Assembly: GCA_013177855.1 (NCBI GenBank)
Contig: JABLYA010000001.1
Coordinates: 186,001 to 250,000 of the forward strand
Source of the DNA: Ignavibacteria bacterium
GTDB taxonomy: Bacteria > Bacteroidota > Ignavibacteria > Ch128b
DNA length: 64,000 bases
Direction of reading: 5' to 3'
This document shows positions 1-64,000 of the stretch, in pieces. The notes below the pieces were generated by a model. The model made no database searches. It saw nothing but the letters and a program-made list of their open reading frames with translations, and was not told the origin of the DNA. Numbering within the stretch: position 1 is the first letter of the stretch; each line of letters begins with the position of its first letter. Both the position numbers and the translations under genes were made by a program.

Positions 1-1484
1 AAATCAAAAACAATATAATTGTCAATTTAATTAATGCAAGTGTTGCTTATGGAATTTATCATTCAGGTGGAACTGTAACATCAAATAATAATGCTTTCTA
101 TATACCGGGTACTAATGCAAACTTTGCATATTATAATGGTAACATTGCATCACTTCAAGTCTGGCAAGATTCAACTGGACAGGATGGAAATTCATTTGTT
201 GAAGCTCCACCATTCGTTGGTGGTTTAGATTTCCACATTGTTCCAGGTTCTATTACTAATCTCGAATCTGGTGGAGTTCCGGTTGGTGTCGGTGCTGATA
301 TTGATGGTCAACCAAGAAATCCATCAACACCTGATATTGGTGCAGATGAATTCGAAGGAATTAAACCAGGTGCAGTCCCCGATACAGTAAATGTAGCTTT
401 CAGAAAATACTGGAACATTGTTTCTGTTCCTCTTGAAGCAGCTGATATGACAAAAGGTGGCCTATTCCCAATGGCAACATCCAATGCGTTCTGGTTCGAT
501 GGTCAAGAATATGTCGTTAAAGATACCTTAGAAGTAGGTAAAGGATACTGGCTGAAATTTGCAGCTGATAGTTCAATAACTGTAATTGGTCCAAAACGAG
601 ACTCACTTGTAATTCCAGTTGTCAATGGATGGAATTTAATCGGAACTCTCAGCGTTGATATACCTACTACGAATGTCTATACTGATCCAGCTGGAATTCT
701 TGCTTCGAATTTCTTCGGATTTATGAATAGATATTATCCAACTAATACACTCAAGAAAGGTGAAGGCTACTGGATCAAAACAAATGCTTCAGGTAGTCTC
801 ATATTAAAGAAATCAGCTCTTGCCAAAGGTGGTGATGAAGAATTGTATGTTGAAAATATTGAATCGGTGTGGAGAAGGATTGTTATCACAGATGCCCAAG
901 GAATTTCACAAGAATTGTATCTTGCTGATAAATTTGATGAGGCTAAATACTCATTACCGCCACTTCCACCTTCTTCAATTTTTGATGTAAGATTTAAGAC
1001 TGATAGATATGTTGAACTTGATAACTATCCACATCAAATTGAATTGCAAGGTGTGAAATATCCAGTAACTCTTACAATAACGAATGCTGAAAAAGGTTAC
1101 TACAGAGTGAAAGACGGTATCAATGGAACATTGTTGAATGTTGTTTTGAAAAATGGTCAACCGATTACAATTTCTGATCCGAGCATAAATTCAATTATCA
1201 TTGAAGGTGCAACCATTCCAACAGCATTCGAATTGATGCAGAACTATCCTAACCCATTCAATCCGTCTACAACAATTCGTTATGCTATTGCAGAACCGGT
1301 GAGAGTGAAACTTGTTGTTTACAATGCTGTTGGTCAAAAAGTAAAAGAGCTTGTGAATGCTGATCAAGAAGCTGGTTATTATGCAGTAGACTTCAATGCT
1401 TCTAACCTTGCAAGTGGTATGTATCTGATTAGACTTGAAACTCCAAAATATACAAAGACAATTAAAGCTCTCTTGATCAAATAA
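1..1484 (+). CDS. 3' part of a large T9SS-exported beta-helix protein (5' end outside window)
   Basis: The reading frame is open from base 3 of the window, so the start lies upstream and only about 493 residues are visible. The first 120 residues are Gly/Asn-rich and end in a DIDGQPRNPSTPDIGADEF stretch, which is typical of choice-of-anchor, pectin-lyase-like beta-helix surface proteins. A middle section has paired WNIVSVPL and GWNLIGTL beta motifs. The last ~80 residues contain QNYPNPFNPSTTIRYAI and a C-terminal beta-sandwich ending in a Lys-rich tail, the type A sorting domain that sends proteins through the T9SS. An extracellular or cell-surface location is therefore likely; a specific activity cannot be read from this fragment. 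A bidirectional terminator follows. Confidence 0.85.
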   Translation, partial: IKNNIIVNLINASVAYGIYHSGGTVTSNNNAFYIPGTNANFAYYNGNIASLQVWQDSTGQDGNSFVEAPPFVGGLDFHIVPGSITNLESGGVPVGVGADIDGQPRNPSTPDIGADEFEGIKPGAVPDTVNVAFRKYWNIVSVPLEAADMTKGGLFPMATSNAFWFDGQEYVVKDTLEVGKGYWLKFAADSSITVIGPKRDSLVIPVVNGWNLIGTLSVDIPTTNVYTDPAGILASNFFGFMNRYYPTNTLKKGEGYWIKTNASGSLILKKSALAKGGDEELYVENIESVWRRIVITDAQGISQELYLADKFDEAKYSLPPLPPSSIFDVRFKTDRYVELDNYPHQIELQGVKYPVTLTITNAEKGYYRVKDGINGTLLNVVLKNGQPITISDPSINSIIIEGATIPTAFELMQNYPNPFNPSTTIRYAIAEPVRVKLVVYNAVGQKVKELVNADQEAGYYAVDFNASNLASGMYLIRLETPKYTKTIKALLIK

Positions 1485-1500
1485 GATTATGATAATGACA

Positions 1501-1537
1501 AAAGAAAAGGCTGTCATTTGACAGCCTTTTCTTTTTT
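1501..1537. terminator. Bidirectional intrinsic terminator
   Basis: A perfect 11-bp inverted repeat (AAAAGGCTGTC / GACAGCCTTTT) with a 4-nt loop is followed by CTTTTTT on the plus strand and flanked by A-rich sequence, so it also gives U-rich RNA on the minus strand. It lies between the convergent ends of the T9SS protein gene and tyrA. Confidence 0.85.
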
Positions 1538-1570
1538 AAATATTATCAAATTAACAGATGATTTTCCTGA

Positions 1571-2311
1571 TCAATTCTTGAATCGATTAGAAATTATCCT
1601 ATCAATTTTAGAAAATTCTTGAATTACTTCTTTCCTCATTTTTTCGGAGTGAGGATTAAATTTATTCATATCAATGAAAAGTTGAAATGTATCGTTGTTT
1701 GTCCTCTTAACGATATCAAGTAAATCGAAATAACCCTTTGTTCCGATTGATTTATCCGGTAATTTTATGTTTCCGAGAGCCCTTCCAATAAATTGTGTTA
1801 AGCAAAGAGTATAAGCCATTAATTTATCATGTTCGTTTGAGGTCATTTGAATTAATTTAAGACCTTTGTTTGTGAGTATATTGATTAGATAGGACAATTT
1901 TTCAGATTTGATTGAGTTATCAACAATAATAATCTGATGACCATTCAATGAATTTTTAACTGAATCAGGTCCAAACAACGGATGAATTCCAACTATTTTA
2001 TTTTGGGGAAAATATCTTCTTAAAATTTTTTGTGGATAAATTTTAACTGAGCACATTTCAACAATTAAAGTATTTCGATTAATGGAATGTTTAATTTCTT
2101 TTGAAATTTCTTGAATAGATGAAATTGGAACAGCTAAAAATACGATATCGCTTTCACTTAAATTATATGGACGAATTGTTTTTAATCTAGTTAATTTTCT
2201 CAGCTCAGTTTCGCTAATATTTTTATCGTATATGGAAAATTCGAAATCATCTTTAAAAAATTTGTAGAACAATTTTCCAAATCTACCGAAACCAAAAAGA
2301 GATGCTTTCAT
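1571..2311 (-). CDS. tyrA: Prephenate (or arogenate) dehydrogenase, monofunctional
   Basis: NAD(P)-dependent oxidative decarboxylation of prephenate (or arogenate) towards tyrosine; cytoplasmic. The N-terminal Rossmann motif GFGRFG (residues 7-12) and an acidic residue at 29 (D29) point to dinucleotide binding. The TyrA signatures SVK (88-90) and HPLFGPDS (110-117) are present. At 246 residues it is short for the family: there is no C-terminal ACT domain and no fused chorismate mutase. It is the last gene of the aroF operon, and its ATG overlaps the stop of the chorismate synthase fusion by 4 nt (ATGA), implying translational coupling. Whether the substrate is prephenate or arogenate cannot be decided from sequence. 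Confidence 0.88.
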   Translation of the reverse strand: MKASLFGFGRFGKLFYKFFKDDFEFSIYDKNISETELRKLTRLKTIRPYNLSESDIVFLAVPISSIQEISKEIKHSINRNTLIVEMCSVKIYPQKILRRYFPQNKIVGIHPLFGPDSVKNSLNGHQIIIVDNSIKSEKLSYLINILTNKGLKLIQMTSNEHDKLMAYTLCLTQFIGRALGNIKLPDKSIGTKGYFDLLDIVKRTNNDTFQLFIDMNKFNPHSEKMRKEVIQEFSKIDRIISNRFKN

Positions 2312-3654
2312 TCAATTATTTCCTTTTGAATTCTTCGGGATTCACTGATTATTAACTCTAAGATTGATTTTACAAATTCTTCACTGAGTCCTAAGATTTT
2401 GGATGAACCAATCCAGTCATTGATCAGCTGCTTTTCTCTAAACTCGTCATAAACAGGAATTCCATTTTCTTTTTTTAATTGAGCTACTTTTTTGACAAAA
2501 TCATTTCTTGCGCTTAATAAGAGGAGTATTTGCTGGTCTACCAAATCAATTCTCTTTCTCAATTCATCCAACTTATTTTCAGTATTTTGAATTTGTTCTT
2601 GCATTAAAATATGGTCAATCAAAACGAGAGCAGTCATTGACTCGGCCACTGGTACAATACGAGGACAGATACAGGGATCGTGTCTTCCTTCAATTTGAAA
2701 TTCGACCTCCTGTCCATTGTAGGTTACACTTCTCTGCTTTTTTGAAATTGATGAAGTGGGTTTAACAGCTATCCTCATTATAATTTCCGCACCGTTGGAA
2801 ATTCCAGCTTGCACTCCACCGCTGTGATTTGTAATTGTTTCAACTTCGCCTGTTTCTTGATTTATTCTAAACTGATCATTGCATTCACTCCCTTTCATTT
2901 CAGCTGATTTGAATCCACTTCCAATCTCAAAACCACGAACTGCACCAATTGACATTAAAGCTTTTGCAAAATCAGCTTCAAGTTTATCGAAAACAGGTTC
3001 ACCATATCCAGCAGGAAGTCCTTGAACTTTTATTTCTATTACTCCGCCAACTGAATCACCCTCTCTTTTTACTTTTTCAATTAAGTCAATCATTTTTAAT
3101 GCTGCGTTTTTGTCGGGACAACGAACAGGATTTTTCTCAATTTCATTTTCATCGAAACTTTGAATTGAAATATCTCCTATTTGTTTTGTGTATGCTAAAA
3201 TTTTGATACCTCTTTTTTTGAGTAATTGCTTTGCGACTGCACCAGCAGCAACTCTTGCTGCTGTTTCTCTACCGGATGTTCTGCCGCCACCACGATAATC
3301 ATAGATTCCATATTTTTTAAGGAATGTGTAGCCACCATGACCAGGTCTAAATATATTTTTTATATTTTCATAGTCAGAAGTTCTGTAATCTTCGTTTTTA
3401 ATTATCATACAAATTGGAGTGCCGGTCGTTTTCCCTTCAAAGATTCCAGAAACAACTTGGACTGTATCTGATTCTTTTCTTTGTGTTGTAACAGAACTTT
3501 GACCTGGTCTTCTTCGGTCCAATTCTCTTTGAATTTCGGAGATATCAATTTCGAGATTAGGTTTTAATCCATCAATTACCACACCAATCATTTTACCATG
3601 ACTTTCGCCGAAAGTCATTATCCTAAAAAAGTTACCAAATGAATTTCCAGCCAT
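2308..3654 (-). CDS. aroC: Chorismate synthase - chorismate mutase fusion
   Basis: 448 residues. Residues 1 to ~355 are chorismate synthase: MAGNSFG start, GESHG at 16-20, an RPGH/GGYT region, [19 protein letters not shown] and [14 protein letters not shown] near 325-338. It converts EPSP to chorismate using reduced FMN. Residues ~362-448 form a complete AroQ-type chorismate mutase. Aligning it by eye with the E. coli P-protein mutase matches every active-site residue: R366, R383, K394, D403, R406, E407 and Q443 correspond to R11, R28, K39, D48, R51, E52 and Q88. One chain could thus make chorismate and pass it to prephenate. I chose the ATG at 3654 because it lies 2 nt after the aroF stop, has a GGAG site 6 nt upstream and gives the family-typical N-terminus; a GTG four codons earlier is less likely. 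Confidence 0.93.
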
Positions 3655-3656
3655 AA

Positions 3657-4670
3657 TTAACTCCACGCTTTCATTAGTTGTTCAAGCGATTTAATTTTTT
3701 TCATTAGCTCTTCAAACTGTTTAGGTGAGATAGTTTGGTCAGCATCCGAAATTGATTTGTTTGGATCTGGGTGCATTTCAACGATAATTCCATCGGCACC
3801 GGCCGCAATTGCAGCAAGTGAAAGGGGAATTACATAATCCCTTTTCCCAGTTCCATGACTTGGATCAACAACAATCGGCAGGTGAGATAATTTTTTGACA
3901 GCAGGTATTATGTTTAAGTCAAGAGTATTTCGAGTGTAATCGACGAATGTTCTGATTCCTCTTTCGCATAAAATTACATTATAATTTCCCTCAGATAAAA
4001 TGTATTCAGCACTCATTAAAAATTCTTGCAAAGTTGCAGACATTCCTCTTTTAAGCAGAACCGGTTTATTAATTTTTCCAACAGCTTTTAGTAGACGATA
4101 GTTTTGCATATTTCTTGTTCCAATTTGCAAAACATCAGCATACTCGGCAACAATTTCCACTTCACTAACTTCCATTACTTCTGTCACAATTGGAAGTCCG
4201 GTAACTTCTTTTGCTTTCTGTAATAGTTTTAATCCTTCAATCCCAAGTCCTTGAAAAGAATAGGGACTGGTTCTCGGTTTGTAAGCACCACCGCGAAGTA
4301 AATTAGCTCCGCATTTTTTTGCAATTGTTGCACTTTGAATGATTTGTTCTTCACTTTCAACAGAGCAAGGTCCGGCAATTACAACACGATGACCATTGCC
4401 AATTAGTACATTATCAACTTTTACAATTGTGGATTCTTTTTTGAATTCGCGGCTTACCAATTTATAAGGTTTTAGAATTGGAATTACATTTTCAACGCCA
4501 GGCAGAGATTTAAAGATTGCATCGGAAATTTGCCTCTCATCTCCAATTACGCCTATTATAGTTTTCTCTTCTCCATATGATATGTGAGGTCTAAACCCAT
4601 GTTTTTTTATAGTTTCAAGAACATTTTCGATTTGTTCATGGGTTGAATTCGATTCCATAATTATAATCAT
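3657..4670 (-). CDS. aroF: 3-deoxy-7-phosphoheptulonate (DAHP) synthase, type I beta with N-terminal regulatory domain
   Basis: First step of the shikimate pathway: PEP + erythrose 4-phosphate to DAHP. Its 337 residues are nearly the length of the Thermotoga maritima enzyme. Residues 1-70 form a ferredoxin/ACT-like domain, which in that enzyme mediates Tyr/Phe feedback. The barrel carries GPCSVES (100-106), [11 protein letters not shown] (126-136) and DPSHGTGKR (269-277). The four metal ligands known in T. maritima fall at the same numbers here: C102, H272, E298 and D309. No chorismate mutase domain is fused, unlike many Bacteroidota DAHP synthases. The start has a GGAGG site 5 nt upstream. 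It is the first structural gene behind the Phe/Tyr leader and attenuator, so it is probably controlled both by feedback and by attenuation. Confidence 0.95.
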
Positions 4671-4704
4671 TTATTCCTCCGAATTTTATTGAACTATTTA
4701 AACT

Positions 4705-4738
4705 AAAAAACCCCTTGCCAGTAGTTACCAGCAAGGGG
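4705..4738 (-). terminator. Attenuator terminator hairpin (3:4) before aroF
   Basis: On the minus strand CCCCTTGC pairs with GCAAGGGG (8 bp, perfect) around a 12-nt loop, directly followed by six T. It lies between the leader peptide gene and aroF, about 35 nt before the aroF start codon, so it would end transcription before the operon unless its arms are captured by the upstream RNA. Confidence 0.88.
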
Positions 4739-4775
4739 TGTAAAATACTGATAACTACTGGCTACGAGTAGCTGT
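4705..4775 (-). promoter_or_regulatory. Phe/Tyr attenuator with mutually exclusive RNA hairpins
   Basis: Reading the minus strand, region 1 (AGCTACT, within the last sense codons of the leader gene) pairs with region 2 (AGTAGTT) with one G-U pair. Region 2 (CCAGTAGTTATCAG, plus coordinates 4748-4761, starting right after the leader stop) pairs over 14 bp with region 3 (CTGGTAACTACTGG, 4718-4731) with one U-G pair. Region 3 also contains the loop and the inner bases of both arms of the terminator (4711-4738). So 2:3 (antiterminator) and 3:4 (terminator) exclude each other. A ribosome finishing the leader covers region 2 and lets the terminator form. One stalled at the Phe/Tyr run covers region 1 and frees region 2 for antitermination. 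The pairings are seen directly; the mechanism is inferred from trp/phe attenuators. Confidence 0.82.
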
Positions 4776-4833
4776 CAAAGTAAAAATAAAAGTAAAAGCT
4801 AAAACTTCTGTTGAATGTTGAGTTGATGTTCAT
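4762..4833 (-). CDS. Phe/Tyr-rich leader peptide of the aroF operon (23 aa)
   Basis: A 23-codon frame from ATG to TAG upstream of aroF. It encodes 6 Phe and 4 Tyr among 23 residues, with the run FSFYFYFYFDSYS at residues 11-23. The stop codon abuts the antiterminator strand. Such codon bias placed just before alternative hairpins is the hallmark of a ribosome-sensed attenuator, here reading charged tRNA-Phe and tRNA-Tyr, the end products of the pathway it precedes. I see no Shine-Dalgarno sequence. A TATAAT box at 4840-4845 (minus strand) lies 6 nt upstream of the ATG, so the transcript may be leaderless or nearly so; no good -35 accompanies it. It is too short for ordinary gene callers. Confidence 0.82.
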   Translation of the reverse strand: MNINSTFNRSFSFYFYFYFDSYS

Positions 4834-4901
4834 ATTTTAATTATATTTCATTTGTTAAATTTCATATTTAATTTAATGATGAAAAAAAACTTAATCAAGC
4901 A

Positions 4902-5738
4902 ATGAGCAAAATAAATTTTTATTTTCAAGGTGAAAGAGGTGCTTTCTCAGAAGAAGCTGGATTCAAATTCTTTGGTAATAACTCTTCCGGGATACCCTGT
5001 GAGAATTTTGAAGATGTTGTTAAAAGTGTTTTAAAAAAGAAAAATTCTTATGGAATTCTTCCAATTGAAAATTCAAGTATTGGGAGTATACATTCAAATT
5101 ATGATTTGTTATTGAAATATCCAGTATACATTATCGGGGAAATAAATTTGGTTGTAAGACAACATTTGATTGGACTAAGAAACGCAAGTCTTGGTGGATT
5201 CAAAAAAATTATTTCTCATCCAGCTGCGCTTCAGCAATGTCAAAAATTTTTGAATTCATTAAAAAACATAAAAGTTGATTTGAGTTACGATACAGCTGGA
5301 AGTGTAAAATTGATTAAAGAAAACAATTTGTTAGATACGGCAGCAATATCTTCCGAAATTTCAGCTAAAATTTATGGTATGAAAATCTTTAAAAGAAATA
5401 TTCAAGATAATGATAGAAACATAACTCGATTTATAGTTATTTCATCTAAACTTAAATGTCCACGCAAAAATCCTAAGACTTCAGTTGTGTTCACATTAAA
5501 AAATGTTCCAGGCGCTTTGTTTAGAGCTTTGAGCGTGTTTGCACTTCGAGATATTGATCTTACAAAAATCGAATCACGACCAATTCCAGAAAAGCCTTTT
5601 GAGTATTATTTCTACTTAGATTTTAGAGGTTCAATCAATCAAACAGTTTCAAAAAATGCATTAAATAATTTAAAAGAGATTTCTTCTTTTCTAAAAATTC
5701 TTGGTTCTTATGAAGAATCGGTGATAAAGAAAGAATAA
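4902..5738 (+). CDS. pheA: Prephenate dehydratase with C-terminal ACT domain
   Basis: Converts prephenate to phenylpyruvate for phenylalanine synthesis. The catalytic domain (residues ~3-182) shows FQGERGAFSEEA, ENSSIGSIHSNYD, ISHPAALQQC, the TAGS motif and the family's catalytic NITRF (173-177). The ACT domain (~194-270) has GAL at 204-206 and ESRP at 224-227, the phenylalanine-binding signatures, so Phe feedback inhibition is expected. No chorismate mutase domain is fused, so prephenate must come from another protein, most likely the AroC-linked mutase. It is transcribed away from the aroF operon, across a 68-bp gap from the leader gene, and thus lies outside the attenuator's control. Confidence 0.95.
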   Translation: MSKINFYFQGERGAFSEEAGFKFFGNNSSGIPCENFEDVVKSVLKKKNSYGILPIENSSIGSIHSNYDLLLKYPVYIIGEINLVVRQHLIGLRNASLGGFKKIISHPAALQQCQKFLNSLKNIKVDLSYDTAGSVKLIKENNLLDTAAISSEISAKIYGMKIFKRNIQDNDRNITRFIVISSKLKCPRKNPKTSVVFTLKNVPGALFRALSVFALRDIDLTKIESRPIPEKPFEYYFYLDFRGSINQTVSKNALNNLKEISSFLKILGSYEESVIKKE

Positions 5739-5750
5739 ATGGAGGTATAA

Positions 5751-8700
5751 GTGAAGAAAGTAATTTTACTTTTTCTTGCACTTACAACTATGAGTTATTC
5801 TCAAAATTTGTTTATTAATGAATTTATGGCTCTTAATAATTCAACCATAAAAGATAATTTTGATAGATATGAAGATTGGATTGAAATTTATAATGCCGGC
5901 AATCTTCCAGTAGATTTAAATGGGTTTGGCTTAACTGATGACAAAGCGCAACCTTACAAATGGGTTTTTAATGGCAATGTTGAAATTCCGGCGAAAGGTT
6001 ATCTTTTAATTTGGGCATCGAACAGAGATACAATAATTGGTGATTTTATTCATACAAATTTTGCCTTAAGCGGCTCAGGTGAATTTATTGGATTGAGTTC
6101 ACCCACACAGATTTTTATTGATTCAATCACATTTGGTCCTCAAACTGCTGATAGAAGTTTTGGCAGAAAACCGGATGGAAGTACAAACTGGATGATTTTT
6201 GTATCACCAACTCCGGGAATTTCAAATGACAGTCTCTCAGTTCTTCCACTTTCAACACCGACATTTTCTCATTCTTCTGGAATTTATTCTTCACCGTTTA
6301 CATTAACTTTATCTCACCCAGTGACAAATGCCCAAATTTTTTATACAATAGATGGATCTCATCCAACGACAAGTTCCAATCTTTATACATCTCCAATTTT
6401 AATAGATTCAAATAGAGTCATAAGAGCTATAGCTTATTTACCCGGAAGACCGCAAAGTAAAATTGCAACAAGATCATTTTTTATTTCACCTGAAGGAAAT
6501 CTTCCAATTTTATCTATAGTAACAGATCCACAAAATTTATTTAATCCCGATTCTGGAATTTATATTCATTACGATTCAACAGGAGACAATTGGGAGCGAT
6601 ATTCTACCCTTGAATTTTTTGAGCGAGATGGTGTAAATAAGTTTTCAATTGATTGTGGTTTAAGAATTCATGGAGGTTTTACACGAGCAAAAGAAAAAAA
6701 ATCATTTCGGGTAAATTTCAGAAAAATTTACGGCAATTCGGTTCTAAACTATAAGCTATTTAAAGATTTAAATGCAGATATTTTTGATGAAGTTGTGATT
6801 AAAGCTGGCTCAAATGATATGGTTAGATTGTCTTCAAGATGGACGCTAATACGGGATCAATTAATTTCAAATCTCTGGATGCGGTATAAGGGTTTGGTAT
6901 CTTCGGGTTTTTATGCACGAGTATATTTAAATGGTCAACCTTTTGGAATTTACAATATCCGCGAACACATTGATTCGTTGTATTTAAAGTATCATCTTGG
7001 GATAAAATATCCTGAACTTCGAGAAAACTGGACACAAAAACTTGGAAGTTCTGCTCATTGGGATTCTATCTGGAGTTTTATTTACAACAAACCTCAACTC
7101 GATTCTATTCAATTTAAGTTTGTTGAAGACAGAGTTGATATAAAAAATTACATTGATTATTTCGCATTTCAAGTTTATGCGGGAAATTTTGATTGGCCCC
7201 ATAACAATTTATTCTTTGGTAGAGATGCTCTTGGAGGCAAGTGGAATTGGATAATGTGGGATGCTGACCAAACTTTCGCTGTTTACAATTTTGGACCTTA
7301 TAATACTTTAGAGTGGGCATTAAGGGATACAGTTAGAACGGATTTACTTTATTATGATTTCCCTGATCTTGTTGAAGGTACAAGATTTCCAAGGAGACTC
7401 TTTTCAAATACAAAATTTAAAGAAAAATTTATTTCACGATTTACAGATTTACTAAATACAGCATTTCAACCTCAAAATGTTTTACCAATTGTAGATTCAT
7501 TAAAAAACCATTTAATTAATGATATATCTTTCGAAATTCAAAAATGGGGTAGCTCTTATACTACATGGAGTAGAAACATTGATAGTCTTAGAACATTTAT
7601 ACAATATCGTGTTGATAGCTTAAGACAATATACAATACAAAAGTTTGGATTTGGTGGATTGAATAATATTTCAGTGAATATTGATCCAACAAAGGGGAAA
7701 TTGTTTATCAACGAACTTGAAATAAACTCTTCGTCCTTTACAGGTAAATATTTCTCTGGTATGAAAATATTTGTCTCCGCTGAGCCAGCTATTGGTTTTA
7801 GATTTTCTCACTGGAGTGATTCAACTCTACCGCAGACAAAAACTTTTACAACTACAGTAGACAGGGATTTTGTCTTTGAGCCAGTCTTTGTTCCCGACAT
7901 ATCGCCAGTGAACATTGCAGCGAATGATGTAATAATAAACGAGTATTGGTTAAATGATAATGGAACGAGATATCCATCGTTAAATTACAGACCAATTTAT
8001 GGTGATTGGATAGAATTGTTAGTTACCAAAGACAATGGAGTGGATTTAAGGAATTGGAGGTTAACTAATAATTCAACCAAAACAAAACTGGATTCGCTTG
8101 ATTTGAACGAAGGCTCGATTTTCTTTAAGAATATTCCACAGCTTAGTTCAGTTCCAAAAGGGACGCACATTCTCTTAATTACTAAAAAACATCCTTCAAA
8201 TGATTACTATTTTTCAACCGATGACCTTGATTACAGCGACAGCACAATGATTTTTTACATCGGGAATAGAAATTTAGATGGAAGTTTTGATCCGGGATTT
8301 GGCGTAAGAACATCAAATGATCGATTAGTCTTATTACACCCAAATAAACTTTTAAATTATACAGATGACATTGGAGTTGATTTTATTTCTGAAGGAAGTG
8401 ATGTGACTCCTCAATCATTTGGTGTTTCTAATGATGGAGTAAATTTTATAAATCCATTTGTGGGAATAGGTGATGATGACGGAGCAATTTTTGCATTTTC
8501 GACTTTAAATAATTTCAACAACGACAATGGAATTGACGAAACTCCCGGCGATGATAAACCAGGCAGCGGTGGCTGGATTGTTGATCCATCAAAAGAATTT
8601 ACGGGTGACGATCCGACAAACCCCGGTCAAAGAAATATTTTAACACCTGGAAAGAAAAATTACTCAGGTACAACAGATGTTGTTGATCTAACAATTCCAG

Positions 8701-8969
8701 ATAAATATATTCTTTATCAGAATTATCCGAATCCTTTTAACTCACAAACTAAATTGAAATTTGCATTACCGAAAAGAGAGAAAGTCTCTATAAAAGTTTA
8801 TGATATCTTAGGAAGACAAATATCTGAATTAATTAATGATGAGAAGATGGCTGGATTCTACGAATTAACATTTGACGCTTCAAAGTATAATCTCGCATCC
8901 GGTGTATATTTTGTAAGATTTGAGACAAAAGATTTTTCTCAAGCTATTAAACTTGTTTATATTAAATAA
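5751..8969 (+). CDS. Secreted multidomain protein: lamin-tail, CotH-kinase-like, T9SS sorting domain
   Basis: 1072 residues starting at a GTG with a GGAGG site. Residues 1-18 are a signal peptide. A lamin-tail-type domain follows (INEFMALNN...WIEIYN), then a chitobiase-like beta module (FYTIDGSHPTTSSNLYTSPI, ~200-220). Next is a CotH-like region (~250-590) with RIHGG, KAGSNDM, LNGQPFGIYNIREHID and WIMWDADQTFA, whose Asp residues match the metal-binding DxD of CotH atypical kinases. After it come a bacterial repeat domain (FRFSHWSDST), a second lamin-tail-like domain (VIINEYW...GDWIEL) and the T9SS sorting domain with QNYPNPFN near the end. It is probably exported to the surface. It starts 12 nt after pheA and may be co-transcribed, though its function seems unrelated. 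Confidence 0.85.
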   Translation: MKKVILLFLALTTMSYSQNLFINEFMALNNSTIKDNFDRYEDWIEIYNAGNLPVDLNGFGLTDDKAQPYKWVFNGNVEIPAKGYLLIWASNRDTIIGDFIHTNFALSGSGEFIGLSSPTQIFIDSITFGPQTADRSFGRKPDGSTNWMIFVSPTPGISNDSLSVLPLSTPTFSHSSGIYSSPFTLTLSHPVTNAQIFYTIDGSHPTTSSNLYTSPILIDSNRVIRAIAYLPGRPQSKIATRSFFISPEGNLPILSIVTDPQNLFNPDSGIYIHYDSTGDNWERYSTLEFFERDGVNKFSIDCGLRIHGGFTRAKEKKSFRVNFRKIYGNSVLNYKLFKDLNADIFDEVVIKAGSNDMVRLSSRWTLIRDQLISNLWMRYKGLVSSGFYARVYLNGQPFGIYNIREHIDSLYLKYHLGIKYPELRENWTQKLGSSAHWDSIWSFIYNKPQLDSIQFKFVEDRVDIKNYIDYFAFQVYAGNFDWPHNNLFFGRDALGGKWNWIMWDADQTFAVYNFGPYNTLEWALRDTVRTDLLYYDFPDLVEGTRFPRRLFSNTKFKEKFISRFTDLLNTAFQPQNVLPIVDSLKNHLINDISFEIQKWGSSYTTWSRNIDSLRTFIQYRVDSLRQYTIQKFGFGGLNNISVNIDPTKGKLFINELEINSSSFTGKYFSGMKIFVSAEPAIGFRFSHWSDSTLPQTKTFTTTVDRDFVFEPVFVPDISPVNIAANDVIINEYWLNDNGTRYPSLNYRPIYGDWIELLVTKDNGVDLRNWRLTNNSTKTKLDSLDLNEGSIFFKNIPQLSSVPKGTHILLITKKHPSNDYYFSTDDLDYSDSTMIFYIGNRNLDGSFDPGFGVRTSNDRLVLLHPNKLLNYTDDIGVDFISEGSDVTPQSFGVSNDGVNFINPFVGIGDDDGAIFAFSTLNNFNNDNGIDETPGDDKPGSGGWIVDPSKEFTGDDPTNPGQRNILTPGKKNYSGTTDVVDLTIPDKYILYQNYPNPFNSQTKLKFALPKREKVSIKVYDILGRQISELINDEKMAGFYELTFDASKYNLASGVYFVRFETKDFSQAIKLVYIK

Positions 8970-9071
8970 GAGCTATGAGAATTTCTTATGTAATTTGATT
9001 CAAATTTTGCATCTTTAATCAAACCCATTTTAATTTCTTATTAGAGTTACAAAAGTTTTAGTGGAGGAATA

Positions 9072-10238
9072 ATGAATTACATATTTTTATCACCGCATTT
9101 CCCAGTCAACTACTATAATTTCATTCCAAGATTAAGGGAATTTGGAGTAAATGTTTTTGGAATCGCTGATGAGAATTTTGAAAACCTCCGGTACGAGTTA
9201 AAATATAGCTTAAATGAATATTACAAAGTAAATGATCTTCATAACTATGATGAACTTCTAAGGGCAGTTGCTTTCTTTACATTTAAATATGGTAAGATAG
9301 ATCGGCTTGAATCTTTTAATGAATATTGGCTTGAAACAGATGCAAGGCTTAGAACTGATTTTAATATTCCGGGAATTAAGCTGGACCAAATTGAATTTTA
9401 TAAAAATAAATCTCGAATGAAGGAATTATTTCAGAAAGCAAGAATAAATGTCGCAAAGGGTAAAGTTGTAAAAGAAAAGACTGAAGCTGAAATTTTTATT
9501 AAAGAAGTTGGTTATCCAATTGTTGCAAAACCCGACAAAGGTGTTGGTGCTGCACAAACTTATAAAATTGAAAATGATGATGAGTTAAATTCTTTTTTCA
9601 ATTCAAAACCGCCAATAGATTACATCCTTGAGGAATTTATTGAAGGAGATATTTATTCATTTGATGGGTTGACAGATCAGAATGGTGAAATTGTGTTTTT
9701 CACATCTCATAAGTATCAAAGAGGAATTATGGAAACTGTTAATAATGATCTACACATTTATTATCATTCTTTGATTGATGTTCCTCAGGATCTATATGAA
9801 GCTGGAAAACGAATAGTTGAAACTTTTGAAGTCAAAGAAAGATTTTTTCACTTTGAATTTTTTCGAAGGTATAGAGATGGAAAATTATATGCACTTGAGG
9901 TAAATATGCGTCCGCCCGGTGGATTTACATTGGATATGTTTAATTATGCCTGTGATTTTGATGTCTATCGTGAATATGCAAGTATTGTAGTTACAAACAA
10001 ATTAACAGCAGAATATGAAAGAAAATATCATGTTTGTTACATCGGAAGAAAATTCAATAAAAATTATGTCCACACTCACGAAGAAATTTTAAAAAAGTTT
10101 AATGAGATTTTAGTGATGTACTCTCCAATAAGCCCGGTTTTAAGCGATGCTCTTGGAAATTATTGTTATATAGTTCGATCAAAAGATTTTTCTCAAATTG
10201 AAGAAGCAATTGAATTCATTCACAAAATGTGGGATTAA
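9072..10238 (+). CDS. ATP-grasp family protein
   Basis: 388 residues; GGAGG lies 5 nt before the ATG. The central part fits an ATP-grasp ligase: a lysine-rich entry region at ~110-120, GYPIVAKPDKGVGAAQTYKI (~147-166), a segment YILEEFIEGDIYSFDG (~178-193) and the metal/ATP-binding end FFHFEFFRRY...LEVNMRPPGGFTLDMFNYA (~260-300). The E-x-N-x-R motif for Mg-ATP is intact. ATP-grasp enzymes join a carboxylate to an amine or thiol through an acyl phosphate; the substrates here are unknown. The end overlaps or abuts the downstream alpha/beta hydrolase, so the two are probably translated together and act in one pathway. Confidence 0.8.
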   Translation: MNYIFLSPHFPVNYYNFIPRLREFGVNVFGIADENFENLRYELKYSLNEYYKVNDLHNYDELLRAVAFFTFKYGKIDRLESFNEYWLETDARLRTDFNIPGIKLDQIEFYKNKSRMKELFQKARINVAKGKVVKEKTEAEIFIKEVGYPIVAKPDKGVGAAQTYKIENDDELNSFFNSKPPIDYILEEFIEGDIYSFDGLTDQNGEIVFFTSHKYQRGIMETVNNDLHIYYHSLIDVPQDLYEAGKRIVETFEVKERFFHFEFFRRYRDGKLYALEVNMRPPGGFTLDMFNYACDFDVYREYASIVVTNKLTAEYERKYHVCYIGRKFNKNYVHTHEEILKKFNEILVMYSPISPVLSDALGNYCYIVRSKDFSQIEEAIEFIHKMWD

Positions 10239-10240
10239 AA

Positions 10241-10984
10241 ATGAATGTTGAATATCACAAATGGTACAGTCCAAATTTAGAAAAGGAAATGGAATTAAAA
10301 GTTTATGGTCACTTTGGTAAACCATTGGTCATTTTTCCCTGTCAGGATGGAAGATTTTATGATGCGGAAAATTTTGGAATGATAGACTCAATTGCACATT
10401 TAATCGAAAGTGGAAAGATTAAAGTTTTTACCGTTGACGGAATTGATTGGGAATCGTGGACAAATCAAAATATTCACCCATCACAAAGAGGATATAGATA
10501 TGAGCAGTATAATAAATACATTGTAAATGAGGTTGGTTCCTTTATACGAAATCACTGCAAAGATCAAACAATAAAATGCATTTCGACTGGTGCGAGTATG
10601 GGTGCATATCACGCGGCTAATTTCTTTTTCAAACATCCTTATTTGTTTGATGGAGTTATCGCTCTAAGTGGAATTTACCATTTGCGAATGTTTATCGGTG
10701 ATTATTATGACAATTATGTTTATTTCAATTCGCCATTGCACTTTTTACCAAATCTTAATGATCCTTGGATTCTTGAACTTTACAAACAGAGTAAAATCGT
10801 AATTTGCTGCGGTCAAGGCGCTTGGGAAGAAGAAATGCTGCAAGATACTTTAGCTCTTAAAAGAATTCTTGAAGTGAAAAAGATACCCGCATGGATTGAC
10901 ATCTGGGGTTATGATGTGAATCATGATTGGCCCTGGTGGAATAATCAATTACCTTACTTCCTTGAAAAAATTTTGGCTGAATGA
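10241..10984 (+). CDS. Alpha/beta-hydrolase esterase, partner of the ATP-grasp protein
   Basis: About 247 residues. It has the esterase-D-like fold signature with nucleophile elbow GASMGAYHA (Ser near 120) and a C-terminal HDWPWW motif that supplies the catalytic His. The N-terminus is a typical beta-sheet entry (VYGHFGKPLVIFPCQDGRF). There is no signal peptide, so it should be cytoplasmic. I chose the ATG 2 nt after the ATP-grasp stop; a GTG four codons earlier would overlap that gene. Which ester, thioester or peptide it cleaves cannot be told from sequence. Confidence 0.78.
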   Translation: MNVEYHKWYSPNLEKEMELKVYGHFGKPLVIFPCQDGRFYDAENFGMIDSIAHLIESGKIKVFTVDGIDWESWTNQNIHPSQRGYRYEQYNKYIVNEVGSFIRNHCKDQTIKCISTGASMGAYHAANFFFKHPYLFDGVIALSGIYHLRMFIGDYYDNYVYFNSPLHFLPNLNDPWILELYKQSKIVICCGQGAWEEEMLQDTLALKRILEVKKIPAWIDIWGYDVNHDWPWWNNQLPYFLEKILAE

Positions 10985-11015
10985 ATTTGAAAATTAAATG
11001 AGATTTAATCTCTAA

Positions 11016-11366
11016 CTAATCTTTTCGCGCTGTGTATTTTATCACTTCAGCTTTTTCAATTGTTACGAGACCACCACATTCAGCTTTTTCAAAGATTTCG
11101 TCAAGAATTGGAAGAAATTGATCAATTTTTTCCTTCTCATCAACAATTTCAATTACCATTGGAAGGTCTTCGGATAATCTGAGAATCTTTGCTGTATGAA
11201 GTCTGCTTGTTTGGCCAAATCCCATAAAACCTTTAAAGACCGTCGCTCCAGCCAGTCCAACTTTTTTAGCCTTTAAAACAATTTGTTCGTAAACTGGGAT
11301 TCCTGAAATTTTGTCAGAGTCACCGACAAATATTCTTAAAAGTTTTGCGTCGCTTTTGATTTCCAT
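11016..11366 (-). CDS. DUF190 protein, fluoride-channel partner
   Basis: 116 residues, a PII/CutA-like small alpha/beta protein recognisable by LLRIFVGDSDKI, PVYEQIVLKAKKVGLAGATVFKGFMGFG and PMVIEIVDEKEKI. DUF190 proteins are often encoded next to crcB/fluC, as here, where its ATG directly follows the crcB stop. A role in fluoride resistance or in regulating the channel is inferred from this pairing; no biochemical activity is known to me. Confidence 0.85.
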   Translation of the reverse strand: MEIKSDAKLLRIFVGDSDKISGIPVYEQIVLKAKKVGLAGATVFKGFMGFGQTSRLHTAKILRLSEDLPMVIEIVDEKEKIDQFLPILDEIFEKAECGGLVTIEKAEVIKYTARKD

Positions 11367-11753
11367 TTAAAAACCTCTTAAAATTTTATGAGATATTATA
11401 AATGCAAGCAGAATACCTGTGAATGAAAAAAGAAGGTTTAAAACAATATTAAGAATTGTAAAAAGATATTCTGAGTTTTGAATTAAGCTGAATGTTTCAT
11501 AACTGAAAGTTGAAAATGTAGTTAATCCGCCACAGAAGCCAACGGTAAGAAATATTCTCATTTCTGAACTTATTAATTCATTTGCATCAAGATAAAAAAG
11601 AAATATGCCTATTAAAAAACTTCCTAAGGCGTTAACAACCAAAGTTCCATAGGGGAATACGGGGCTTAAAAATTTGTAAACAAAATTCGAGAGAAAAAAT
11701 CTTACCATCCCACCAATTGCGGAACCAATTCCAACTATTATATAATTTTTCAT
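11367..11753 (-). CDS. crcB: Fluoride channel CrcB/FluC
   Basis: 128 residues with four hydrophobic helices and the FluC signatures GSAIGGMVRFF, GTLVVNALGSFLIG and FLTVGFCGGLTTFSTFSYE. Dual-topology dimers of this protein export fluoride across the inner membrane. Only one crcB is seen here, consistent with a homodimer. I looked upstream for a fluoride riboswitch and saw no match in the ~95 bases before the start. The gene is divergent from the S9 peptidase gene and forms an operon with the DUF190 gene. Confidence 0.92.
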   Translation of the reverse strand: MKNYIIVGIGSAIGGMVRFFLSNFVYKFLSPVFPYGTLVVNALGSFLIGIFLFYLDANELISSEMRIFLTVGFCGGLTTFSTFSYETFSLIQNSEYLFTILNIVLNLLFSFTGILLAFIISHKILRGF

Positions 11754-11848
11754 TTAGAACCTCTAATTCATTATTATCTATGTTTCAAAACAGAACTAAA
11801 ATTTTCTTAATTTAACAATGTTTGATTAAAAAAATAATGAGGAACAAA

Positions 11849-13933
11849 ATGAAGAGACTGATTTCTTTCTTCTTAATACTTACAGTTTCATTCTCATTTG
11901 CTCAAAAACGAGCTTTTGAAATTGAAGACCTTTACAGGCTTAAATCTATCGCTGACCCTCAACTATCTCCAGATCAAAACTACATTGCATATTCTTTGAC
12001 TTCATATAAGCTAAAAGAAGGAAAATCAAATTCTGATGTTTATCTCTTTGATGTGAAGACTAAACAATCAAAACAATTAACATACTTTGAAGGTGCAGAT
12101 TTTCAACCGAGATTTTCTGCTGATGGGAAAAATTTGTTTTTTATTTCAACCCGAACAAAAGAAACACAAATTTTCAAACTTCCACTTGATGGCGGTGAAC
12201 CTGTTAAGCTAACAAATATCTCGACAGGTATAAGTGATCTTGTTGTTTCAACTGATGGAAGATACATAGCTTTTACCACAAAGGTTTTTCCAGAATGTGG
12301 AGATAATGATGAATGCAATAAAAGAATCAACGACAAAATGGAAAATGGACCAATTCAAGCACATCTTGCTGATGAACTCTTATTCCGTCATTGGGATGAA
12401 TATTCAGATGGCAGAAGATCCCATATTTTTATTCTTGATTTACAAACTAATAAAGTGAAAGATGTAACTCCCGGTGATTTCGAAAGCCCAATCTTCTCTC
12501 TTGGTGGTCCAATTAATTATGATTTTTCTCCAGATGGTAAAGAATTATGCTTTGCCTCAAATCGAGATAAATCGACAACTGTTTCACAAGCAACTACGAC
12601 AAATTCAGATTTATGGATTGTCAATCTTGAGACTGGCGAGACTGTTAACATCACTCAAAATAATTTAGCCTGGGATGGTTCACCAAAATATTCACCCGAT
12701 GGAAAATACATCGCTTACAGAAGACAATCCAAACCAGGGTATGAGTCTGACCTCTTTCAATTATCTCTTTACAACCGATCAACAAAAACTTCTGAAATAA
12801 TCTCAGGGACATTTGATAACTGGATTAATGAATTTGAATGGAGTTCAGATTCAAAAACTATTTATTTTACTGCTGAGGAAAAAGGCGGAACTCCCATTTA
12901 TAAGATTGATATTGCAACAAAAAAAATCTCAAAGGTTTTAGAAGCAAATGCCATTGATGCTTTTGTTGTTTCAAAAGATCAAAAGAAAATTTATTTAATT
13001 CGCCGTTCGACTGGTGAACCATCGGCACTATATGAATATGATGTTTCAAATAAAAAATTAACTCGTCTCACTTTTGATAACAAACAAATTGAAGATGAAG
13101 TCGATATTCGTCCTGCCGAAAGTTACTGGGCGACTTCAAAAGATGGGACAAAGATTCATTATTTCATGGTCAAGCCGCATAATTTCGATCCAAATAAAAA
13201 ATATCCTGTAATTCTTAATGTTCACGGCGGACCGCAATCTCAATGGATGGATGCATTTCGCGGTGATTGGCAGGTGTATCCTGGTAAAGGTTACATTGTT
13301 GTATTTCCAAATCCAAGAGGTTCAACAGGCTATGGACAGAAATTCACAGAAGAAATTTCAAAAGATTGGGGTGGAAAAGTATTCGAAGATTTAATGGCAG
13401 TTGTTGATGAAGTTGAAAAATTCCCTTTCGTTGATAAAGATCGAATTGGTGCAATGGGCTGGTCTTATGGCGGTTATATGATGAATTGGTTTCAAGCAAA
13501 AACTGATCGTTTCAAGTGCCTTGTTTCGATGATGGGAGTCTACGATCTAAGATCAATGTACAGCACAACTGAAGAACTCTGGTTCCCCGAATGGGATTTA
13601 GGTGGTGCTCCGTGGGAATCCAAAGATATTTATGAAAAGTTTTCTCCTTCCAACTATGTTGAAAACTTTAAAACTCCAACCTTGATCATAACAGGTGAAA
13701 AAGATTATCGTGTCTCTTATAATCAGAGTTTGATGTATTTTACAGATTTACAAAAGAGGGGAATTCCATCACGACTAATCATATTTAAGAATGATGGACA
13801 TTGGCCTAACTCTGTTCGCTCTATGCCTTTGTATTATAATGCTCATCTCGAATGGTTTCATAAATATTTAGGTGGTGAGCCTGCACCCTGGGATTCAAAG
13901 AAAATGGTTAGAAATCTTCATTACGAAGAATAA
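11849..13933 (+). CDS. Secreted S9 family prolyl-oligopeptidase-type peptidase
   Basis: About 694 residues. Residues 1-19 are a signal peptide ending in FAQ. An N-terminal beta-propeller follows with several PD40-like blades (LSPDQNYIAYS, FSADGKNLFFIST, YSPDGKYIAYR, WSSDSKTIYFT). The C-terminal alpha/beta hydrolase has HGGPQSQW, the nucleophile elbow GWSYGGYM (Ser ~538), the Asp in GEKDYRV and the His in NDGHWP. It resembles dipeptidyl- or acylaminoacyl-peptidases that trim short peptides in the periplasm. I chose the ATG at 11849 because GAGGAA precedes it and the signal peptide starts there; the longer frame from 11822 adds a poor N-terminus. Confidence 0.9.
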   Translation: MKRLISFFLILTVSFSFAQKRAFEIEDLYRLKSIADPQLSPDQNYIAYSLTSYKLKEGKSNSDVYLFDVKTKQSKQLTYFEGADFQPRFSADGKNLFFISTRTKETQIFKLPLDGGEPVKLTNISTGISDLVVSTDGRYIAFTTKVFPECGDNDECNKRINDKMENGPIQAHLADELLFRHWDEYSDGRRSHIFILDLQTNKVKDVTPGDFESPIFSLGGPINYDFSPDGKELCFASNRDKSTTVSQATTTNSDLWIVNLETGETVNITQNNLAWDGSPKYSPDGKYIAYRRQSKPGYESDLFQLSLYNRSTKTSEIISGTFDNWINEFEWSSDSKTIYFTAEEKGGTPIYKIDIATKKISKVLEANAIDAFVVSKDQKKIYLIRRSTGEPSALYEYDVSNKKLTRLTFDNKQIEDEVDIRPAESYWATSKDGTKIHYFMVKPHNFDPNKKYPVILNVHGGPQSQWMDAFRGDWQVYPGKGYIVVFPNPRGSTGYGQKFTEEISKDWGGKVFEDLMAVVDEVEKFPFVDKDRIGAMGWSYGGYMMNWFQAKTDRFKCLVSMMGVYDLRSMYSTTEELWFPEWDLGGAPWESKDIYEKFSPSNYVENFKTPTLIITGEKDYRVSYNQSLMYFTDLQKRGIPSRLIIFKNDGHWPNSVRSMPLYYNAHLEWFHKYLGGEPAPWDSKKMVRNLHYEE

Positions 13934-13961
13934 ATTGAAAAATTAACGGAGCAATGAGTTT

Positions 13962-14978
13962 ATGAAAATTTATTCAAAAGCTGAATTAAACGAGTTCTTT
14001 TATTCATTAACCTACGATGATATTTCTCTTGTCCCCACATCAATTTCCGAAATTCGCTCTCGAAGTTTAATCGAATTGCGAGATGATTTTCTAGGACTTG
14101 ATTTGACTATTCCAATTATTTCAAGTCCTATGGATACTGTTACTGGACTTGAAATGTGCCGTGAGCTCAACAATCTTGGCGCACTCGGAATCTTAAACCG
14201 TTTTGATTCATCATTGGAAAAAGTATTAAATAATGGAAATGAACTCGAAGGATTAAAAGCAGTTTCCATTGGACTTGATACTCCTGAAGATGTGATAGAA
14301 AAACTTGCTGAGAAAAATTTTATTATTTGTATTGATACTGCAAATGCGAATAATGTTTTTGTACTTAAAAAGACTGAGGAAATTAAGAAAAAATATAATC
14401 TTAAAATCATCATAGGAAATACGGCGACAGGTGCAACTCTCGAAACACTCGAAAATGCTGGTGCTGATGCAGTTCGTGTTGGCATTGGTGGTGGAAGTGT
14501 TTGCACGACTTCAATTCAAACCGGAATTGGAATTGGACAGGTTTCTGCTATACTTGATACTGTTATGACAAAGAAAGAGAAGAAATTAAAAATTGAAATT
14601 ATCGCGGATGGAGGAATTAAACACGCAGGAGATATTGCAAAAGCTATTGCACTTGGTGCAGATGCAGTGATGCTGGGAAGAATGCTTGCAGGAACGAAAG
14701 AAACACCAGGCGAAGTAATTAAATACAATGGAATGCTCTGGAAAAAATATCGTGGAAGTGCAAGTTTCGGTGTGAAAATGAAAAATGTTTTTGTTGAGGG
14801 TGAAGAAACTATGGTTCCATACAAAGGAACAGTCAAGAATGTTATCGATTCGATTATGGATGGATTGAGGAGCTGTATGAGTTATATGAATTGTAAATCA
14901 CTTGATGAACTAAGGCAGTGTGAATCGTTCTCAGTTTTAAGCAATAGTTCCTATCTCGAAAGATTGCCAAAGGTTTAG
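13962..14978 (+). CDS. IMP dehydrogenase / GMP reductase family enzyme, short form
   Basis: 338 residues, a single TIM barrel. Family features are visible: SSPMDTVTG (54-62), VRVGIGGGSVCTTS with catalytic Cys181, IIADGGIKHAGDIAKAIALGADAVMLG and VPYKGTV. The GTKETPGE segment and the VEGEETMVPYKG region look like IMPDH. However, the two CBS domains normally inserted in IMPDH are absent, and the mobile-flap Arg-Tyr pair (usually in a DRYFQ-like stretch between GSM and EG) is missing, which is more like GMP reductase. So IMP to XMP or GMP to IMP both remain possible. It follows the S9 peptidase gene by 28 nt and is followed by a terminator. Confidence 0.82.
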   Translation: MKIYSKAELNEFFYSLTYDDISLVPTSISEIRSRSLIELRDDFLGLDLTIPIISSPMDTVTGLEMCRELNNLGALGILNRFDSSLEKVLNNGNELEGLKAVSIGLDTPEDVIEKLAEKNFIICIDTANANNVFVLKKTEEIKKKYNLKIIIGNTATGATLETLENAGADAVRVGIGGGSVCTTSIQTGIGIGQVSAILDTVMTKKEKKLKIEIIADGGIKHAGDIAKAIALGADAVMLGRMLAGTKETPGEVIKYNGMLWKKYRGSASFGVKMKNVFVEGEETMVPYKGTVKNVIDSIMDGLRSCMSYMNCKSLDELRQCESFSVLSNSSYLERLPKV

Positions 14979-15058
14979 TTAAGAATGAGTTAAAATCGAA
15001 TTACGTCTTTAAGAAGATATAAAACACGATTTATAAAAAATTAAAAAATCTGTTTTCA

Positions 15059-15098
15059 TAAGTCAGTCTGAATTATTAAAAGACTGACTTATTTTTTT
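15059..15098. terminator. Intrinsic terminator between convergent genes
   Basis: Perfect 10-bp stem (AAGTCAGTCT / AGACTGACTT) with an 11-nt loop followed by ATTTTTTT on the plus strand. It serves the IMPDH-like gene; on the minus strand the trailing sequence is less U-rich, so action there is uncertain. Confidence 0.82.
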
Positions 15099-15129
15099 CC
15101 GAATGTTTAATTCGATGATTTAAAATTTC

Positions 15130-17910
15130 TTATCTAAAGGCCCTCAAATTATAAGTAAAAGTCAGGATAAAAAATCTCTCTAACAACTGCGTGTATCGAT
15201 CTTCAAAGTAATCTTCACGAATCATTCGAATTAATTGCTTCCTTTGATTTAAGACATCAATAACTTCGAGTTTTATTTCGGCTCTTCTATCACTTAAGAA
15301 TCTATAACCAGTTCCAATATTCCAGAAAATACTCGACTTCTGATCGCTGCTTGCAGCTCGTGGATTGTAGAAATAGTTTAGTTGAGTTGAGAGGAATAAT
15401 TCATCGTAGAGATTACCTCTGAAATTAAGTCCAATTCTGTGTGTCAGATATTTCGAAATATTTTTATTTAATGAATTATAGGAATACGTAAATCCAGGTG
15501 AGTAATTAACTCTGTAATCGAACTTACTTTGATTACTGCTTAACGAAATGTTCTCAGCAGCAAAAAATTGCTGAGTAATGTTTTCTTTTCCATTGATTAA
15601 GTTTGGTGTTCGTGAATAAGTCAAATCTGTTGAGATTGCAAAGTTCGACGAAAGCGTTTCAATCTTAAAACTGTAAAGAAAACCTGTATTTATTGAAAAA
15701 GCATTCCCAACATTTACAGGATAACTAAACTGCGTTCCACGATTAACTAAAACATTACCCTGCAAAATTGTATCTCGAGTTATTACGATCACATTATTGC
15801 CAATATTATCAATCGAATAATTAAGATTTATTGTGTAAGCATTAAATGATCCTTTTTGTGGATCGGTTATAAAATACCTTGCTCTGAGTTCGTTAACTAG
15901 AACTTTATTTAGATTTGGATTTCCGGTTTTTAGAAATTGTGGATTTGAAAAATCAATTGTGTTCTGAAGTTGTGAAATTGAAGGTATTTGAGCTCGTGTA
16001 GAAAAATCAACCCTCAATTGTTTTTCATCTGAAAATCTGTAATTGATTTCAAAGGAAGGTAAAATTGCATTAAATCTATTAATGCTTTCAAAACTTACGG
16101 GGAATTTTTGAATTCCCTTCCTTATGTGGTGTTGAAACATTAGATCAAATTCTAATCTTAAATTTTCGTCAAAGTATCTATATGAAAAAGATCCTCTCCA
16201 GGAAAGATTTTGATTTTGAAATGAATTAGAGATTAAACTATCATATTCTAAAGTCTTGTTTGCAAAATCAGAAATTTCATAGTTGTCCCTTGATCTTTGT
16301 TCATTAAAATAAAATGGATTAAATCGAATTCTTATATAACTATTCGTTCCAACTGGTTCTGTATAAGATATATTTACAGATCCATTGAATCTTTTGTTAA
16401 TGTAATTTGAAATTTGGTTAAGTGAGTCAGATGTCAGGATCAAACTGTCAAGCTTTTCGGTGATAGAGAATAAATCATAATCAGAATTTTGTTGGATAAT
16501 AGAAGTACTTAATCCAAAAGAAATCGTTCTTCCTTGAAGTGCAAATCTGTGGCTGTAAGTTAAATCATTGGATAAATTAAAGTTTTTGATATCATTCGCT
16601 CTTTCGTATGAATTTGAATTTAAGAATACATTATTAATCAAATAATTTTCCGAGAACGATGATGTTTTAACAGAGTTGGTCGTAATTTGTAAATCCGGAC
16701 GAAGCCTTATAATATTTAATGTATCAAGCCGGTAATCAATAAACAGACTAAATCTATGATCATAATTATTGCCCGTTGAAGAAATAATTTCACTCATATT
16801 ATCAAGCCCTGAAAGATCACTTGTATATTGCCTTAATGTCCGGGAATTATTCAGGTTCTTAACTTGATTAAAGAAATAACTTCCAGAAAGTTCAAGTTTA
16901 TTTTGAAAAACATTTGAATAATTAATTCCTGCAGCATAAATATCGTTATTACCGGATCCAGTATTTATTGGCATATTTAAGAGTGGATTTGATTGCTGTC
17001 CTCCACGACCTCGAAAACCTCTTCCTCTTTGCGGGCCACTAAATTGTTCTGATGAAGTTAAATCAAAAACAGAAAAACTGCTTAAGTTTATATTGTTTGC
17101 CATTCCAAGAAATGAAATCTTTTCTTCGTTGTTAAATGAATTCAGATTTACACCTGAATTAAATCTATCATTAGTCCCATATCCGCCGAATAATCTTCCA
17201 AAATATCCTTTTCGTTTATCCACTCGTGTAATTACATTAAAAGCTTTCTCTGTTTGATCGTCTTGAAAACCAGTCAATTCAGCTTGCTCGCTTTTTTTAT
17301 CAAATAACTGAACCTGATCGACAATCTCTGCTGGTAAATTTTTGAGAGCGATGTTTGGGTCATCACCAAAAAATCTTCTACCATCAACAAGTACCCGTTT
17401 GACTTCTTCGCCTTGAACTTTGATTACATTTTCATCTTTTTCTACACCGGGAAATTTTAATACAAGATCTTCAAGTGTAGAATTAGGAGCAGTTTTAAAA
17501 GCTGATGCGTTAAAAACTAGTGTATCTCCTTTCTGTTCAACTTGAGGAACCCGTTCACTGACAACAATTTCTTTCAGGCTAACGAATGATTGCTTTAAAT
17601 AAATCGTATCTAAATTTTTTCCGCCCCAATTAACCTGAATTGTATCAACATATTTTTCGAAACCAAGGAAGGTGATTTCTAAAATATATTTGCCGGGATT
17701 AATTCTTCTGAATTCAAAATATCCTTTATCGTTGGTTGTTGTATAAAATGGAAAATCATTAAGCGGAATTGGTGTTAGAGTTACATGGGCGTATGCTAAA
17801 GGTGACTTTGAAGTTGAGTCATACACAAAACCGCGTATACCTCGCCCTTGCGGATATAGTGAGGTTACTAGATAAAATGTAATTAAAACGGCATATACAA
17901 ACTTTTTCAT
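15130..17910 (-). CDS. TonB-dependent-receptor-like outer membrane beta-barrel protein
   Basis: About 926 residues. A signal peptide (MKKFVYAVLITFYLVTSLYPQ) is followed by a carboxypeptidase-regulatory-like beta-sandwich (~23-100). Then comes a plug-like region with LEDLVLKFPGVE, VKRVLVDGRRFFGDDP and ALKNLPAEIVDQVQLFDKKSEQ, and a long barrel rich in alternating aromatic strands that ends in a Phe-rich terminus (FFILTFTYNLRAFR). A Gly/Arg-rich patch (RGRGFRGRGGQQ) occurs near residue 310. This layout matches the outer-membrane-beta-barrel/TonB receptor group common in Bacteroidota. No SusD partner is adjacent, so the ligand is unknown. I prefer the ATG at 17910 to the upstream TTG because the signal peptide starts there. 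Confidence 0.85.
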   Translation of the reverse strand: MKKFVYAVLITFYLVTSLYPQGRGIRGFVYDSTSKSPLAYAHVTLTPIPLNDFPFYTTTNDKGYFEFRRINPGKYILEITFLGFEKYVDTIQVNWGGKNLDTIYLKQSFVSLKEIVVSERVPQVEQKGDTLVFNASAFKTAPNSTLEDLVLKFPGVEKDENVIKVQGEEVKRVLVDGRRFFGDDPNIALKNLPAEIVDQVQLFDKKSEQAELTGFQDDQTEKAFNVITRVDKRKGYFGRLFGGYGTNDRFNSGVNLNSFNNEEKISFLGMANNINLSSFSVFDLTSSEQFSGPQRGRGFRGRGGQQSNPLLNMPINTGSGNNDIYAAGINYSNVFQNKLELSGSYFFNQVKNLNNSRTLRQYTSDLSGLDNMSEIISSTGNNYDHRFSLFIDYRLDTLNIIRLRPDLQITTNSVKTSSFSENYLINNVFLNSNSYERANDIKNFNLSNDLTYSHRFALQGRTISFGLSTSIIQQNSDYDLFSITEKLDSLILTSDSLNQISNYINKRFNGSVNISYTEPVGTNSYIRIRFNPFYFNEQRSRDNYEISDFANKTLEYDSLISNSFQNQNLSWRGSFSYRYFDENLRLEFDLMFQHHIRKGIQKFPVSFESINRFNAILPSFEINYRFSDEKQLRVDFSTRAQIPSISQLQNTIDFSNPQFLKTGNPNLNKVLVNELRARYFITDPQKGSFNAYTINLNYSIDNIGNNVIVITRDTILQGNVLVNRGTQFSYPVNVGNAFSINTGFLYSFKIETLSSNFAISTDLTYSRTPNLINGKENITQQFFAAENISLSSNQSKFDYRVNYSPGFTYSYNSLNKNISKYLTHRIGLNFRGNLYDELFLSTQLNYFYNPRAASSDQKSSIFWNIGTGYRFLSDRRAEIKLEVIDVLNQRKQLIRMIREDYFEDRYTQLLERFFILTFTYNLRAFR

Positions 17911-18086
17911 AGCAGATTTAATTTTCTTAGTCAATTTTAAGACAATTCTTATTTAATTTAAGTTTAATCCTAAAATGATAAAATTTTCTGAAATTAATTT
18001 GATAATTAGCACTTAAATAAAAGAAAATCTCTTTAATAAATTCACAGCCTTTATTAATTTTCTTTTGGAAAGAGGAGGAAACATAA

Positions 18087-18809
18087 ATGTTAGTCAGCGG
18101 GGCTTACGAAAAGGCAAAACTCTACATCGAAACTCACTCCAGAGAAAAGGAAGAACTTCAGAAGAAAAAAATAAAAATTGAGGCGGGACCATGTATAACA
18201 ATCTCGCGGCAAACTGGTGCAGCTGCCGGTGAAATCTCAGAGCTACTGATTGATTTGTTAAAACCGCATTCAAAAAATCCCCAACTTGAATGGGCAGTAT
18301 TTGATAAAAACTTAATCGAAAAAGTGATTGAAGATCATAAACTTCCAGAGAAACTTTCTGAATATCTTACTGAAGAAAAACACTCATTCTTAAATTCAAT
18401 GATGAACGAACTCTTTGGAATTCATCCTTCGCCATTAAGACTAGTTTACAAAACAACAAAAACAATTTTACAACTCGCCCAGATGGGAAATTGCATCATT
18501 GTTGGAAGGGCAGCAAACATTATTACAAGGAATTTAGAAAATACATATCATATCAGAATCATTGCACCTTTGAAAAAAAGAATTGAACAGGTGCAATTAT
18601 ATTTTAATTATTCAGAAGATGAAGCAAAAAAATTTATAGAGAAGGAAGAAGAAAAAAGACGGGACTATGTGAAACACTATTTCCATAAAGATATCGATGA
18701 CCCGTCTTTGTATGATTTAATAATCAACACTGAAAGACATTCACTTGACGAAGTAGCTCAGATAATTGCCTGTGCCGTAATGAAAAAACTTAAAAAATAT
18801 TTCAAATAA
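18087..18809 (+). CDS. Cytidylate-kinase-like family protein
   Basis: 240 residues with a GAGGAGG ribosome site. The match to the cytidylate-kinase-2 family is visible in CITISRQTGAAAGEISELL, AVFDKNLIEKVIED, CIIVGRAANIITR and the lid-like EKEEEKRRDYVKHYF segment. The P-loop is unusual: the stretch that normally ends in Gly-Lys/Ser reads TGAAAGEI, with no lysine. The enzyme may phosphorylate CMP or another small substrate, or may have lost kinase activity. It is monocistronic, and its stop codon directly abuts that of the convergent permease gene. Confidence 0.78.
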   Translation: MLVSGAYEKAKLYIETHSREKEELQKKKIKIEAGPCITISRQTGAAAGEISELLIDLLKPHSKNPQLEWAVFDKNLIEKVIEDHKLPEKLSEYLTEEKHSFLNSMMNELFGIHPSPLRLVYKTTKTILQLAQMGNCIIVGRAANIITRNLENTYHIRIIAPLKKRIEQVQLYFNYSEDEAKKFIEKEEEKRRDYVKHYFHKDIDDPSLYDLIINTERHSLDEVAQIIACAVMKKLKKYFK

Positions 18810-20108
18810 TTAGTAAGGATAGAAAATATAAAACAACACGGAAAAGATAAATAAAATCCACATACCAGATTTTATTTCTCTGACCTTTCCATCAAAAATT
18901 TTCAATAACGGATAAATTACAAAACCTGCAGTCATTCCAATTCCAATATTAAAAGAAAAACTCATCAAGAAAATCACGGTCATTGCAGGAATGAATTCGC
19001 TCGCATCGTCAAAGTTTATTCTGCCAACGGGAGACATCATTAAGATTCCAACTACTATCAAAGCAGGTCCATAAGCATAAGGCGGTACAATTTCAATTAG
19101 AGGAACAAGAAAAATTGATAAGAGAAATAAAAGAGCTACAATAACAGCAGTAAATCCAGATCTGCCTCCAGCTTGAATTCCAGCTGCTGACTCAATGTAA
19201 ATACCTGCAGTAGTAGTTCCAAGCAGTGCAGCAATACATGTTGAAATTGCATCACATAACATTGGCTTTTCTATTTCAGGGAAATCACCTTCTTTGTCAA
19301 TTAAATCAGCTTTGTAACCAAGTCCAATTAATGTTCCCAAAGTATCTAAAAAGTCTAAAATGAAAATTGTCAAAATCACTGAGAAAAATCCCCAGCTCAA
19401 TGCACCGACAATATCGAGCTTGAATAATGTAGGTTCAAGTGACGGTGGTAAAGTGAAAATTTTTTCTGGGATCTGAATCAGTCCTGAGATAACCGAGATA
19501 AATGTAACAACGATTATTCCAATTAAAATTGACCCATTGATTTTTTTCATCATCAAAATTGTGATTAGTAAAAATCCCAAAATTGAAAGAATGACTTCAA
19601 AACTTCTCACATTACCGATTCTGACAGGTGCACCTGGAGTTCCGAGCTGAATAATACCGCTTTCATTCAAACCGATAAAAATTAAAAACAATCCAATCCC
19701 AACAGCAAAACTAATTTTTAAACTTTCTGGAATAGCTTTAGCGAGCCATACTCTAACTTTTGTTAAAGTTAAGATGATAAATAAAATTCCCGAAATAAAA
19801 ATTGCTCCAAGAGCGGTTTGCCAGCTGTAGCCTAAAATTTTCACCACGGTGTAAGCGATAAATGCATTTTCGCCCATATAAGGAGCAATAGCAAATGGCC
19901 TTTTTGCATAAATTCCGATTAATAGTGTTCCAATGGCTGCGGTTAATGCAGTTGCAACAAGAGAAGGACCAAAAGGAATTCCAGCGGCTTCTAATATTTT
20001 AGGATTGACCACAATGATATAAGCCATTGTGATAAAGGTTGTAATGCCAGCAATAATTTCTTGTTTATAATTTGTATTTAATTCATCGAAGTGAAAAAAT
20101 TTTTTCAT
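18810..20108 (-). CDS. NCS2 family purine (adenine/guanine/hypoxanthine) permease
   Basis: 432 residues and about 12-14 hydrophobic segments, inner membrane. AzgA-type signatures are YKQEIIAGITTFITMAYIIVVNP at the N-terminus, PYMGENAFIAY (~76-86), DFLDTLGTLIGLG and TTAGIYIESAAGIQAGGRSG (~295-315). These proteins import purine bases by proton symport. GGAGG precedes the ATG by 6 nt. I checked the short upstream region for a purine riboswitch and saw none; it holds only the terminator of the preceding gene. Confidence 0.9.
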   Translation of the reverse strand: MKKFFHFDELNTNYKQEIIAGITTFITMAYIIVVNPKILEAAGIPFGPSLVATALTAAIGTLLIGIYAKRPFAIAPYMGENAFIAYTVVKILGYSWQTALGAIFISGILFIILTLTKVRVWLAKAIPESLKISFAVGIGLFLIFIGLNESGIIQLGTPGAPVRIGNVRSFEVILSILGFLLITILMMKKINGSILIGIIVVTFISVISGLIQIPEKIFTLPPSLEPTLFKLDIVGALSWGFFSVILTIFILDFLDTLGTLIGLGYKADLIDKEGDFPEIEKPMLCDAISTCIAALLGTTTAGIYIESAAGIQAGGRSGFTAVIVALLFLLSIFLVPLIEIVPPYAYGPALIVVGILMMSPVGRINFDDASEFIPAMTVIFLMSFSFNIGIGMTAGFVIYPLLKIFDGKVREIKSGMWILFIFSVLFYIFYPY

Positions 20109-20170
20109 CGAAGCCTCCTTAAATTGAAAGAGTTTTAATCAAAAACATTGCTGAGAATCACCAAAGCAAA

Positions 20171-20212
20171 ATAAAAAATCCCCGATAAAGTTTTGTAGCT
20201 TTACCGGGGATT
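20171..20212 (-). terminator. Intrinsic terminator of the 316-aa outer membrane protein gene
   Basis: On the minus strand AATCCCCGGTAAAG and CTTTATCGGGGATT form a 14-bp stem (one G-U) with an 8-nt loop and a following U-rich run. It separates the upstream gene at 20234-21172 from the purine permease gene. Confidence 0.88.
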
Positions 20213-20233
20213 AAAAAAGTTCTTAAACTTCAA

Positions 20234-21172
20234 TTAAAAAGTGAATCTCAATCCAATTGTATATGAATCATAAGTGAGAGGGGAGACGGTCTTGAAGGGC
20301 CAATTCATTCTTTCTTTTTTCAATTCATAGAAAAGATATGAAAGGCTCGAACGCAGAATAAAATTAATCACTGGTCCAGTTGCAGGTCTCATTGAAAAAA
20401 CTTTTTCAAGATATTCATCTAACAGGCTTCGTACAGCTTCTTCAATAACAAAACTGCCAAGATGTTTCCAGAACATATGTCTGGGGAAAATTATTCCATT
20501 TTTGTAATTAAAATTAAGACCGACAAAGTCAAAAAATTGTAATGTAACATTTGATTGATAAGCTTCACCAAATCTAATTGCATCTCGGTAGTGATTGAGT
20601 ATGAGAGTGTCTGGACTTATTTGCATCCAGTCAAAAGTTGTTTCAGTTTTTGTCCAGTTGAAATCTCTCCCTGTTCCAAAAGAAAATTTTGACACGCCAG
20701 CTTTATAACCAAAACTTTCACTTTCTCCAATTGAGATTTGATAACCTGAAAGTTTAATTGGATTTGGTACAGCTGGTTCATAATAGTTTTTATTATTCAA
20801 AGAAACTGAAACGAAGCGATCTTTAATACCAATTAAATAGCTTCGATTTTTTGTAAATGTTCGAGTGTAGCCCAACTGAAAATCTATTGTTCCAATATCT
20901 TGAAAATTTTGAACTGCCTGTTTATGTGCGAAACGAGTGAAACCATAATTTATTCTTAGGTAAGGATGCGATTCTTTCCTGAAACGAAAACGAAATTCTT
21001 TGAAATCAAAAAGATCTTCGTCAGATGAGTCCTGTAACTCTTCATCAATATTAATTTCGTAATCGTGATCGATATAAATTGTTGTATCTTTTTTGGTCTC
21101 ATCCTGAGCTAAAAGAAATGATGGAAAGGTTATAAACAGGTTTAATACTAAAAAAGTAGTTAGAATTCTCAT
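20234..21172 (-). CDS. Putative outer-membrane protein of unknown function
   Basis: 312 residues from the ATG at 21172, which has GGAG 7 nt upstream. Residues 1-23 are a signal peptide ending in LLAQ. A short acidic stretch (DEELQDSSDEDLFDF, ~45-60) follows. The rest alternates polar and aromatic residues in strand-like blocks and ends in YTIGLRFTF; a terminal Phe after an amphipathic strand is the usual outer-membrane barrel ending. I recognise no family. It has its own terminator and sits alone between the permease and the GNAT gene. Confidence 0.65.
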   Translation of the reverse strand: MRILTTFLVLNLFITFPSFLLAQDETKKDTTIYIDHDYEINIDEELQDSSDEDLFDFKEFRFRFRKESHPYLRINYGFTRFAHKQAVQNFQDIGTIDFQLGYTRTFTKNRSYLIGIKDRFVSVSLNNKNYYEPAVPNPIKLSGYQISIGESESFGYKAGVSKFSFGTGRDFNWTKTETTFDWMQISPDTLILNHYRDAIRFGEAYQSNVTLQFFDFVGLNFNYKNGIIFPRHMFWKHLGSFVIEEAVRSLLDEYLEKVFSMRPATGPVINFILRSSLSYLFYELKKERMNWPFKTVSPLTYDSYTIGLRFTF

Positions 21173-21213
21173 CTTACTCTCCATTTTTTTGAAATTTATT
21201 CGAACAACATTGT

Positions 21214-21765
21214 TTAATGTTTCATTTGATAAAATTCTGATCTCAGAATCGCCATTAAATGAAAATCACAATAACGATTATGATGATACATCGCTTCTCT
21301 TAAAGTTCCTTCGATTTTAAAACCACATTTCTCATAAGCTCGGATTGCATTTTTATTTTCAACTGCTACATGAAGTTGAATTCGATTCAAGTTTAAGATA
21401 TCAAAACCATATTCGACCATAAGTTTTGTTGCCTCAGTTCCAAAACCTTTTGACCAATGTGCAGGATTCCAGATCGCAAGGAAGAAAGTTGCCATTCTGC
21501 TTACATAATCAATTCTAACGAATGAAGTTAATCCAACAGGTTCGTCTTTTTCTTTTTCAACAATTGTAAAAAGTAAATTTTCTCTTGTACTTGTTTGTGA
21601 ATTAATTTCAGCTCTAACCTGTTCGTAAGTCATTGGATAGAATAAGAAAAGAGTTTCTCTCACTTGAGGATTATTTTTGCCAAAGTAGAAAAGCTGTAAA
21701 TCGTTCTCTTCCACTGGACGGAGATAAACTTTTTCGCCTTCAATGAATTTGACTTTAAGGTTCAT
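21214..21765 (-). CDS. GNAT family N-acetyltransferase, RimJ/RimL-like
   Basis: About 183 residues. It follows the RimJ/RimL/SpeG pattern: LRPVEENDLQLFY near the start, the acetyl-CoA-binding region WSKGFGTEATKLMVEYGF (R/Q-x-x-G-x-G/A variant) and VENKNAIRAYEKCGFKIEGTLREAMYHHNRYCD at the end. It would acetylate an amino group of a protein N-terminus, an antibiotic or a polyamine; the substrate is unknown. The ATG at 21765 lies 1 nt after the RqcH stop and has GAGG 6 nt upstream, so it is the last gene of the M24-MFS-RqcH operon. Confidence 0.87.
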   Translation of the reverse strand: MNLKVKFIEGEKVYLRPVEENDLQLFYFGKNNPQVRETLFLFYPMTYEQVRAEINSQTSTRENLLFTIVEKEKDEPVGLTSFVRIDYVSRMATFFLAIWNPAHWSKGFGTEATKLMVEYGFDILNLNRIQLHVAVENKNAIRAYEKCGFKIEGTLREAMYHHNRYCDFHLMAILRSEFYQMKH

Positions 21766-21766
21766 T

Positions 21767-23359
21767 TTAATCCTCATTTAATTCTTCTGAGACTGGCAAT
21801 TTAGGTTTAACCATTATGACTTTTTCTCTTTGTAATTGAACAGTTCCTGGCGGCATTCCTTTTCTTTTTATAACATATTTTTTCTCCGTGTAAGCGACCG
21901 GTACAAGCTTAGAATGTTTTGCTTTACTATAGTAAGCCGCAATTGAGGCAGCTTGCTGAATTATATTTTTTGGAATCTCTTCGTTTTTATTTTGCCTTCT
22001 AATTATCACATGAGAACCACTTGCTCCTCGAGCATGAAACCATAAATCATCACTTCGAGCAAATTGAGTCGTAAGTAGATCATTTGATTTGCTATCCTTG
22101 CCAGCATAAACATCGTATTTATTTTCGAGCTTGAAATGTCTGAAATGTTTTTCTATCGAGTCTTTTGCTGATTGATTTTTTTGTTCATCCATAAATTTTT
22201 TTAATTCCTTTATATCCGTTGAATTTTCAATTTCATCAATTTGATCTTTTATCCTTGTGAGTTCTTTTTCTGTTTTGTTGATTAATTTTTGAAGTGCTTC
22301 CAGACGCGATTTTTCTTCCCGAGCTTTCTGAAAATATTGTTCAGCATTTTCAAAGACAGATAAAGTCGGATCAAGTTTGATTGTGTATCTTTTCCCTTCA
22401 AATTCTACTTGAAATAATTTTGAACCCTTTTTGATTTCACCTGCATAACTCAGAAGCAAATTGCCTTTTTGTCTGAACTCTTCGGAATGATCAATAAAAT
22501 TCTCTGGAATTTTTAATTCCTGTAATTTTTTGAAATAGTGCTCGTAATCAGCTTTAAGTTTCTTAAGTAATTTTTCTTTGATCGAATTTAAATTTTCATC
22601 CTTCTGAATTGAGAAATAGGAACGAGAAAGTTCGGTAAAAATATTTTCTGATTTTCGAAAAGATTGGCCTTTAGATTTTAATTCACAGAAAGAACAGGTT
22701 CCATCTTCATAAATAAGCAGGGGAGAATTATAAATTTCAGAAAGCAATTCATTAAAGATCTGAAAGTAGCTTTTATCACTTTGATTTTTTCTAAACTTTA
22801 ATTCTTCAACCAGAACATTTCCGAGTATTCTCAGATACTTTTTGTTATCTGAATTACTTTCTACAAAAAGTGAGTTGAAGCTTTCTTCACTCTTAAAATA
22901 AGAAATATCAAGTTCTGACCTGGGATAAACATCTTCAAACTTTAGATTAATTAATTCTTCTCTCCTCTTGAAACTATCTAAAATCAAATTAGAGTTCGCA
23001 TCGACTAATACTGTATTTGAATGGTGACCGCGAAAAAGAAATATGAGATTCAAATTTTCGAAATCGAACCTTATGTTCCTTTCAAATTCGTCAATTGTAA
23101 CTTCCTTCAGTATTTTATCTTGAAGTGGCTTAAAAAAATCAACGAAATTTTTTTTAGCGAATTGAAAATTATTTCGCAGATAAATAAAAGGCGGTAGTTT
23201 TTGAAATGTAAAAACTAAAAATTGTTCTTCATTTTCAGAAAAAAAGCCAGTCACAAGTTCATTCTTTGACTGGCTTACTGATCTAAAGAATTCAAAACCT
23301 TTTAAGCTATTTTCTAATTCTTTTGCAATTCTTCGCAGAAAAAAATAATTATCAAACAT
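21767..23359 (-). CDS. rqcH: RqcH/NFACT family ribosome-associated quality control protein
   Basis: 530 residues. The N-terminal NFACT domain has LPPFIYLRNN and RGHHSNTVLVDANSNLI, a coiled-coil middle spans ~270-400, and the C-terminal NFACT-R domain has DDLWFHARGASGSHVIIRR, AASIAAYYSKAKHSKLVPVAYTEKKYV and PGTVQLQREKVIMV. RqcH binds stalled 50S-peptidyl-tRNA complexes and adds C-terminal alanine tails that mark the peptide for degradation. The Asp-Arg pair needed for this in B. subtilis aligns by eye with Glu93-Arg94, a conservative change. The start overlaps the MFS gene by 8 nt. Confidence 0.88.
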   Translation of the reverse strand: MFDNYFFLRRIAKELENSLKGFEFFRSVSQSKNELVTGFFSENEEQFLVFTFQKLPPFIYLRNNFQFAKKNFVDFFKPLQDKILKEVTIDEFERNIRFDFENLNLIFLFRGHHSNTVLVDANSNLILDSFKRREELINLKFEDVYPRSELDISYFKSEESFNSLFVESNSDNKKYLRILGNVLVEELKFRKNQSDKSYFQIFNELLSEIYNSPLLIYEDGTCSFCELKSKGQSFRKSENIFTELSRSYFSIQKDENLNSIKEKLLKKLKADYEHYFKKLQELKIPENFIDHSEEFRQKGNLLLSYAGEIKKGSKLFQVEFEGKRYTIKLDPTLSVFENAEQYFQKAREEKSRLEALQKLINKTEKELTRIKDQIDEIENSTDIKELKKFMDEQKNQSAKDSIEKHFRHFKLENKYDVYAGKDSKSNDLLTTQFARSDDLWFHARGASGSHVIIRRQNKNEEIPKNIIQQAASIAAYYSKAKHSKLVPVAYTEKKYVIKRKGMPPGTVQLQREKVIMVKPKLPVSEELNED

Positions 23360-24620
23360 TTTTTAATGATCTTTTAACCCACAAATGATATAAATACATC
23401 AAAGCAGTTGCAATCATTCCAATTCCGAATAAAATCAAAAAGAGCGTTGAATGTGTTTCATCAACTTTTCCAAAAGTTTTATAAAGCCAACCTCCAAAAG
23501 TGCCTCCGACTAACCAGCCAATTGAAATCGGCAGAAATGCGAATCCCTGAAAAAGTGCTTCCTGACCTTTGGGAGCGAGATCGGCAATGTATTCATAATA
23601 TCTTGGAGCCTGCGTCATCTCACCAATTGAGAACACAACAATTCCTGCGATGAATGTGGGAATTGAAGGATAAATTAACATCACAATCCACGAGAAACTT
23701 GAAAAGAAAAATCCTGAAATTATTGCTTGAATGGTTGGAATATTTTTAGTTAAACGATTGACAATCAATTGCAAGAAAATAATTGACCAGGCACCCATTG
23801 ATTCAATTATCTCAAACGGTGCATTTTTATCTATATGATCAACAATGAAATAAGGAACAATAACAAAAATCTGCCAGAACATTATCCAGAAAAGTGAGAA
23901 GATCAGAAGGAAAATCATAAATCTCAAATTCCTTAAAACAAGCAAAAGATTTTTAATTATCTGAACCAAGCTCGGTGCTTTTTCGGCTAATTTTTTTTCA
24001 GGTTCACGATAAAAGATTTGAGTTGAAATGAACATTAGAAGACAACTTGCCGCAGATACAACATAAACAAACTCAATTCCAAATTTATCTCTAACTAAAA
24101 AAGCAATAGCTGGTCCCAGAGCGGCACCAATATTTACAAGCCAGTAATAAATTGCATAACCAAGCGATTTCGTTTCTTCTGACGAAGTTAAAGCAATTGT
24201 TCCGAGAACACTCGGTTTAATAAATGAACCACCAATAGCAGTGAAAATTAAAATCAACATCAATAACCAGAATTTATCAACATCGGAATAAATTGAATTA
24301 AATGCCGTCATTCCAGTTGAGCCAATCAAAAAATAACCAATAGCTAAGACAGAAAAAGCAATTGAGAATGATTTTCTGAAACCAAATTTATCTGCAAGCG
24401 CTCCAGCAAAAATTGGAAGGAAGTAAATCAATCCTCCAAAGGTTGAAGAAAGCGTTCCTGCAGTTACTTCATCAAATTTCATATGATCACGAAGAAAAAC
24501 ACTTAAAATGGTTGCCTGACCGTAATAAGCAACTCTTTCAAAAAGTTCCATTATATTGGCAACCCAGAAAGAATGCTGGAAGCCGTTTATAGTTTTCAGA
24601 ATTTTTTGTTTTAGTTCCAC
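23352..24620 (-). CDS. MFS transporter, peptide-transporter (POT)-like
   Basis: 422 residues with about 12 transmembrane segments. The N-terminus SFWVANIMELFERVAYYGQ matches the FW..N..E.FERF-YYG motif of proton-coupled oligopeptide transporters. The loop GGLIYFLPIFAGALADKFGFRKS fits the MFS motif A. Import of small peptides would suit its position directly after a Xaa-Pro-type peptidase gene (20-nt gap). The substrate is inferred only. Confidence 0.8.
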   Translation of the reverse strand: MELKQKILKTINGFQHSFWVANIMELFERVAYYGQATILSVFLRDHMKFDEVTAGTLSSTFGGLIYFLPIFAGALADKFGFRKSFSIAFSVLAIGYFLIGSTGMTAFNSIYSDVDKFWLLMLILIFTAIGGSFIKPSVLGTIALTSSEETKSLGYAIYYWLVNIGAALGPAIAFLVRDKFGIEFVYVVSAASCLLMFISTQIFYREPEKKLAEKAPSLVQIIKNLLLVLRNLRFMIFLLIFSLFWIMFWQIFVIVPYFIVDHIDKNAPFEIIESMGAWSIIFLQLIVNRLTKNIPTIQAIISGFFFSSFSWIVMLIYPSIPTFIAGIVVFSIGEMTQAPRYYEYIADLAPKGQEALFQGFAFLPISIGWLVGGTFGGWLYKTFGKVDETHSTLFLILFGIGMIATALMYLYHLWVKRSLKNV

Positions 24621-24639
24621 TGTTTACCTCAAATTTATT

Positions 24640-25809
24640 TCAGATGAGAACTAAATCTGTTTGAATTTCACCAGTTACTTCTGCGGTATAATTTTTATGA
24701 ATGAAGACATTGACTTCTGTTCTTACAGCCATCTCACCTGGCAAATAAATTCCTGGTTCAATCGAAAACAGACATCCCGGCATCAATTCTCTTTCATCTT
24801 TCGTTTCGAGATTGTCAATGTTTGGTCCATTCCCGTGAGTTTCTTCTCCAATTGAGTGTCCTGTTCTGTGGATAAAATATTTTCCTAAACCTGCTTTTTT
24901 AATAACATTTCGACAAACATCATCAACCTGCCAGCCATAAATTTTTTTCTTTTTACTCAGACTTTCCTGAATAAATTTAATTGCAGCATCCCGTGCATTC
25001 TTTGCAACTTCAAAAATTCTTACATACTTTTCTGGTGGATTTTGTCCCACATATCCAACCCAGGTTATGTCATAATAAATTCCACCTTCTACATTTTTCT
25101 TTGCCCAGAGATCTATTAAAACTGTATCACCCTCTTTGAAGTAATATCCATCAGGCTTTGGTTCAAAGTGAGGATCAGCTGGATGATCATTTATTCCTAC
25201 GATAGGTTCCGCATTAGTATAAAGATTTTTTTCTCTAAATTTTTCCATAATGAATTGTTGAAGTTCATATTCAGTAAGTTTCTGCCCTGAGTTGATTGCT
25301 TCTCTAATTTTCTGAAAAGCAAGTTTTCTGATTTCATCAATATCTCGTTGAGCTTCTTTGTGAAGCCTGTAACCATTATCATCAATTAAAGCTTCGAATA
25401 TTGAAATCAGATCAGCAGAAGAAACTACTTTAATTCCAAAACTTTTTATCAATTCAATTGTGCCTGCATCAACAAGTGAAACATAGGGGATATTATTTTT
25501 AGGAGAATATTGCATTGCAATTTTTTTTGATGAACCTAAAATTTTCTTCAGAAGCTTATGTTGTTCTTCATAAGGTAGGTAGACAAACTTTTTGCCGGGT
25601 AATGAATCAAGTTTTGTTGATTCGACAGCAGAAACTAATTTTTTTGGTTCACCTTTGGCAGGAATAAAATAGAACCACCTGCGAGTGGTGTGTTTATTTT
25701 CAAGTCCTAAGATTTTATAAGCAAGCGGGTCACGATTATGGAAATCATAAAATAACCAACCATCAAGATTTGCCTTTCTGAGCTCCTGTTGAATTGCTTT
25801 GAGGTTCAT
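24640..25809 (-). CDS. M24 family aminopeptidase (Xaa-Pro peptidase-like)
   Basis: About 389 residues. An N-terminal creatinase-like domain (~1-165) precedes a pita-bread catalytic domain. The metal ligands are recognisable as Asp in VLIDLWA, Asp in YYDITW, His in RTGHSIG, Glu in SIEPGIY and Glu in RTEVNVF. It would remove N-terminal residues before proline in the cytoplasm. I chose the ATG at 25809 because AAGGAG lies 6 nt upstream; the longer frame from 25857 adds 16 Lys-rich residues outside the fold. It is the first gene of a four-gene operon. Confidence 0.88.
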   Translation of the reverse strand: MNLKAIQQELRKANLDGWLFYDFHNRDPLAYKILGLENKHTTRRWFYFIPAKGEPKKLVSAVESTKLDSLPGKKFVYLPYEEQHKLLKKILGSSKKIAMQYSPKNNIPYVSLVDAGTIELIKSFGIKVVSSADLISIFEALIDDNGYRLHKEAQRDIDEIRKLAFQKIREAINSGQKLTEYELQQFIMEKFREKNLYTNAEPIVGINDHPADPHFEPKPDGYYFKEGDTVLIDLWAKKNVEGGIYYDITWVGYVGQNPPEKYVRIFEVAKNARDAAIKFIQESLSKKKKIYGWQVDDVCRNVIKKAGLGKYFIHRTGHSIGEETHGNGPNIDNLETKDERELMPGCLFSIEPGIYLPGEMAVRTEVNVFIHKNYTAEVTGEIQTDLVLI

Positions 25810-26256
25810 CATTTTCTCCTTCATTTTACTCTTGTTAATTTTTTCAAAGTTAGTCAAATGAGCGAAATTGAGAAATAGAATTAGATCGTTTTTACTAAAG
25901 TTTAATGGCTACTTTTTATAAAATTCAGAAAGAATTCATAGAACGAAAGTAAATTCGAAATGCAATAAAAATTTTTCTTAATATCCTCCTGTAACTAAAT
26001 TTTTTGAAACTTATTCAATCAACAGCCTATAATAAAGCAGGATTTGAAATATATCAAGTGACGATCAATTTGCTTTATTGAAATCTTCAAAGCACCTTGT
26101 TTTATGTTAGATTTGAATAAAGAAATATTTAAAAGGTATATTGCTAACTCATTAGATTATAGATTTTTATTGTCATAAAAATATTTGCATCTACTTCTAA
26201 CATTTCAATAATTAATTTACCTTCTTTATTTTTGTGTGAATTTTATTAACAAAGAG
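25810..26256. other. Intergenic region between divergent genes, with a candidate promoter
   Basis: A very AT-rich stretch with no supportable gene. A perfect 9-bp inverted repeat (AATAAAGCA / TGCTTTATT) separated by ~32 nt lies near 26034-26087; its meaning is unknown. A possible plus-strand promoter is TTGAAT at 26113-26118, an 18-nt spacer and TATATT at 26137-26142, which would give a ~100-nt untranslated leader for the PASTA operon. Promoters for the M24 peptidase operon must lie here too, but I cannot pick one. Confidence 0.35.
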
Positions 26257-26994
26257 ATGAATATCAAAAAACTGATTATTTATTTTCTACTTTTTCTTGG
26301 AATAATTCTTCTGTTCGATAAAGTAATTATGCCCTTCTATGTTAAGGGTGATGAGGTGTCAGTTCCAAATGTTGTTGGATTGACATTCGAAGCTGCGCAA
26401 GAAATTTTAAAAAATGCCGGTCTTGAACCAGTCAATGGCGGAGAAAGATTTGATACAAAATTTCCAAAGGGAACAGTAATCCTGCAAAGACCAACCGCTA
26501 AAAAAACAGTTAAATTGGGCAGAAGAATTTATTTAATTGTAAGCGGTGGAAATATTAAGGTCACAGTCCCTGATGTAAGACACAAAGGAGTAGAAGAAGC
26601 TACTATTCTCTTAAATAGAGCAGGATTAACAATCGGTGAAATTCTTGAAGATACTTTGACAGAAATTCCAAAAGGTCTGATTTCGGCTCAATCAATTCCG
26701 CCAAACGAAGAAGTTGAAAAAGGGACAGCGATTGACCTATGGGTCAGTAGCGTCAGCAGCATTGGAGATATCGAAGTTCCACTTTTAGTAGGTAGAAGTC
26801 TGACTGAAGCAAAGCAGATCATTGAATCTAAAAATTTGAAAGTCGGCAAGATTGTTTATCAACCTTCATTAGATTATCTGCCGAATACAGTAATTTATCA
26901 ATATCCATCAAGCGGTTCTTTTGTAGAGGCAGGTACTCAAATTGATTTAATAGTTGTTCGAGAGAAATTGACAGGAAAGGAGATTATTGAATAA
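26257..26994 (+). CDS. Membrane-anchored PASTA-domain protein
   Basis: 245 residues: a short N-terminus, one transmembrane helix (~4-20) and three PASTA domains, recognisable by VPNVVGLTFEAAQEILKNAGL, VPDVRHKGVEEATILLNRAGL and VPLLVGRSLTEAKQIIESKNL. Each is followed by a Q-x-P-x-x-G-type turn. PASTA domains bind peptidoglycan fragments or beta-lactams in kinases and penicillin-binding proteins, but no catalytic domain is attached here. The start is uncertain: a GTG at 26236 would add 7 residues. Its stop abuts the rpe ATG. Confidence 0.82.
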   Translation: MNIKKLIIYFLLFLGIILLFDKVIMPFYVKGDEVSVPNVVGLTFEAAQEILKNAGLEPVNGGERFDTKFPKGTVILQRPTAKKTVKLGRRIYLIVSGGNIKVTVPDVRHKGVEEATILLNRAGLTIGEILEDTLTEIPKGLISAQSIPPNEEVEKGTAIDLWVSSVSSIGDIEVPLLVGRSLTEAKQIIESKNLKVGKIVYQPSLDYLPNTVIYQYPSSGSFVEAGTQIDLIVVREKLTGKEIIE

Positions 26995-27654
26995 ATGGCT
27001 TTACTTTCTCCTTCTATTCTTTCAAGTGATTTTACAGATTTGAAATCTACTATTCGTGTTCTTGAAATGGGTAAAGCTGATTGGGTTCATCTCGACATAA
27101 TGGATGGTAATTTTGTTCCAAACTTGACATTTGGGCCGATTATTACAGAAGCAATTAATAGATTAACCTCTTTGCCGCTCGATACACATTTGATGATTTA
27201 CAATCCAGACAATTATATTGAAAAATTTGTAGAAGCTGGCTCGGACATTCTGACTGTTCATCAGGAAGCAGTTGTGCATTTACATAGAACAATTATGAAA
27301 ATTAAAAGCACTGGAATTAAAGCAGGGGTTTCAATTAATCCAGCTACACCAGTTCAATCAATTGAGAATGTATTAGATGAGGTTGAGCTGGTTCTTGTAA
27401 TGTCTGTTAATCCCGGTTTTGGTGGACAAACTTTTATAAAAAATTCATTAAAAAAGATTAATGCTTTACGTGAAATCAAAGAGAAAAATAATTTTAATTT
27501 TTTAATTGAAGTTGACGGTGGAATTGATATTGATAATGTTGAGCAAGTCCTTGATGCTGGTGCAGATGTGATAGTTGCTGGGGCAGCAATTTTTAAAGAT
27601 CCTGATCCTATTCAAAAAACATTAAAACTTAAACATCTTATCGCAAAAAATTAA
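26995..27654 (+). CDS. rpe: Ribulose-phosphate 3-epimerase
   Basis: 219 residues, TIM barrel. It interconverts ribulose 5-phosphate and xylulose 5-phosphate in the pentose phosphate pathway. Signatures are LSPSILSSDF, HLDIMDGNFVPNLTFGP (metal-binding H-x-D and D), THLMIYNPD, VMSVNPGFGGQTF and EVDGGID, ending with VAGAAIF. The ATG directly follows the PASTA gene stop, and the end is followed by the nagA ribosome site. Confidence 0.95.
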   Translation: MALLSPSILSSDFTDLKSTIRVLEMGKADWVHLDIMDGNFVPNLTFGPIITEAINRLTSLPLDTHLMIYNPDNYIEKFVEAGSDILTVHQEAVVHLHRTIMKIKSTGIKAGVSINPATPVQSIENVLDEVELVLVMSVNPGFGGQTFIKNSLKKINALREIKEKNNFNFLIEVDGGIDIDNVEQVLDAGADVIVAGAAIFKDPDPIQKTLKLKHLIAKN

Positions 27655-27671
27655 TGGAAAAGGAGTTTGAA

Positions 27672-28850
27672 ATGAAAATAGCTTTTGCTGGAGCAAAAGT
27701 AGTCACACCATTTAGATGTATTGAACCTGCATCGATTGTTATTGAAGGAAAAAAAATTTATGAGCTGGGCAAATCGGAAGATGTCGATATTCCGGCAGGA
27801 ACCAAACTAATAGATGCTTCTGAATTAATAATTACACCAGGATTTGTCGATCTACTCTGTCACGGCGGAGCTGGAAAAGGTTTTGCCGACGAAGATGAAG
27901 AGGCAATTGAAGTGATAAGTAATTTTCATTTTCAGCATGGAACTACAACTTTACTTGCTGGATTATACAGCAAGCCCTTTAATCAATTAATTAACGATAT
28001 GAGACGAATTGCTCATTATATCGAGAATAATGATGAAACAAACATCTTCGGCATTCATATGGAAGGACCTTACATCAATCCGAAATTAAAGGGCGCAATG
28101 AATGAGGAATATCTCTGGAAACCTGAACTTAATAGTTGGTTTAGTTTAAGAGATGCTGCTCGTGGTTACATTAAAATTATGACCATCGCACCCGAGCTTC
28201 CAGGTGCAATTGAAATTATGCGTCACGCCGCTCAGGATAGAATTGTTCTATCGATAGGTCATTCTGAAGCTGATTATGATGTAATTGAAGTCGCTATTGA
28301 TAATGGTGCTTCGCACGTAACTCATATCTTTAATGCAATGAAACCATTACATCATCGTGAACCTGGAGTTGTAACAGGAGCTTTTCTAAGAGATGAATTA
28401 AAAATTGAATTGATCGCAGATGGTATTCATGTGCATCCAGTGGTAATGAAATTAATTTATAAATTAAAAGGTGCACGCGGAATTATTTTGATTACAGATG
28501 CAATACGTGCTGCTGGTATGCCCGATGGTGAATATGAATTTGCTGATCAAAAAGTCTATATGAAAGATAAAAAAGCTTATCTTGAAGATGGTACTTTAGC
28601 CGGAAGTACTTTGACAATGGAAGAAGCTGTTAAAGTAATGTATGAAAAAGTTCAAATTCCATTAACAGATGCGGTAAGAATGGCTTCTCTAAATGGTGCA
28701 AAAGTTCTTGGTATTCAGAGACAAAAAGGAATTCTTGCTGCAGGAATGGATGCTGATATTGTTGTAATGGATAAAAATTTCAATGTATTGGTAACAATCA
28801 AAGAAGGAAAGATAAAATATTCGAAATTAAGCGAACTTGAAGTTGATTAA
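27672..28850 (+). CDS. nagA: N-acetylglucosamine-6-phosphate deacetylase
   Basis: About 392 residues, amidohydrolase family. It releases acetate from GlcNAc-6-P during amino-sugar or cell-wall recycling. Motifs are TPGFVDLLCHGGAGKGF, GIHMEGPYINPKLKGAMN, SIGHSEADYD, ATHIFNAMKPLHHREPG-like VTHIFNAMKP, ITDAIRAAGMPDG and LAGSTLTMEEAVK. I chose the ATG at 27672 because AAGGAG precedes it by 6 nt; the frame from 27654 overlaps the rpe stop. No nagB is adjacent. Confidence 0.92.
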   Translation: MKIAFAGAKVVTPFRCIEPASIVIEGKKIYELGKSEDVDIPAGTKLIDASELIITPGFVDLLCHGGAGKGFADEDEEAIEVISNFHFQHGTTTLLAGLYSKPFNQLINDMRRIAHYIENNDETNIFGIHMEGPYINPKLKGAMNEEYLWKPELNSWFSLRDAARGYIKIMTIAPELPGAIEIMRHAAQDRIVLSIGHSEADYDVIEVAIDNGASHVTHIFNAMKPLHHREPGVVTGAFLRDELKIELIADGIHVHPVVMKLIYKLKGARGIILITDAIRAAGMPDGEYEFADQKVYMKDKKAYLEDGTLAGSTLTMEEAVKVMYEKVQIPLTDAVRMASLNGAKVLGIQRQKGILAAGMDADIVVMDKNFNVLVTIKEGKIKYSKLSELEVD

Positions 28851-28852
28851 TT

Positions 28853-30010
28853 ATGGAAGTTAGAATAAGGTATTTTATTAATTATAACTCATTTAAGAGA
28901 ATTTTCGGCGAGAATAAACTCGCCGAAAATTTTTTGTATCCAATTTTTGCTCTGACATTTATTAAAAAAGAGAATCAGAAACTCTTCGACAAAGTCCATT
29001 ATTTCTTCAAAAATACTTTATTCGAAAAAGTTTCTATCATTTTAAATGATAAGCTGATCCTTCTTGGCGATCTGAATTTTATTAAAACTTTCGCAGATGA
29101 ATTAAAAATTGTTGAAGAACCAGTTGCTAATTACGTCTTAAAGCTTTTAAGTAATTATCAAAACACTGAGCGGTTTGAATATAGAATTGGAGAAAGAGTT
29201 TTTAATTCTAAGAACAAATATGTAATGGGTATCTTAAATGTAACCGAAGACTCATTTTTTGATGGCGGAAAATATTTTTCACTTTCACATATCAAAGAAA
29301 GAATTGATCAGCTTTGTGATTTGCAGGTGGATATCATTGATATTGGCGGGGAGTCAACTCGTCCTGGTTCCGAGCCAATAGATGTTAATGAAGAATTAAA
29401 AAGGGTATTACCCGCAGTTGAATATGCTCTTTCAAAAGGAATGATTGTGTCAGTCGATACATATAAAAGTTTAGTTGCTGAAGAATGTTTGAAAGCCGGA
29501 GTTCAAATAATAAATGATATCAGCGGTTTTAAGTTTGACGAACATCTTCCCGATGTTTGTGCAAAATACAATTCATCTGTTGTTTTAATGCATATTCGTG
29601 GGACGCCAAAAACGATGCAGGAAAATCCTTTTTATTACGATACAACTGCCGAAATTTTTGATGAATTAAGTCAATCAATTAAGAAAGCAGAAGCATCAGG
29701 CATCAAAAAGATTTTTATTGATCCCGGCATTGGCTTTGGTAAAAGATTGTATGATAATTATGAAATTCTTAATCGGCTTGAAGAATTTAAATTTTTAGGT
29801 TATCCAATTCTGGTTGGTTTAAGCAGAAAATCTTTTATTGGCAAATACTTAAATCAAAAACCTGAAGAGCGTTTAACAGGAACAATTGCATCCAATTCAG
29901 TTTCTTTAATAAAAGCTGCAAACATCATACGAGTTCACGATGTCAAAGAAGCAATCGAAACAAAAAAAATAATTGAAGCAATCATTAGTCCTGAAGTTAC
30001 ATTACAATGA
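28853..30010 (+). CDS. folP: Dihydropteroate synthase with ~120-residue N-terminal extension
   Basis: 385 residues. The catalytic barrel begins at ~122 and has MGILNVTEDSFFDGG, DIGGESTRPGS, SVDTYKS, INDISGF, MHIRGTPKTMQ, FIDPGIGFGKR, GLSRKSFIG and RVHDV, the full set for joining p-aminobenzoate to hydroxymethyl-dihydropterin diphosphate. The ~120-residue N-terminal extension ends in a GERVFNSKNKYV-like lead-in. Similar extensions occur in dihydropteroate synthases of some anaerobes and thermophiles. The ATG lies 2 nt after nagA. A strong terminator-like hairpin falls on codons ~16-28 (see separate entry). The end overlaps cdaA by 4 nt. Confidence 0.92.
   Translation: MEVRIRYFINYNSFKRIFGENKLAENFLYPIFALTFIKKENQKLFDKVHYFFKNTLFEKVSIILNDKLILLGDLNFIKTFADELKIVEEPVANYVLKLLSNYQNTERFEYRIGERVFNSKNKYVMGILNVTEDSFFDGGKYFSLSHIKERIDQLCDLQVDIIDIGGESTRPGSEPIDVNEELKRVLPAVEYALSKGMIVSVDTYKSLVAEECLKAGVQIINDISGFKFDEHLPDVCAKYNSSVVLMHIRGTPKTMQENPFYYDTTAEIFDELSQSIKKAEASGIKKIFIDPGIGFGKRLYDNYEILNRLEEFKFLGYPILVGLSRKSFIGKYLNQKPEERLTGTIASNSVSLIKAANIIRVHDVKEAIETKKIIEAIISPEVTLQ
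28900..28935 (+). terminator. Terminator-like hairpin inside the 5' coding region of folP
   Basis: A perfect 13-bp stem (AATTTTCGGCGAG / CTCGCCGAAAATT) with a 6-nt loop AATAAA and a following T run. It lies 50 nt after the nagA stop but within codons ~16-28 of the folP frame. By form it is a textbook intrinsic terminator. It could reduce read-through from nagA into folP-cdaA, perhaps depending on whether ribosomes translate the start of folP. Its function is inferred. Confidence 0.65.
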
Positions 30011-30822
30011 TAGATATATTAAAACTTGATTTTATCCATTTAACTTTGTTCGACTTATTGGATATTCTTTTAGTAGCCTATATTTTCTACATCATATATA
30101 AGAATATGAGAGGCACAATTGCTTCTCAGATTTTTCTTGGTCTTGTGATTTTGCTTTTACTCTCATTTACAGCTAAAGCTCTCAATCTAAAATTAATGAG
30201 TTACTTACTAAAATTAGTAACAGATATTTGGGTAATAATTTTTGTTATTTTATTTCAGCCTGAGTTAAGAAGGTTACTTTTACTCTTAAGCCGTTATAAA
30301 ATATTTGGTTACTTCTTCCAGAAAGAAACTGATCAAATAATTAAAGAGATTGTTGATACATTATATGAATTATCAGATAAACAATGGGGAGCTTTAATTG
30401 TGATCAGTAGAACAACTGGTTTAAGAGGTGTAATTGAAACAGGAATTCCCATTGGTGCAAAACTTTCTAAACCTCTTTTAATCTCAATCTTTAATCCAAG
30501 ATCTCCTTTACACGATGGTGCTGTGATAGTTAGAAATAATATAATTGAGGCAGCTCGATGTACATTGCCACTTAGTTCACAAAATATTATTGATGGATTT
30601 CAACTGGGTATGAGACATAAAGCTGGAATTGGTATTACTGAACAAGCCGATGTGATTAGTTTAATTGTTTCCGAAGAAAGTGGTTCTGTTTCGCTCGCAG
30701 AAGATGGAAAATTATTTCGTTCTCTTTCTAAATCTGAATTGACAGATAAATTAATTAAAGAATTCACCAAGAAGGCAAATAAATATCAGCTCTTTAAATT
30801 GAAAACTCTTGACAGGGAATAA
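30007..30822 (+). CDS. cdaA: Diadenylate cyclase, CdaA type
   Basis: 271 residues. Three N-terminal transmembrane helices (~18-35, 40-56, 68-84) precede a DAC domain that makes cyclic di-AMP from two ATP. The DGA motif is at 170-172 (SPLHDGAVIV). The second motif, normally Arg-His-Arg, reads R203-H204-K205 (GMRHKAG). SEESGSVSLAEDGK completes the domain. The folP-cdaA pairing with a 4-nt overlap is common in Bacteroidota. c-di-AMP usually governs potassium and osmotic balance. No GlmM or CdaR neighbour is seen. Confidence 0.9.
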   Translation: MIDILKLDFIHLTLFDLLDILLVAYIFYIIYKNMRGTIASQIFLGLVILLLLSFTAKALNLKLMSYLLKLVTDIWVIIFVILFQPELRRLLLLLSRYKIFGYFFQKETDQIIKEIVDTLYELSDKQWGALIVISRTTGLRGVIETGIPIGAKLSKPLLISIFNPRSPLHDGAVIVRNNIIEAARCTLPLSSQNIIDGFQLGMRHKAGIGITEQADVISLIVSEESGSVSLAEDGKLFRSLSKSELTDKLIKEFTKKANKYQLFKLKTLDRE

Positions 30823-30836
30823 GAAAGGTTTATAAA
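30809..30836 (+). promoter_or_regulatory. Candidate sigma-70-type promoter upstream of the UPF0173-parAB block
   Basis: TTGACA (30809-30814), a 16-nt spacer and TATAAA (30831-30836). The -35 lies in the last codons of cdaA and the -10 in the intergenic gap, so it would start a transcript about 40 nt before the UPF0173 gene. The call rests on sequence match alone. Confidence 0.5.
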
Positions 30837-30883
30837 ATTCTAAATCAAATTCTATATTTGTAAAAAAAACGAGGGAGGAGATT

Positions 30884-31561
30884 ATGCCTAAACTAACTTA
30901 CTTTGGACATTCAGCTTTTTTAATTGAGCACAAAAACAATAAAATTTTAATCGATCCATTTATTACTGGAAATCCTCTCGCACCAGTTAAAGCTGAAGAT
31001 TTATCAGCAGATTTCATTGTTCTTTCGCATGCACACGGAGACCATTTCGGCGATACACTTGAAATTGCGAAAAGATGTAATTCAGTTGTGATTGCAGTAA
31101 ATGAATTAGCTAATTATGTTGCTTCAAAAGGTGTAAAGGCTCATAATATGCACATTGGTGGTTCGTATGAATTCCCATTTGGTAGAGTAAAATTTACAAT
31201 TGCTCATCATGGTTCATCTTCAAACGAAGGTGAGTATATGGGAGAGCCTGCAGGAATACTTCTATTCCTCGATGATAAAGTTTTATATCATGCTGGTGAT
31301 ACTGGACTATTCTCAGATATGAAATTAATCGGCGATCTTCATAAAATAAGTATTGCACTTTTACCTATTGGTGATAATTTTACAATGGGAATGAGTGATG
31401 CCGTTAAAGCTGTTGAATTATTAAATCCTGAATTAACTATCCCAATGCACTATAATACATTCCCAGTAATTCAAGCTGATCCTGATAAATTTGTAGATAT
31501 GGTTAAAAGTCTCGGTAAAAGCGCAAAGAAATTACAATTTGGAGAGACATTTGAATTTTAG
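30884..31561 (+). CDS. UPF0173 metal-dependent hydrolase (MBL fold)
   Basis: 225 residues. It has a metallo-beta-lactamase fold with SHAHGDHFGDT (~48-58) as the metal-binding HxHxDH-like motif, AHHGSSSNEG, HAGDTGLFSDM and a C-terminal PMHYNTFPVI. GGGAGGAG lies before the ATG. The substrate is unknown; the family is widespread and conserved. It is separated from parA by 15 nt and probably shares its transcript. Confidence 0.9.
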   Translation: MPKLTYFGHSAFLIEHKNNKILIDPFITGNPLAPVKAEDLSADFIVLSHAHGDHFGDTLEIAKRCNSVVIAVNELANYVASKGVKAHNMHIGGSYEFPFGRVKFTIAHHGSSSNEGEYMGEPAGILLFLDDKVLYHAGDTGLFSDMKLIGDLHKISIALLPIGDNFTMGMSDAVKAVELLNPELTIPMHYNTFPVIQADPDKFVDMVKSLGKSAKKLQFGETFEF

Positions 31562-31576
31562 GAGATAAAACAAATA

Positions 31577-32353
31577 ATGGGTAAAATAATCGCTATAGCA
31601 AATCAGAAAGGTGGAGTTGGTAAAACGACTACAGCTATCAATCTGGCTGCAAGTCTTGCTGTAAACGAGAAAAAAGTTTTGCTTATTGATCTTGATCCAC
31701 AAGCCAACTCCACTTCTGGTTTAGGTTTTGAAAAAAATAATCGAGGAGTATACGATTTACTAATCAATAATTCTTTGCCAGAAGATTTAATATTAAAAAC
31801 TCAAATTGATTATCTCGATTTGATCCCATCGAACATTGATCTTGTGGGAGCAGAAGTCGAGTTAGTTAATGTTCAAAACAGAGAAAAAATTCTTGCTCTG
31901 AATATTAGAAATTTAAAACCCAGATATGATTTCATCATTATCGATTGTCCTCCATCGTTAGGATTATTGACTTTGAATGGATTAACAGCTGCAGATTCAG
32001 TTATTATTCCTGTTCAATGTGAGTATTTTGCTTTAGAAGGATTAGGACAACTACTTAATACAATTAACATTGTAAAGAAACACTTCAATCCGCATCTCGA
32101 AATTGAAGGAGTTTTATTGACAATGTTTGATACACGATTAAGATTGTCACATCAGGTAGCTGAAGAAGTTAGAAAATACTTTGGCGATCGAGTATATAAA
32201 ACAGTTATAACAAGAAATGTCAAATTATCTGAAGCACCAAGTCATGGTAGGCCCGTTATTTTATACGATGCTCAAGCGCTTGGTTCACAAAATTACTTGC
32301 AGCTTGCGTCTGAAATTTTGAATAAAAATAATAACAAGGAAGAAAAAGAATGA
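31577..32353 (+). CDS. parA: Chromosome partitioning ATPase ParA/Soj
   Basis: 258 residues. The deviant Walker A motif KGGVGKTTT is at 11-19, [16 protein letters not shown] is at ~36-51, [16 protein letters not shown] forms the Walker B region and the end has [17 protein letters not shown]. It binds DNA nonspecifically as an ATP dimer and works with ParB to move replication origins. The stop overlaps the parB start by 4 nt. Confidence 0.95.
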
Positions 32354-33264
32354 AATCAAGGCAGGTATTAGGCAAAGGACTTGGAGCATTAATACCAGGT
32401 GCAGTTGAAGAAGACAAATCAAAAGTAAAAAGTGATGAAGTATTAAAAGATGGTGTAATATCTAAAATCCCTGTTGATAAGATTGATCCAAATCCATATC
32501 AACCGAGACTTGAATTTGATATTCAAGCATTAGAAGAACTTGCTCAGTCAATCAAACAAAATGGAGTTATTCAGCCCATTACGGTTCATCGTAAAAATGG
32601 TGAACGATTTGAATTAATATCTGGTGAAAGAAGATTAAGAGCCTCAATTTTAGCCGGTCTCGATTTAATTCCAGCTTATATTATTGAAATCAATACTAAA
32701 GAAGAACTTATTGAATTTTCTCTAATAGAGAATATACAACGTGAAACATTAAATCCGATAGAGATTGCACTCGGATTTAAGAGATTAATGGAGGAATGTA
32801 ACTTAACACTTGAGGATATTTCTAAGAAAACTGGTAAAGATAAATCTACAATCTCAAACTTTATCAGACTTTTAAAATTACCAGAAGAGATTCAACGAAG
32901 TCTTATAAAGAATGAAATTACACCTGGTCATGCAAGAGCTTTAATAAACATTGACGATAGAGAAGAGCAGCTTAACCTCTGGAAAAAAATAATTGCAGAA
33001 AAGTTTTCAGTCAGGGAAGTTGAAAAAATTGCGAAACAGAAAAAAAAGAAAAATAATAATCAACCAACAATTACCCATAATCTTCAAAGAGATCCAAATC
33101 TTGAAGCAATTTTATCAAATCTCCGAATTAAATTTGGAACTAATGTTAAAATACAAATTAAAGCCGATGGAAGTGGTGAATTCCAAATCCAATTTTACTC
33201 AAGAGATGAAATGGAAAGAATTCTGGAAATTTTGAATAATGTTCAAGAAAATTCTCCTAATTAA
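32350..33264 (+). CDS. parB: Chromosome partitioning protein ParB/Spo0J
   Basis: 304 residues. An N-terminal [11 protein letters not shown] motif contacts ParA. The CTP-binding ParB/Srx domain follows, with [29 protein letters not shown] and [12 protein letters not shown]. Next is an HTH domain ([27 protein letters not shown]...GHARALI) that binds parS, and a C-terminal dimerisation helix. A degenerate parS-like sequence lies in its own coding region at 32733-32748. The 3' end overlaps the next gene by 26 nt. Confidence 0.95.
32733..32748. promoter_or_regulatory. Degenerate parS-like site inside parB
   Basis: TATACAACGTGAAACA matches the known bacterial parS consensus TGTTCCACGTGAAACA at 13 of 16 positions; the right half is perfect and the left half poor. 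It lies in the codons for the conserved ENIQRET motif, so chance from protein constraint is possible. One B. subtilis parS is also inside spo0J. Confidence 0.3.
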
Positions 33265-33697
33265 CTTATTCATAATTACTTCATCAATTTTCCCTCAAGA
33301 AGTTGATACACTAAATTTAAAATCGAAATCACCATGGGGCGCTGTTGCTCGCTCAGCAATTTTACCAGGTTTGGGTCAATTCTATAATGAAGCTTATTGG
33401 AAAGTACCTGTTATCTGGGGACTATTGGGCTGGTTTGGATATAACTGGTGGCAGAATAATAAAAATTATAATGAATATAAAACACTTTATTACGAGAGTG
33501 TCGTAAATGGAAATGAAAATTATCTCTACAAACGAATTCGTGAATTTTATCGTGATCAAAGAGACTTATTTGCAGTTTATCTTGGACTAACATACTTCCT
33601 TAACCTTGTTGATGCTTATGTTGATGCTCAACTATTTAATTTTGAGATTTTAACAAAAAATAATGATGTCAAATTTTCTATTAAGATTAGACTTTAA
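33239..33697 (+). CDS. DUF5683-type membrane protein
   Basis: 152 residues. The hydrophobic N-terminus [20 protein letters not shown] looks like a signal peptide. A hydrophobic hairpin follows with AVARSAILPGLGQFYNEAYWKVPVIWG and FGYNWW, then a charged loop and YLGLTYFLNLVDAYVDAQLF. The GLGQFYN...W...N-x-x-D-A pattern is the DUF5683 signature found in envelope proteins of Bacteroidota and relatives. Function is unknown. The ATG lies within the 3' end of parB (26-nt overlap, different frame). Confidence 0.78.
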   Translation: MFKKILLINLFIITSSIFPQEVDTLNLKSKSPWGAVARSAILPGLGQFYNEAYWKVPVIWGLLGWFGYNWWQNNKNYNEYKTLYYESVVNGNENYLYKRIREFYRDQRDLFAVYLGLTYFLNLVDAYVDAQLFNFEILTKNNDVKFSIKIRL

Positions 33698-33698
33698 T

Positions 33699-36167
33699 AT
33701 GTCTAATTTAAAATCTTTAATCTTAATATTTATAATCTTCTCTAAACAGATAATTCTTGCCCAATCCGAACTTGGAATTCTTGAAACTGGTGAATTCAGT
33801 GTACACAAATATTTCTATGATTTATATAAATCTTACAGATACGATGATGCAATCGAAGATGAAAAAACATTTTTAAATGATACCCGAGTTATTGATAAAG
33901 AACAATTGAGATATAAAGTATTTGGGTATTTACCTTATTGGTTTTTAAGCAGATGGAATACAATTAGTTACGATTTATTATATCTCATCGCCTTTCATAG
34001 TGCTGAAATAGATTCACTTGGAAATATTGTAAATGATCATGGATGGTTAACAAATCAAAATGTAACAAATTTCATTAATGCTGCTAAATCTAAAAATGTA
34101 AAAATCCTTTTGTCAGCAACCTTATTTTCAGGCTCAGCAATTACTTATTTACTAAACAACAATCAATCAAGAATTAATTTTATTCGAAACATTATTCAAC
34201 TTGTAAAAGCAAGAAATGTTAATGGTGTCGATATAAATTTTGAAGGTATTCAATCAGGGCAGAGAGATAATCTTACTTCATTTATGCGTCAATTAAAAGA
34301 TTCGCTGAAAGCAAATGATTCAACTTACATTTTAACTTGTGCACCAACTGATTTTGATTTTCGTCAGGGAGATTGGGACTTAGCTCAAATTACTCAAATT
34401 TGTGATTTAACATTTCTTCAATGTTACGGTTATGCTTATTCAACAGGAAGTCAAGCAGGTCCAGTTGGAAGATTACAAGGCTGGTCATCAACTAACGCAT
34501 CAAGTTATGTGAATAGTGCTTTAGCAAGTGGTGCAATAGCTTCAAAAACGATTTATGGTATGCCGCACTATGGATATGATTGGCCCACAAGTAGTCCGAA
34601 TAAAAAAGCTTCAACAATTGGAGCAGGATCAGTTATTTACTATCCTGATGCAAAACAAAATGTTATTGAATATTCCAGACTCTGGGATACAGAGTCACTT
34701 AATGCATGGTACAGATATCAAACCGTCGAAGGTACCTGGCATCAAGCATGGTATGAAGATCCTGAAAGTGCTTTTTATAAATATCAATTCATAAAATCGA
34801 AAAATCTTGCTGGAGTAGGCATCTGGGCTCTTGGAATGGACAATACGAATAAAGATATCTGGAATGTTCTGGAAGAATTTGTTAAAGATACAAATCTTGT
34901 TTTTACACCTGATCCACCAATTATTCAATTTGTAAAAGGAAGAAAAAATAATTTTAATGGCGAACTCGAAATTAGATGGTCCCATTTATTCCCAAACGAA
35001 ATAACTGGTTTCAGATTGTATCTATCGAAAGACTCGATTAATTTCTCGAACCAGCCTTTTCTTAATGAAATATATCTCACAAAAGATTCGTTATCGATTA
35101 CAATAAGTAACTTAGAAGTTGATAAGATTTATTTTATTAAACTTACAGCAATTAACTCAGTCGGAATGGAATCAATTTCAAGTGATGTTTATTCCGCGTC
35201 AACAGGAAATGGAAAAAGATATCTTGTAGTAGATGGATTTGATAGAACCAGTGGGAGTTATTCACAACCTTACCATATTTTTAATGAATTTTATGCTTCG
35301 GGTATTTTTAATTTTAATCGTGATGTAGATGCAGCAGCTAACGAAGCAGTGATTTCAAATCTTATCAATTTAAATGATTACGATGGGGTTTTCTGGTTTC
35401 TTGGTGATGAATCAACTGCCAATAAAACATTCAATGGAAGTGAACAACTTATTGTTATGAATTACTTAAAGAACGGGGGCAAATTATTTGTAACAGGTTC
35501 AGAGGTCGCTTATGAACTTTCTACAAGTTCCCCAAGCTTTCTAAATAATTTTCTAAAGGCAAAATTCATTGCAGATAATTCAGGTTCTCTTCAAGTTTTT
35601 TCAAATGCATCAATAATTAGAAGTTTACCATCAGATATAAATTTAGGGGCAGTATATCCCGAGGATTGGCCCGATGCAATTGAACCAATCAATGGTTCTC
35701 AAACATGCCTTTTTTATCGCAATCAAAAAATAGCTGGGGTTTATTTTAATGGAAATTTCCCGAATGGAACTCTGGCAGGTAAACTTATTTATCTTTCTTT
35801 TGCTCTCGAAACGACTAATAACAAAATTTCAAAAAATATTTTAATTGAAGATGCAATCAGATTTTTTGAAGGAACAACGGATGTACCATTCAATTTAATT
35901 TCAGATATTTCTTTTTATGTAAGCGATCCGTTTCCTAATCCATTTAATTCCACAACAAAGATTATAATTAATCTTCCGGAAAATCATTTTATTAAAATGC
36001 AGGTATTTAATATTTTAGGTGAAAAAGTAATGGACCTGAGTAATTTTCTAAATAAAGGTTTCAATGAGATCGAACTTAACTTTGAAAATTTGAATTCTGG
36101 AGTTTATTTACTTAAAATAGATTACGGAAGTAACTTTAAAACCTTAAAATTAAATTTAATTAAATAG
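33699..36167 (+). CDS. T9SS-exported glycoside hydrolase family 18-like protein
   Basis: About 822 residues. A signal peptide (~1-22, ending in IILAQ) is followed by a GH18 TIM barrel (~50-380) with FGYLPYWFLSRWN and the catalytic motif NGVDINFEG, in which the Glu is the proton donor, plus LQCYGYAY and GVGIWALGMD. Then come a fibronectin-III-like domain (~410-500), a Rossmann-like module (YLVVDGFDRTSGSY...FVTGSEVAYEL, ~510-640) and a T9SS sorting domain (DPFPNPFNSTTKI). Chitin or peptidoglycan-sugar cleavage outside the cell is likely. I chose the ATG at 33699, right after the previous stop, because the signal peptide begins there. Confidence 0.85.
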   Translation: MSNLKSLILIFIIFSKQIILAQSELGILETGEFSVHKYFYDLYKSYRYDDAIEDEKTFLNDTRVIDKEQLRYKVFGYLPYWFLSRWNTISYDLLYLIAFHSAEIDSLGNIVNDHGWLTNQNVTNFINAAKSKNVKILLSATLFSGSAITYLLNNNQSRINFIRNIIQLVKARNVNGVDINFEGIQSGQRDNLTSFMRQLKDSLKANDSTYILTCAPTDFDFRQGDWDLAQITQICDLTFLQCYGYAYSTGSQAGPVGRLQGWSSTNASSYVNSALASGAIASKTIYGMPHYGYDWPTSSPNKKASTIGAGSVIYYPDAKQNVIEYSRLWDTESLNAWYRYQTVEGTWHQAWYEDPESAFYKYQFIKSKNLAGVGIWALGMDNTNKDIWNVLEEFVKDTNLVFTPDPPIIQFVKGRKNNFNGELEIRWSHLFPNEITGFRLYLSKDSINFSNQPFLNEIYLTKDSLSITISNLEVDKIYFIKLTAINSVGMESISSDVYSASTGNGKRYLVVDGFDRTSGSYSQPYHIFNEFYASGIFNFNRDVDAAANEAVISNLINLNDYDGVFWFLGDESTANKTFNGSEQLIVMNYLKNGGKLFVTGSEVAYELSTSSPSFLNNFLKAKFIADNSGSLQVFSNASIIRSLPSDINLGAVYPEDWPDAIEPINGSQTCLFYRNQKIAGVYFNGNFPNGTLAGKLIYLSFALETTNNKISKNILIEDAIRFFEGTTDVPFNLISDISFYVSDPFPNPFNSTTKIIINLPENHFIKMQVFNILGEKVMDLSNFLNKGFNEIELNFENLNSGVYLLKIDYGSNFKTLKLNLIK

Positions 36168-36178
36168 GAGATACAATA

Positions 36179-36628
36179 ATGGCTCAATCACTCAATAAGA
36201 TTATGCTTATAGGATATGTAGGACGAGATGCCGAGGTAAAATATACTAATTCCGGTTTAGCTGTAATGAGATTCAGTCTGGCGACTGATCAGAATCAGAA
36301 AGACCAAAATGGAAATTGGCAGCGTGCAACTACCTGGCATGATATTATTTGCTTCGACAAATTAGCTGAGAATATGAAAGAATTTGTCAAAAAGGGCAGA
36401 AGAGTTTATGTGGAAGGTAGATTATCTAAAAGAGATTATGTGGATAAACAAAATATCAAAAGGTATGTAGTTGAAGTAATTGCTGAAAATTTGATACTTC
36501 TCGATAGACCTGGTGCATCTTTTGATGATAGTTCTTCTGTTGAATCCGAAACAGATTCTCAGATTTCTGAACCTCCAGCTGAAGATATAAATAGCGACAG
36601 CAATTCAGAAGAAGATTTACCTTTTTAA
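36179..36628 (+). CDS. ssb: Single-stranded DNA-binding protein
   Basis: 149 residues. An OB fold (~1-110) has LNKIMLIGYVGRDAEVKYTNSG, FSLATDQNQK, TTWHDIICFDKLAENMKEFVKKGRRVYVEGRL and YVVEVIAENLILLD. A disordered acidic tail ends in DLPF, the conserved tip that recruits replication and repair partners. It coats ssDNA as a tetramer. GGAGAT precedes the start. It lies between a secreted hydrolase and a membrane protein in one co-oriented run. Confidence 0.95.
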   Translation: MAQSLNKIMLIGYVGRDAEVKYTNSGLAVMRFSLATDQNQKDQNGNWQRATTWHDIICFDKLAENMKEFVKKGRRVYVEGRLSKRDYVDKQNIKRYVVEVIAENLILLDRPGASFDDSSSVESETDSQISEPPAEDINSDSNSEEDLPF

Positions 36629-36659
36629 ATGATCAAGAACTAATTAGGAGAAGTTAGAT

Positions 36660-37961
36660 TTGGATACTGACTCGTTTGTGCAATTATTGATTGTGTTTGG
36701 TTTATTCATTGTTTCAGCTTTTTTTTCGGCTTCTGAAGTCGCTCTTTTTTCTATTGATGAGAAGAAACTTAATTTCATTTCAAAAGCAAAACCGTTAGCT
36801 GCACGATATATTCATAGACTACTTGAGTTTCCACGAAAAACTTTAATAACTATTTTAATCGGTAATAATATTGCTAATGTGGGAATTTCAATTTTACTTG
36901 CATTTCTTACTGTAAAACTTGCAAATCAACTAAATGTTAATCGTGACTGGTTAATAACAATTGAAATCATTCTTCTTACTGTTGTCCTTCTGCTGATTGG
37001 TGAGATCATACCAAAGATAATAGCTAATCGTTTCCCGGTTGAATATGCAGTCCTGGTTTGTTATCCAATACACTGGCTTTATACTTTATTCGCACCAATT
37101 ACATTTTTATTCAACCAGGTTTCAAAAATTTTTCAGAGAAATTTTTTTATTGATAAATCGAAAACTGCCATAAAAGTAGAAGAGATCAAAACTTTAGCAG
37201 ATTTGAGTGAAGAATATGGAGCAATTGAGAAAGATGAACAAAGTTTAATCCACGGAATAATTGAATTTGGTGAGACGACCGTAAAAGAAGTAATGACAAA
37301 TCGAACCGAAATGGTTGCTGCTGAAATTAATGAGAGCTTTGATTCGCTATTAAATAAATTTTTAACCTCAAAACATTCACGATTGCCCATTTATAAGGGG
37401 AATATAGATAACATTGAAGGGTTCGTTTACATCAAAGATTTATTGCCGATTTATATTCAAAGGCAGAAATCGGATGTTCAAAATCTCGAAGAGTTTAACA
37501 TATCAAAAATTTTGAGACCAGCGATCTTTGTTCCTGAAAGTAAAAAAATTGATGAGATGTTTAGAGAATTTCAAACGAAAAATATACACATTGCAATTGT
37601 TGTTGATGAATTCGGTGGAACTGCCGGTTTAATTACAATGGAAGATATATTAGCTGAAGTAATGAGCAGATTCTCGTATTCTGAAGACACTCAAGACTTT
37701 TATAAACAAATTGATCAAGATACATATCTGGTTGACGCTAAAATTCCAATTGATTTCTTAGAAAAACTTCTTGATAAACAATTAAAATCAGATGAAGATG
37801 ATTATGATACTCTTGGTGGATTTCTTTTAAGCAAATTTGAAGATTTACCAGAACCCGATACTTCGATTGATTATGAAGATTATAAATTCATAATCAAAGA
37901 AGCCTCTGAGAAGAGAATCGAAAAGGTCTTAATTAAAAAAATTAAAAATGAAAAAGTATAA
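36660..37961 (+). CDS. CNNM/CorC-type membrane protein with CBS pair (GldE-like)
   Basis: 433 residues starting at TTG with AGGAG ~9 nt upstream. The N-terminal DUF21/CNNM membrane domain (~5-170, three to four helices) has SAFFSASEVALFSID and GNNIANVGISI. Two CBS domains (~205-340) include KEVMTNRTEMVAA and IHIAIVVDEFGGTAGLITMEDILAEV, and a CorC/HlyC C-terminal domain (~350-430) completes it. Related proteins transport or sense Mg2+; in Bacteroidota a paralogue is called GldE because of gliding. The 3' end overlaps the next gene by 14 nt. Confidence 0.88.
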   Translation: MDTDSFVQLLIVFGLFIVSAFFSASEVALFSIDEKKLNFISKAKPLAARYIHRLLEFPRKTLITILIGNNIANVGISILLAFLTVKLANQLNVNRDWLITIEIILLTVVLLLIGEIIPKIIANRFPVEYAVLVCYPIHWLYTLFAPITFLFNQVSKIFQRNFFIDKSKTAIKVEEIKTLADLSEEYGAIEKDEQSLIHGIIEFGETTVKEVMTNRTEMVAAEINESFDSLLNKFLTSKHSRLPIYKGNIDNIEGFVYIKDLLPIYIQRQKSDVQNLEEFNISKILRPAIFVPESKKIDEMFREFQTKNIHIAIVVDEFGGTAGLITMEDILAEVMSRFSYSEDTQDFYKQIDQDTYLVDAKIPIDFLEKLLDKQLKSDEDDYDTLGGFLLSKFEDLPEPDTSIDYEDYKFIIKEASEKRIEKVLIKKIKNEKV

Positions 37962-38298
37962 GTTTTATATTATTCTTCTTATCTCAACAATAACAATTGG
38001 ACTAATCTTTTTTCATTTTTCTGATTATTCACGAAGGATTAAGACTATCTATTCTTTAATGAAAGAAAAAGACAAAGAAAAGATTATCAATGGGTTGGTT
38101 GAAAAGGTTGAGGCAGATACTTTAAAAGATAAATTCAAATCAGTTTTGATCGTTTTTGGTAATAGAATTGAAAATGATGAGTATTCTGATGAACATCTGA
38201 AGGAATTATTAGATAAATTTGAAAAAATTGTAGATAAGGATAAGATATCTTCGAATGAAATTGAAGAATTCGCAAAAAAAGTAAATCAGGATTTTTGA
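37948..38298 (+). CDS. Small single-pass membrane protein of unknown function
   Basis: 116 residues: one N-terminal transmembrane helix (YKFYIILLISTITIGLIFF, ~4-22) and a highly charged helical C-terminal part (KEKDKEKIINGLVEKVEADTL...). I recognise no family. It overlaps the upstream CNNM gene by 14 nt and ends 1 nt before the MCE gene, so it is translated with them. It may be an accessory of the MCE protein, but this is only inferred from position. Confidence 0.7.
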   Translation: MKKYKFYIILLISTITIGLIFFHFSDYSRRIKTIYSLMKEKDKEKIINGLVEKVEADTLKDKFKSVLIVFGNRIENDEYSDEHLKELLDKFEKIVDKDKISSNEIEEFAKKVNQDF

Positions 38299-38299
38299 G

Positions 38300-39217
38300 A
38301 TGAAGGAAAATAGAAAGACAAATATTAAAGTCGGAATTACTGTATTAATTGGAATATTTATTTTTCTTTTCATTTTAGGTTGGGCAAAAAGAATTACAAT
38401 CGCAGGTGACTACAATGTGCTTAAAATGAGATTTAATAGTGTCTCTGGACTTGAGTTGGGTGATCACATTACGATTAATGGCGTCAAAATGGGAAAAGTT
38501 CACAATATCATAATTGACGGTAACTCAGTAATCGTCGAAGGTTACATTCCCAAAAATGTAATTCTTAAACAGGATGCAAAAGCTACGGTTGAAATGATGG
38601 ATTTAATGGGCGGAAAAAAAATTGAAATAAAACCCGGCGAAAGCAATGTACCATTTGATTTTAATAACATTCTTGAAGGAAAACTTTCGACGGATATTCC
38701 AGGTGCACTTGCAATGGTTGGAAATGTAGAACAAGATTTGAAATTAATAATATTAGACACGAAGATTCTGCTTGAAAAAATCAATGACCATCTTTCAGAT
38801 GAAAATACAATGAACTCATTAAAAACTTCAGTCAAAAATTTAGAAGAAATAACTACTAACCTTAATAATTTTTTAGTTAAAAATAATTCGAAAATTGAGA
38901 AGACCATTGAAAATATATCCAATCTCACAGAAAAGTCTGACAGGTTCTTATCCGAAAATGCCGATACATTGATTGAAACATTTAAAGAAACAAGAGAATT
39001 AATTGCAAATCTCAACAATGTTGTAAATTCTTTAGAGGTTATCATGAAGCAAACTCAATCCAGGGAAAACAACATTGGTAAAATTTTATACGACGAAGAG
39101 CTGTATGATAAATTAAAACAAAGTATTATTAAACTGGATACAATTAGTAATCTACTTTTAGAACAACTTGAAGCTAAAGGAATTAAAGTGGACGCAAAAA
39201 TTAGATTATTCAAATGA
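38300..39217 (+). CDS. MlaD/MCE-domain protein
   Basis: 305 residues. An N-terminal transmembrane helix (~9-27) is followed by the MCE domain (~35-115) with FNSVSGLELGDHITINGVKMGKV and AKATVEMMDLMGGKKIEIKPG. A long helical tail (~140-300) contains repeated N/L heptads typical of MCE proteins that form hexameric lipid tunnels between membranes. The usual partners MlaE (permease) and MlaF (ATPase) are not next to it; they must be elsewhere or absent. It overlaps ggt by 4 nt. Confidence 0.88.
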   Translation: MKENRKTNIKVGITVLIGIFIFLFILGWAKRITIAGDYNVLKMRFNSVSGLELGDHITINGVKMGKVHNIIIDGNSVIVEGYIPKNVILKQDAKATVEMMDLMGGKKIEIKPGESNVPFDFNNILEGKLSTDIPGALAMVGNVEQDLKLIILDTKILLEKINDHLSDENTMNSLKTSVKNLEEITTNLNNFLVKNNSKIEKTIENISNLTEKSDRFLSENADTLIETFKETRELIANLNNVVNSLEVIMKQTQSRENNIGKILYDEELYDKLKQSIIKLDTISNLLLEQLEAKGIKVDAKIRLFK

Positions 39218-40893
39218 AGATATTATTAAAAATACTTCTGGTCTTTATCTTATTTAATTCAATCTTATTTGCTCAGCTTGCAAGATCAAGAAATGGAATG
39301 GTATCATCTGCAAGTGACCTTGCAACAAAGGTTGGTGTAGAAATTTTGCAAAAAGGCGGTAATGCTGTAGATGCTGCAGTGGCTGTTGGATTTGCATTAG
39401 CAGTTACTTATCCGGCAGCTGGAAATTTAGGCGGCGGTGGTTTTATTGTTTATTACAGAAATGATGGATTTACAACTACTATTGATTTTCGTGAAAAAGC
39501 CCCATCCAATGCGCATCGTGATATGTATCTTGATTCATTGGGCAACCCATTGACAATTCTTTCTCAACAAGGAGCAACTTCAGTTGGTGTACCCGGAAGC
39601 GTGGATGGATTAATTTACGCACATCAGAAATATGGTAAATTAAAATTTAGCGAAGTAATTGATCCTGCTATCAAACTTGCAAAGAATGGTTTTCGCTTAA
39701 GTTATGATCTGGCAAGATCAATTAACTCAAATTATCATAATTTCATTAAATATGAATCATCAAAGAAAATCTTTACAAAGAATGGAGAAAAATTTCAGGA
39801 AGGAGATTTGTTTGTTCAAAAAGATTTAGCTAAAACCTTAGAGTTGATAAAAAAATATGGAAGAAAAGGTTTTTATGAGGGCAAAACAGCTGAATTGATT
39901 GTAAAACAAATTCAAGAACTTGGTGGTTTTATAACGCTTGAAGACTTAAAAAATTACCGATGCATTGAAAGACAACCCGTAAGAGGCACATATCGAGGTT
40001 ATGAAGTGATTTCGATGGGACCACCAAGCTCAGGCGGCGTAGCTGTTATTGAAGCATTAAACATCTTAGAAAATTTAAACCTGGATAAAGACGATTATAA
40101 TTCATCCAGATATATTCATTATTTAATCGAAACTCTGAAAAGAATTTATTTTGACAGAGCGGAATATCTTGGTGACTCCGATTTTGTATATGTCCCTGTT
40201 CAAAAATTAATTTCTAAAGAATATGCAAAAAGATTATTTGGACAGATCAATCGCGATAAAGCCACTGAATTGGAAGATGTGAACACTAAAAACGCATTTG
40301 ATTATGAGTCACCCGAAACAACACATTATTCAGTTATTGATAAGGATGGTAATGCTGTTAGTGTAACCACAACAATTAATTCCTCTTACGGTTCAAGTAT
40401 AGTTGTTGATGGTGCAGGATTTTTGCTCAACAATGAAATGGATGATTTCTCCATTAAACCTGGAATACAAAATCAATTTGGACTGATTGGAAAAGAAGCG
40501 AATGCAATTGCACCTAATAAAAGAATGTTAAGCTCAATGACTCCGACAATTATTTTAAAGGATAAAAAACCATTTTTGATTGTAGGTTCTCCCGGTGGTT
40601 CGATGATAATTACATCCGTTTTACAGGTAATCTTAAATATAATTGATTTTAAGATGGATTTATTCCGTGCTGTTTCATTTCCAAGAATTCATCACCAGAT
40701 GATACCAGATGAAGTATACTATGAAGATTATGCTCTAAGCGAAGATGTAATTAAAAAACTTGAAAGTTACGGTCATAAATTTAAGAAGCGAAATTACATC
40801 GGTTGGATAAACGCTATTCTTGTCGATGATGAACATAAATTTTATTACGGAATGACTGATCCAAGAGGTTTTGGTTTAGCAATGGGGTTTTAA
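39214..40893 (+). CDS. ggt: Gamma-glutamyltransferase (glutathione hydrolase)
   Basis: 559 residues. Signal peptide ~1-20 (ending in LFAQ). The proenzyme is cut before the catalytic Thr: ETTHYSVIDKDGNAVSVTTTINSSYGS contains T369, the first Thr of TTH, aligned with E. coli T391. GNLGGGGFIVYY, DFREKAP and GPPSSGG are further family motifs. It transfers or hydrolyses gamma-glutamyl groups in the periplasm. The stop is directly followed by the acpS ATG. Confidence 0.94.
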   Translation: MKILLKILLVFILFNSILFAQLARSRNGMVSSASDLATKVGVEILQKGGNAVDAAVAVGFALAVTYPAAGNLGGGGFIVYYRNDGFTTTIDFREKAPSNAHRDMYLDSLGNPLTILSQQGATSVGVPGSVDGLIYAHQKYGKLKFSEVIDPAIKLAKNGFRLSYDLARSINSNYHNFIKYESSKKIFTKNGEKFQEGDLFVQKDLAKTLELIKKYGRKGFYEGKTAELIVKQIQELGGFITLEDLKNYRCIERQPVRGTYRGYEVISMGPPSSGGVAVIEALNILENLNLDKDDYNSSRYIHYLIETLKRIYFDRAEYLGDSDFVYVPVQKLISKEYAKRLFGQINRDKATELEDVNTKNAFDYESPETTHYSVIDKDGNAVSVTTTINSSYGSSIVVDGAGFLLNNEMDDFSIKPGIQNQFGLIGKEANAIAPNKRMLSSMTPTIILKDKKPFLIVGSPGGSMIITSVLQVILNIIDFKMDLFRAVSFPRIHHQMIPDEVYYEDYALSEDVIKKLESYGHKFKKRNYIGWINAILVDDEHKFYYGMTDPRGFGLAMGF

Positions 40894-41244
40894 ATGAAAT
40901 CAATTGGTGTTGATATAATCGAAATCGATAGAGTTGAAAAAATTATTTCTGAGTTTGGAGATAATTTTCTTAAAAAAGTCTATACGGACGAAGAAATTAA
41001 ATACTGTAAATCTAAAGCAAAACCCTCACAACATTTTGCTGCTAGATTCGCTGCAAAAGAAGCTGTCGCAAAAGCAATGGGAACAGGTTTTGGAAAAGAT
41101 TTAATGTTAAAAGATGTTGAGGTAAGAAATGATATTAACGGCAAACCAATTGTATATTATAAAGGCATTAGAAACGATAAAGTATTAATTTCAATTTCAC
41201 ATTGTGATCATTATGTAGTTGCATTTGCAGCACTAAAAGATTAA
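40894..41244 (+). CDS. acpS: Holo-[acyl-carrier-protein] synthase
   Basis: 116 residues. It transfers phosphopantetheine from CoA to ACP for fatty-acid synthesis. Family motifs are SIGVDIIEIDRVE with metal ligand D7, HFAARFAAKEAVAKAMGTG with E56, and ISISHCDHYVVAFA. It ends the long co-oriented run. Its stop and that of the convergent GH5-like gene share the palindrome TTAA (4-nt overlap). Confidence 0.95.
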   Translation: MKSIGVDIIEIDRVEKIISEFGDNFLKKVYTDEEIKYCKSKAKPSQHFAARFAAKEAVAKAMGTGFGKDLMLKDVEVRNDINGKPIVYYKGIRNDKVLISISHCDHYVVAFAALKD

Positions 41245-42464
41245 TCATTTCGCTTCGTTTTCCAGACCCTTTTAAGTTCTTCTAAAAGTTCATTGTTTCT
41301 AATATCTTTGTCCGAATTCTGATCTCTGTTGAGCACAATTCCTTTTTCGTAATTGTATTCATCAAATTTTCTTCCGTCCGTTTCTCCCCATTCACTTTTC
41401 CAAACATAAAAAGCAAAATGAAAACCAAACTTTAAAAATATTTCATGAAGATCCTTTAGATAATTTAAAATTCCTTTTTTATAACGAATCCCACCATATT
41501 CATTTACAAAGATTGGAACATTATAGTTATTCTTAAAATCAATTACTGGTTTAAGAAATTTTTCAAGATAAATTGAGTCAACAAAAACTAATGTATCTCT
41601 ATCAAAATAAAAACCTGGATAAGATGAATCGTTTTTTTCATTTGTAAAAGAGTGGGGGAAATACATATCAAAACTATACACTATCTTTTCATCATCAAAC
41701 TTTTTAAGCGAAGTAAATTTATCAGGATATGCCCATCCCTGAGGCTGAACAATGATCGGAATTCGACAATTTACCTTGCGAATCTCTCTAATCAACTTCT
41801 CAACAAAATTGAAATAGATTGAATCTTTTATTGGTTCAAGATTTACAGGATCATCTCCGTGCGGTTCAAGGAGAAAATTAATTCCAACTAGGTGTTTTTT
41901 CTTGCTGTACCTTTCTGAAATAAACCTGCACATTTCAATATATTTTTCTTGAGCGAGTGAATCATAAAATAAAAATTCATCTTCACGATATTGATCAAAA
42001 AAAGAATAGAGAGATCTGCCAGGTCCGCTCCTTAACGAAATAACAAGAAATAAATTCAATTTTTCTGTTAGATTAACGATGTTATCAAGGTTTGCTAAAC
42101 TTAGTGAATCGATCTGGTAAGGCGGAAAATAAGTAAAAACCCCAGGATAATTTGCTACAACTAAATTCGCACCGAGTTTTTTTAATTCTATCAGGTCTTT
42201 CTCTGTGATCGGATTTCGCATTGAGAACGGAGAGAAATGCATGTAGGGATGAATATTTGCACCTCTGAAGAACGAATCAATTTTCCAAAGATTAATAATA
42301 TCAGCTTCAGAGTTCTTCTGTGAAAAAATGTTTAATTTTTCACAAAGATTTGATAATGTTTGAATTAGAGAAATCGTTGTATCGGTATCTTTATTAAAAG
42401 AAAGCGAAAATGTTGTATTTTTTGTAATCGAAAGAAAAACTATTATTGCTAAAAATAATTTCAT
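41241..42464 (-). CDS. Secreted GH5-like glycoside hydrolase
   Basis: 407 residues with a signal peptide (~1-20). A TIM-barrel hydrolase starts with FRGANIHPYM (~67-75). NFLLEPHGDD contains the putative acid/base E200 (family motif N-E-P, here L-E-P), and VPIFVNEYGG contains the putative nucleophile E322; WAYPDKF and VYSFDMYFPH are also typical. It likely acts on beta-glucans or mannans outside the cytoplasm. There is no sorting domain. The start is only 20 bp from that of the divergent nuclease/phosphatase gene. Confidence 0.82.
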   Translation of the reverse strand: MKLFLAIIVFLSITKNTTFSLSFNKDTDTTISLIQTLSNLCEKLNIFSQKNSEADIINLWKIDSFFRGANIHPYMHFSPFSMRNPITEKDLIELKKLGANLVVANYPGVFTYFPPYQIDSLSLANLDNIVNLTEKLNLFLVISLRSGPGRSLYSFFDQYREDEFLFYDSLAQEKYIEMCRFISERYSKKKHLVGINFLLEPHGDDPVNLEPIKDSIYFNFVEKLIREIRKVNCRIPIIVQPQGWAYPDKFTSLKKFDDEKIVYSFDMYFPHSFTNEKNDSSYPGFYFDRDTLVFVDSIYLEKFLKPVIDFKNNYNVPIFVNEYGGIRYKKGILNYLKDLHEIFLKFGFHFAFYVWKSEWGETDGRKFDEYNYEKGIVLNRDQNSDKDIRNNELLEELKRVWKTKRND

Positions 42465-42484
42465 AAATAATTCAGGTTAAAGTT

Positions 42485-43507
42485 ATGAGAAAATTTATTT
42501 TAGTTTATTTAACAATAATATCGATAGGTTTTAATTCCTGTCAAGCTCAAGAAAAAATTTACGTTGCTTTCTGGAATTTAGAAAATCTTTTTGATACAAT
42601 TGATGATCCATCAAATCCTGGGGATGATGAGTATTTACCAACCTCAAAGTCACAATGGGACGAAGTCAAATTTGATAAGAAATTAAGTAATCTTTCAAAA
42701 ATCATTCGAAGTATGAATGATGGAAATGGCCCAGATATTTTAGGAGTTTGTGAAGTTGAAAATAGATATGTACTCGAAGAACTATCAAAAAGATTTCTTA
42801 AAGATATGAACTTTGAAATTGTTCATTTTGATTCTAAGGATCCGAGAGGTATTGATGTAGGATTACTTTTTAAGAAAAATAAATTTCAAGTTATTCACTC
42901 AGAAAAGATTCAAGTTCCACTTCAAGGTAATACAAGAGATATACTTTACACTACCTTAAAATTTAAAGACGACACATTAAATATTTTTGTCAATCACTGG
43001 CCATCAAGAAGAGGAGGTGAATTGGAATCTGAGCCACGAAGAATAAAAGCCGCAACTGCATTAAGAAATAAGGTCGATTCACTTTTAGGCAAAAATATAT
43101 CCGCTAATATTGTTATTATGGGTGATTTCAATGATATGCCTGATAATAAATCTATCCTGATGACATTGCAAGCTATTCCATTCGATTGTGATAACTTGGC
43201 TCCGGAATACACCTATAATCTTTATAACACAGCATACAAGAAATATTCTCAGGGATTGGGTTCTTATTTTCATCAGGGTAATTTCAATATGCTTGATCAA
43301 ATTATTATATCAAAAGCTTTGTTAGATAAAAAGAAATTAGATTATGAGTGTGACTCATTTTCAATAATTAGTAATGAATTAAATACCACACGTTCTGGCA
43401 GATATAAAGGGGCACCTTATCCAACTTTTGGTTCTGGAAGATATTTAAGTGGTTATAGCGATCATTTCCCTGTCGGTGCAAGCTTTATTTATATAGGTAA
43501 AAAATGA
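42485..43507 (+). CDS. Secreted endonuclease/exonuclease/phosphatase family protein
   Basis: 340 residues. The N-terminal signal ends near FNSCQAQ; a Cys there could be lipidated, but the lipobox is weak. EEP-fold motifs are VAFWNLENLFD (metal-binding N and E), LGVCEVEN, VNHWPSRRGG, VIMGDFNDMP and SGYSDHFPVGA (catalytic His). Members cleave nucleic acids or phosphate esters, and an extracytoplasmic nuclease is a fair guess. It overlaps the SDR gene by 4 nt. Confidence 0.85.
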   Translation: MRKFILVYLTIISIGFNSCQAQEKIYVAFWNLENLFDTIDDPSNPGDDEYLPTSKSQWDEVKFDKKLSNLSKIIRSMNDGNGPDILGVCEVENRYVLEELSKRFLKDMNFEIVHFDSKDPRGIDVGLLFKKNKFQVIHSEKIQVPLQGNTRDILYTTLKFKDDTLNIFVNHWPSRRGGELESEPRRIKAATALRNKVDSLLGKNISANIVIMGDFNDMPDNKSILMTLQAIPFDCDNLAPEYTYNLYNTAYKKYSQGLGSYFHQGNFNMLDQIIISKALLDKKKLDYECDSFSIISNELNTTRSGRYKGAPYPTFGSGRYLSGYSDHFPVGASFIYIGKK

Positions 43508-44187
43508 AACACCTATTAATTACTGGTGCATCAGGCAATCTTGGGAGAGAACTTATAAAGTATCTTAATTTTGATAAATATGAAAAGATATATCTGGTCG
43601 TAAATTTAGAAAAACTAAATCAAATTGATATAGAAAAAAGTAAATTCAAAATTTTTTCTGATTTTGACCTTGCATCCGAAGATTCAGTAAAACAGATTTT
43701 TAATCAAATTAATGTTCTAGAACACGATGAACTTTTTGTTATTCACTTAGTCGGTGGTTACACTGGTGGGAAATTATTCTGGGAATTTGATGCAGCGGAT
43801 TTGAAATTAATGATCAATAAAAATTTGATTTCATCATTCTTGATTTCAAAATACACAGCAAAAAAGCTGCTTAATGGCTCAGGTGGGAGTATCTTTTTTA
43901 TATCAGCAAGACTATCAATTCATTATGAACCAAAAAGATCAGTTTACGCCATTTCTAAATCGGCCTTAAATTTTCTTTTAAAAGTCATTGAAATTGAAGG
44001 TAATGATTTAAATCTAACTGTAAATGCAGCTGCACCGAAGGTAATTTTAACTGAAGAAAATAAGAAGTGGATAGCCGAAAATGAATACCACAAACATATT
44101 TCACCGCAGCAGTTAGCTAAACAAATTGAGTTTGTATTTCAAGATTATCAAAGATACAATGGAAATATTTTTTTGGTTAATGATTAA
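43504..44187 (+). CDS. Short-chain dehydrogenase/reductase family protein
   Basis: 227 residues, Rossmann fold. The cofactor motif GASGNLG is at 8-14, IFFISARLSIHY carries the catalytic Ser region, and YAISKSA is the YxxxK active site (Tyr ~148). AAPKVILTEENK lies at the usual substrate lid. The substrate is unknown. It overlaps the nuclease/phosphatase gene by 4 nt, though the functions look unrelated. Confidence 0.85.
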   Translation: MKHLLITGASGNLGRELIKYLNFDKYEKIYLVVNLEKLNQIDIEKSKFKIFSDFDLASEDSVKQIFNQINVLEHDELFVIHLVGGYTGGKLFWEFDAADLKLMINKNLISSFLISKYTAKKLLNGSGGSIFFISARLSIHYEPKRSVYAISKSALNFLLKVIEIEGNDLNLTVNAAAPKVILTEENKKWIAENEYHKHISPQQLAKQIEFVFQDYQRYNGNIFLVND

Positions 44188-44216
44188 TTGACTTTAGATT
44201 AACAAAATCTTAAAAT
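44188..44216 (+). promoter_or_regulatory. Candidate sigma-70-type promoter of exbB-exbD-exbD
   Basis: TTGACT (44188-44193), exactly 17 nt of spacer and TAAAAT (44211-44216), in the 96-bp gap before exbB. The call rests on the sequence match and position only. Confidence 0.55.
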
Positions 44217-44283
44217 TGTATCGATTTTTATATAAATTGAAATAACTAATAAAAAATCAAAAAACTTCGGAGGTAATATAAAA

Positions 44284-44976
44284 ATGGAATTATCCGCAAT
44301 CTTAGGAATAATAAATGCATTAATTGCTCAAGCACAGGATGCAGGAATTTTAAATTTTCTCCAAGAAAAATATAATGCAGGTGGGTTCTTTATGCACCCA
44401 ATCCTTGCAAGCTTAATAATTGGTTTAGCTTTCTCAATTGAAAGATTTTACACTTTAACAAGAGCAAACATCAATACAAAAAAATTCCTTGTTGAAGTTA
44501 AAAAAGCTCTTGAAGAAGGCGGAGTAGAAAAAGCAAAAGAACTTTGCGCCAATACTCGTGGACCAGTTGCAAGTGTTTTCCATGCTGGATTGTTAAGAGT
44601 TGATGAAGGAATTGAAGCTGCTGAAAAAGCAATTATTGCTTACGGCGCCATTGAAATGTCATTCTTAGAAAGAGGATTAATCTGGATTTCAACCTTCATA
44701 ACTCTTGCCCCAATGTTAGGATTTACCGGAACAGTGCAAGGTATGATCCAGGCATTCGACGCTATTAAAGAAGCAAACCAAATTTCACCAAGTATCGTTG
44801 CAGGTGGTATCGCCGTTGCATTGTTGACCACATTGTTCGGTCTTGTAGTTGCTATGATTTTGCAAGTTTTCTACAATTACTTTGTCTCTAGAATTGATAA
44901 AATCGTTGTTGATATGGAAGAAAGCTCTGTTGAATTAATTGATGCATTATTCACATTAAAGAAAAATCAGAAATAA
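44284..44976 (+). CDS. exbB: ExbB/TolQ/MotA-type proton channel protein
   Basis: 230 residues with three transmembrane helices (~33-50, ~130-150, ~165-200). Signatures are FFMHPILASLIIGLAFSIERFY, GLIWISTFITLAPMLGFTGTVQGMIQAF and SPSIVAGGIAVALLTTLFGLVVAMILQ. With ExbD it couples proton flow to TonB for outer-membrane transport or to gliding/other systems. CGGAGG precedes the ATG. It is followed by two exbD genes. Confidence 0.92.
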   Translation: MELSAILGIINALIAQAQDAGILNFLQEKYNAGGFFMHPILASLIIGLAFSIERFYTLTRANINTKKFLVEVKKALEEGGVEKAKELCANTRGPVASVFHAGLLRVDEGIEAAEKAIIAYGAIEMSFLERGLIWISTFITLAPMLGFTGTVQGMIQAFDAIKEANQISPSIVAGGIAVALLTTLFGLVVAMILQVFYNYFVSRIDKIVVDMEESSVELIDALFTLKKNQK

Positions 44977-44998
44977 TTTCAAGAGAGGACTTTAAGAA

Positions 44999-45538
44999 AT
45001 GCCTCAGATCAGAAAGAAAAAAATTAGAGAAGCAGAAATACCAACGGCATCTCAGGCAGACTTAGCATTTCTCCTCTTGTTGTTCTTTCTTGTTTCAACA
45101 ACGATTGATGTTGATACAGGTATTGGATTAACATTGCCTGAGTATGTTCCACCAGAAGAACAAGTAAAAGTTGAGGTCTCTAAAGAAAGAATTGCTAATT
45201 TGTTGATAAATGAAGCTGGTGAAATCCTGCTTGATAATCAAATTGTTTCAGTTAATCAAATACTTCCACGAATTAAACCAAGAATAGTTGAAAAGATTGA
45301 GCTTCCTGCTAATAAAAAGTTAATTGTATCAGTTAAAACTGATGCGAACACAAGTTATAATCTTTATATTCAAGCACTTGATCAGGTAAAGGAAGCTTAT
45401 TTTGAAGTAAGAGATGAATATGCATTGAAAAAATGGGGGAAGAAAGTTATTGATCTAAATGAAGAACAAATGAACGAAGTTAAAGATAAAATCCCCATCA
45501 TCATCTCAATTGCAGAACCTGAAGTTGTCAAAAAATAG
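44999..45538 (+). CDS. exbD: ExbD-type biopolymer transport protein (first copy)
   Basis: 179 residues. One transmembrane helix (DLAFLLLLFFLVSTTID, ~20-37) carries the conserved Asp at its start (QADLAF). A periplasmic domain follows with LLINEAGEILLDNQIV and VSVKTDANTSYNLYIQALDQVKEAYFEVRDEYA. It forms the proton path with ExbB. It is longer than the second copy, with an added C-terminal ~40 residues. Confidence 0.9.
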   Translation: MPQIRKKKIREAEIPTASQADLAFLLLLFFLVSTTIDVDTGIGLTLPEYVPPEEQVKVEVSKERIANLLINEAGEILLDNQIVSVNQILPRIKPRIVEKIELPANKKLIVSVKTDANTSYNLYIQALDQVKEAYFEVRDEYALKKWGKKVIDLNEEQMNEVKDKIPIIISIAEPEVVKK

Positions 45539-45556
45539 ATTATAAGGTTTAATGAT

Positions 45557-45973
45557 ATGAAATTTCAGAAAAAATTAGCTAAAGCACAACAGGGTATTCC
45601 AACCACATCAATGCCAGATATTGTTTTTATGTTGCTTCTGTTCTTTATGGTTACGACAACCTTGCGTGAACATGATGTTAAAGTGGTTTTCAATTTGCCA
45701 GAAGCAAAAGCAATTGAAAAAATTGAGAATAAGAGAGTAGTTTCTTATATCTGGGTTGGTAAAGATGGAAGGATACAAATTGATGATAACATTGTTAAAG
45801 TTGACCAGATTCAGAAAATCATGTATGCTAAAAGACAGGAATTACCGAGTATCATAGTTTCGTTGCGAATTGATAAAAATACTCGTATGGGACTTGTTAC
45901 TGATATTCAGCAAGAATTAAGGAAAGCTTACTGTTTAAGAATTAACTATTCATCTCTGTATAAGTCCTCCTGA
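45557..45973 (+). CDS. exbD: ExbD-type biopolymer transport protein (second copy)
   Basis: 138 residues. The transmembrane helix MPDIVFMLLLFFMVTTTLR includes the conserved Asp. The periplasmic part has YIWVGKDGRIQIDDNIVKV and VSLRIDKNTRMGLVTDIQQELRKAY. Two different ExbD proteins with one ExbB are usual in Bacteroidota. No tonB gene follows; a terminator does. Confidence 0.9.
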   Translation: MKFQKKLAKAQQGIPTTSMPDIVFMLLLFFMVTTTLREHDVKVVFNLPEAKAIEKIENKRVVSYIWVGKDGRIQIDDNIVKVDQIQKIMYAKRQELPSIIVSLRIDKNTRMGLVTDIQQELRKAYCLRINYSSLYKSS

Positions 45974-45996
45974 AGTTTTTAGTTTTAATTACTAGA

Positions 45997-46021
45997 GGCA
46001 GGATAATTTCCTGCCTTTTTT
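45997..46021 (+). terminator. Intrinsic terminator after exbB-exbD-exbD
   Basis: Perfect 7-bp stem (GGCAGGA / TCCTGCC) with a 5-nt loop followed by TTTTTTG. It separates the exb genes from the yqeY operon and lies just before the yqeY ribosome site. Confidence 0.85.
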
Positions 46022-46043
46022 GTTTCAAAGAAAGGAGTTGCAT

Positions 46044-46496
46044 ATGCTTAAAGAAAAAATCAATGAATTAATGAAAGAGGCAATGAAATCAGGTGATAAG
46101 GTAAAACTTGAAACACTTAGATCTATCAGAGCAGCATTTATTGAATTTGATAAAAGTGGTTCTGGGAAGGAATTAACAGAAGAAGAAGAAATAAAAATTA
46201 TAAATTCACTGGTAAAGAAGAGAAAGGAGTCAATTGAGATTTTTGAAAAAGCAAATAGGACTGATCTCGCCGAAAAGGAAAAGCAAGAACTTGAAATTTT
46301 GATGTCATTTCTTCCAGCGCAATTAAGCGAAGAAGAAATTTCTAAAAAATTAGATGAAATAATTCAACAACTTGGTGCCAAAGATCCTAAAGATTTTGGA
46401 AAAGTTATGGGCGTCGCAATGAAAGAATTTAAAGGTAGAGCCGATGGTAAATTAGTTCAATCATTACTTAAGGCAAAATTAGAAAGTAATGCCTGA
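46044..46496 (+). CDS. YqeY/GatB-related domain protein
   Basis: 150 residues. This is a small helical protein of the GatB/YqeY tRNA-amidotransferase tail family: LKEKINELMKEAMKSGDKVKLETLRSIRAAF, VKKRKESIEIFEKANRTDLAEKEKQELEILMSFLPAQLSEEEI and KDFGKVMGVAMKEFKGRADGKLV. It may interact with tRNA; its exact role is not known. I chose the ATG at 46044, as AAGGAG lies 6 nt upstream; the longer frame from a TTG at 46020 starts inside the terminator's U run. It overlaps cvpA by 8 nt. Confidence 0.9.
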   Translation: MLKEKINELMKEAMKSGDKVKLETLRSIRAAFIEFDKSGSGKELTEEEEIKIINSLVKKRKESIEIFEKANRTDLAEKEKQELEILMSFLPAQLSEEEISKKLDEIIQQLGAKDPKDFGKVMGVAMKEFKGRADGKLVQSLLKAKLESNA

Positions 46497-47025
46497 AATT
46501 TTAGATTATATCATTCTTGGTTTTGTAATTTTAGGTTTCATTCTGGGCTTTAAAGATGGTTTCATAAAAAAGATTTTCTCTTTAGCTGGTTTTGTTCTGG
46601 CAATTATAGCTGCATTAACTTTTTCTCCAAGAGCTCGAGCTTTTTTAGTCAATTCCTTTGATCTCAATCCTTCTACTGCTGTTGTAATTAGTTTCTTGCT
46701 TGTTTTTCTTATTGTCATCTTCATCTCGAAAATTATTATAAAATTAATCCGCCCGAAAAAATCAGTGCTTGGTTTTATAGATAGAATACTTGGCGGATTA
46801 ACTGGAATGTTTCAAATGGGACTTTTCTTGAGTGGATTATTAATAATTTTATCCTTTTTTAACTTTCCTCCGAAAGAGCAAAAATCCAATTTGAAATATT
46901 ATAATTTCACTTATAATTTATTACCGAATACATTTAGTTTTGTCAAAAATATTTATCCCGAATCTGAGGTAGTTTTTGATTTAATTAAAGATCTTAAAGT
47001 AAAAATGCAAAAGAAAAATGGATGA
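46489..47025 (+). CDS. CvpA family membrane protein
   Basis: 178 residues, four transmembrane helices. CvpA signatures are DYIILGFVILGFILGFKDGFIKKIFSLAGF and the loop VLGFIDRILGGLTGMFQMGL. CvpA is linked to colicin V secretion and envelope stress; a general role is unclear. It overlaps mutS2 by 8 nt, and the cvpA-mutS2 pairing is common in bacteria. Confidence 0.88.
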   Translation: MPEILDYIILGFVILGFILGFKDGFIKKIFSLAGFVLAIIAALTFSPRARAFLVNSFDLNPSTAVVISFLLVFLIVIFISKIIIKLIRPKKSVLGFIDRILGGLTGMFQMGLFLSGLLIILSFFNFPPKEQKSNLKYYNFTYNLLPNTFSFVKNIYPESEVVFDLIKDLKVKMQKKNG

Positions 47026-49381
47026 GATTTTTGATAAACTCGATTTAAAAAAAATAATCGAGAGAACTGCCAACTACTCAATTACAGAAGCTGGAAGAAA
47101 TAAGTTATTATCAGAAAAACCTACTGACGATATTTTTGAAGCTAATTACTTTCTTTCAATAACAAGTGAATTGAAAAATTTAATTGAAGAATATGGCGAT
47201 TTAAATTATTTATATTTCCCCGACCTAAAAGAAGTTATTTATAAATCTAGAATTGAAAATTTTATTCTCAATCCTAAAGACATTATTCAAGTTGGGAAGC
47301 TGCTTTATAATTCAAGGATCATAAAAAATTCAATTTCCAGACATAAGAACAGATTTGAAACATTGTGGAAACTGGTAGAAAAACTTGTAGAGAATATATT
47401 TTTAGAAAAAAAGATTAACGAAATTTTTGATGATTATGGTGAGATAAGAGACACAGCGAGTGAAGATTTAAGAAAAATAAGGGAAGAAATAAAATCTCTT
47501 CAATTTCAAATTCAAAAGATTAATGAAAAAATTCTAAAAAGTTTAAGTAAAGATGGGATAGTTCAGGATGAATTAATTACTCTCCGTGATGGAAGAATGG
47601 TCATACCTGTTCGATCTGAGTTTAAAAGAAAAGTTCGAGGTTTTATTCATTCGGAGTCGGCAACAGGACAAACCACTTACATTGAACCTGCTGAAACGCT
47701 TGAATTAAATAATGAATTGCTATCTTTATTTTTTGAAGAGAAAAGAGAAATACAACGAATTTTAAGTTTGCTCACAAAAGATATTGCCAAATTCTCTGAA
47801 GAATTACTTAGTAATCTCAATATTATTTCAAGATTTGACGCTCATTATGCAAAAGCTAAATATGCAATTGAGATCCGTGCTAATAAAATTCAATTTTCAG
47901 AAGATAAAAGCTTTGATTTATTGGATTGTCGACATCCTTTGTTAATTCAATCTCTCGGTTTTAACAAAACAGTTCCTTTCAATTTAAAATTGGATAATTC
48001 AATTAAAGGATTAGTTATTTCTGGTCCAAATGCAGGTGGAAAAACTGTCTTAATGAAAGCAATCGGGACATTTGCAATTCTTTTGAGAATGGGTTACTTA
48101 ATTAGTGCAAGTCCAGATTCTAAGTTTCCATTCATTAAAAAAGTTTTCATCGATATTGGTGATGAACAGTCAATTGATAATGACATAAGTACCTTTGGTT
48201 CGCACATTAAAAATCTTCGACATATTTATGAAAATGCGGATGAGGATACATTGATTTTACTAGATGAATTGGGCACAGGAACAGATCCAGTTCAAGGCGC
48301 TGCTCTTGCTGCATCGTACATCGATGAATTAATTAAAAAGAATTCTTTCCTGATTGTAACTACTCACCATTCACTCTTAAAATTCTTTGCAGCAAATCAT
48401 CCTGAATTAATCAACGCTTCAATGGAATTCAATTCAGAAACTCTTGAACCAACCTACCGTTTTATCCAAGGTGTGCCCGGCTCAAGTTATACATTTGAAA
48501 TTGCAAGACGAATGAGACTGGATAGTAAGATCATTTCAGGCGCAAAAAAATATTTAAAAAGAAGTGACCTTGAAATTGAGAACTACATTTCTCAATTACA
48601 GCAAAAAGTTCAATATTATTATAAACTTGTAAATGAATTAAGAAAAGAAAGAGAAGAAATTCAGAAACTTAAAACCGAATTACAATCGAAATTAAACAAC
48701 ATTAAAAAAGAAACTAAAGAAATAAAAAAGAAAGCCTTACTTGAAGCTGAACAAATTGTGAACACTGCTAATAAAATAATTGAAAATACAATCCGTGAAA
48801 TAAGGGAACAAAAAGCGAATACACAATCAATTAAGTTGGCCAAAGAGAAGCTTGCACTCGAAAAATCAACTTTAAAACAATTAATTAAAAATCATCTTAA
48901 TGAAACAATTGTGCAGGATGAGGAAATTAAAATTGGTGATCTTGTCAAATTCAAAGATCAGGACACGGTAGGTAGAGTCATAGCGATTGATCCGAAAAAG
49001 AATCAAGCTCAGGTTCAAGTGGATCAATTTAAGGTATCAATTTCATTAGATAAGATTCAAAAGTATCAGCAAACCAAAAAAACACAAGAAGATCTTTCAG
49101 AGGAAAAACCTCAAATTCAAGTAGAAACTAAATCAATTCCTTTCCGGCTTGACATTAGAGGTAAGAGAGCTTCAGAAGCTGAAGAACTAATTTATAAATA
49201 TTTGGATGATGCAGTAATGTATGGTTTATTTAATGTTGAAATCTTGCATGGGAAAGGCGATGGTGTCTTAAAATCCATTACTCATAAAGTTCTTCAAAGT
49301 CATCCATTTGTTGAATCTTTTCATTTTGCACCTGTCGACCAAGGTGGAGAGGGCATCACAATAGTAAAATTGAAAGATTGA
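47018..49381 (+). CDS. mutS2: Endonuclease MutS2
   Basis: 787 residues. A MutS core lacking the mismatch-binding domain has the Walker A motif GPNAGGKTVLMKAIG (~335-349), LDELGTGTDPVQGAALAA (Walker B region) and TTHHSLLK. A long coiled coil (~510-640) and a C-terminal Smr nuclease domain (~709-787) follow, with LDIRGKRASEAE and HGKGDGVLKSITH. MutS2 suppresses recombination and also splits collided ribosomes in B. subtilis. Its stop is 1 nt from the start of the biotin carboxylase gene. Confidence 0.95.
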   Translation: MDEIFDKLDLKKIIERTANYSITEAGRNKLLSEKPTDDIFEANYFLSITSELKNLIEEYGDLNYLYFPDLKEVIYKSRIENFILNPKDIIQVGKLLYNSRIIKNSISRHKNRFETLWKLVEKLVENIFLEKKINEIFDDYGEIRDTASEDLRKIREEIKSLQFQIQKINEKILKSLSKDGIVQDELITLRDGRMVIPVRSEFKRKVRGFIHSESATGQTTYIEPAETLELNNELLSLFFEEKREIQRILSLLTKDIAKFSEELLSNLNIISRFDAHYAKAKYAIEIRANKIQFSEDKSFDLLDCRHPLLIQSLGFNKTVPFNLKLDNSIKGLVISGPNAGGKTVLMKAIGTFAILLRMGYLISASPDSKFPFIKKVFIDIGDEQSIDNDISTFGSHIKNLRHIYENADEDTLILLDELGTGTDPVQGAALAASYIDELIKKNSFLIVTTHHSLLKFFAANHPELINASMEFNSETLEPTYRFIQGVPGSSYTFEIARRMRLDSKIISGAKKYLKRSDLEIENYISQLQQKVQYYYKLVNELRKEREEIQKLKTELQSKLNNIKKETKEIKKKALLEAEQIVNTANKIIENTIREIREQKANTQSIKLAKEKLALEKSTLKQLIKNHLNETIVQDEEIKIGDLVKFKDQDTVGRVIAIDPKKNQAQVQVDQFKVSISLDKIQKYQQTKKTQEDLSEEKPQIQVETKSIPFRLDIRGKRASEAEELIYKYLDDAVMYGLFNVEILHGKGDGVLKSITHKVLQSHPFVESFHFAPVDQGGEGITIVKLKD

Positions 49382-49382
49382 T

Positions 49383-50876
49383 ATGTTTAGAAAAATTTTA
49401 ATCGCCAATCGAGGTGAAATTGCTGTTCGGATTATTCGAGCCTGTCGAGAACTTGGAATTAAAACAGTTGCTGTCTATCCAGATATAGACGAAAAAGCAC
49501 TTCATACTCGGTTTGCAGATGAAGCAATACCATTAAAAGGTAATACAGCAAAAGAAACCTATCTCGATTTTGAAAAAATCTTAGATGCTGCCAAAGAGAC
49601 AAAGTCAGAAGCAATTCATCCAGGTTATGGTTTTCTTTCAGAAAATCCGGATTTCATAAAATTCGTTAATGATTCAGGATTGAAATTCATTGGACCATCC
49701 GACAAATCTGTTAGGCTAATGGGGAATAAAGTAGCAGCTCGTGAGTTGATGAAAAAACACAATATCCCGATCGTTGAAGGAACCCTTGAACCAATAGATG
49801 ATGAGAAAAAATTAATAGAAGTTGCAGAGAAAATTGGTTTCCCTGTATTGATAAAAGCTGCGGCTGGTGGTGGCGGAAAGGGGATGAGAATTGTCAATTC
49901 AAAAGATGAATTGATTAAAAGTTTTGAATTAGCTCAAAGTGAAGCTGAAAAATCTTTTAAAGATAAATCAGTGTTTATCGAAAAATACATCTTAAACCCA
50001 AAACACATAGAAGTACAGATAATTGCTGATGAATTTGGAAATTATCGTCATCTATTTGAAAGAGAATGTTCACTTCAAAGACGTTATCAGAAAATAATCG
50101 AAGAGGCCCCATCAATTTCGATAACAGAAGAACAAAGAGAAAAATTGCTTGACGCAGCATTAAATGCTGCAAAAGCCTGTGGTTATTACAATGCAGGTAC
50201 AATTGAATTTCTTTTTGACGGACAAAATTTTTATTTCCTTGAAATGAATACTCGGGTTCAGGTGGAGCATCCTGTTACAGAAATGATTACGGGAGTTGAT
50301 ATTATTAAAGAACAAATTAAAATTGCTTCAGGTGAAAAAATTTCTTTCACTCAGGATCAAATTAAAATTAATGGACATGCAATTGAAGCTCGAATTTATG
50401 CGGAAAATCCGTTTGAAAACTTTATGCCTTCGTTCGGAAAAATAAGAGAATTTCGTCAACCATCAGGTTTCGGAATTCGATTTGACTCAGGAGTTGATCA
50501 ATATTCAGAAGTACCAATTTATTATGATCCAATTTTAGCTAAGTTAATTGCATGGGGAAGAAACAGAGAAGAAGCAAGGATTCGTTTAGTTAACGCATTA
50601 AAGGAAACAATCTTAGCTGGAATTATAACAAATATTCCTTTCAATCTTTGGTTATTGGAAAATGAAGACTTTATAAAAAATAAATTTGATACTCAATATA
50701 TCAATCGATTAAATCTTGAAAGCAATGGCTCAAATTGGCTTAATTATTCTGAAAAAGAATTATTAGAGCTAAGTAAAATTATCCCGAACTTAAAGTTTTC
50801 AACAGTTGAAAAAACAACGAAATCTAATAATCAATCTACAAAAAGCTTATGGATTAGACGAAGGTTAATTGAATGA
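49383..50876 (+). CDS. Biotin carboxylase subunit of an acyl-CoA (or pyruvate) carboxylase
   Basis: 497 residues, ATP-grasp biotin carboxylase. FRKILIANRGEIAVRIIRACRELG and AIHPGYGFLSENPDF form the N-lobe, AAAGGGGKGMRIV is the ATP loop, ERECSLQRRYQKIIEEAP and FLEMNTRVQVEHPVTEMITGVDIIKEQI hold the catalytic region, and GHAIEARIYAENP follows. It carboxylates biotin with bicarbonate and ATP. A ~45-residue extra C-terminal tail is longer than in standard AccC and is followed directly by a separate carrier gene (4-nt overlap), as in split propionyl-CoA carboxylase subunits. No carboxyltransferase gene is adjacent, so the acceptor is undetermined. Confidence 0.9.
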   Translation: MFRKILIANRGEIAVRIIRACRELGIKTVAVYPDIDEKALHTRFADEAIPLKGNTAKETYLDFEKILDAAKETKSEAIHPGYGFLSENPDFIKFVNDSGLKFIGPSDKSVRLMGNKVAARELMKKHNIPIVEGTLEPIDDEKKLIEVAEKIGFPVLIKAAAGGGGKGMRIVNSKDELIKSFELAQSEAEKSFKDKSVFIEKYILNPKHIEVQIIADEFGNYRHLFERECSLQRRYQKIIEEAPSISITEEQREKLLDAALNAAKACGYYNAGTIEFLFDGQNFYFLEMNTRVQVEHPVTEMITGVDIIKEQIKIASGEKISFTQDQIKINGHAIEARIYAENPFENFMPSFGKIREFRQPSGFGIRFDSGVDQYSEVPIYYDPILAKLIAWGRNREEARIRLVNALKETILAGIITNIPFNLWLLENEDFIKNKFDTQYINRLNLESNGSNWLNYSEKELLELSKIIPNLKFSTVEKTTKSNNQSTKSLWIRRRLIE

Positions 50877-51358
50877 TTACAAAAGTTGAAATTCAAAATT
50901 TTCTGAAAGAATTTCTTTTAAGAAAGGAAGAGCTGAAAGATTTTGCCAGTTCCTTATATATTCAGCAATTATCAAAAAATTATTTTATATGTAAAAAAGA
51001 TAATAAAGTGTTCGAATTTGTTTTAGATAAAGATGAGACAGGTAATATCATTCTTTATTATAAAGGTCAAATTTTTTTAATGAATATTACAACTCTTCTT
51101 TCTGAAAATAACTCACAGTTTAAACGAGAAATACAAAAGGAGGTATTGATCAAATCACCGATGCCTGGTTTAATTTCAAAAATAAATGTAGAAGTTGGTA
51201 CATCAATTAAGAAGGGCACTGGTTTGTTAAAAATTGAAGCTATGAAGATGGAGAATGAAATTAAGTCGCCAGTAGATGGAATTGTTGAAGCCCTTAATGT
51301 TCAACCCGGCGTAGTTGTAGAAAAGAATACTGTACTTTTAATTATAAAATCTCATTAA
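50873..51358 (+). CDS. Biotin carboxyl carrier protein
   Basis: 161 residues. Residues 1-85 are of uncertain fold (it may correspond to the BT domain that links carrier and carboxylase in 3-methylcrotonyl- and propionyl-CoA carboxylases). Residues ~90-161 are a biotinyl domain with SPMPGLISKINVEVG and IEAMKMENEI, the biotin-accepting Lys being K125. It swings between the biotin carboxylase encoded just upstream and a carboxyltransferase that is not in the window. Confidence 0.9.
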   Translation: MITKVEIQNFLKEFLLRKEELKDFASSLYIQQLSKNYFICKKDNKVFEFVLDKDETGNIILYYKGQIFLMNITTLLSENNSQFKREIQKEVLIKSPMPGLISKINVEVGTSIKKGTGLLKIEAMKMENEIKSPVDGIVEALNVQPGVVVEKNTVLLIIKSH

Positions 51359-51362
51359 CAAT

Positions 51363-52064
51363 ATGAATAAGCTAAGTTGTCCTATCTGCAACTCAGAGAA
51401 TTTCATTCTAAATTTAAGATGCTTTAATTGTGGTAGTTTGATTCGAGAGAATTTTAGAACGATTAATTTGGGCGAAGTATTAAAGGATTTAGTTTTTAAT
51501 TTAAATTTCGGAATTAAGCGAATTCTCTATTCTGAAAGGAAAAATTATGTTTCTCTTTTATTAGTGTTGTTGAGTATAAAACTGACTTTGTTTACTTTTT
51601 ACAGTAGTTCAATTCTTGATCAATCTTTAGAAATATCAATTAATAATCTACTTTTAATTGTTATTTCGTTTTGGATTGCAGTAATTCTTTTTATCAGCTT
51701 GGTCTTCAAAATAATAATTGGAAAAATTATTGGACAAAAATTTTCATACAAAAATTTCATATCAATTATTGCTTACTCATTCTTATATTATTCTATCTTT
51801 GGATTCTTTCTATTTCTCCTTGAGATAATGTTATTTGGATCATATTTTTTTTCGAACAATCCTTCAATTTTTCAGATCAATTTTTATAAAGCGCTCGCTG
51901 TAATTAGTTTGGAGCTGATTTTAATTTTATACTCAATTTATCTGCTTATTAATTTTTTGATTTTTATATTGCAGTCAAAAATTTTATCGATTCTTTTTAC
52001 TGCCGCATTTTTATTCTTAATTTATTTTGGCAACAAAACATTACTAAAAATTATAGGGATTTAA
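51363..52064 (+). CDS. Zinc-ribbon membrane protein, Yip1-like
   Basis: 233 residues. The N-terminal zinc ribbon CPIC...CFNC (residues ~5-22) precedes about five hydrophobic segments. The layout (short cytoplasmic ribbon, then a polytopic domain) fits bacterial Yip1/DUF-type membrane proteins. No catalytic residues are visible and the function is unknown. It lies 4 nt after the carrier gene and 6 nt before the next. Confidence 0.68.
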   Translation: MNKLSCPICNSENFILNLRCFNCGSLIRENFRTINLGEVLKDLVFNLNFGIKRILYSERKNYVSLLLVLLSIKLTLFTFYSSSILDQSLEISINNLLLIVISFWIAVILFISLVFKIIIGKIIGQKFSYKNFISIIAYSFLYYSIFGFFLFLLEIMLFGSYFFSNNPSIFQINFYKALAVISLELILILYSIYLLINFLIFILQSKILSILFTAAFLFLIYFGNKTLLKIIGI

Positions 52065-52070
52065 TTAAAA

Positions 52071-53072
52071 ATGGTTGCAAAAATTAAAGTTATAGTTGCA
52101 GGTTTAGGGGAAATAGGTCTTCAAACCTGCGAGTTAATTTTACAAAAAAAATCACTTGAACTTCTTGCTGCCGTAGACATCGATCCCGTAAAATCCAACA
52201 AAGATTTGGGTAAAATTTTGAAGAAAAAAAATATTAACATTAAAGTGTACAATGATTTAAAAACGGCAGTATCGGAATTAAAACCAGAAGTAACGATTCT
52301 AACATCCAAAAGTCAATTAAATGAAATCGCTAACGATATTTTTATATGCATTGAACATCATTCAAGTGTCATATCGAGCTGTGAGGAGTTATTGTTTCCT
52401 TTTGAAAAACATAAAAAACTAAGCGAAGAGATTGATATTAAAGCAAAAGAAAACTTTGTCCATGTTTTAGGAACAGGCGTTAACCCAGGTTTTGTAATGG
52501 ATACTCTACCGGTATTTTTAACAAGTGTATGTAAAGACATTCAATCCATAAAAATCACAAGGGTGGTTGATTTAAACAAAAGAAGAAAAAATCTTCAGAC
52601 AAAAGTCGGATTGGGATTAACTAAAAGTGAATTCAATAAATTAGTTAGACTTCAAAAACTTGGTCATATCGGATTAATGGAGTCAGCTCAATTTTTGAAC
52701 TACTTTTTAAAGTTAGGAGCCAAAAAATTTACCGAAAAAGTTGAGCCTATTTTAGCGGACCGCAAAATCAAAACAAAATATTTTGAAATAAATAAAGGTG
52801 ACGTTGTTGGTTTGAACCATTCAATTATCGGGAAATCAGCGACAAAGAAATTAATCGAATTACAATTAATTTTTAGAGCTGATACTAAAGAAGATTTTGA
52901 CGAAATTTTAATTGATGGAACTCCGCCCATTAATCTAAAAATTGAAAATGGCATTTCAGGGGATTTAGCTACTGTCGCAATGATGGTCAATTCAATCCCG
53001 AATTTATTGCATGCCAGATATGGCTTAATTACGATGAAGGATATTATCATTCCATCAATCTTGAATGTTTAA
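52071..53072 (+). CDS. DapB/2,4-diaminopentanoate-dehydrogenase-like oxidoreductase
   Basis: 333 residues. The N-terminal Rossmann motif is VIVAGLGEIGLQTCELI (~8-24). The segment VLGTGVNPGFVMDTLPVFL and the VDLNKRRKNLQTKVGLGL tract are typical of proteins annotated as 2,4-diaminopentanoate dehydrogenase or dihydrodipicolinate-reductase-like. The true substrate is uncertain, as no ornithine-degradation genes surround it. Confidence 0.72.
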   Translation: MVAKIKVIVAGLGEIGLQTCELILQKKSLELLAAVDIDPVKSNKDLGKILKKKNINIKVYNDLKTAVSELKPEVTILTSKSQLNEIANDIFICIEHHSSVISSCEELLFPFEKHKKLSEEIDIKAKENFVHVLGTGVNPGFVMDTLPVFLTSVCKDIQSIKITRVVDLNKRRKNLQTKVGLGLTKSEFNKLVRLQKLGHIGLMESAQFLNYFLKLGAKKFTEKVEPILADRKIKTKYFEINKGDVVGLNHSIIGKSATKKLIELQLIFRADTKEDFDEILIDGTPPINLKIENGISGDLATVAMMVNSIPNLLHARYGLITMKDIIIPSILNV

Positions 53073-53090
53073 TTATTAGCGAGTTTAATC

Positions 53091-53717
53091 ATGTTAAAAG
53101 TTATTTCGGAAAGTTATTCCAGATTCAAAAGTTCATTACATTCATTAAAAGAATGGGTAGAAAGCTTTGCTCATAAACCTTCTGCTGGAATTGCTTTATT
53201 TATTTTTGCGTTTATTGAATCATCATTCTTCCCAATTCCACCTGATGCGTTGTTAATAATCCTTGCTATAAGCTATCCTAAAAAAAGTTTTAAGTATGCG
53301 TTAATTTGTACATTAGGTTCTGTTTTAGGTGCGTACTTAGGTTATTTAATAGGATATGTTTTTTATGATACTATTGGCATTAAAATTATAAAATTTTATG
53401 GAGTTGAACATCAAATAAATTATGTTCTTCAGAAATATCAAGAAAATGGATTTATTGCTATTGTAACGGCAGGATTTACTCCAATACCTTACAAAGTTTT
53501 TACAATTCTTGCAGGATTTAACAAAACAATCGATTTATTCACTTTGACTATAGCTTCTTTAATTGGACGTGCCGGGAGATTCTTCTTAGTGGGAGGTTTA
53601 ATTTACTTCATCGGACCTGGTGTAAAAACATTTATAGATAAATATCTTGATAAATTGACAATTGCTTTTATGTTCTTACTTGTTATTAGTTTTTTTGTCT
53701 TAAAATATCTTGTTTGA
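53091..53717 (+). CDS. DedA/VTT family membrane protein (YqaA-like)
   Basis: 208 residues with four to five transmembrane helices. The VTT/DedA signature appears as FIESSFFPIPPDALLIILA, GAYLGYLIGY and AGFTPIPYKVFTILAG, with Arg-rich GRAGRFFLVGG near the end. DedA proteins are putative lipid scramblases or proton-dependent transporters. It ends 3 nt before nadB. Confidence 0.85.
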   Translation: MLKVISESYSRFKSSLHSLKEWVESFAHKPSAGIALFIFAFIESSFFPIPPDALLIILAISYPKKSFKYALICTLGSVLGAYLGYLIGYVFYDTIGIKIIKFYGVEHQINYVLQKYQENGFIAIVTAGFTPIPYKVFTILAGFNKTIDLFTLTIASLIGRAGRFFLVGGLIYFIGPGVKTFIDKYLDKLTIAFMFLLVISFFVLKYLV

Positions 53718-53720
53718 TCG

Positions 53721-55346
53721 ATGAGAATTAAAACAGATGTTCTTGTCATAGGAAGCGGAATCGCAGGTTTAAGATTTGCAATTGAAGTTTCCAAGTTTGC
53801 AGAAGTTTATATCGTTACAAAAAAAGATAAAGCAGAATCAAATACTAATTATGCTCAAGGTGGAATTGCCTCTGTATTCTCTCCCGACGATTCATTTGAG
53901 CTGCATATTCAAGATACACTTAAAACAGGCGATGGCCTCTGTAATCGTGAAGCTGTAGAACTCATCGTTAGAGAAGGTCCCGTTGAAATACAAAAACTTA
54001 TAGAATTAGGAACCAAGTTTTCTACAAGAGATAATGGTTCACTTGATCTTGCAAGAGAGGGTGGACATTCTAAAAATAGAATAGTACATGCTAAAGATCT
54101 GACTGGTCGAGAAATTGAAAAAGCTTTATTAAACCGAATTAGTCAAATAGAAAATATTCACTTACTCGAAAATCACTTTGCGATTGATTTAATTACTGAA
54201 CATCATTTGCCAAATAAAAAAACTCACGATAAAATTCATTGCTGGGGTGCCTATGTCTATGATGTGCAAAAAGAAGAAGTTCATACTTTTTTAGCTAAGG
54301 TTACTTTACTAGCTACAGGTGGTTTAGGTCAAGCATATTTGCATACCACCAATCCATCAATTGCAACTGGTGATGGTTTTGCAATGGCTTACAGAGCTGG
54401 TGCATTAATGGCGAATATGGAATTTATTCAATTTCATCCCACTGCACTTTATGAAGGAAATTTGCTTGAACGCTCGGCTAGTCCTGCTTTTCTGATAAGT
54501 GAAGCGGTTAGGGGTTTTGGAGCAAAACTTCGTTTGAAAAACGGTGAAGAATTTATGCATAAATATGATCCACGCGGCGAACTTGCTCCGCGTGATATTG
54601 TCGCAAGAGCCATTGACAACGAACTTAAAAAACGAGGGGAAGATTTTGTCTACTTAGATCTTACTCACAAAAATCCAGATGAGATAAAAGAAAGATTTCC
54701 AAATATCTATCAAAAGTGTCTTGAAAAGAAAATAGATATTACAAAAGATTTCATTCCCGTAATTCCTGCTGCTCATTATGCTTGTGGTGGTGTTGTTACA
54801 GATCTTAATGGTCAAACGTCCATCATTAATTTATTTGCAACTGGTGAAGTTGCAATGACTGGTGTTCATGGAGCTAATAGACTTGCCAGTAATTCATTAC
54901 TGGAAGCCCTTGTATTTTCAAAATATGCAGCTTTAAGTTGCAAAAAAATTTTAAGGGAAAATGTAATTTCTTTACCCGAAGAAATACCGGATTGGATCGA
55001 TACAAGTCAATTGTCGCAGGAAGAAAAAATTTTAATTGCTCAAACAAGACATGAAATTCGAGAAATATTATGGGATTATGTTGGAATTGTAAGATCAAAT
55101 GAAAGATTATCCCGAGCATTAAAAAGATGTAATTTAATTAATGAAGAAGTTAAAATGATGTATAATGTTTCAAAAATATCTGAAGAAATTCTGGAATTAA
55201 GAAATCTTTCGATTGTAGCTTTTCTAATTACATATTCTGCAAGTCTTAGAAAAGAATCGAGAGGATTACATTATAATATTGATCACCCAAACAAAGATGA
55301 TATTAATTTTCTTAAACCAACATTTGTCCAGAATCCATCTCCATAA
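53721..55346 (+). CDS. nadB: L-aspartate oxidase
   Basis: 541 residues. It oxidises L-aspartate to iminoaspartate, the first step of de novo NAD synthesis. The FAD motif VLVIGSGIAGLRFA is at the start, and NYAQGGIASVFSPDDS, REGGHSKNRIVHA and HPTALYEGN are succinate-dehydrogenase-like active-site segments. GVHGANRLASNSLLEALVF is the C-terminal FAD signature. A helical C-terminal domain ends the protein. nadA and nadC are not adjacent. Its last 64 bases overlap the convergent ppx/gppA coding region. Confidence 0.95.
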   Translation: MRIKTDVLVIGSGIAGLRFAIEVSKFAEVYIVTKKDKAESNTNYAQGGIASVFSPDDSFELHIQDTLKTGDGLCNREAVELIVREGPVEIQKLIELGTKFSTRDNGSLDLAREGGHSKNRIVHAKDLTGREIEKALLNRISQIENIHLLENHFAIDLITEHHLPNKKTHDKIHCWGAYVYDVQKEEVHTFLAKVTLLATGGLGQAYLHTTNPSIATGDGFAMAYRAGALMANMEFIQFHPTALYEGNLLERSASPAFLISEAVRGFGAKLRLKNGEEFMHKYDPRGELAPRDIVARAIDNELKKRGEDFVYLDLTHKNPDEIKERFPNIYQKCLEKKIDITKDFIPVIPAAHYACGGVVTDLNGQTSIINLFATGEVAMTGVHGANRLASNSLLEALVFSKYAALSCKKILRENVISLPEEIPDWIDTSQLSQEEKILIAQTRHEIREILWDYVGIVRSNERLSRALKRCNLINEEVKMMYNVSKISEEILELRNLSIVAFLITYSASLRKESRGLHYNIDHPNKDDINFLKPTFVQNPSP

Positions 55347-56251
55347 TTCATTTCTTCCAAAATAATCATTCCATATCTAATTCCACGAGTAGATACATAG
55401 AGTCCCTTTATACTAAATTTATCCATGATAAATTTTAGTAAAATAGTTCCAGGTAAAATTACATCTTCTCTGCCTTTAACTACAGAAGGAAATTTGCTTG
55501 ATATTTGATCAGGAGATAATTGATAGAATTCATTAATTAAATGATTTAGATAGGTTGACATTAAATAAGTTTTATCAACTGCTTTTTCTTCAAAGACTTT
55601 TTGTTTAAGAAAAATTGATGCAATGGTTGTTGGTGTTCCTGCAACTGAAATCGTAACAGAATTTTTAGTTCTTAATTCATCCGTGAAAATGTAATCAAGA
55701 TAATTATAAATTTCCTCAATCTTAGTTTGGTATCGATACGAATTAAAAAATCGATCTTTTAAGGTAACTGCTCCAATATTATAGCTCTTAAGAAATTCTA
55801 TCGTATTCAAATTACCTTTGGTGATTTCCGTACTTCCTCCACCAATATCAATAACTATAAAATCTTTATCATAATATTCGTTGAAGTTACTAATTCCTCC
55901 AAGGAATGTTAAAACTGCTTCTTGTTCCGAACTTAAAACATTAATCAAAATTCCAGTTTCTTTTAGTACTTTTTTTATAACCTCATTAGAGTTTTTCGCC
56001 TTTCTAAATACCGCCGTCCCTCCACAAATTATTTTTTCTACGTTATAAATTTGAGCAATTTGTTTATACTCATTTAAAATTTGTATTAATTGCAGCTGTG
56101 AATCTTCTTCAATCATTTGAGTGGACGATATTGATTTTCCTAGTCTTGGTATTCTAAATTCTTCTCTTAAGGGAATTATTTGATCATCTTTAATCTCGCC
56201 GACTAATAGCAAAATGGTATTAGTACCTATATCTATTGAGGCAATACGCAT
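55283..56251 (-). CDS. Ppx/GppA family exopolyphosphatase/pentaphosphate phosphatase
   Basis: 322 residues, ASKHA-fold phosphatase: RIASIDIGTNTILLLVGE (phosphate loop), CGGTAVFRKAKNSNEV, LSSEQEAVLTFLGGI and VIDIGGGSTEITKG. It hydrolyses polyphosphate or pppGpp; short members like this (about 300 residues) occur as regulators of phosphate stores. The 3' end overlaps nadB on the opposite strand by 64 nt. AGGAAAT lies before the ATG. Confidence 0.9.
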   Translation of the reverse strand: MRIASIDIGTNTILLLVGEIKDDQIIPLREEFRIPRLGKSISSTQMIEEDSQLQLIQILNEYKQIAQIYNVEKIICGGTAVFRKAKNSNEVIKKVLKETGILINVLSSEQEAVLTFLGGISNFNEYYDKDFIVIDIGGGSTEITKGNLNTIEFLKSYNIGAVTLKDRFFNSYRYQTKIEEIYNYLDYIFTDELRTKNSVTISVAGTPTTIASIFLKQKVFEEKAVDKTYLMSTYLNHLINEFYQLSPDQISSKFPSVVKGREDVILPGTILLKFIMDKFSIKGLYVSTRGIRYGMIILEEMNYGDGFWTNVGLRKLISSLFG

Positions 56252-56303
56252 TCTTATTTCCTTTCTTGATTAGTAAACTTACTCATATTAATTTGCACTT
56301 CAA

Positions 56304-56834
56304 ATGGAAATGAATAAAATATCAACTAAATTATATCTTTTTATTCTGATACTAGCAGTCATTTTTTGGATCGGTGGTTCTATTTATAGAGCTATAGTTG
56401 CATATACTTTATTTGAGCCGTTTTCTTTAATCGTAAAAAGCGAAATTACTTATGATATCTTACGACAGACTTTAAAATTAATTGGAAATATTAATGTATA
56501 TCTTTTAATTAGTTATCCTATTGTTTTAATCTTTTTTATTCTATTTCTGAAAAGCTCAAAAGCAAAATTAAGAAAACAAGGCTGGTTATTTATGACTGCT
56601 GCAATTTTGTTTTTATTCTTTCCGATCGAAGTTTATTTAAGTTATCTCGATATTAATTATACCTTCTTAGTTCTGTTTACAAATTTTGATACTAATATCG
56701 CATTAAGCCTATTAATTCAAAGAATTGCAGCATTAGGTGGACTTCCAGCAATTGGGTTTCTTAGTTATATAACATCAATATGGTTAGCTATATTTCAACC
56801 ACTAAAAAAATCGAGCGTAAATGAAAACCAGTGA
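56304..56834 (+). CDS. Four-helix membrane protein of unknown function
   Basis: 176 residues with four transmembrane segments (~10-30, ~63-83, ~93-110, ~130-165). Both ATGs at the start (residues 1 and 3) are possible starts. No motif of a known family is visible. It overlaps the next small gene by 14 nt and begins the run leading to the HAD hydrolase. Confidence 0.65.
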   Translation: MEMNKISTKLYLFILILAVIFWIGGSIYRAIVAYTLFEPFSLIVKSEITYDILRQTLKLIGNINVYLLISYPIVLIFFILFLKSSKAKLRKQGWLFMTAAILFLFFPIEVYLSYLDINYTFLVLFTNFDTNIALSLLIQRIAALGGLPAIGFLSYITSIWLAIFQPLKKSSVNENQ

Positions 56835-57087
56835 AAAAGAGTATCAACAACTTTTAGATGAATTAAAAGAAATTGCTTTGCAGAAAGGGATTAAGGTCAG
56901 ATTTGAAAAAGGTGATTTTAATGGTGGATATTGTATCTTAAAATCTGAAAAAGTAATTGTGATAAATAAACTTGCACAGACACAACGAAAGTTATCGATC
57001 CTTGTAGAAGCTCTCAAAGAAATTGGAGTTGAAGATATTTATATCAACCCCAAAATTAGAAATATAATAGAGAACACTTTGTTATGA
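56821..57087 (+). CDS. Small conserved cytoplasmic protein
   Basis: 88 residues. It is mostly helical at both ends with a central KGDFNGGYCILKSEKVIVINK segment that resembles small uncharacterised proteins of Bacteroidota. Function is unknown. It overlaps both neighbours (14 nt upstream, 4 nt downstream), so it is likely co-translated with the HAD hydrolase. Confidence 0.7.
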   Translation: MKTSEKEYQQLLDELKEIALQKGIKVRFEKGDFNGGYCILKSEKVIVINKLAQTQRKLSILVEALKEIGVEDIYINPKIRNIIENTLL

Positions 57088-57770
57088 TTAAAGCAATTGT
57101 TTTCGACCTAGATAATACACTTGTTGATTTTATGCTTATGAAACGGCGGGCAATCGAAGCCGCTATTCCAGCAATGATCGATGCTGGATTGAAATTACCT
57201 CCTCAGGACATAAAAGCATTAATCGATGAAATCTATCAAGAAAAAGGAATTGAATATCAGAAAGTTTTTGATGAACTCTTAAAAAAGGCTATCGGCAAAG
57301 TTGATCATAAAATCTTGTCGGCTGCTATTGTAGCATATAGAAAAGCAAGAGAAGCTTCACTTGTTCCTTATCCAAATGTTTATCCAACTTTAATACAATT
57401 AATTAAACTTGGCTTAAAACTTGGAATAGTTTCAGATGCACCAGCTCTTGAAGCCTGGCTTCGACTTTCAAGTTTAAATTTTCAATATCTTTTTGATGCA
57501 ATCATAACTTTTGATGATACACAAGCACGAAAACCCAGTCCAATACCATTTATCAAAATTCTTGAAGCTTTGGATGTAAAACCTCAAGACGCAATTATGG
57601 TCGGTGATTGGGCAGAGCGAGATATAGTAGGTGCAGCTCAGGTTGGAATGAAAACAGCTTTTGCCAGATATGGCGATACATTTAATACTCAATTCCCAAA
57701 TGCTGATTATGAATTAAATGATATTTCTGAATTGATTGATATCGTTAAAAAAGAAAATAACTTAGTTTGA
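57084..57770 (+). CDS. HAD superfamily hydrolase
   Basis: 228 residues. Motif I is FDLDNTLVD (nucleophile D8, general acid D10), motif II lies in LGIVSDAP, motif III is the Lys in ARKPSP and motif IV is VGDWAERDIVGA. A helical cap lies between motifs I and II (~15-100), as in subfamily IA phosphatases such as those acting on phosphoglycolate or nucleotides. The substrate is unknown. Confidence 0.88.
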   Translation: MIKAIVFDLDNTLVDFMLMKRRAIEAAIPAMIDAGLKLPPQDIKALIDEIYQEKGIEYQKVFDELLKKAIGKVDHKILSAAIVAYRKAREASLVPYPNVYPTLIQLIKLGLKLGIVSDAPALEAWLRLSSLNFQYLFDAIITFDDTQARKPSPIPFIKILEALDVKPQDAIMVGDWAERDIVGAAQVGMKTAFARYGDTFNTQFPNADYELNDISELIDIVKKENNLV

Positions 57771-57849
57771 TATCTTAATAGTTTACTTTAGATGTCTTTA
57801 TTATATCCTTCATATTTTTTATATTTGAATAGAAGTTGATTAAAACAAG

Positions 57850-58254
57850 ATGAAAGATCTTTCAATTAAAAAACTATATTATTCGATTAGTGAAGTCAGT
57901 AAAATTACTGGTCTGGAGCAATATGTTTTAAGATACTGGGAAAATGAATTTGAACAGTTAAAACCGCAGAAGAATCGAGCAGGAAATCGTATTTATACGA
58001 ATAAAGATATCCAGCTAATTTTATTCCTTAAAAAGTTATTGCGCGAAGAAAAATATACAATTGACGGAGCTAAGAAAGTTCTTCAAAATTATAACCCCAA
58101 TGAGGAACTTAATTTAGAGAACTTAACAAAGGAAGAAGTATCTACTAATAAAAAAGAAGAGAGTGAAACAAAACCGAAGATTGATAATCAGACCTTATTA
58201 AAAGATTTGCATGATATTAAAGAACTTCTTCAAGACATTTACATTAAACTTTGA
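57850..58254 (+). CDS. MerR family transcriptional regulator
   Basis: 134 residues. A winged HTH of MerR type spans ~8-75: YYSISEVSKITGLEQYVLRYWENEFEQLKPQKNRAGNRIYTNKDIQLI. It is followed by a Lys/Glu-rich linker and a short dimerisation helix at the C-terminus. No metal-binding Cys are present, so it is not a metal sensor. The target genes are unknown. The tRNA-Pro gene starts 7 nt after its stop. Confidence 0.88.
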   Translation: MKDLSIKKLYYSISEVSKITGLEQYVLRYWENEFEQLKPQKNRAGNRIYTNKDIQLILFLKKLLREEKYTIDGAKKVLQNYNPNEELNLENLTKEEVSTNKKEESETKPKIDNQTLLKDLHDIKELLQDIYIKL

Positions 58255-58261
58255 AAATGTT

Positions 58262-58336
58262 CGGAACGTGGCGCAGCCCGGCTAGCGCACCACTTTGGGG
58301 TAGTGGGGGTCGCGGGTTCAAATCCCGCCGTTCCGA
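58262..58336 (+). tRNA. tRNA-Pro (anticodon GGG)
   Basis: A full cloverleaf can be drawn: acceptor CGGAACG/CGTTCCG (7 bp), D stem GCGC/GCGC, anticodon stem CCACT/AGTGG with loop TTGGGGT (anticodon GGG, G37), T arm GCGGG TTCAAAT CCCGC and discriminator A. The CCA end is not encoded. It decodes CCC and CCU. It lies between merR and purF with only 7 and 27 nt on either side and no terminator, so it is likely co-transcribed with them. Confidence 0.96.
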
Positions 58337-58363
58337 CAAATTTTTTAACTCACTTTTACCTCA

Positions 58364-59842
58364 ATGAACAATCCAAATATCGATAAACCCGAAAGTAATT
58401 GCGGAATTTTTGGAATAGCAGGAACTCCTTCAGCTTCGCTTTTAACTTACTACGGATTAATTGCACAACAGCACCGCGGTCAAGAGGCTGCAGGAATAGT
58501 CAGCAATTCTCGTTCGAATGGGAAAACAATCTTTAAGCTAAAGAAAGGTAAAGGACTAGTTTCTGAAATTTTCAATGATGAAAAAATTTTTAATGAAGAA
58601 CTCTGCGGAATTGCTGCAATTGGTCATAATAGATATTCGACATCAGGTTCCAATAGCTTAATTAATGTTCAGCCATTTATTGTAAAATATCGACAGGGTA
58701 ATCTTGCAATTTCACATAATGGAAACTTAACGAATGCTCACATCCTGCGAAAACAATTGATCGATGAAGGAGCAATCTTTCAAACTACAAGTGATACTGA
58801 AATCATTCTTCATTTAATTTCAAGAAGCAGACGGGAAGAGCAAATTGATCAGATAATTGAAGCGTTGCAAAAAGTTTCAGGAGCTTTTTCTTTAGTGATT
58901 TTAACTGATGAGTTTCTGTATGCTTGCAGGGATACTTATGGTGTTAGACCGCTTAATCTTGGTATTGTTGGTAATTCTTTTGTCGTGGCTTCGGAAACTT
59001 GTGCGTTTGATTTAATTGATGCTAAATATATTCGTGAAATTGAAAGGGGAGAGGTACTTGCAATTAAAATCTACGATGATCATTCAGAAATTTTTGAAAG
59101 AAAATTTTTAGATAATATTCCAGAATACCCAAAGAAATGTATTTTTGAATTTATTTACTTTGCAAGACCTGACAGTGTAATTTTTAATGAAAATGTAGAT
59201 AAAATTCGTCGAAACCTTGGTAAAAAATTAGCCGAAGAAAGTCCGGTCTTATCAACCAATGATAAAAAATTAGCGGTTTTAAGTGTACCAGATTCATCTA
59301 ATACAATTGCAATTGGTTATAATAATCAACTTAGAAAGATGAATATTGAAAGCAAATTCGAAATAGGCTTAATTCGAAGCCATTATATTGGCAGAACATT
59401 TATCCAACCAGAAATTGATAAAAGAAAATTAGCTGCAAAGATGAAGTTTAATACTGTTAAGGGTGTTTTGCAAAATCGAAATATTGTTGTGGTGGATGAC
59501 TCAATTGTAAGAGGTACAACCTCAAAGCAATTAATAAACTTGATAAAAGAAGCAAATCCTGCTCAAGTTCATTTTAGAGTTGCTTCACCGCCTATTACTC
59601 ATCCATGTTTTTATGGAATGGATTTTCCAACAAAAGAAGAGTTAATTGCAAATCGGATGAATAACGATATCACCCAAATACAAAATGAACTGGGAGTTGA
59701 TTCTTTGAAGTATCTTTCTTATGAAGGTTTAATTAATTGCACTCCTGAAAAAGACGATAGATTTTATTGCACTGCTTGTTTTACAGGTAGTTATCCAATA
59801 CCGGTTGACCAGAATTTATCTAAAGAAATATATGAAGTGTGA
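58364..59842 (+). CDS. purF: Amidophosphoribosyltransferase
   Basis: 492 residues. First committed step of purine synthesis: PRPP + glutamine to phosphoribosylamine. A 12-residue propeptide precedes the glutaminase nucleophile C13 (CGIFGIAG). QQHRGQEAAGI and HNRYSTSG follow. The PRTase domain has the PRPP loop VVVDDSIVRGTTSKQL. The four Cys used for the 4Fe-4S cluster of the B. subtilis type are present, in KKCIFEFIY, HPCFYGMD and FYCTACFTG. It overlaps the pgsA gene by 4 nt. Confidence 0.96.
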   Translation: MNNPNIDKPESNCGIFGIAGTPSASLLTYYGLIAQQHRGQEAAGIVSNSRSNGKTIFKLKKGKGLVSEIFNDEKIFNEELCGIAAIGHNRYSTSGSNSLINVQPFIVKYRQGNLAISHNGNLTNAHILRKQLIDEGAIFQTTSDTEIILHLISRSRREEQIDQIIEALQKVSGAFSLVILTDEFLYACRDTYGVRPLNLGIVGNSFVVASETCAFDLIDAKYIREIERGEVLAIKIYDDHSEIFERKFLDNIPEYPKKCIFEFIYFARPDSVIFNENVDKIRRNLGKKLAEESPVLSTNDKKLAVLSVPDSSNTIAIGYNNQLRKMNIESKFEIGLIRSHYIGRTFIQPEIDKRKLAAKMKFNTVKGVLQNRNIVVVDDSIVRGTTSKQLINLIKEANPAQVHFRVASPPITHPCFYGMDFPTKEELIANRMNNDITQIQNELGVDSLKYLSYEGLINCTPEKDDRFYCTACFTGSYPIPVDQNLSKEIYEV

Positions 59843-60390
59843 TGGAAAAAATTAATATCGAAGATTGGAAAAAATTACCAAACTTAATTAGTCTTTTCAG
59901 AATTATATTTATACCAATTATTATTATATTTTTCGAAAATTACACTGCATATCGATGGTACATTGTTTTCTGTCTAATCTTTTTTTCATTACTTGATAAT
60001 CTTGACGGTTTTGTTGCCCGGAAATTAAATCAGATAACAGAATTAGGTAAAGTAATTGATCCGTTAGTTGACAAACTTTTTATGATTATCATAGCTTTAA
60101 TGATGTTTAAAGTAAAATTGGTGCCGGATTGGTTTTTAATTTTAGTAATAGCTAGAGATTTAATCATAATGATTGCTGGTCTATTTTTCATAAAAAATTT
60201 AAGAAAAGTTCCACCATCAGATTTTATGGGAAAACTTACAGCAGGTGCAATTGGCTTTGTATTCCTAATAAGTTTATTAAATTTTCAAAAATTAAAACTT
60301 GTTTATGAAAGTATTCTTGGTATTAGTATTTTATTAATTATTTTAAGTTTAACTAACTACGGTATTAAACAATTCAAAAGAGCACAATGA
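59839..60390 (+). CDS. pgsA: CDP-alcohol phosphatidyltransferase (CDP-diacylglycerol-glycerol-3-phosphate type)
   Basis: 183 residues with about five transmembrane helices. NLISLFRIIFIPIIII opens the protein, and LDNLDGFVARKLNQITELGKVIDPLVDK is the CDP-alcohol motif D-G-x2-A-R-x8-G-x3-D-x3-D. It likely makes phosphatidylglycerol phosphate in the inner membrane; another polar-head alcohol cannot be excluded. Overlaps of 4 nt with both purF and ftsY suggest one transcript. Confidence 0.88.
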   Translation: MMEKINIEDWKKLPNLISLFRIIFIPIIIIFFENYTAYRWYIVFCLIFFSLLDNLDGFVARKLNQITELGKVIDPLVDKLFMIIIALMMFKVKLVPDWFLILVIARDLIIMIAGLFFIKNLRKVPPSDFMGKLTAGAIGFVFLISLLNFQKLKLVYESILGISILLIILSLTNYGIKQFKRAQ

Positions 60391-61340
60391 AAAAATTATT
60401 TGAATCATTTGAAAAACTAAAACAGGGACTTGTCAAAACTAAAAACAATATTTTAAACAAATTCAATGATTTAATCGCAAGTAATAAACCACTCAACGAG
60501 GAAACACTTGAAAACTTACGTGAAATACTACTTTTATCTGATGTCGGATATGATGTGACGGAAATGTTAATAAATAATTTAAAAGAAAAAACAAAACGAA
60601 ATCAAATACAAAATACATCCGAAATTTTTGAAATTGTCAAATCAAATTTAATAGATATTTTTAATAAAGCTAAAAATAGACAGAATTCCATTAACTATGA
60701 AGAATTTCTGCTTGAAGATCAAATTAGGCCTAAAACAATCATTGTAGTTGGCGTAAACGGAACAGGTAAGACAACCTCAATTGGTAAGATTGCCTATAAC
60801 TTTAGACAAAATAATTATAAAGTTTTGATAGCTGCTGCCGATACATTTCGAGCAGCTGCAAATGAACAACTTTCTATCTGGGCAAATCGTGCATCGGTCG
60901 AGATAATTGAAAATAAAAACACACGAGATCCTGGTGCAATCGTTTATGAAGCATTAGATAAAGCATTAAAAAACAATATAGATCTTTTACTTATTGATAC
61001 TGCTGGAAGATTACATACTAAAACGGATTTAATGAATGAACTGAATAAAATAATTCGTGTAATTCAAAAAAAATTAAATCGAGATGTTGATGAGGTTTTA
61101 CTTGTTATTGACGCAACAATGGGTCAAAATGTAGTAGCTCAAATCGAGAACTTTTTGAAATATGTTCCAGTTACTGGATTAATCTTAACTAAATTGGATG
61201 GAACTGCAAAAGGGGGAGTTATATTTCAAATTGTAAATAAATTCAAAATACCAGTAAAATTTGTTGGTGTTGGTGAGGGTATAGAAGATCTGCAACCTTT
61301 CAACAGCACTAATTTTGTTAACGCAATTTTCGAAAATTAA
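60387..61340 (+). CDS. ftsY: Signal recognition particle receptor FtsY
   Basis: 317 residues. A short N-terminal helical (N) domain (~1-85) has no long acidic A domain. The SRP GTPase G domain has GVNGTGKTTSIGKIA (~123-137), AADTFRAAANEQL, DTAGRLHTKTDLMNEL, LTKLDGTAKGG and GVGEGIEDLQPF. It receives ribosome-nascent chain complexes from SRP at the membrane. Confidence 0.95.
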   Translation: MKKLFESFEKLKQGLVKTKNNILNKFNDLIASNKPLNEETLENLREILLLSDVGYDVTEMLINNLKEKTKRNQIQNTSEIFEIVKSNLIDIFNKAKNRQNSINYEEFLLEDQIRPKTIIVVGVNGTGKTTSIGKIAYNFRQNNYKVLIAAADTFRAAANEQLSIWANRASVEIIENKNTRDPGAIVYEALDKALKNNIDLLLIDTAGRLHTKTDLMNELNKIIRVIQKKLNRDVDEVLLVIDATMGQNVVAQIENFLKYVPVTGLILTKLDGTAKGGVIFQIVNKFKIPVKFVGVGEGIEDLQPFNSTNFVNAIFEN

Positions 61341-61354
61341 TCAGGAACTAAATA

Positions 61355-62281
61355 ATGAAATATTTATTTGTTGCTAATCCAATGGCCGGAAAAGGTAGAA
61401 CAAGAAAATTGATTGAAAAAATTAAAAGATTTCTGATCTCTAAAAATATTGATTTTGAACTACTTGAAACTACAGGTCCAAATTCTATCAACGAAATTAT
61501 AAAAAACACTACCCAAAACTTTGATCGTGTGATCGTTATTGGTGGTGACGGTACAATTCACGAATTAGTTAATTCAGAACAAATATTTAATAAAGTTCTT
61601 GGCGTGCTCCCAACTGGATCGGGAAATGATTTTGCTTTAACTCTAGGTTTAAGAAAAAACCTTTATCGAAATCTTGAAATAATTCTTGATGAAAAAACGT
61701 TAGAAATAGATATCGGTTACGCTGAGATTACTGAATTCTCCGGTAATAAATTTTCTTTCCTTTTTGCAAATAGCCTTGGGATTGGTTTTGATGCTGAAGT
61801 AGCTGCTCGTGCCAAAGAAATTAAATTTGTTAGAGGACTTATTTTATACTTGATAAGTGTTTTTATAACTTTAGTTAAATATAAATTTAGAAATTTAATA
61901 GTTCAATCCAATTCACTTAAATTATCTGAACCAATTTTTATGATTTCGATTGGAAATGGAAAAACTGCAGGTGGTGGATTTAAGTTAACTCCATCAGCTA
62001 GTCCTGTTGATGGTGAGTTAGATATTTGTGTTGTAAAAAAAATAAGCAAGCTAAAAGTTTTAAGAATTCTTCCATTAGCGATTTTTGGTAAACATATTAC
62101 AAATCCTTCTGTTTACTATTTTAGGTCAAAAGAAATTTCTATAACTTCTGATTTACCCATTTATGTTCATGCAGATGGTGAAATTCGATCTAATGATATG
62201 AAGTCAATAAAAATAGTGTTGTTAAATAGACAAGCTAAATTTTTAAGAGATGGAATAAGTTATGTTAATGAAACGACCTGA
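61355..62281 (+). CDS. Diacylglycerol/lipid kinase family protein (YegS/DagK type)
   Basis: 308 residues. The nucleotide-binding part has FVANPMAGKGR (6-16), VIGGDGTIHELVNS (GGDGT 63-67) and LGVLPTGSGNDFA. The C-terminal beta-domain has IGNGKTAGGGFKLTPSASPVDGELDI and YVHADGE. These enzymes phosphorylate diacylglycerol or other lipids. It lies 14 nt after ftsY and overlaps the next small gene by 20 nt. Confidence 0.9.
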   Translation: MKYLFVANPMAGKGRTRKLIEKIKRFLISKNIDFELLETTGPNSINEIIKNTTQNFDRVIVIGGDGTIHELVNSEQIFNKVLGVLPTGSGNDFALTLGLRKNLYRNLEIILDEKTLEIDIGYAEITEFSGNKFSFLFANSLGIGFDAEVAARAKEIKFVRGLILYLISVFITLVKYKFRNLIVQSNSLKLSEPIFMISIGNGKTAGGGFKLTPSASPVDGELDICVVKKISKLKVLRILPLAIFGKHITNPSVYYFRSKEISITSDLPIYVHADGEIRSNDMKSIKIVLLNRQAKFLRDGISYVNETT

Positions 62282-62468
62282 ACATAAGCGTTTTGACTAC
62301 ATTCCAAGATATTATGAGCCCGAAAAAGATAAATCTCAAAAATTAAAAGATCGTATTGAGATAGCAAGAAAGTCTTATCTTTATAAAAAGAAGAATAATC
62401 GTCTAATTATTTATTTTTTAATAATAATTCTAATTATTTATCTAGCAATTAAGTTTGGTTTGTTATAA
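62262..62468 (+). CDS. Small C-terminally membrane-anchored protein
   Basis: 68 residues (or 66 from the second ATG). The basic/aromatic front HKRFDYIPRYYEPEKD resembles small uncharacterised proteins in Bacteroidota. A Lys-rich middle is followed by one transmembrane helix (LIIYFLIIILIIYLAIKFGLL) at the very C-terminus, so most of the chain should face the cytoplasm. It overlaps the lipid kinase gene by 20 nt. No function is known to me. Confidence 0.65.
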   Translation: MLMKRPEHKRFDYIPRYYEPEKDKSQKLKDRIEIARKSYLYKKKNNRLIIYFLIIILIIYLAIKFGLL

Positions 62469-62527
62469 AAAAAGAGTAAAATTAGTTTACATAATAGATA
62501 TTATTTGACATTTATATTTTCAAATTA

Positions 62528-64000
62528 TTAAATAAAAATGTCCTTTGTAATCTCTTGTTCGTGAGTACTAAGAAATACAAGTAAGTTTTCTACTTTTATT
62601 ATTCCCAATAATTTATTACCTGTCAAACTGACAACCGGCAATTCATCCAATTTGTTTTCAATCATTAAAATGAACGCATCATAAAGAGTTTTATCAACCG
62701 TAATCTTAAACTTCACTTCTTTAAAGATATCTTTAGCTAATAAAATATTACTTAATAATTTATCCTCTCTGATTGCTATACGAATATCTTTCTCATTAAT
62801 TTTGCCTTTCAAGCTATTATGATCAGAAACAACATAAATTTGATCAGCATCAGTCTCTAAAAATTTTTCAATTACCTTATTTATTTTTTCAGTCTCAACT
62901 ATTGTAATTGGATCTTCCAGCTTAATATTGCTTAAAGTGTAATTCATTAAAATATTTAAAGATTTAGATTTATCAATTTTAATTCCTTGTGATTTTAAAT
63001 GGTAAATATTAATCGAAGTTTTATAATAAATCTGCACCAAAATATTACTTGTTATAACTGCTAGCATCAAGGGTAAAATCATTGTATAATCACGAGAAAT
63101 TTCAAAAATCAAAAGCATTGCTGTAATTGGTATAGAATGTATTCCTGCAAGAAAAGCCCCCATAGATGACAGTACAACCGCTGAATATGCAGACTGAATT
63201 TCAAGTATTGGATTAATTATATGAAAAATAAAAGAACCCATAAAAGCCCCTAAAAATAAAGCTGGCGCAAATAGACCACCAAATGCTCCAGAATTATAAA
63301 TAATTCCTATGAAAATGAATTTTAATAAAAATACAATAATTAAGTAAATAGCTGTAAATTGAGAAATAAACAATTTATTGATCGAATTATATCCAATTCC
63401 AAAAATCTCTGGAAAATACAGTGAAGTAAATCCAAAAATTAATCCAATTATTCCCATTATTAAATACTTTTGATTTGAGAATCTTAGGAATAATCTGTTG
63501 AAAAGCACTTTCAAAACTTCTTGGTATTTTAAAAAAACAATTGAGAATAATCCACTTATAATTCCAATTAATATAAAAATATATAAAGAAGCATAATTTG
63601 CAAATTTTATAGCGGGAATTATTAATATCGGAAGATCTCCAAGAAAAGCTCTCGTTATTGCAGTTGAACTCACCGATGCAACAATGATCACAGACAAATA
63701 TGTTGTATAAATGTCATTTAGTAAAATCAATTCAATACTGAAAAAGACACCTGCTAAAGGTGCATTGAATATTGAAGAAATCGCAGCCGATGCTCCAGCA
63801 ACTGTAAAAATTTTTACTTTTTCATCGTGTATTTTTATTAATCTAGCTAAATTACTGGAAATGCCACTTCCAATTTGTGCTGCAGGTCCTTCCGGTCCTA
63901 AGGTCAATCCAGTAGATAAACTTAGACCAGAACCTAAAAAATTTATTAAAGTATCTTTGAGTTTTATATTCCCCTTTTGATATAATATAGAAACAATAAT
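62528..64000 (-). CDS. ClC-type chloride channel/antiporter with CBS pair (N-terminal part outside window)
   Basis: The frame is open to the right edge, so the true start is beyond the window; about 490 residues are visible. The selectivity motifs are FLGSGLSLSTGLTLGPEGP (gating Glu of the GxEGP motif present, so exchange of H+ for Cl- is likely) and GAFGGLFAPALFLGAFMGS. About ten membrane helices are visible, followed by two CBS domains (~340-485) with MNYTLSNIKLEDPITIVE and DELPVVSLTGNKLLGIIKVENL. An ATG-like start at 63907 is internal, since GSGLSL precedes it in frame. Confidence 0.9.
   Translation of the reverse strand: MIVSILYQKGNIKLKDTLINFLGSGLSLSTGLTLGPEGPAAQIGSGISSNLARLIKIHDEKVKIFTVAGASAAISSIFNAPLAGVFFSIELILLNDIYTTYLSVIIVASVSSTAITRAFLGDLPILIIPAIKFANYASLYIFILIGIISGLFSIVFLKYQEVLKVLFNRLFLRFSNQKYLIMGIIGLIFGFTSLYFPEIFGIGYNSINKLFISQFTAIYLIIVFLLKFIFIGIIYNSGAFGGLFAPALFLGAFMGSFIFHIINPILEIQSAYSAVVLSSMGAFLAGIHSIPITAMLLIFEISRDYTMILPLMLAVITSNILVQIYYKTSINIYHLKSQGIKIDKSKSLNILMNYTLSNIKLEDPITIVETEKINKVIEKFLETDADQIYVVSDHNSLKGKINEKDIRIAIREDKLLSNILLAKDIFKEVKFKITVDKTLYDAFILMIENKLDELPVVSLTGNKLLGIIKVENLLVFLSTHEQEITKDIFI

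Follow-up and report, generated by a model that had tools for sequence, protein, structure and literature searches.

The trp, his and phe attenuators combine a run of codons for the cognate amino acid with mutually exclusive RNA helices and an intrinsic terminator. The pheL-pheA system of E. coli (PMC11802643 for pheL) is laid out in this way, with 1:2, 2:3 and 3:4 helices and a U-run at the terminator, and it senses Phe only and controls a CM-prephenate dehydratase. A leader with the mixed triplet Phe-Tyr-Phe, aroR, has been described upstream of aroF in Corynebacterium glutamicum (Neshat et al. 2014, as related in PMC11802643 and PMC4046766), and according to the account in PMC11802643 it responds to Phe and not to Tyr, while in Acholeplasma the uORFC-13-1 motif contains a predicted uORF with Phe upstream of aroF (PMC8632094). 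According to a 2010 account, no leader peptide systems had been known outside the Proteobacteria and Actinobacteria until the hisS case of the Firmicutes (PMC2965389).

Here, we describe a locus in a 64,000-nucleotide stretch of an Ignavibacteria genome (the window) that very probably encodes a ribosome-mediated transcription attenuator of the trp/phe type, reading the supply of charged tRNA-Phe and tRNA-Tyr ahead of a DAHP synthase gene. Compared by description only, it resembles C. glutamicum aroR/aroF in placing a mixed Phe/Tyr leader before DAHP synthase for control by this type of attenuation, but lies outside the Actinobacteria and has about 10 aromatic codons where a Phe-Tyr-Phe triplet is mentioned for aroR. 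The Acholeplasma motif, likewise compared by description, also places a predicted uORF with one or more Phe codons directly ahead of an intrinsic terminator that precedes DAHP synthase, but it belongs to another phylum and includes a ribosome binding site and additional conserved structure. The original prediction that a mixed leader before DAHP synthase had not been described is thus too broad in view of these two systems (PMC4046766, PMC11802643, PMC8632094). The mechanism itself is classical and the newness of the case is limited to the taxonomic group, the Ignavibacteria, within the open-access literature, in which we found no report of attenuation in Ignavibacteria or Bacteroidetes; Lopatovskaya et al. 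2010 (cited in PMC4833913) may list further groups.

The leader peptide frame, MNINSTFNRSFSFYFYFYFDSYS, occupies positions 4762-4833 of the minus strand, from an ATG at 4833 to a TAG stop at 4764-4762, and is recognized by direct reading, by its Phe/Tyr density and by its conservation. Its 23 codons and stop read ATG AAC ATC AAC TCA ACA TTC AAC AGA AGT TTT AGC TTT TAC TTT TAT TTT TAC TTT GAC AGC TAC TCG TAG, confirming the earlier count of six Phe and four Tyr codons, with the run F-S-F-Y-F-Y-F-Y-F at codons 11-19. The frame cannot be longer upstream, because an in-frame TAA lies directly 5' of the ATG. Of all short ATG frames in the window, 664 over the two strands, it alone contains 8 Phe/Tyr in any 10 codons, a density reached by one frame in total over 20 shuffled windows. 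We found neither a clear ribosome binding site nor a convincing -35 box upstream of the ATG; a candidate promoter element (TATAAT/TATAAA) 6 nt 5' of it occurs in the window and its nearest relative but is absent from the two other relatives described below, and is not claimed. Since the region is AT-rich (32% GC), Phe and Tyr codons are common in it, and two further frames in the window reach 7/10, a density that could favour a reading in which a constitutive terminator or insulator separates two divergent genes and the aromatic frame is an accident, free of translational regulation. Against this, the end of the leader coincides exactly with the start of the RNA element that follows.

That element, region 2 (4746-4762, minus strand), is the 5' arm of a putative antiterminator, GCCAGUAGUUAUCAGUA, and its first base is the last base of the stop codon. 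It pairs with region 3 (4717-4733, minus), UGCUGGUAACUACUGGC, which runs across the loop of the terminator hairpin and the inner part of its arms, as had been foreseen. The resulting 2:3 helix (4762-4746 with 4733-4717) has 17 bp including one G-U pair, so that the original prediction was right about where the antiterminator strand begins and short in giving it 14 bp. Folded alone, the 2:3 hairpin has an energy of -27.7 kcal/mol (z -5.6), matched by 0 of 200 shuffles, and a 16-bp stem between the stop codon and arm 4 was reached in none of 5000 shuffles, the best of which had 12. The terminator hairpin 3:4, CCCCUUGCUGGU-AACU-ACUGGCAAGGGG (4711-4738, minus), is followed by a U6 tract (4705-4710, minus), as predicted; its stem, put at 8 bp earlier, has 12 bp closed by the AACU loop, with an energy of -19.8 kcal/mol. 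It is the one terminator found between 4400 and 5100, where 0.2 would be expected. Region 1 (AGCUACU; 4767-4773, minus) lies within the last leader codons, where it had been placed, and can pair with 4759-4753 to give a 7-bp stem with a 7-nt loop that overlaps the end of the leader. The 1:2, 2:3 and 3:4 helices of the window are mutually exclusive, and the three-way logic proposed for them holds.

The coupling of these helices to translation was modelled by folding, codon by codon, the RNA left free by a ribosome assumed to cover the 12 nt that follow the first base of its A-site codon. For the window leader, the terminator probability does not exceed 0.15 when the ribosome is stalled within codons 7-20, and it rises to 0.94-1.0 from codon 21 to the stop, such that the antiterminator is covered by a ribosome at the stop and free when one is stalled in the run. 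Moving the stall from codon 19 to the stop changes the energy by more than in any of 1000 shuffles, and this fit between the switch position and the aromatic run again argues against an accidental frame. In three related leaders, equilibrium folding gives the terminator at nearly all positions, and their switch must therefore be kinetic, decided before arm 4 exists, as in the classical attenuation model, where the decision is made while arm 4 is still unmade. The nascent 2:3 energy drops past the aromatic run in all four leaders.

In the mechanism that we propose, a ribosome well supplied with charged tRNA-Phe and tRNA-Tyr would pass the aromatic codons to the UAG and cover region 2; the 12-bp terminator would therefore form, and transcription would end near 4705. 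Were either charged tRNA short, the ribosome would stall in codons 11-19 and leave region 2 free, allowing the 17-bp 2:3 antiterminator to form ahead of the synthesis of arm 4 and the operon for DAHP synthase, chorismate synthase-mutase and prephenate dehydrogenase to be transcribed. If the leader were not translated, the 1:2 hairpin would tip the balance towards termination. That the region is transcribed, that its leader is translated and that it responds to Phe and/or Tyr are all predictions here, the sensing of both amino acids being inferred from the codons, the anatomy of the switch and the operon.

The comparison set consisted of four genomes of one small family, namely that of the window (G000), its nearest genome (G001), and G003 and G005 from another genus. 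All four keep the orthologous DAHP synthase, the relatives' proteins being 90%, 74% and about 72-76% identical to the window's, and all four precede it with an aromatic run, an overlapping antiterminator and an intrinsic terminator ahead of the first structural gene, despite changed sequences. The leaders (MQMNSRFVDLFYFYFYFTYGYF in G001, MTTKVTKYSIYFKGYFYFTLKL in G005 and MKQKKTIKITKYLFYFTGYFYFMLKH in G003) are 22-26 codons long across the family, with runs in the relatives of FYFYFYF-TYGYF, IYFKGYFYF and LFYFTGYFYF and other residues that vary, and are followed by a terminator of the form CCCCU...AGGGG U6 into which an upstream strand pairs. Two pairs of the 2:3 helix are altered on both sides, an A-U becoming G-C in G001 and a C-G becoming U-A in G005, while the remaining differences are mostly G-U exchanges; in G003, the helix is short and bulged. 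The 7-bp 1:2 stem is the same in G001, with G-U changes, and lies elsewhere in G005 and G003. The conservation of the codon run and the covariation of the stems thus turned out as the original prediction expected, and the retention of both features through sequence change makes an accidental frame beside a constitutive terminator highly improbable.

A covariance model of the switch, run against 391 genomes of the class, gave strong matches in G000, G001 and G005 only, with G003 being recovered when filters were switched off; weaker matches (E 1e-4 and up) were treated as chance. G002 and G004, the two other genomes of the family, lack a close copy of the window's DAHP synthase and carry the second copy only. 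An antiterminator/terminator architecture is also common to T-boxes, riboswitches and leaders bound by regulatory proteins, so that the RNA might answer to another signal, with the frame incidental. Searches for Rfam leader families and the T-box gave no match above family cut-off at the locus, where even the best sub-threshold matches fell far below, and the switch thus differs from E. coli pheL-pheA in matching no Rfam leader family. As the only element upstream of region 2 is the coding frame itself, we consider a leader RNA for some other signal very unlikely indeed.

The genes downstream make the amino acids that the proposed attenuator would sense, Phe and Tyr being the products of the pathway. 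Behind a GGAGGA ribosome binding site (4675-4680, minus), which is outside the switch, the operon begins with a DAHP synthase having a ferredoxin-like N-terminal domain and a DAHP_synth_1 domain (3657-4670, minus; domain matches), continues with a chorismate synthase fused to a C-terminal type II chorismate mutase (2308-3666, minus; Pfam) and ends with a TyrA-like prephenate dehydrogenase (1571-2311, minus; PDH_N domain match). The second gene probably starts a little way inside its frame, some codons in, at the ATG that opens MAGNSF. An operon of DAHP synthase, chorismate mutase and TyrA had been predicted, and these parts are present; the chorismate synthase had been missed, and the mutase is fused to it. 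This AroC-AroQ fusion, identified in the window from its Pfam matches and in the three relatives from the length and C-terminal sequence of the ORF, is common to the four family genomes (2308-3666, minus, in the window; L044:5016-6359, L035:2771-4117 and L037:1013-2353). Fusions of DAHP synthase with chorismate mutase are known; to our knowledge, a fusion of chorismate synthase with the mutase is not common.

A PheA-like prephenate dehydratase with an ACT domain (4902-5738, plus), the sole copy in the genome, is divergent from the operon and lies outside the control of the attenuator. The genome also has a second DAHP synthase adjoining a gene that, named by eye from its sequence, we take to be a 3-dehydroquinate synthase; no aromatic leader precedes its counterparts in the relatives scanned (G002 and G004). 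No Trp leader was found at the chorismate-binding, anthranilate-synthase-like gene of G000 and G001. The HisG and HMGL-like (isopropylmalate synthase) families had no match in the whole genomes of G000, G001, G003 and G005, and because of this His and Leu synthesis are probably absent from organisms that keep the synthesis of Phe and Tyr.

The switch might in practice respond to Phe only, or to one amino acid only, while the Tyr codons play no active part: the window leader has more Phe than Tyr codons, and since the similar Phe-Tyr-Phe leader of C. glutamicum responds to Phe with no response to Tyr (PMC11802643), the sensing of Tyr by the window leader is not certain. Tyr codons are nonetheless kept in all four leaders (4, 5, 4 and 4) and exceed Phe codons in G005, and it is the Tyr-branch enzyme, prephenate dehydrogenase, that is in the operon, with the Phe-branch enzyme outside. 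We therefore regard a switch blind to one of the two as rather unlikely and retain dual sensing as the working reading.

Aromatic leaders are not confined to this family. When the sequences upstream of about 134 genes of the DAHP synthase family were scanned across the class, the family designated f8 (L124, L125, L126, L127 and L211-L217) had a conserved leader, ...FYYYFYFPHRGI or similar, before all 11 of the second DAHP synthase copies examined, whose frame closes with a short hairpin, CCCC...GGGG, and whose aromatic run is often preceded by another, GGGG-TTCG-CCCC; those read had no intrinsic terminator or U-run. Family f16 (L011, L018 and L218-L222) had a leader with Phe, Tyr and Trp, ...YFAQWWRNHWA or similar, in seven of seven cases, preceding DAHP synthase and then prephenate dehydrogenase. 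The final codons of this leader fold into a 10-bp hairpin that shows G-U exchanges, and no U-run was present in those read. One genome of family f18 (G145, L188) has the leader MILGNAPYYYFYFFKGRLPAVARSSHS (MILGNAPYYYFYFFKGRLPAV...) upstream of DAHP synthase, followed by an intrinsic terminator; its RNA parts are unlike those of the window's switch. Leader-like frames, ...AYYWWWRYYWFF... in a Desulfobacteraceae sequence (L120) and ...FSYYFWYGYF... in one from Chloroflexi (L064), likewise precede DAHP synthase, each with an intrinsic terminator in between. The wide recurrence of these leaders, with RNA parts that are unrelated, suggests repeated origin. A fuller version, that the class evolved them on several independent occasions and in at least three forms (the window's terminator type, and the hairpins without a U-run of f8 and f16, which might use Rho or translation, say) and that the window's version senses both Phe and Tyr, we put forward tentatively, as a possibility that we lean somewhat against.

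The locus contains a 23-codon gene that had not been annotated, and it would carry leader-peptide attenuation into a group without a report in the literature searched. The switch would explain end-product control of one of the two DAHP synthases, and it may offer a clean test case for a single leader integrating two amino acids in the service of a shared branch-point pathway.
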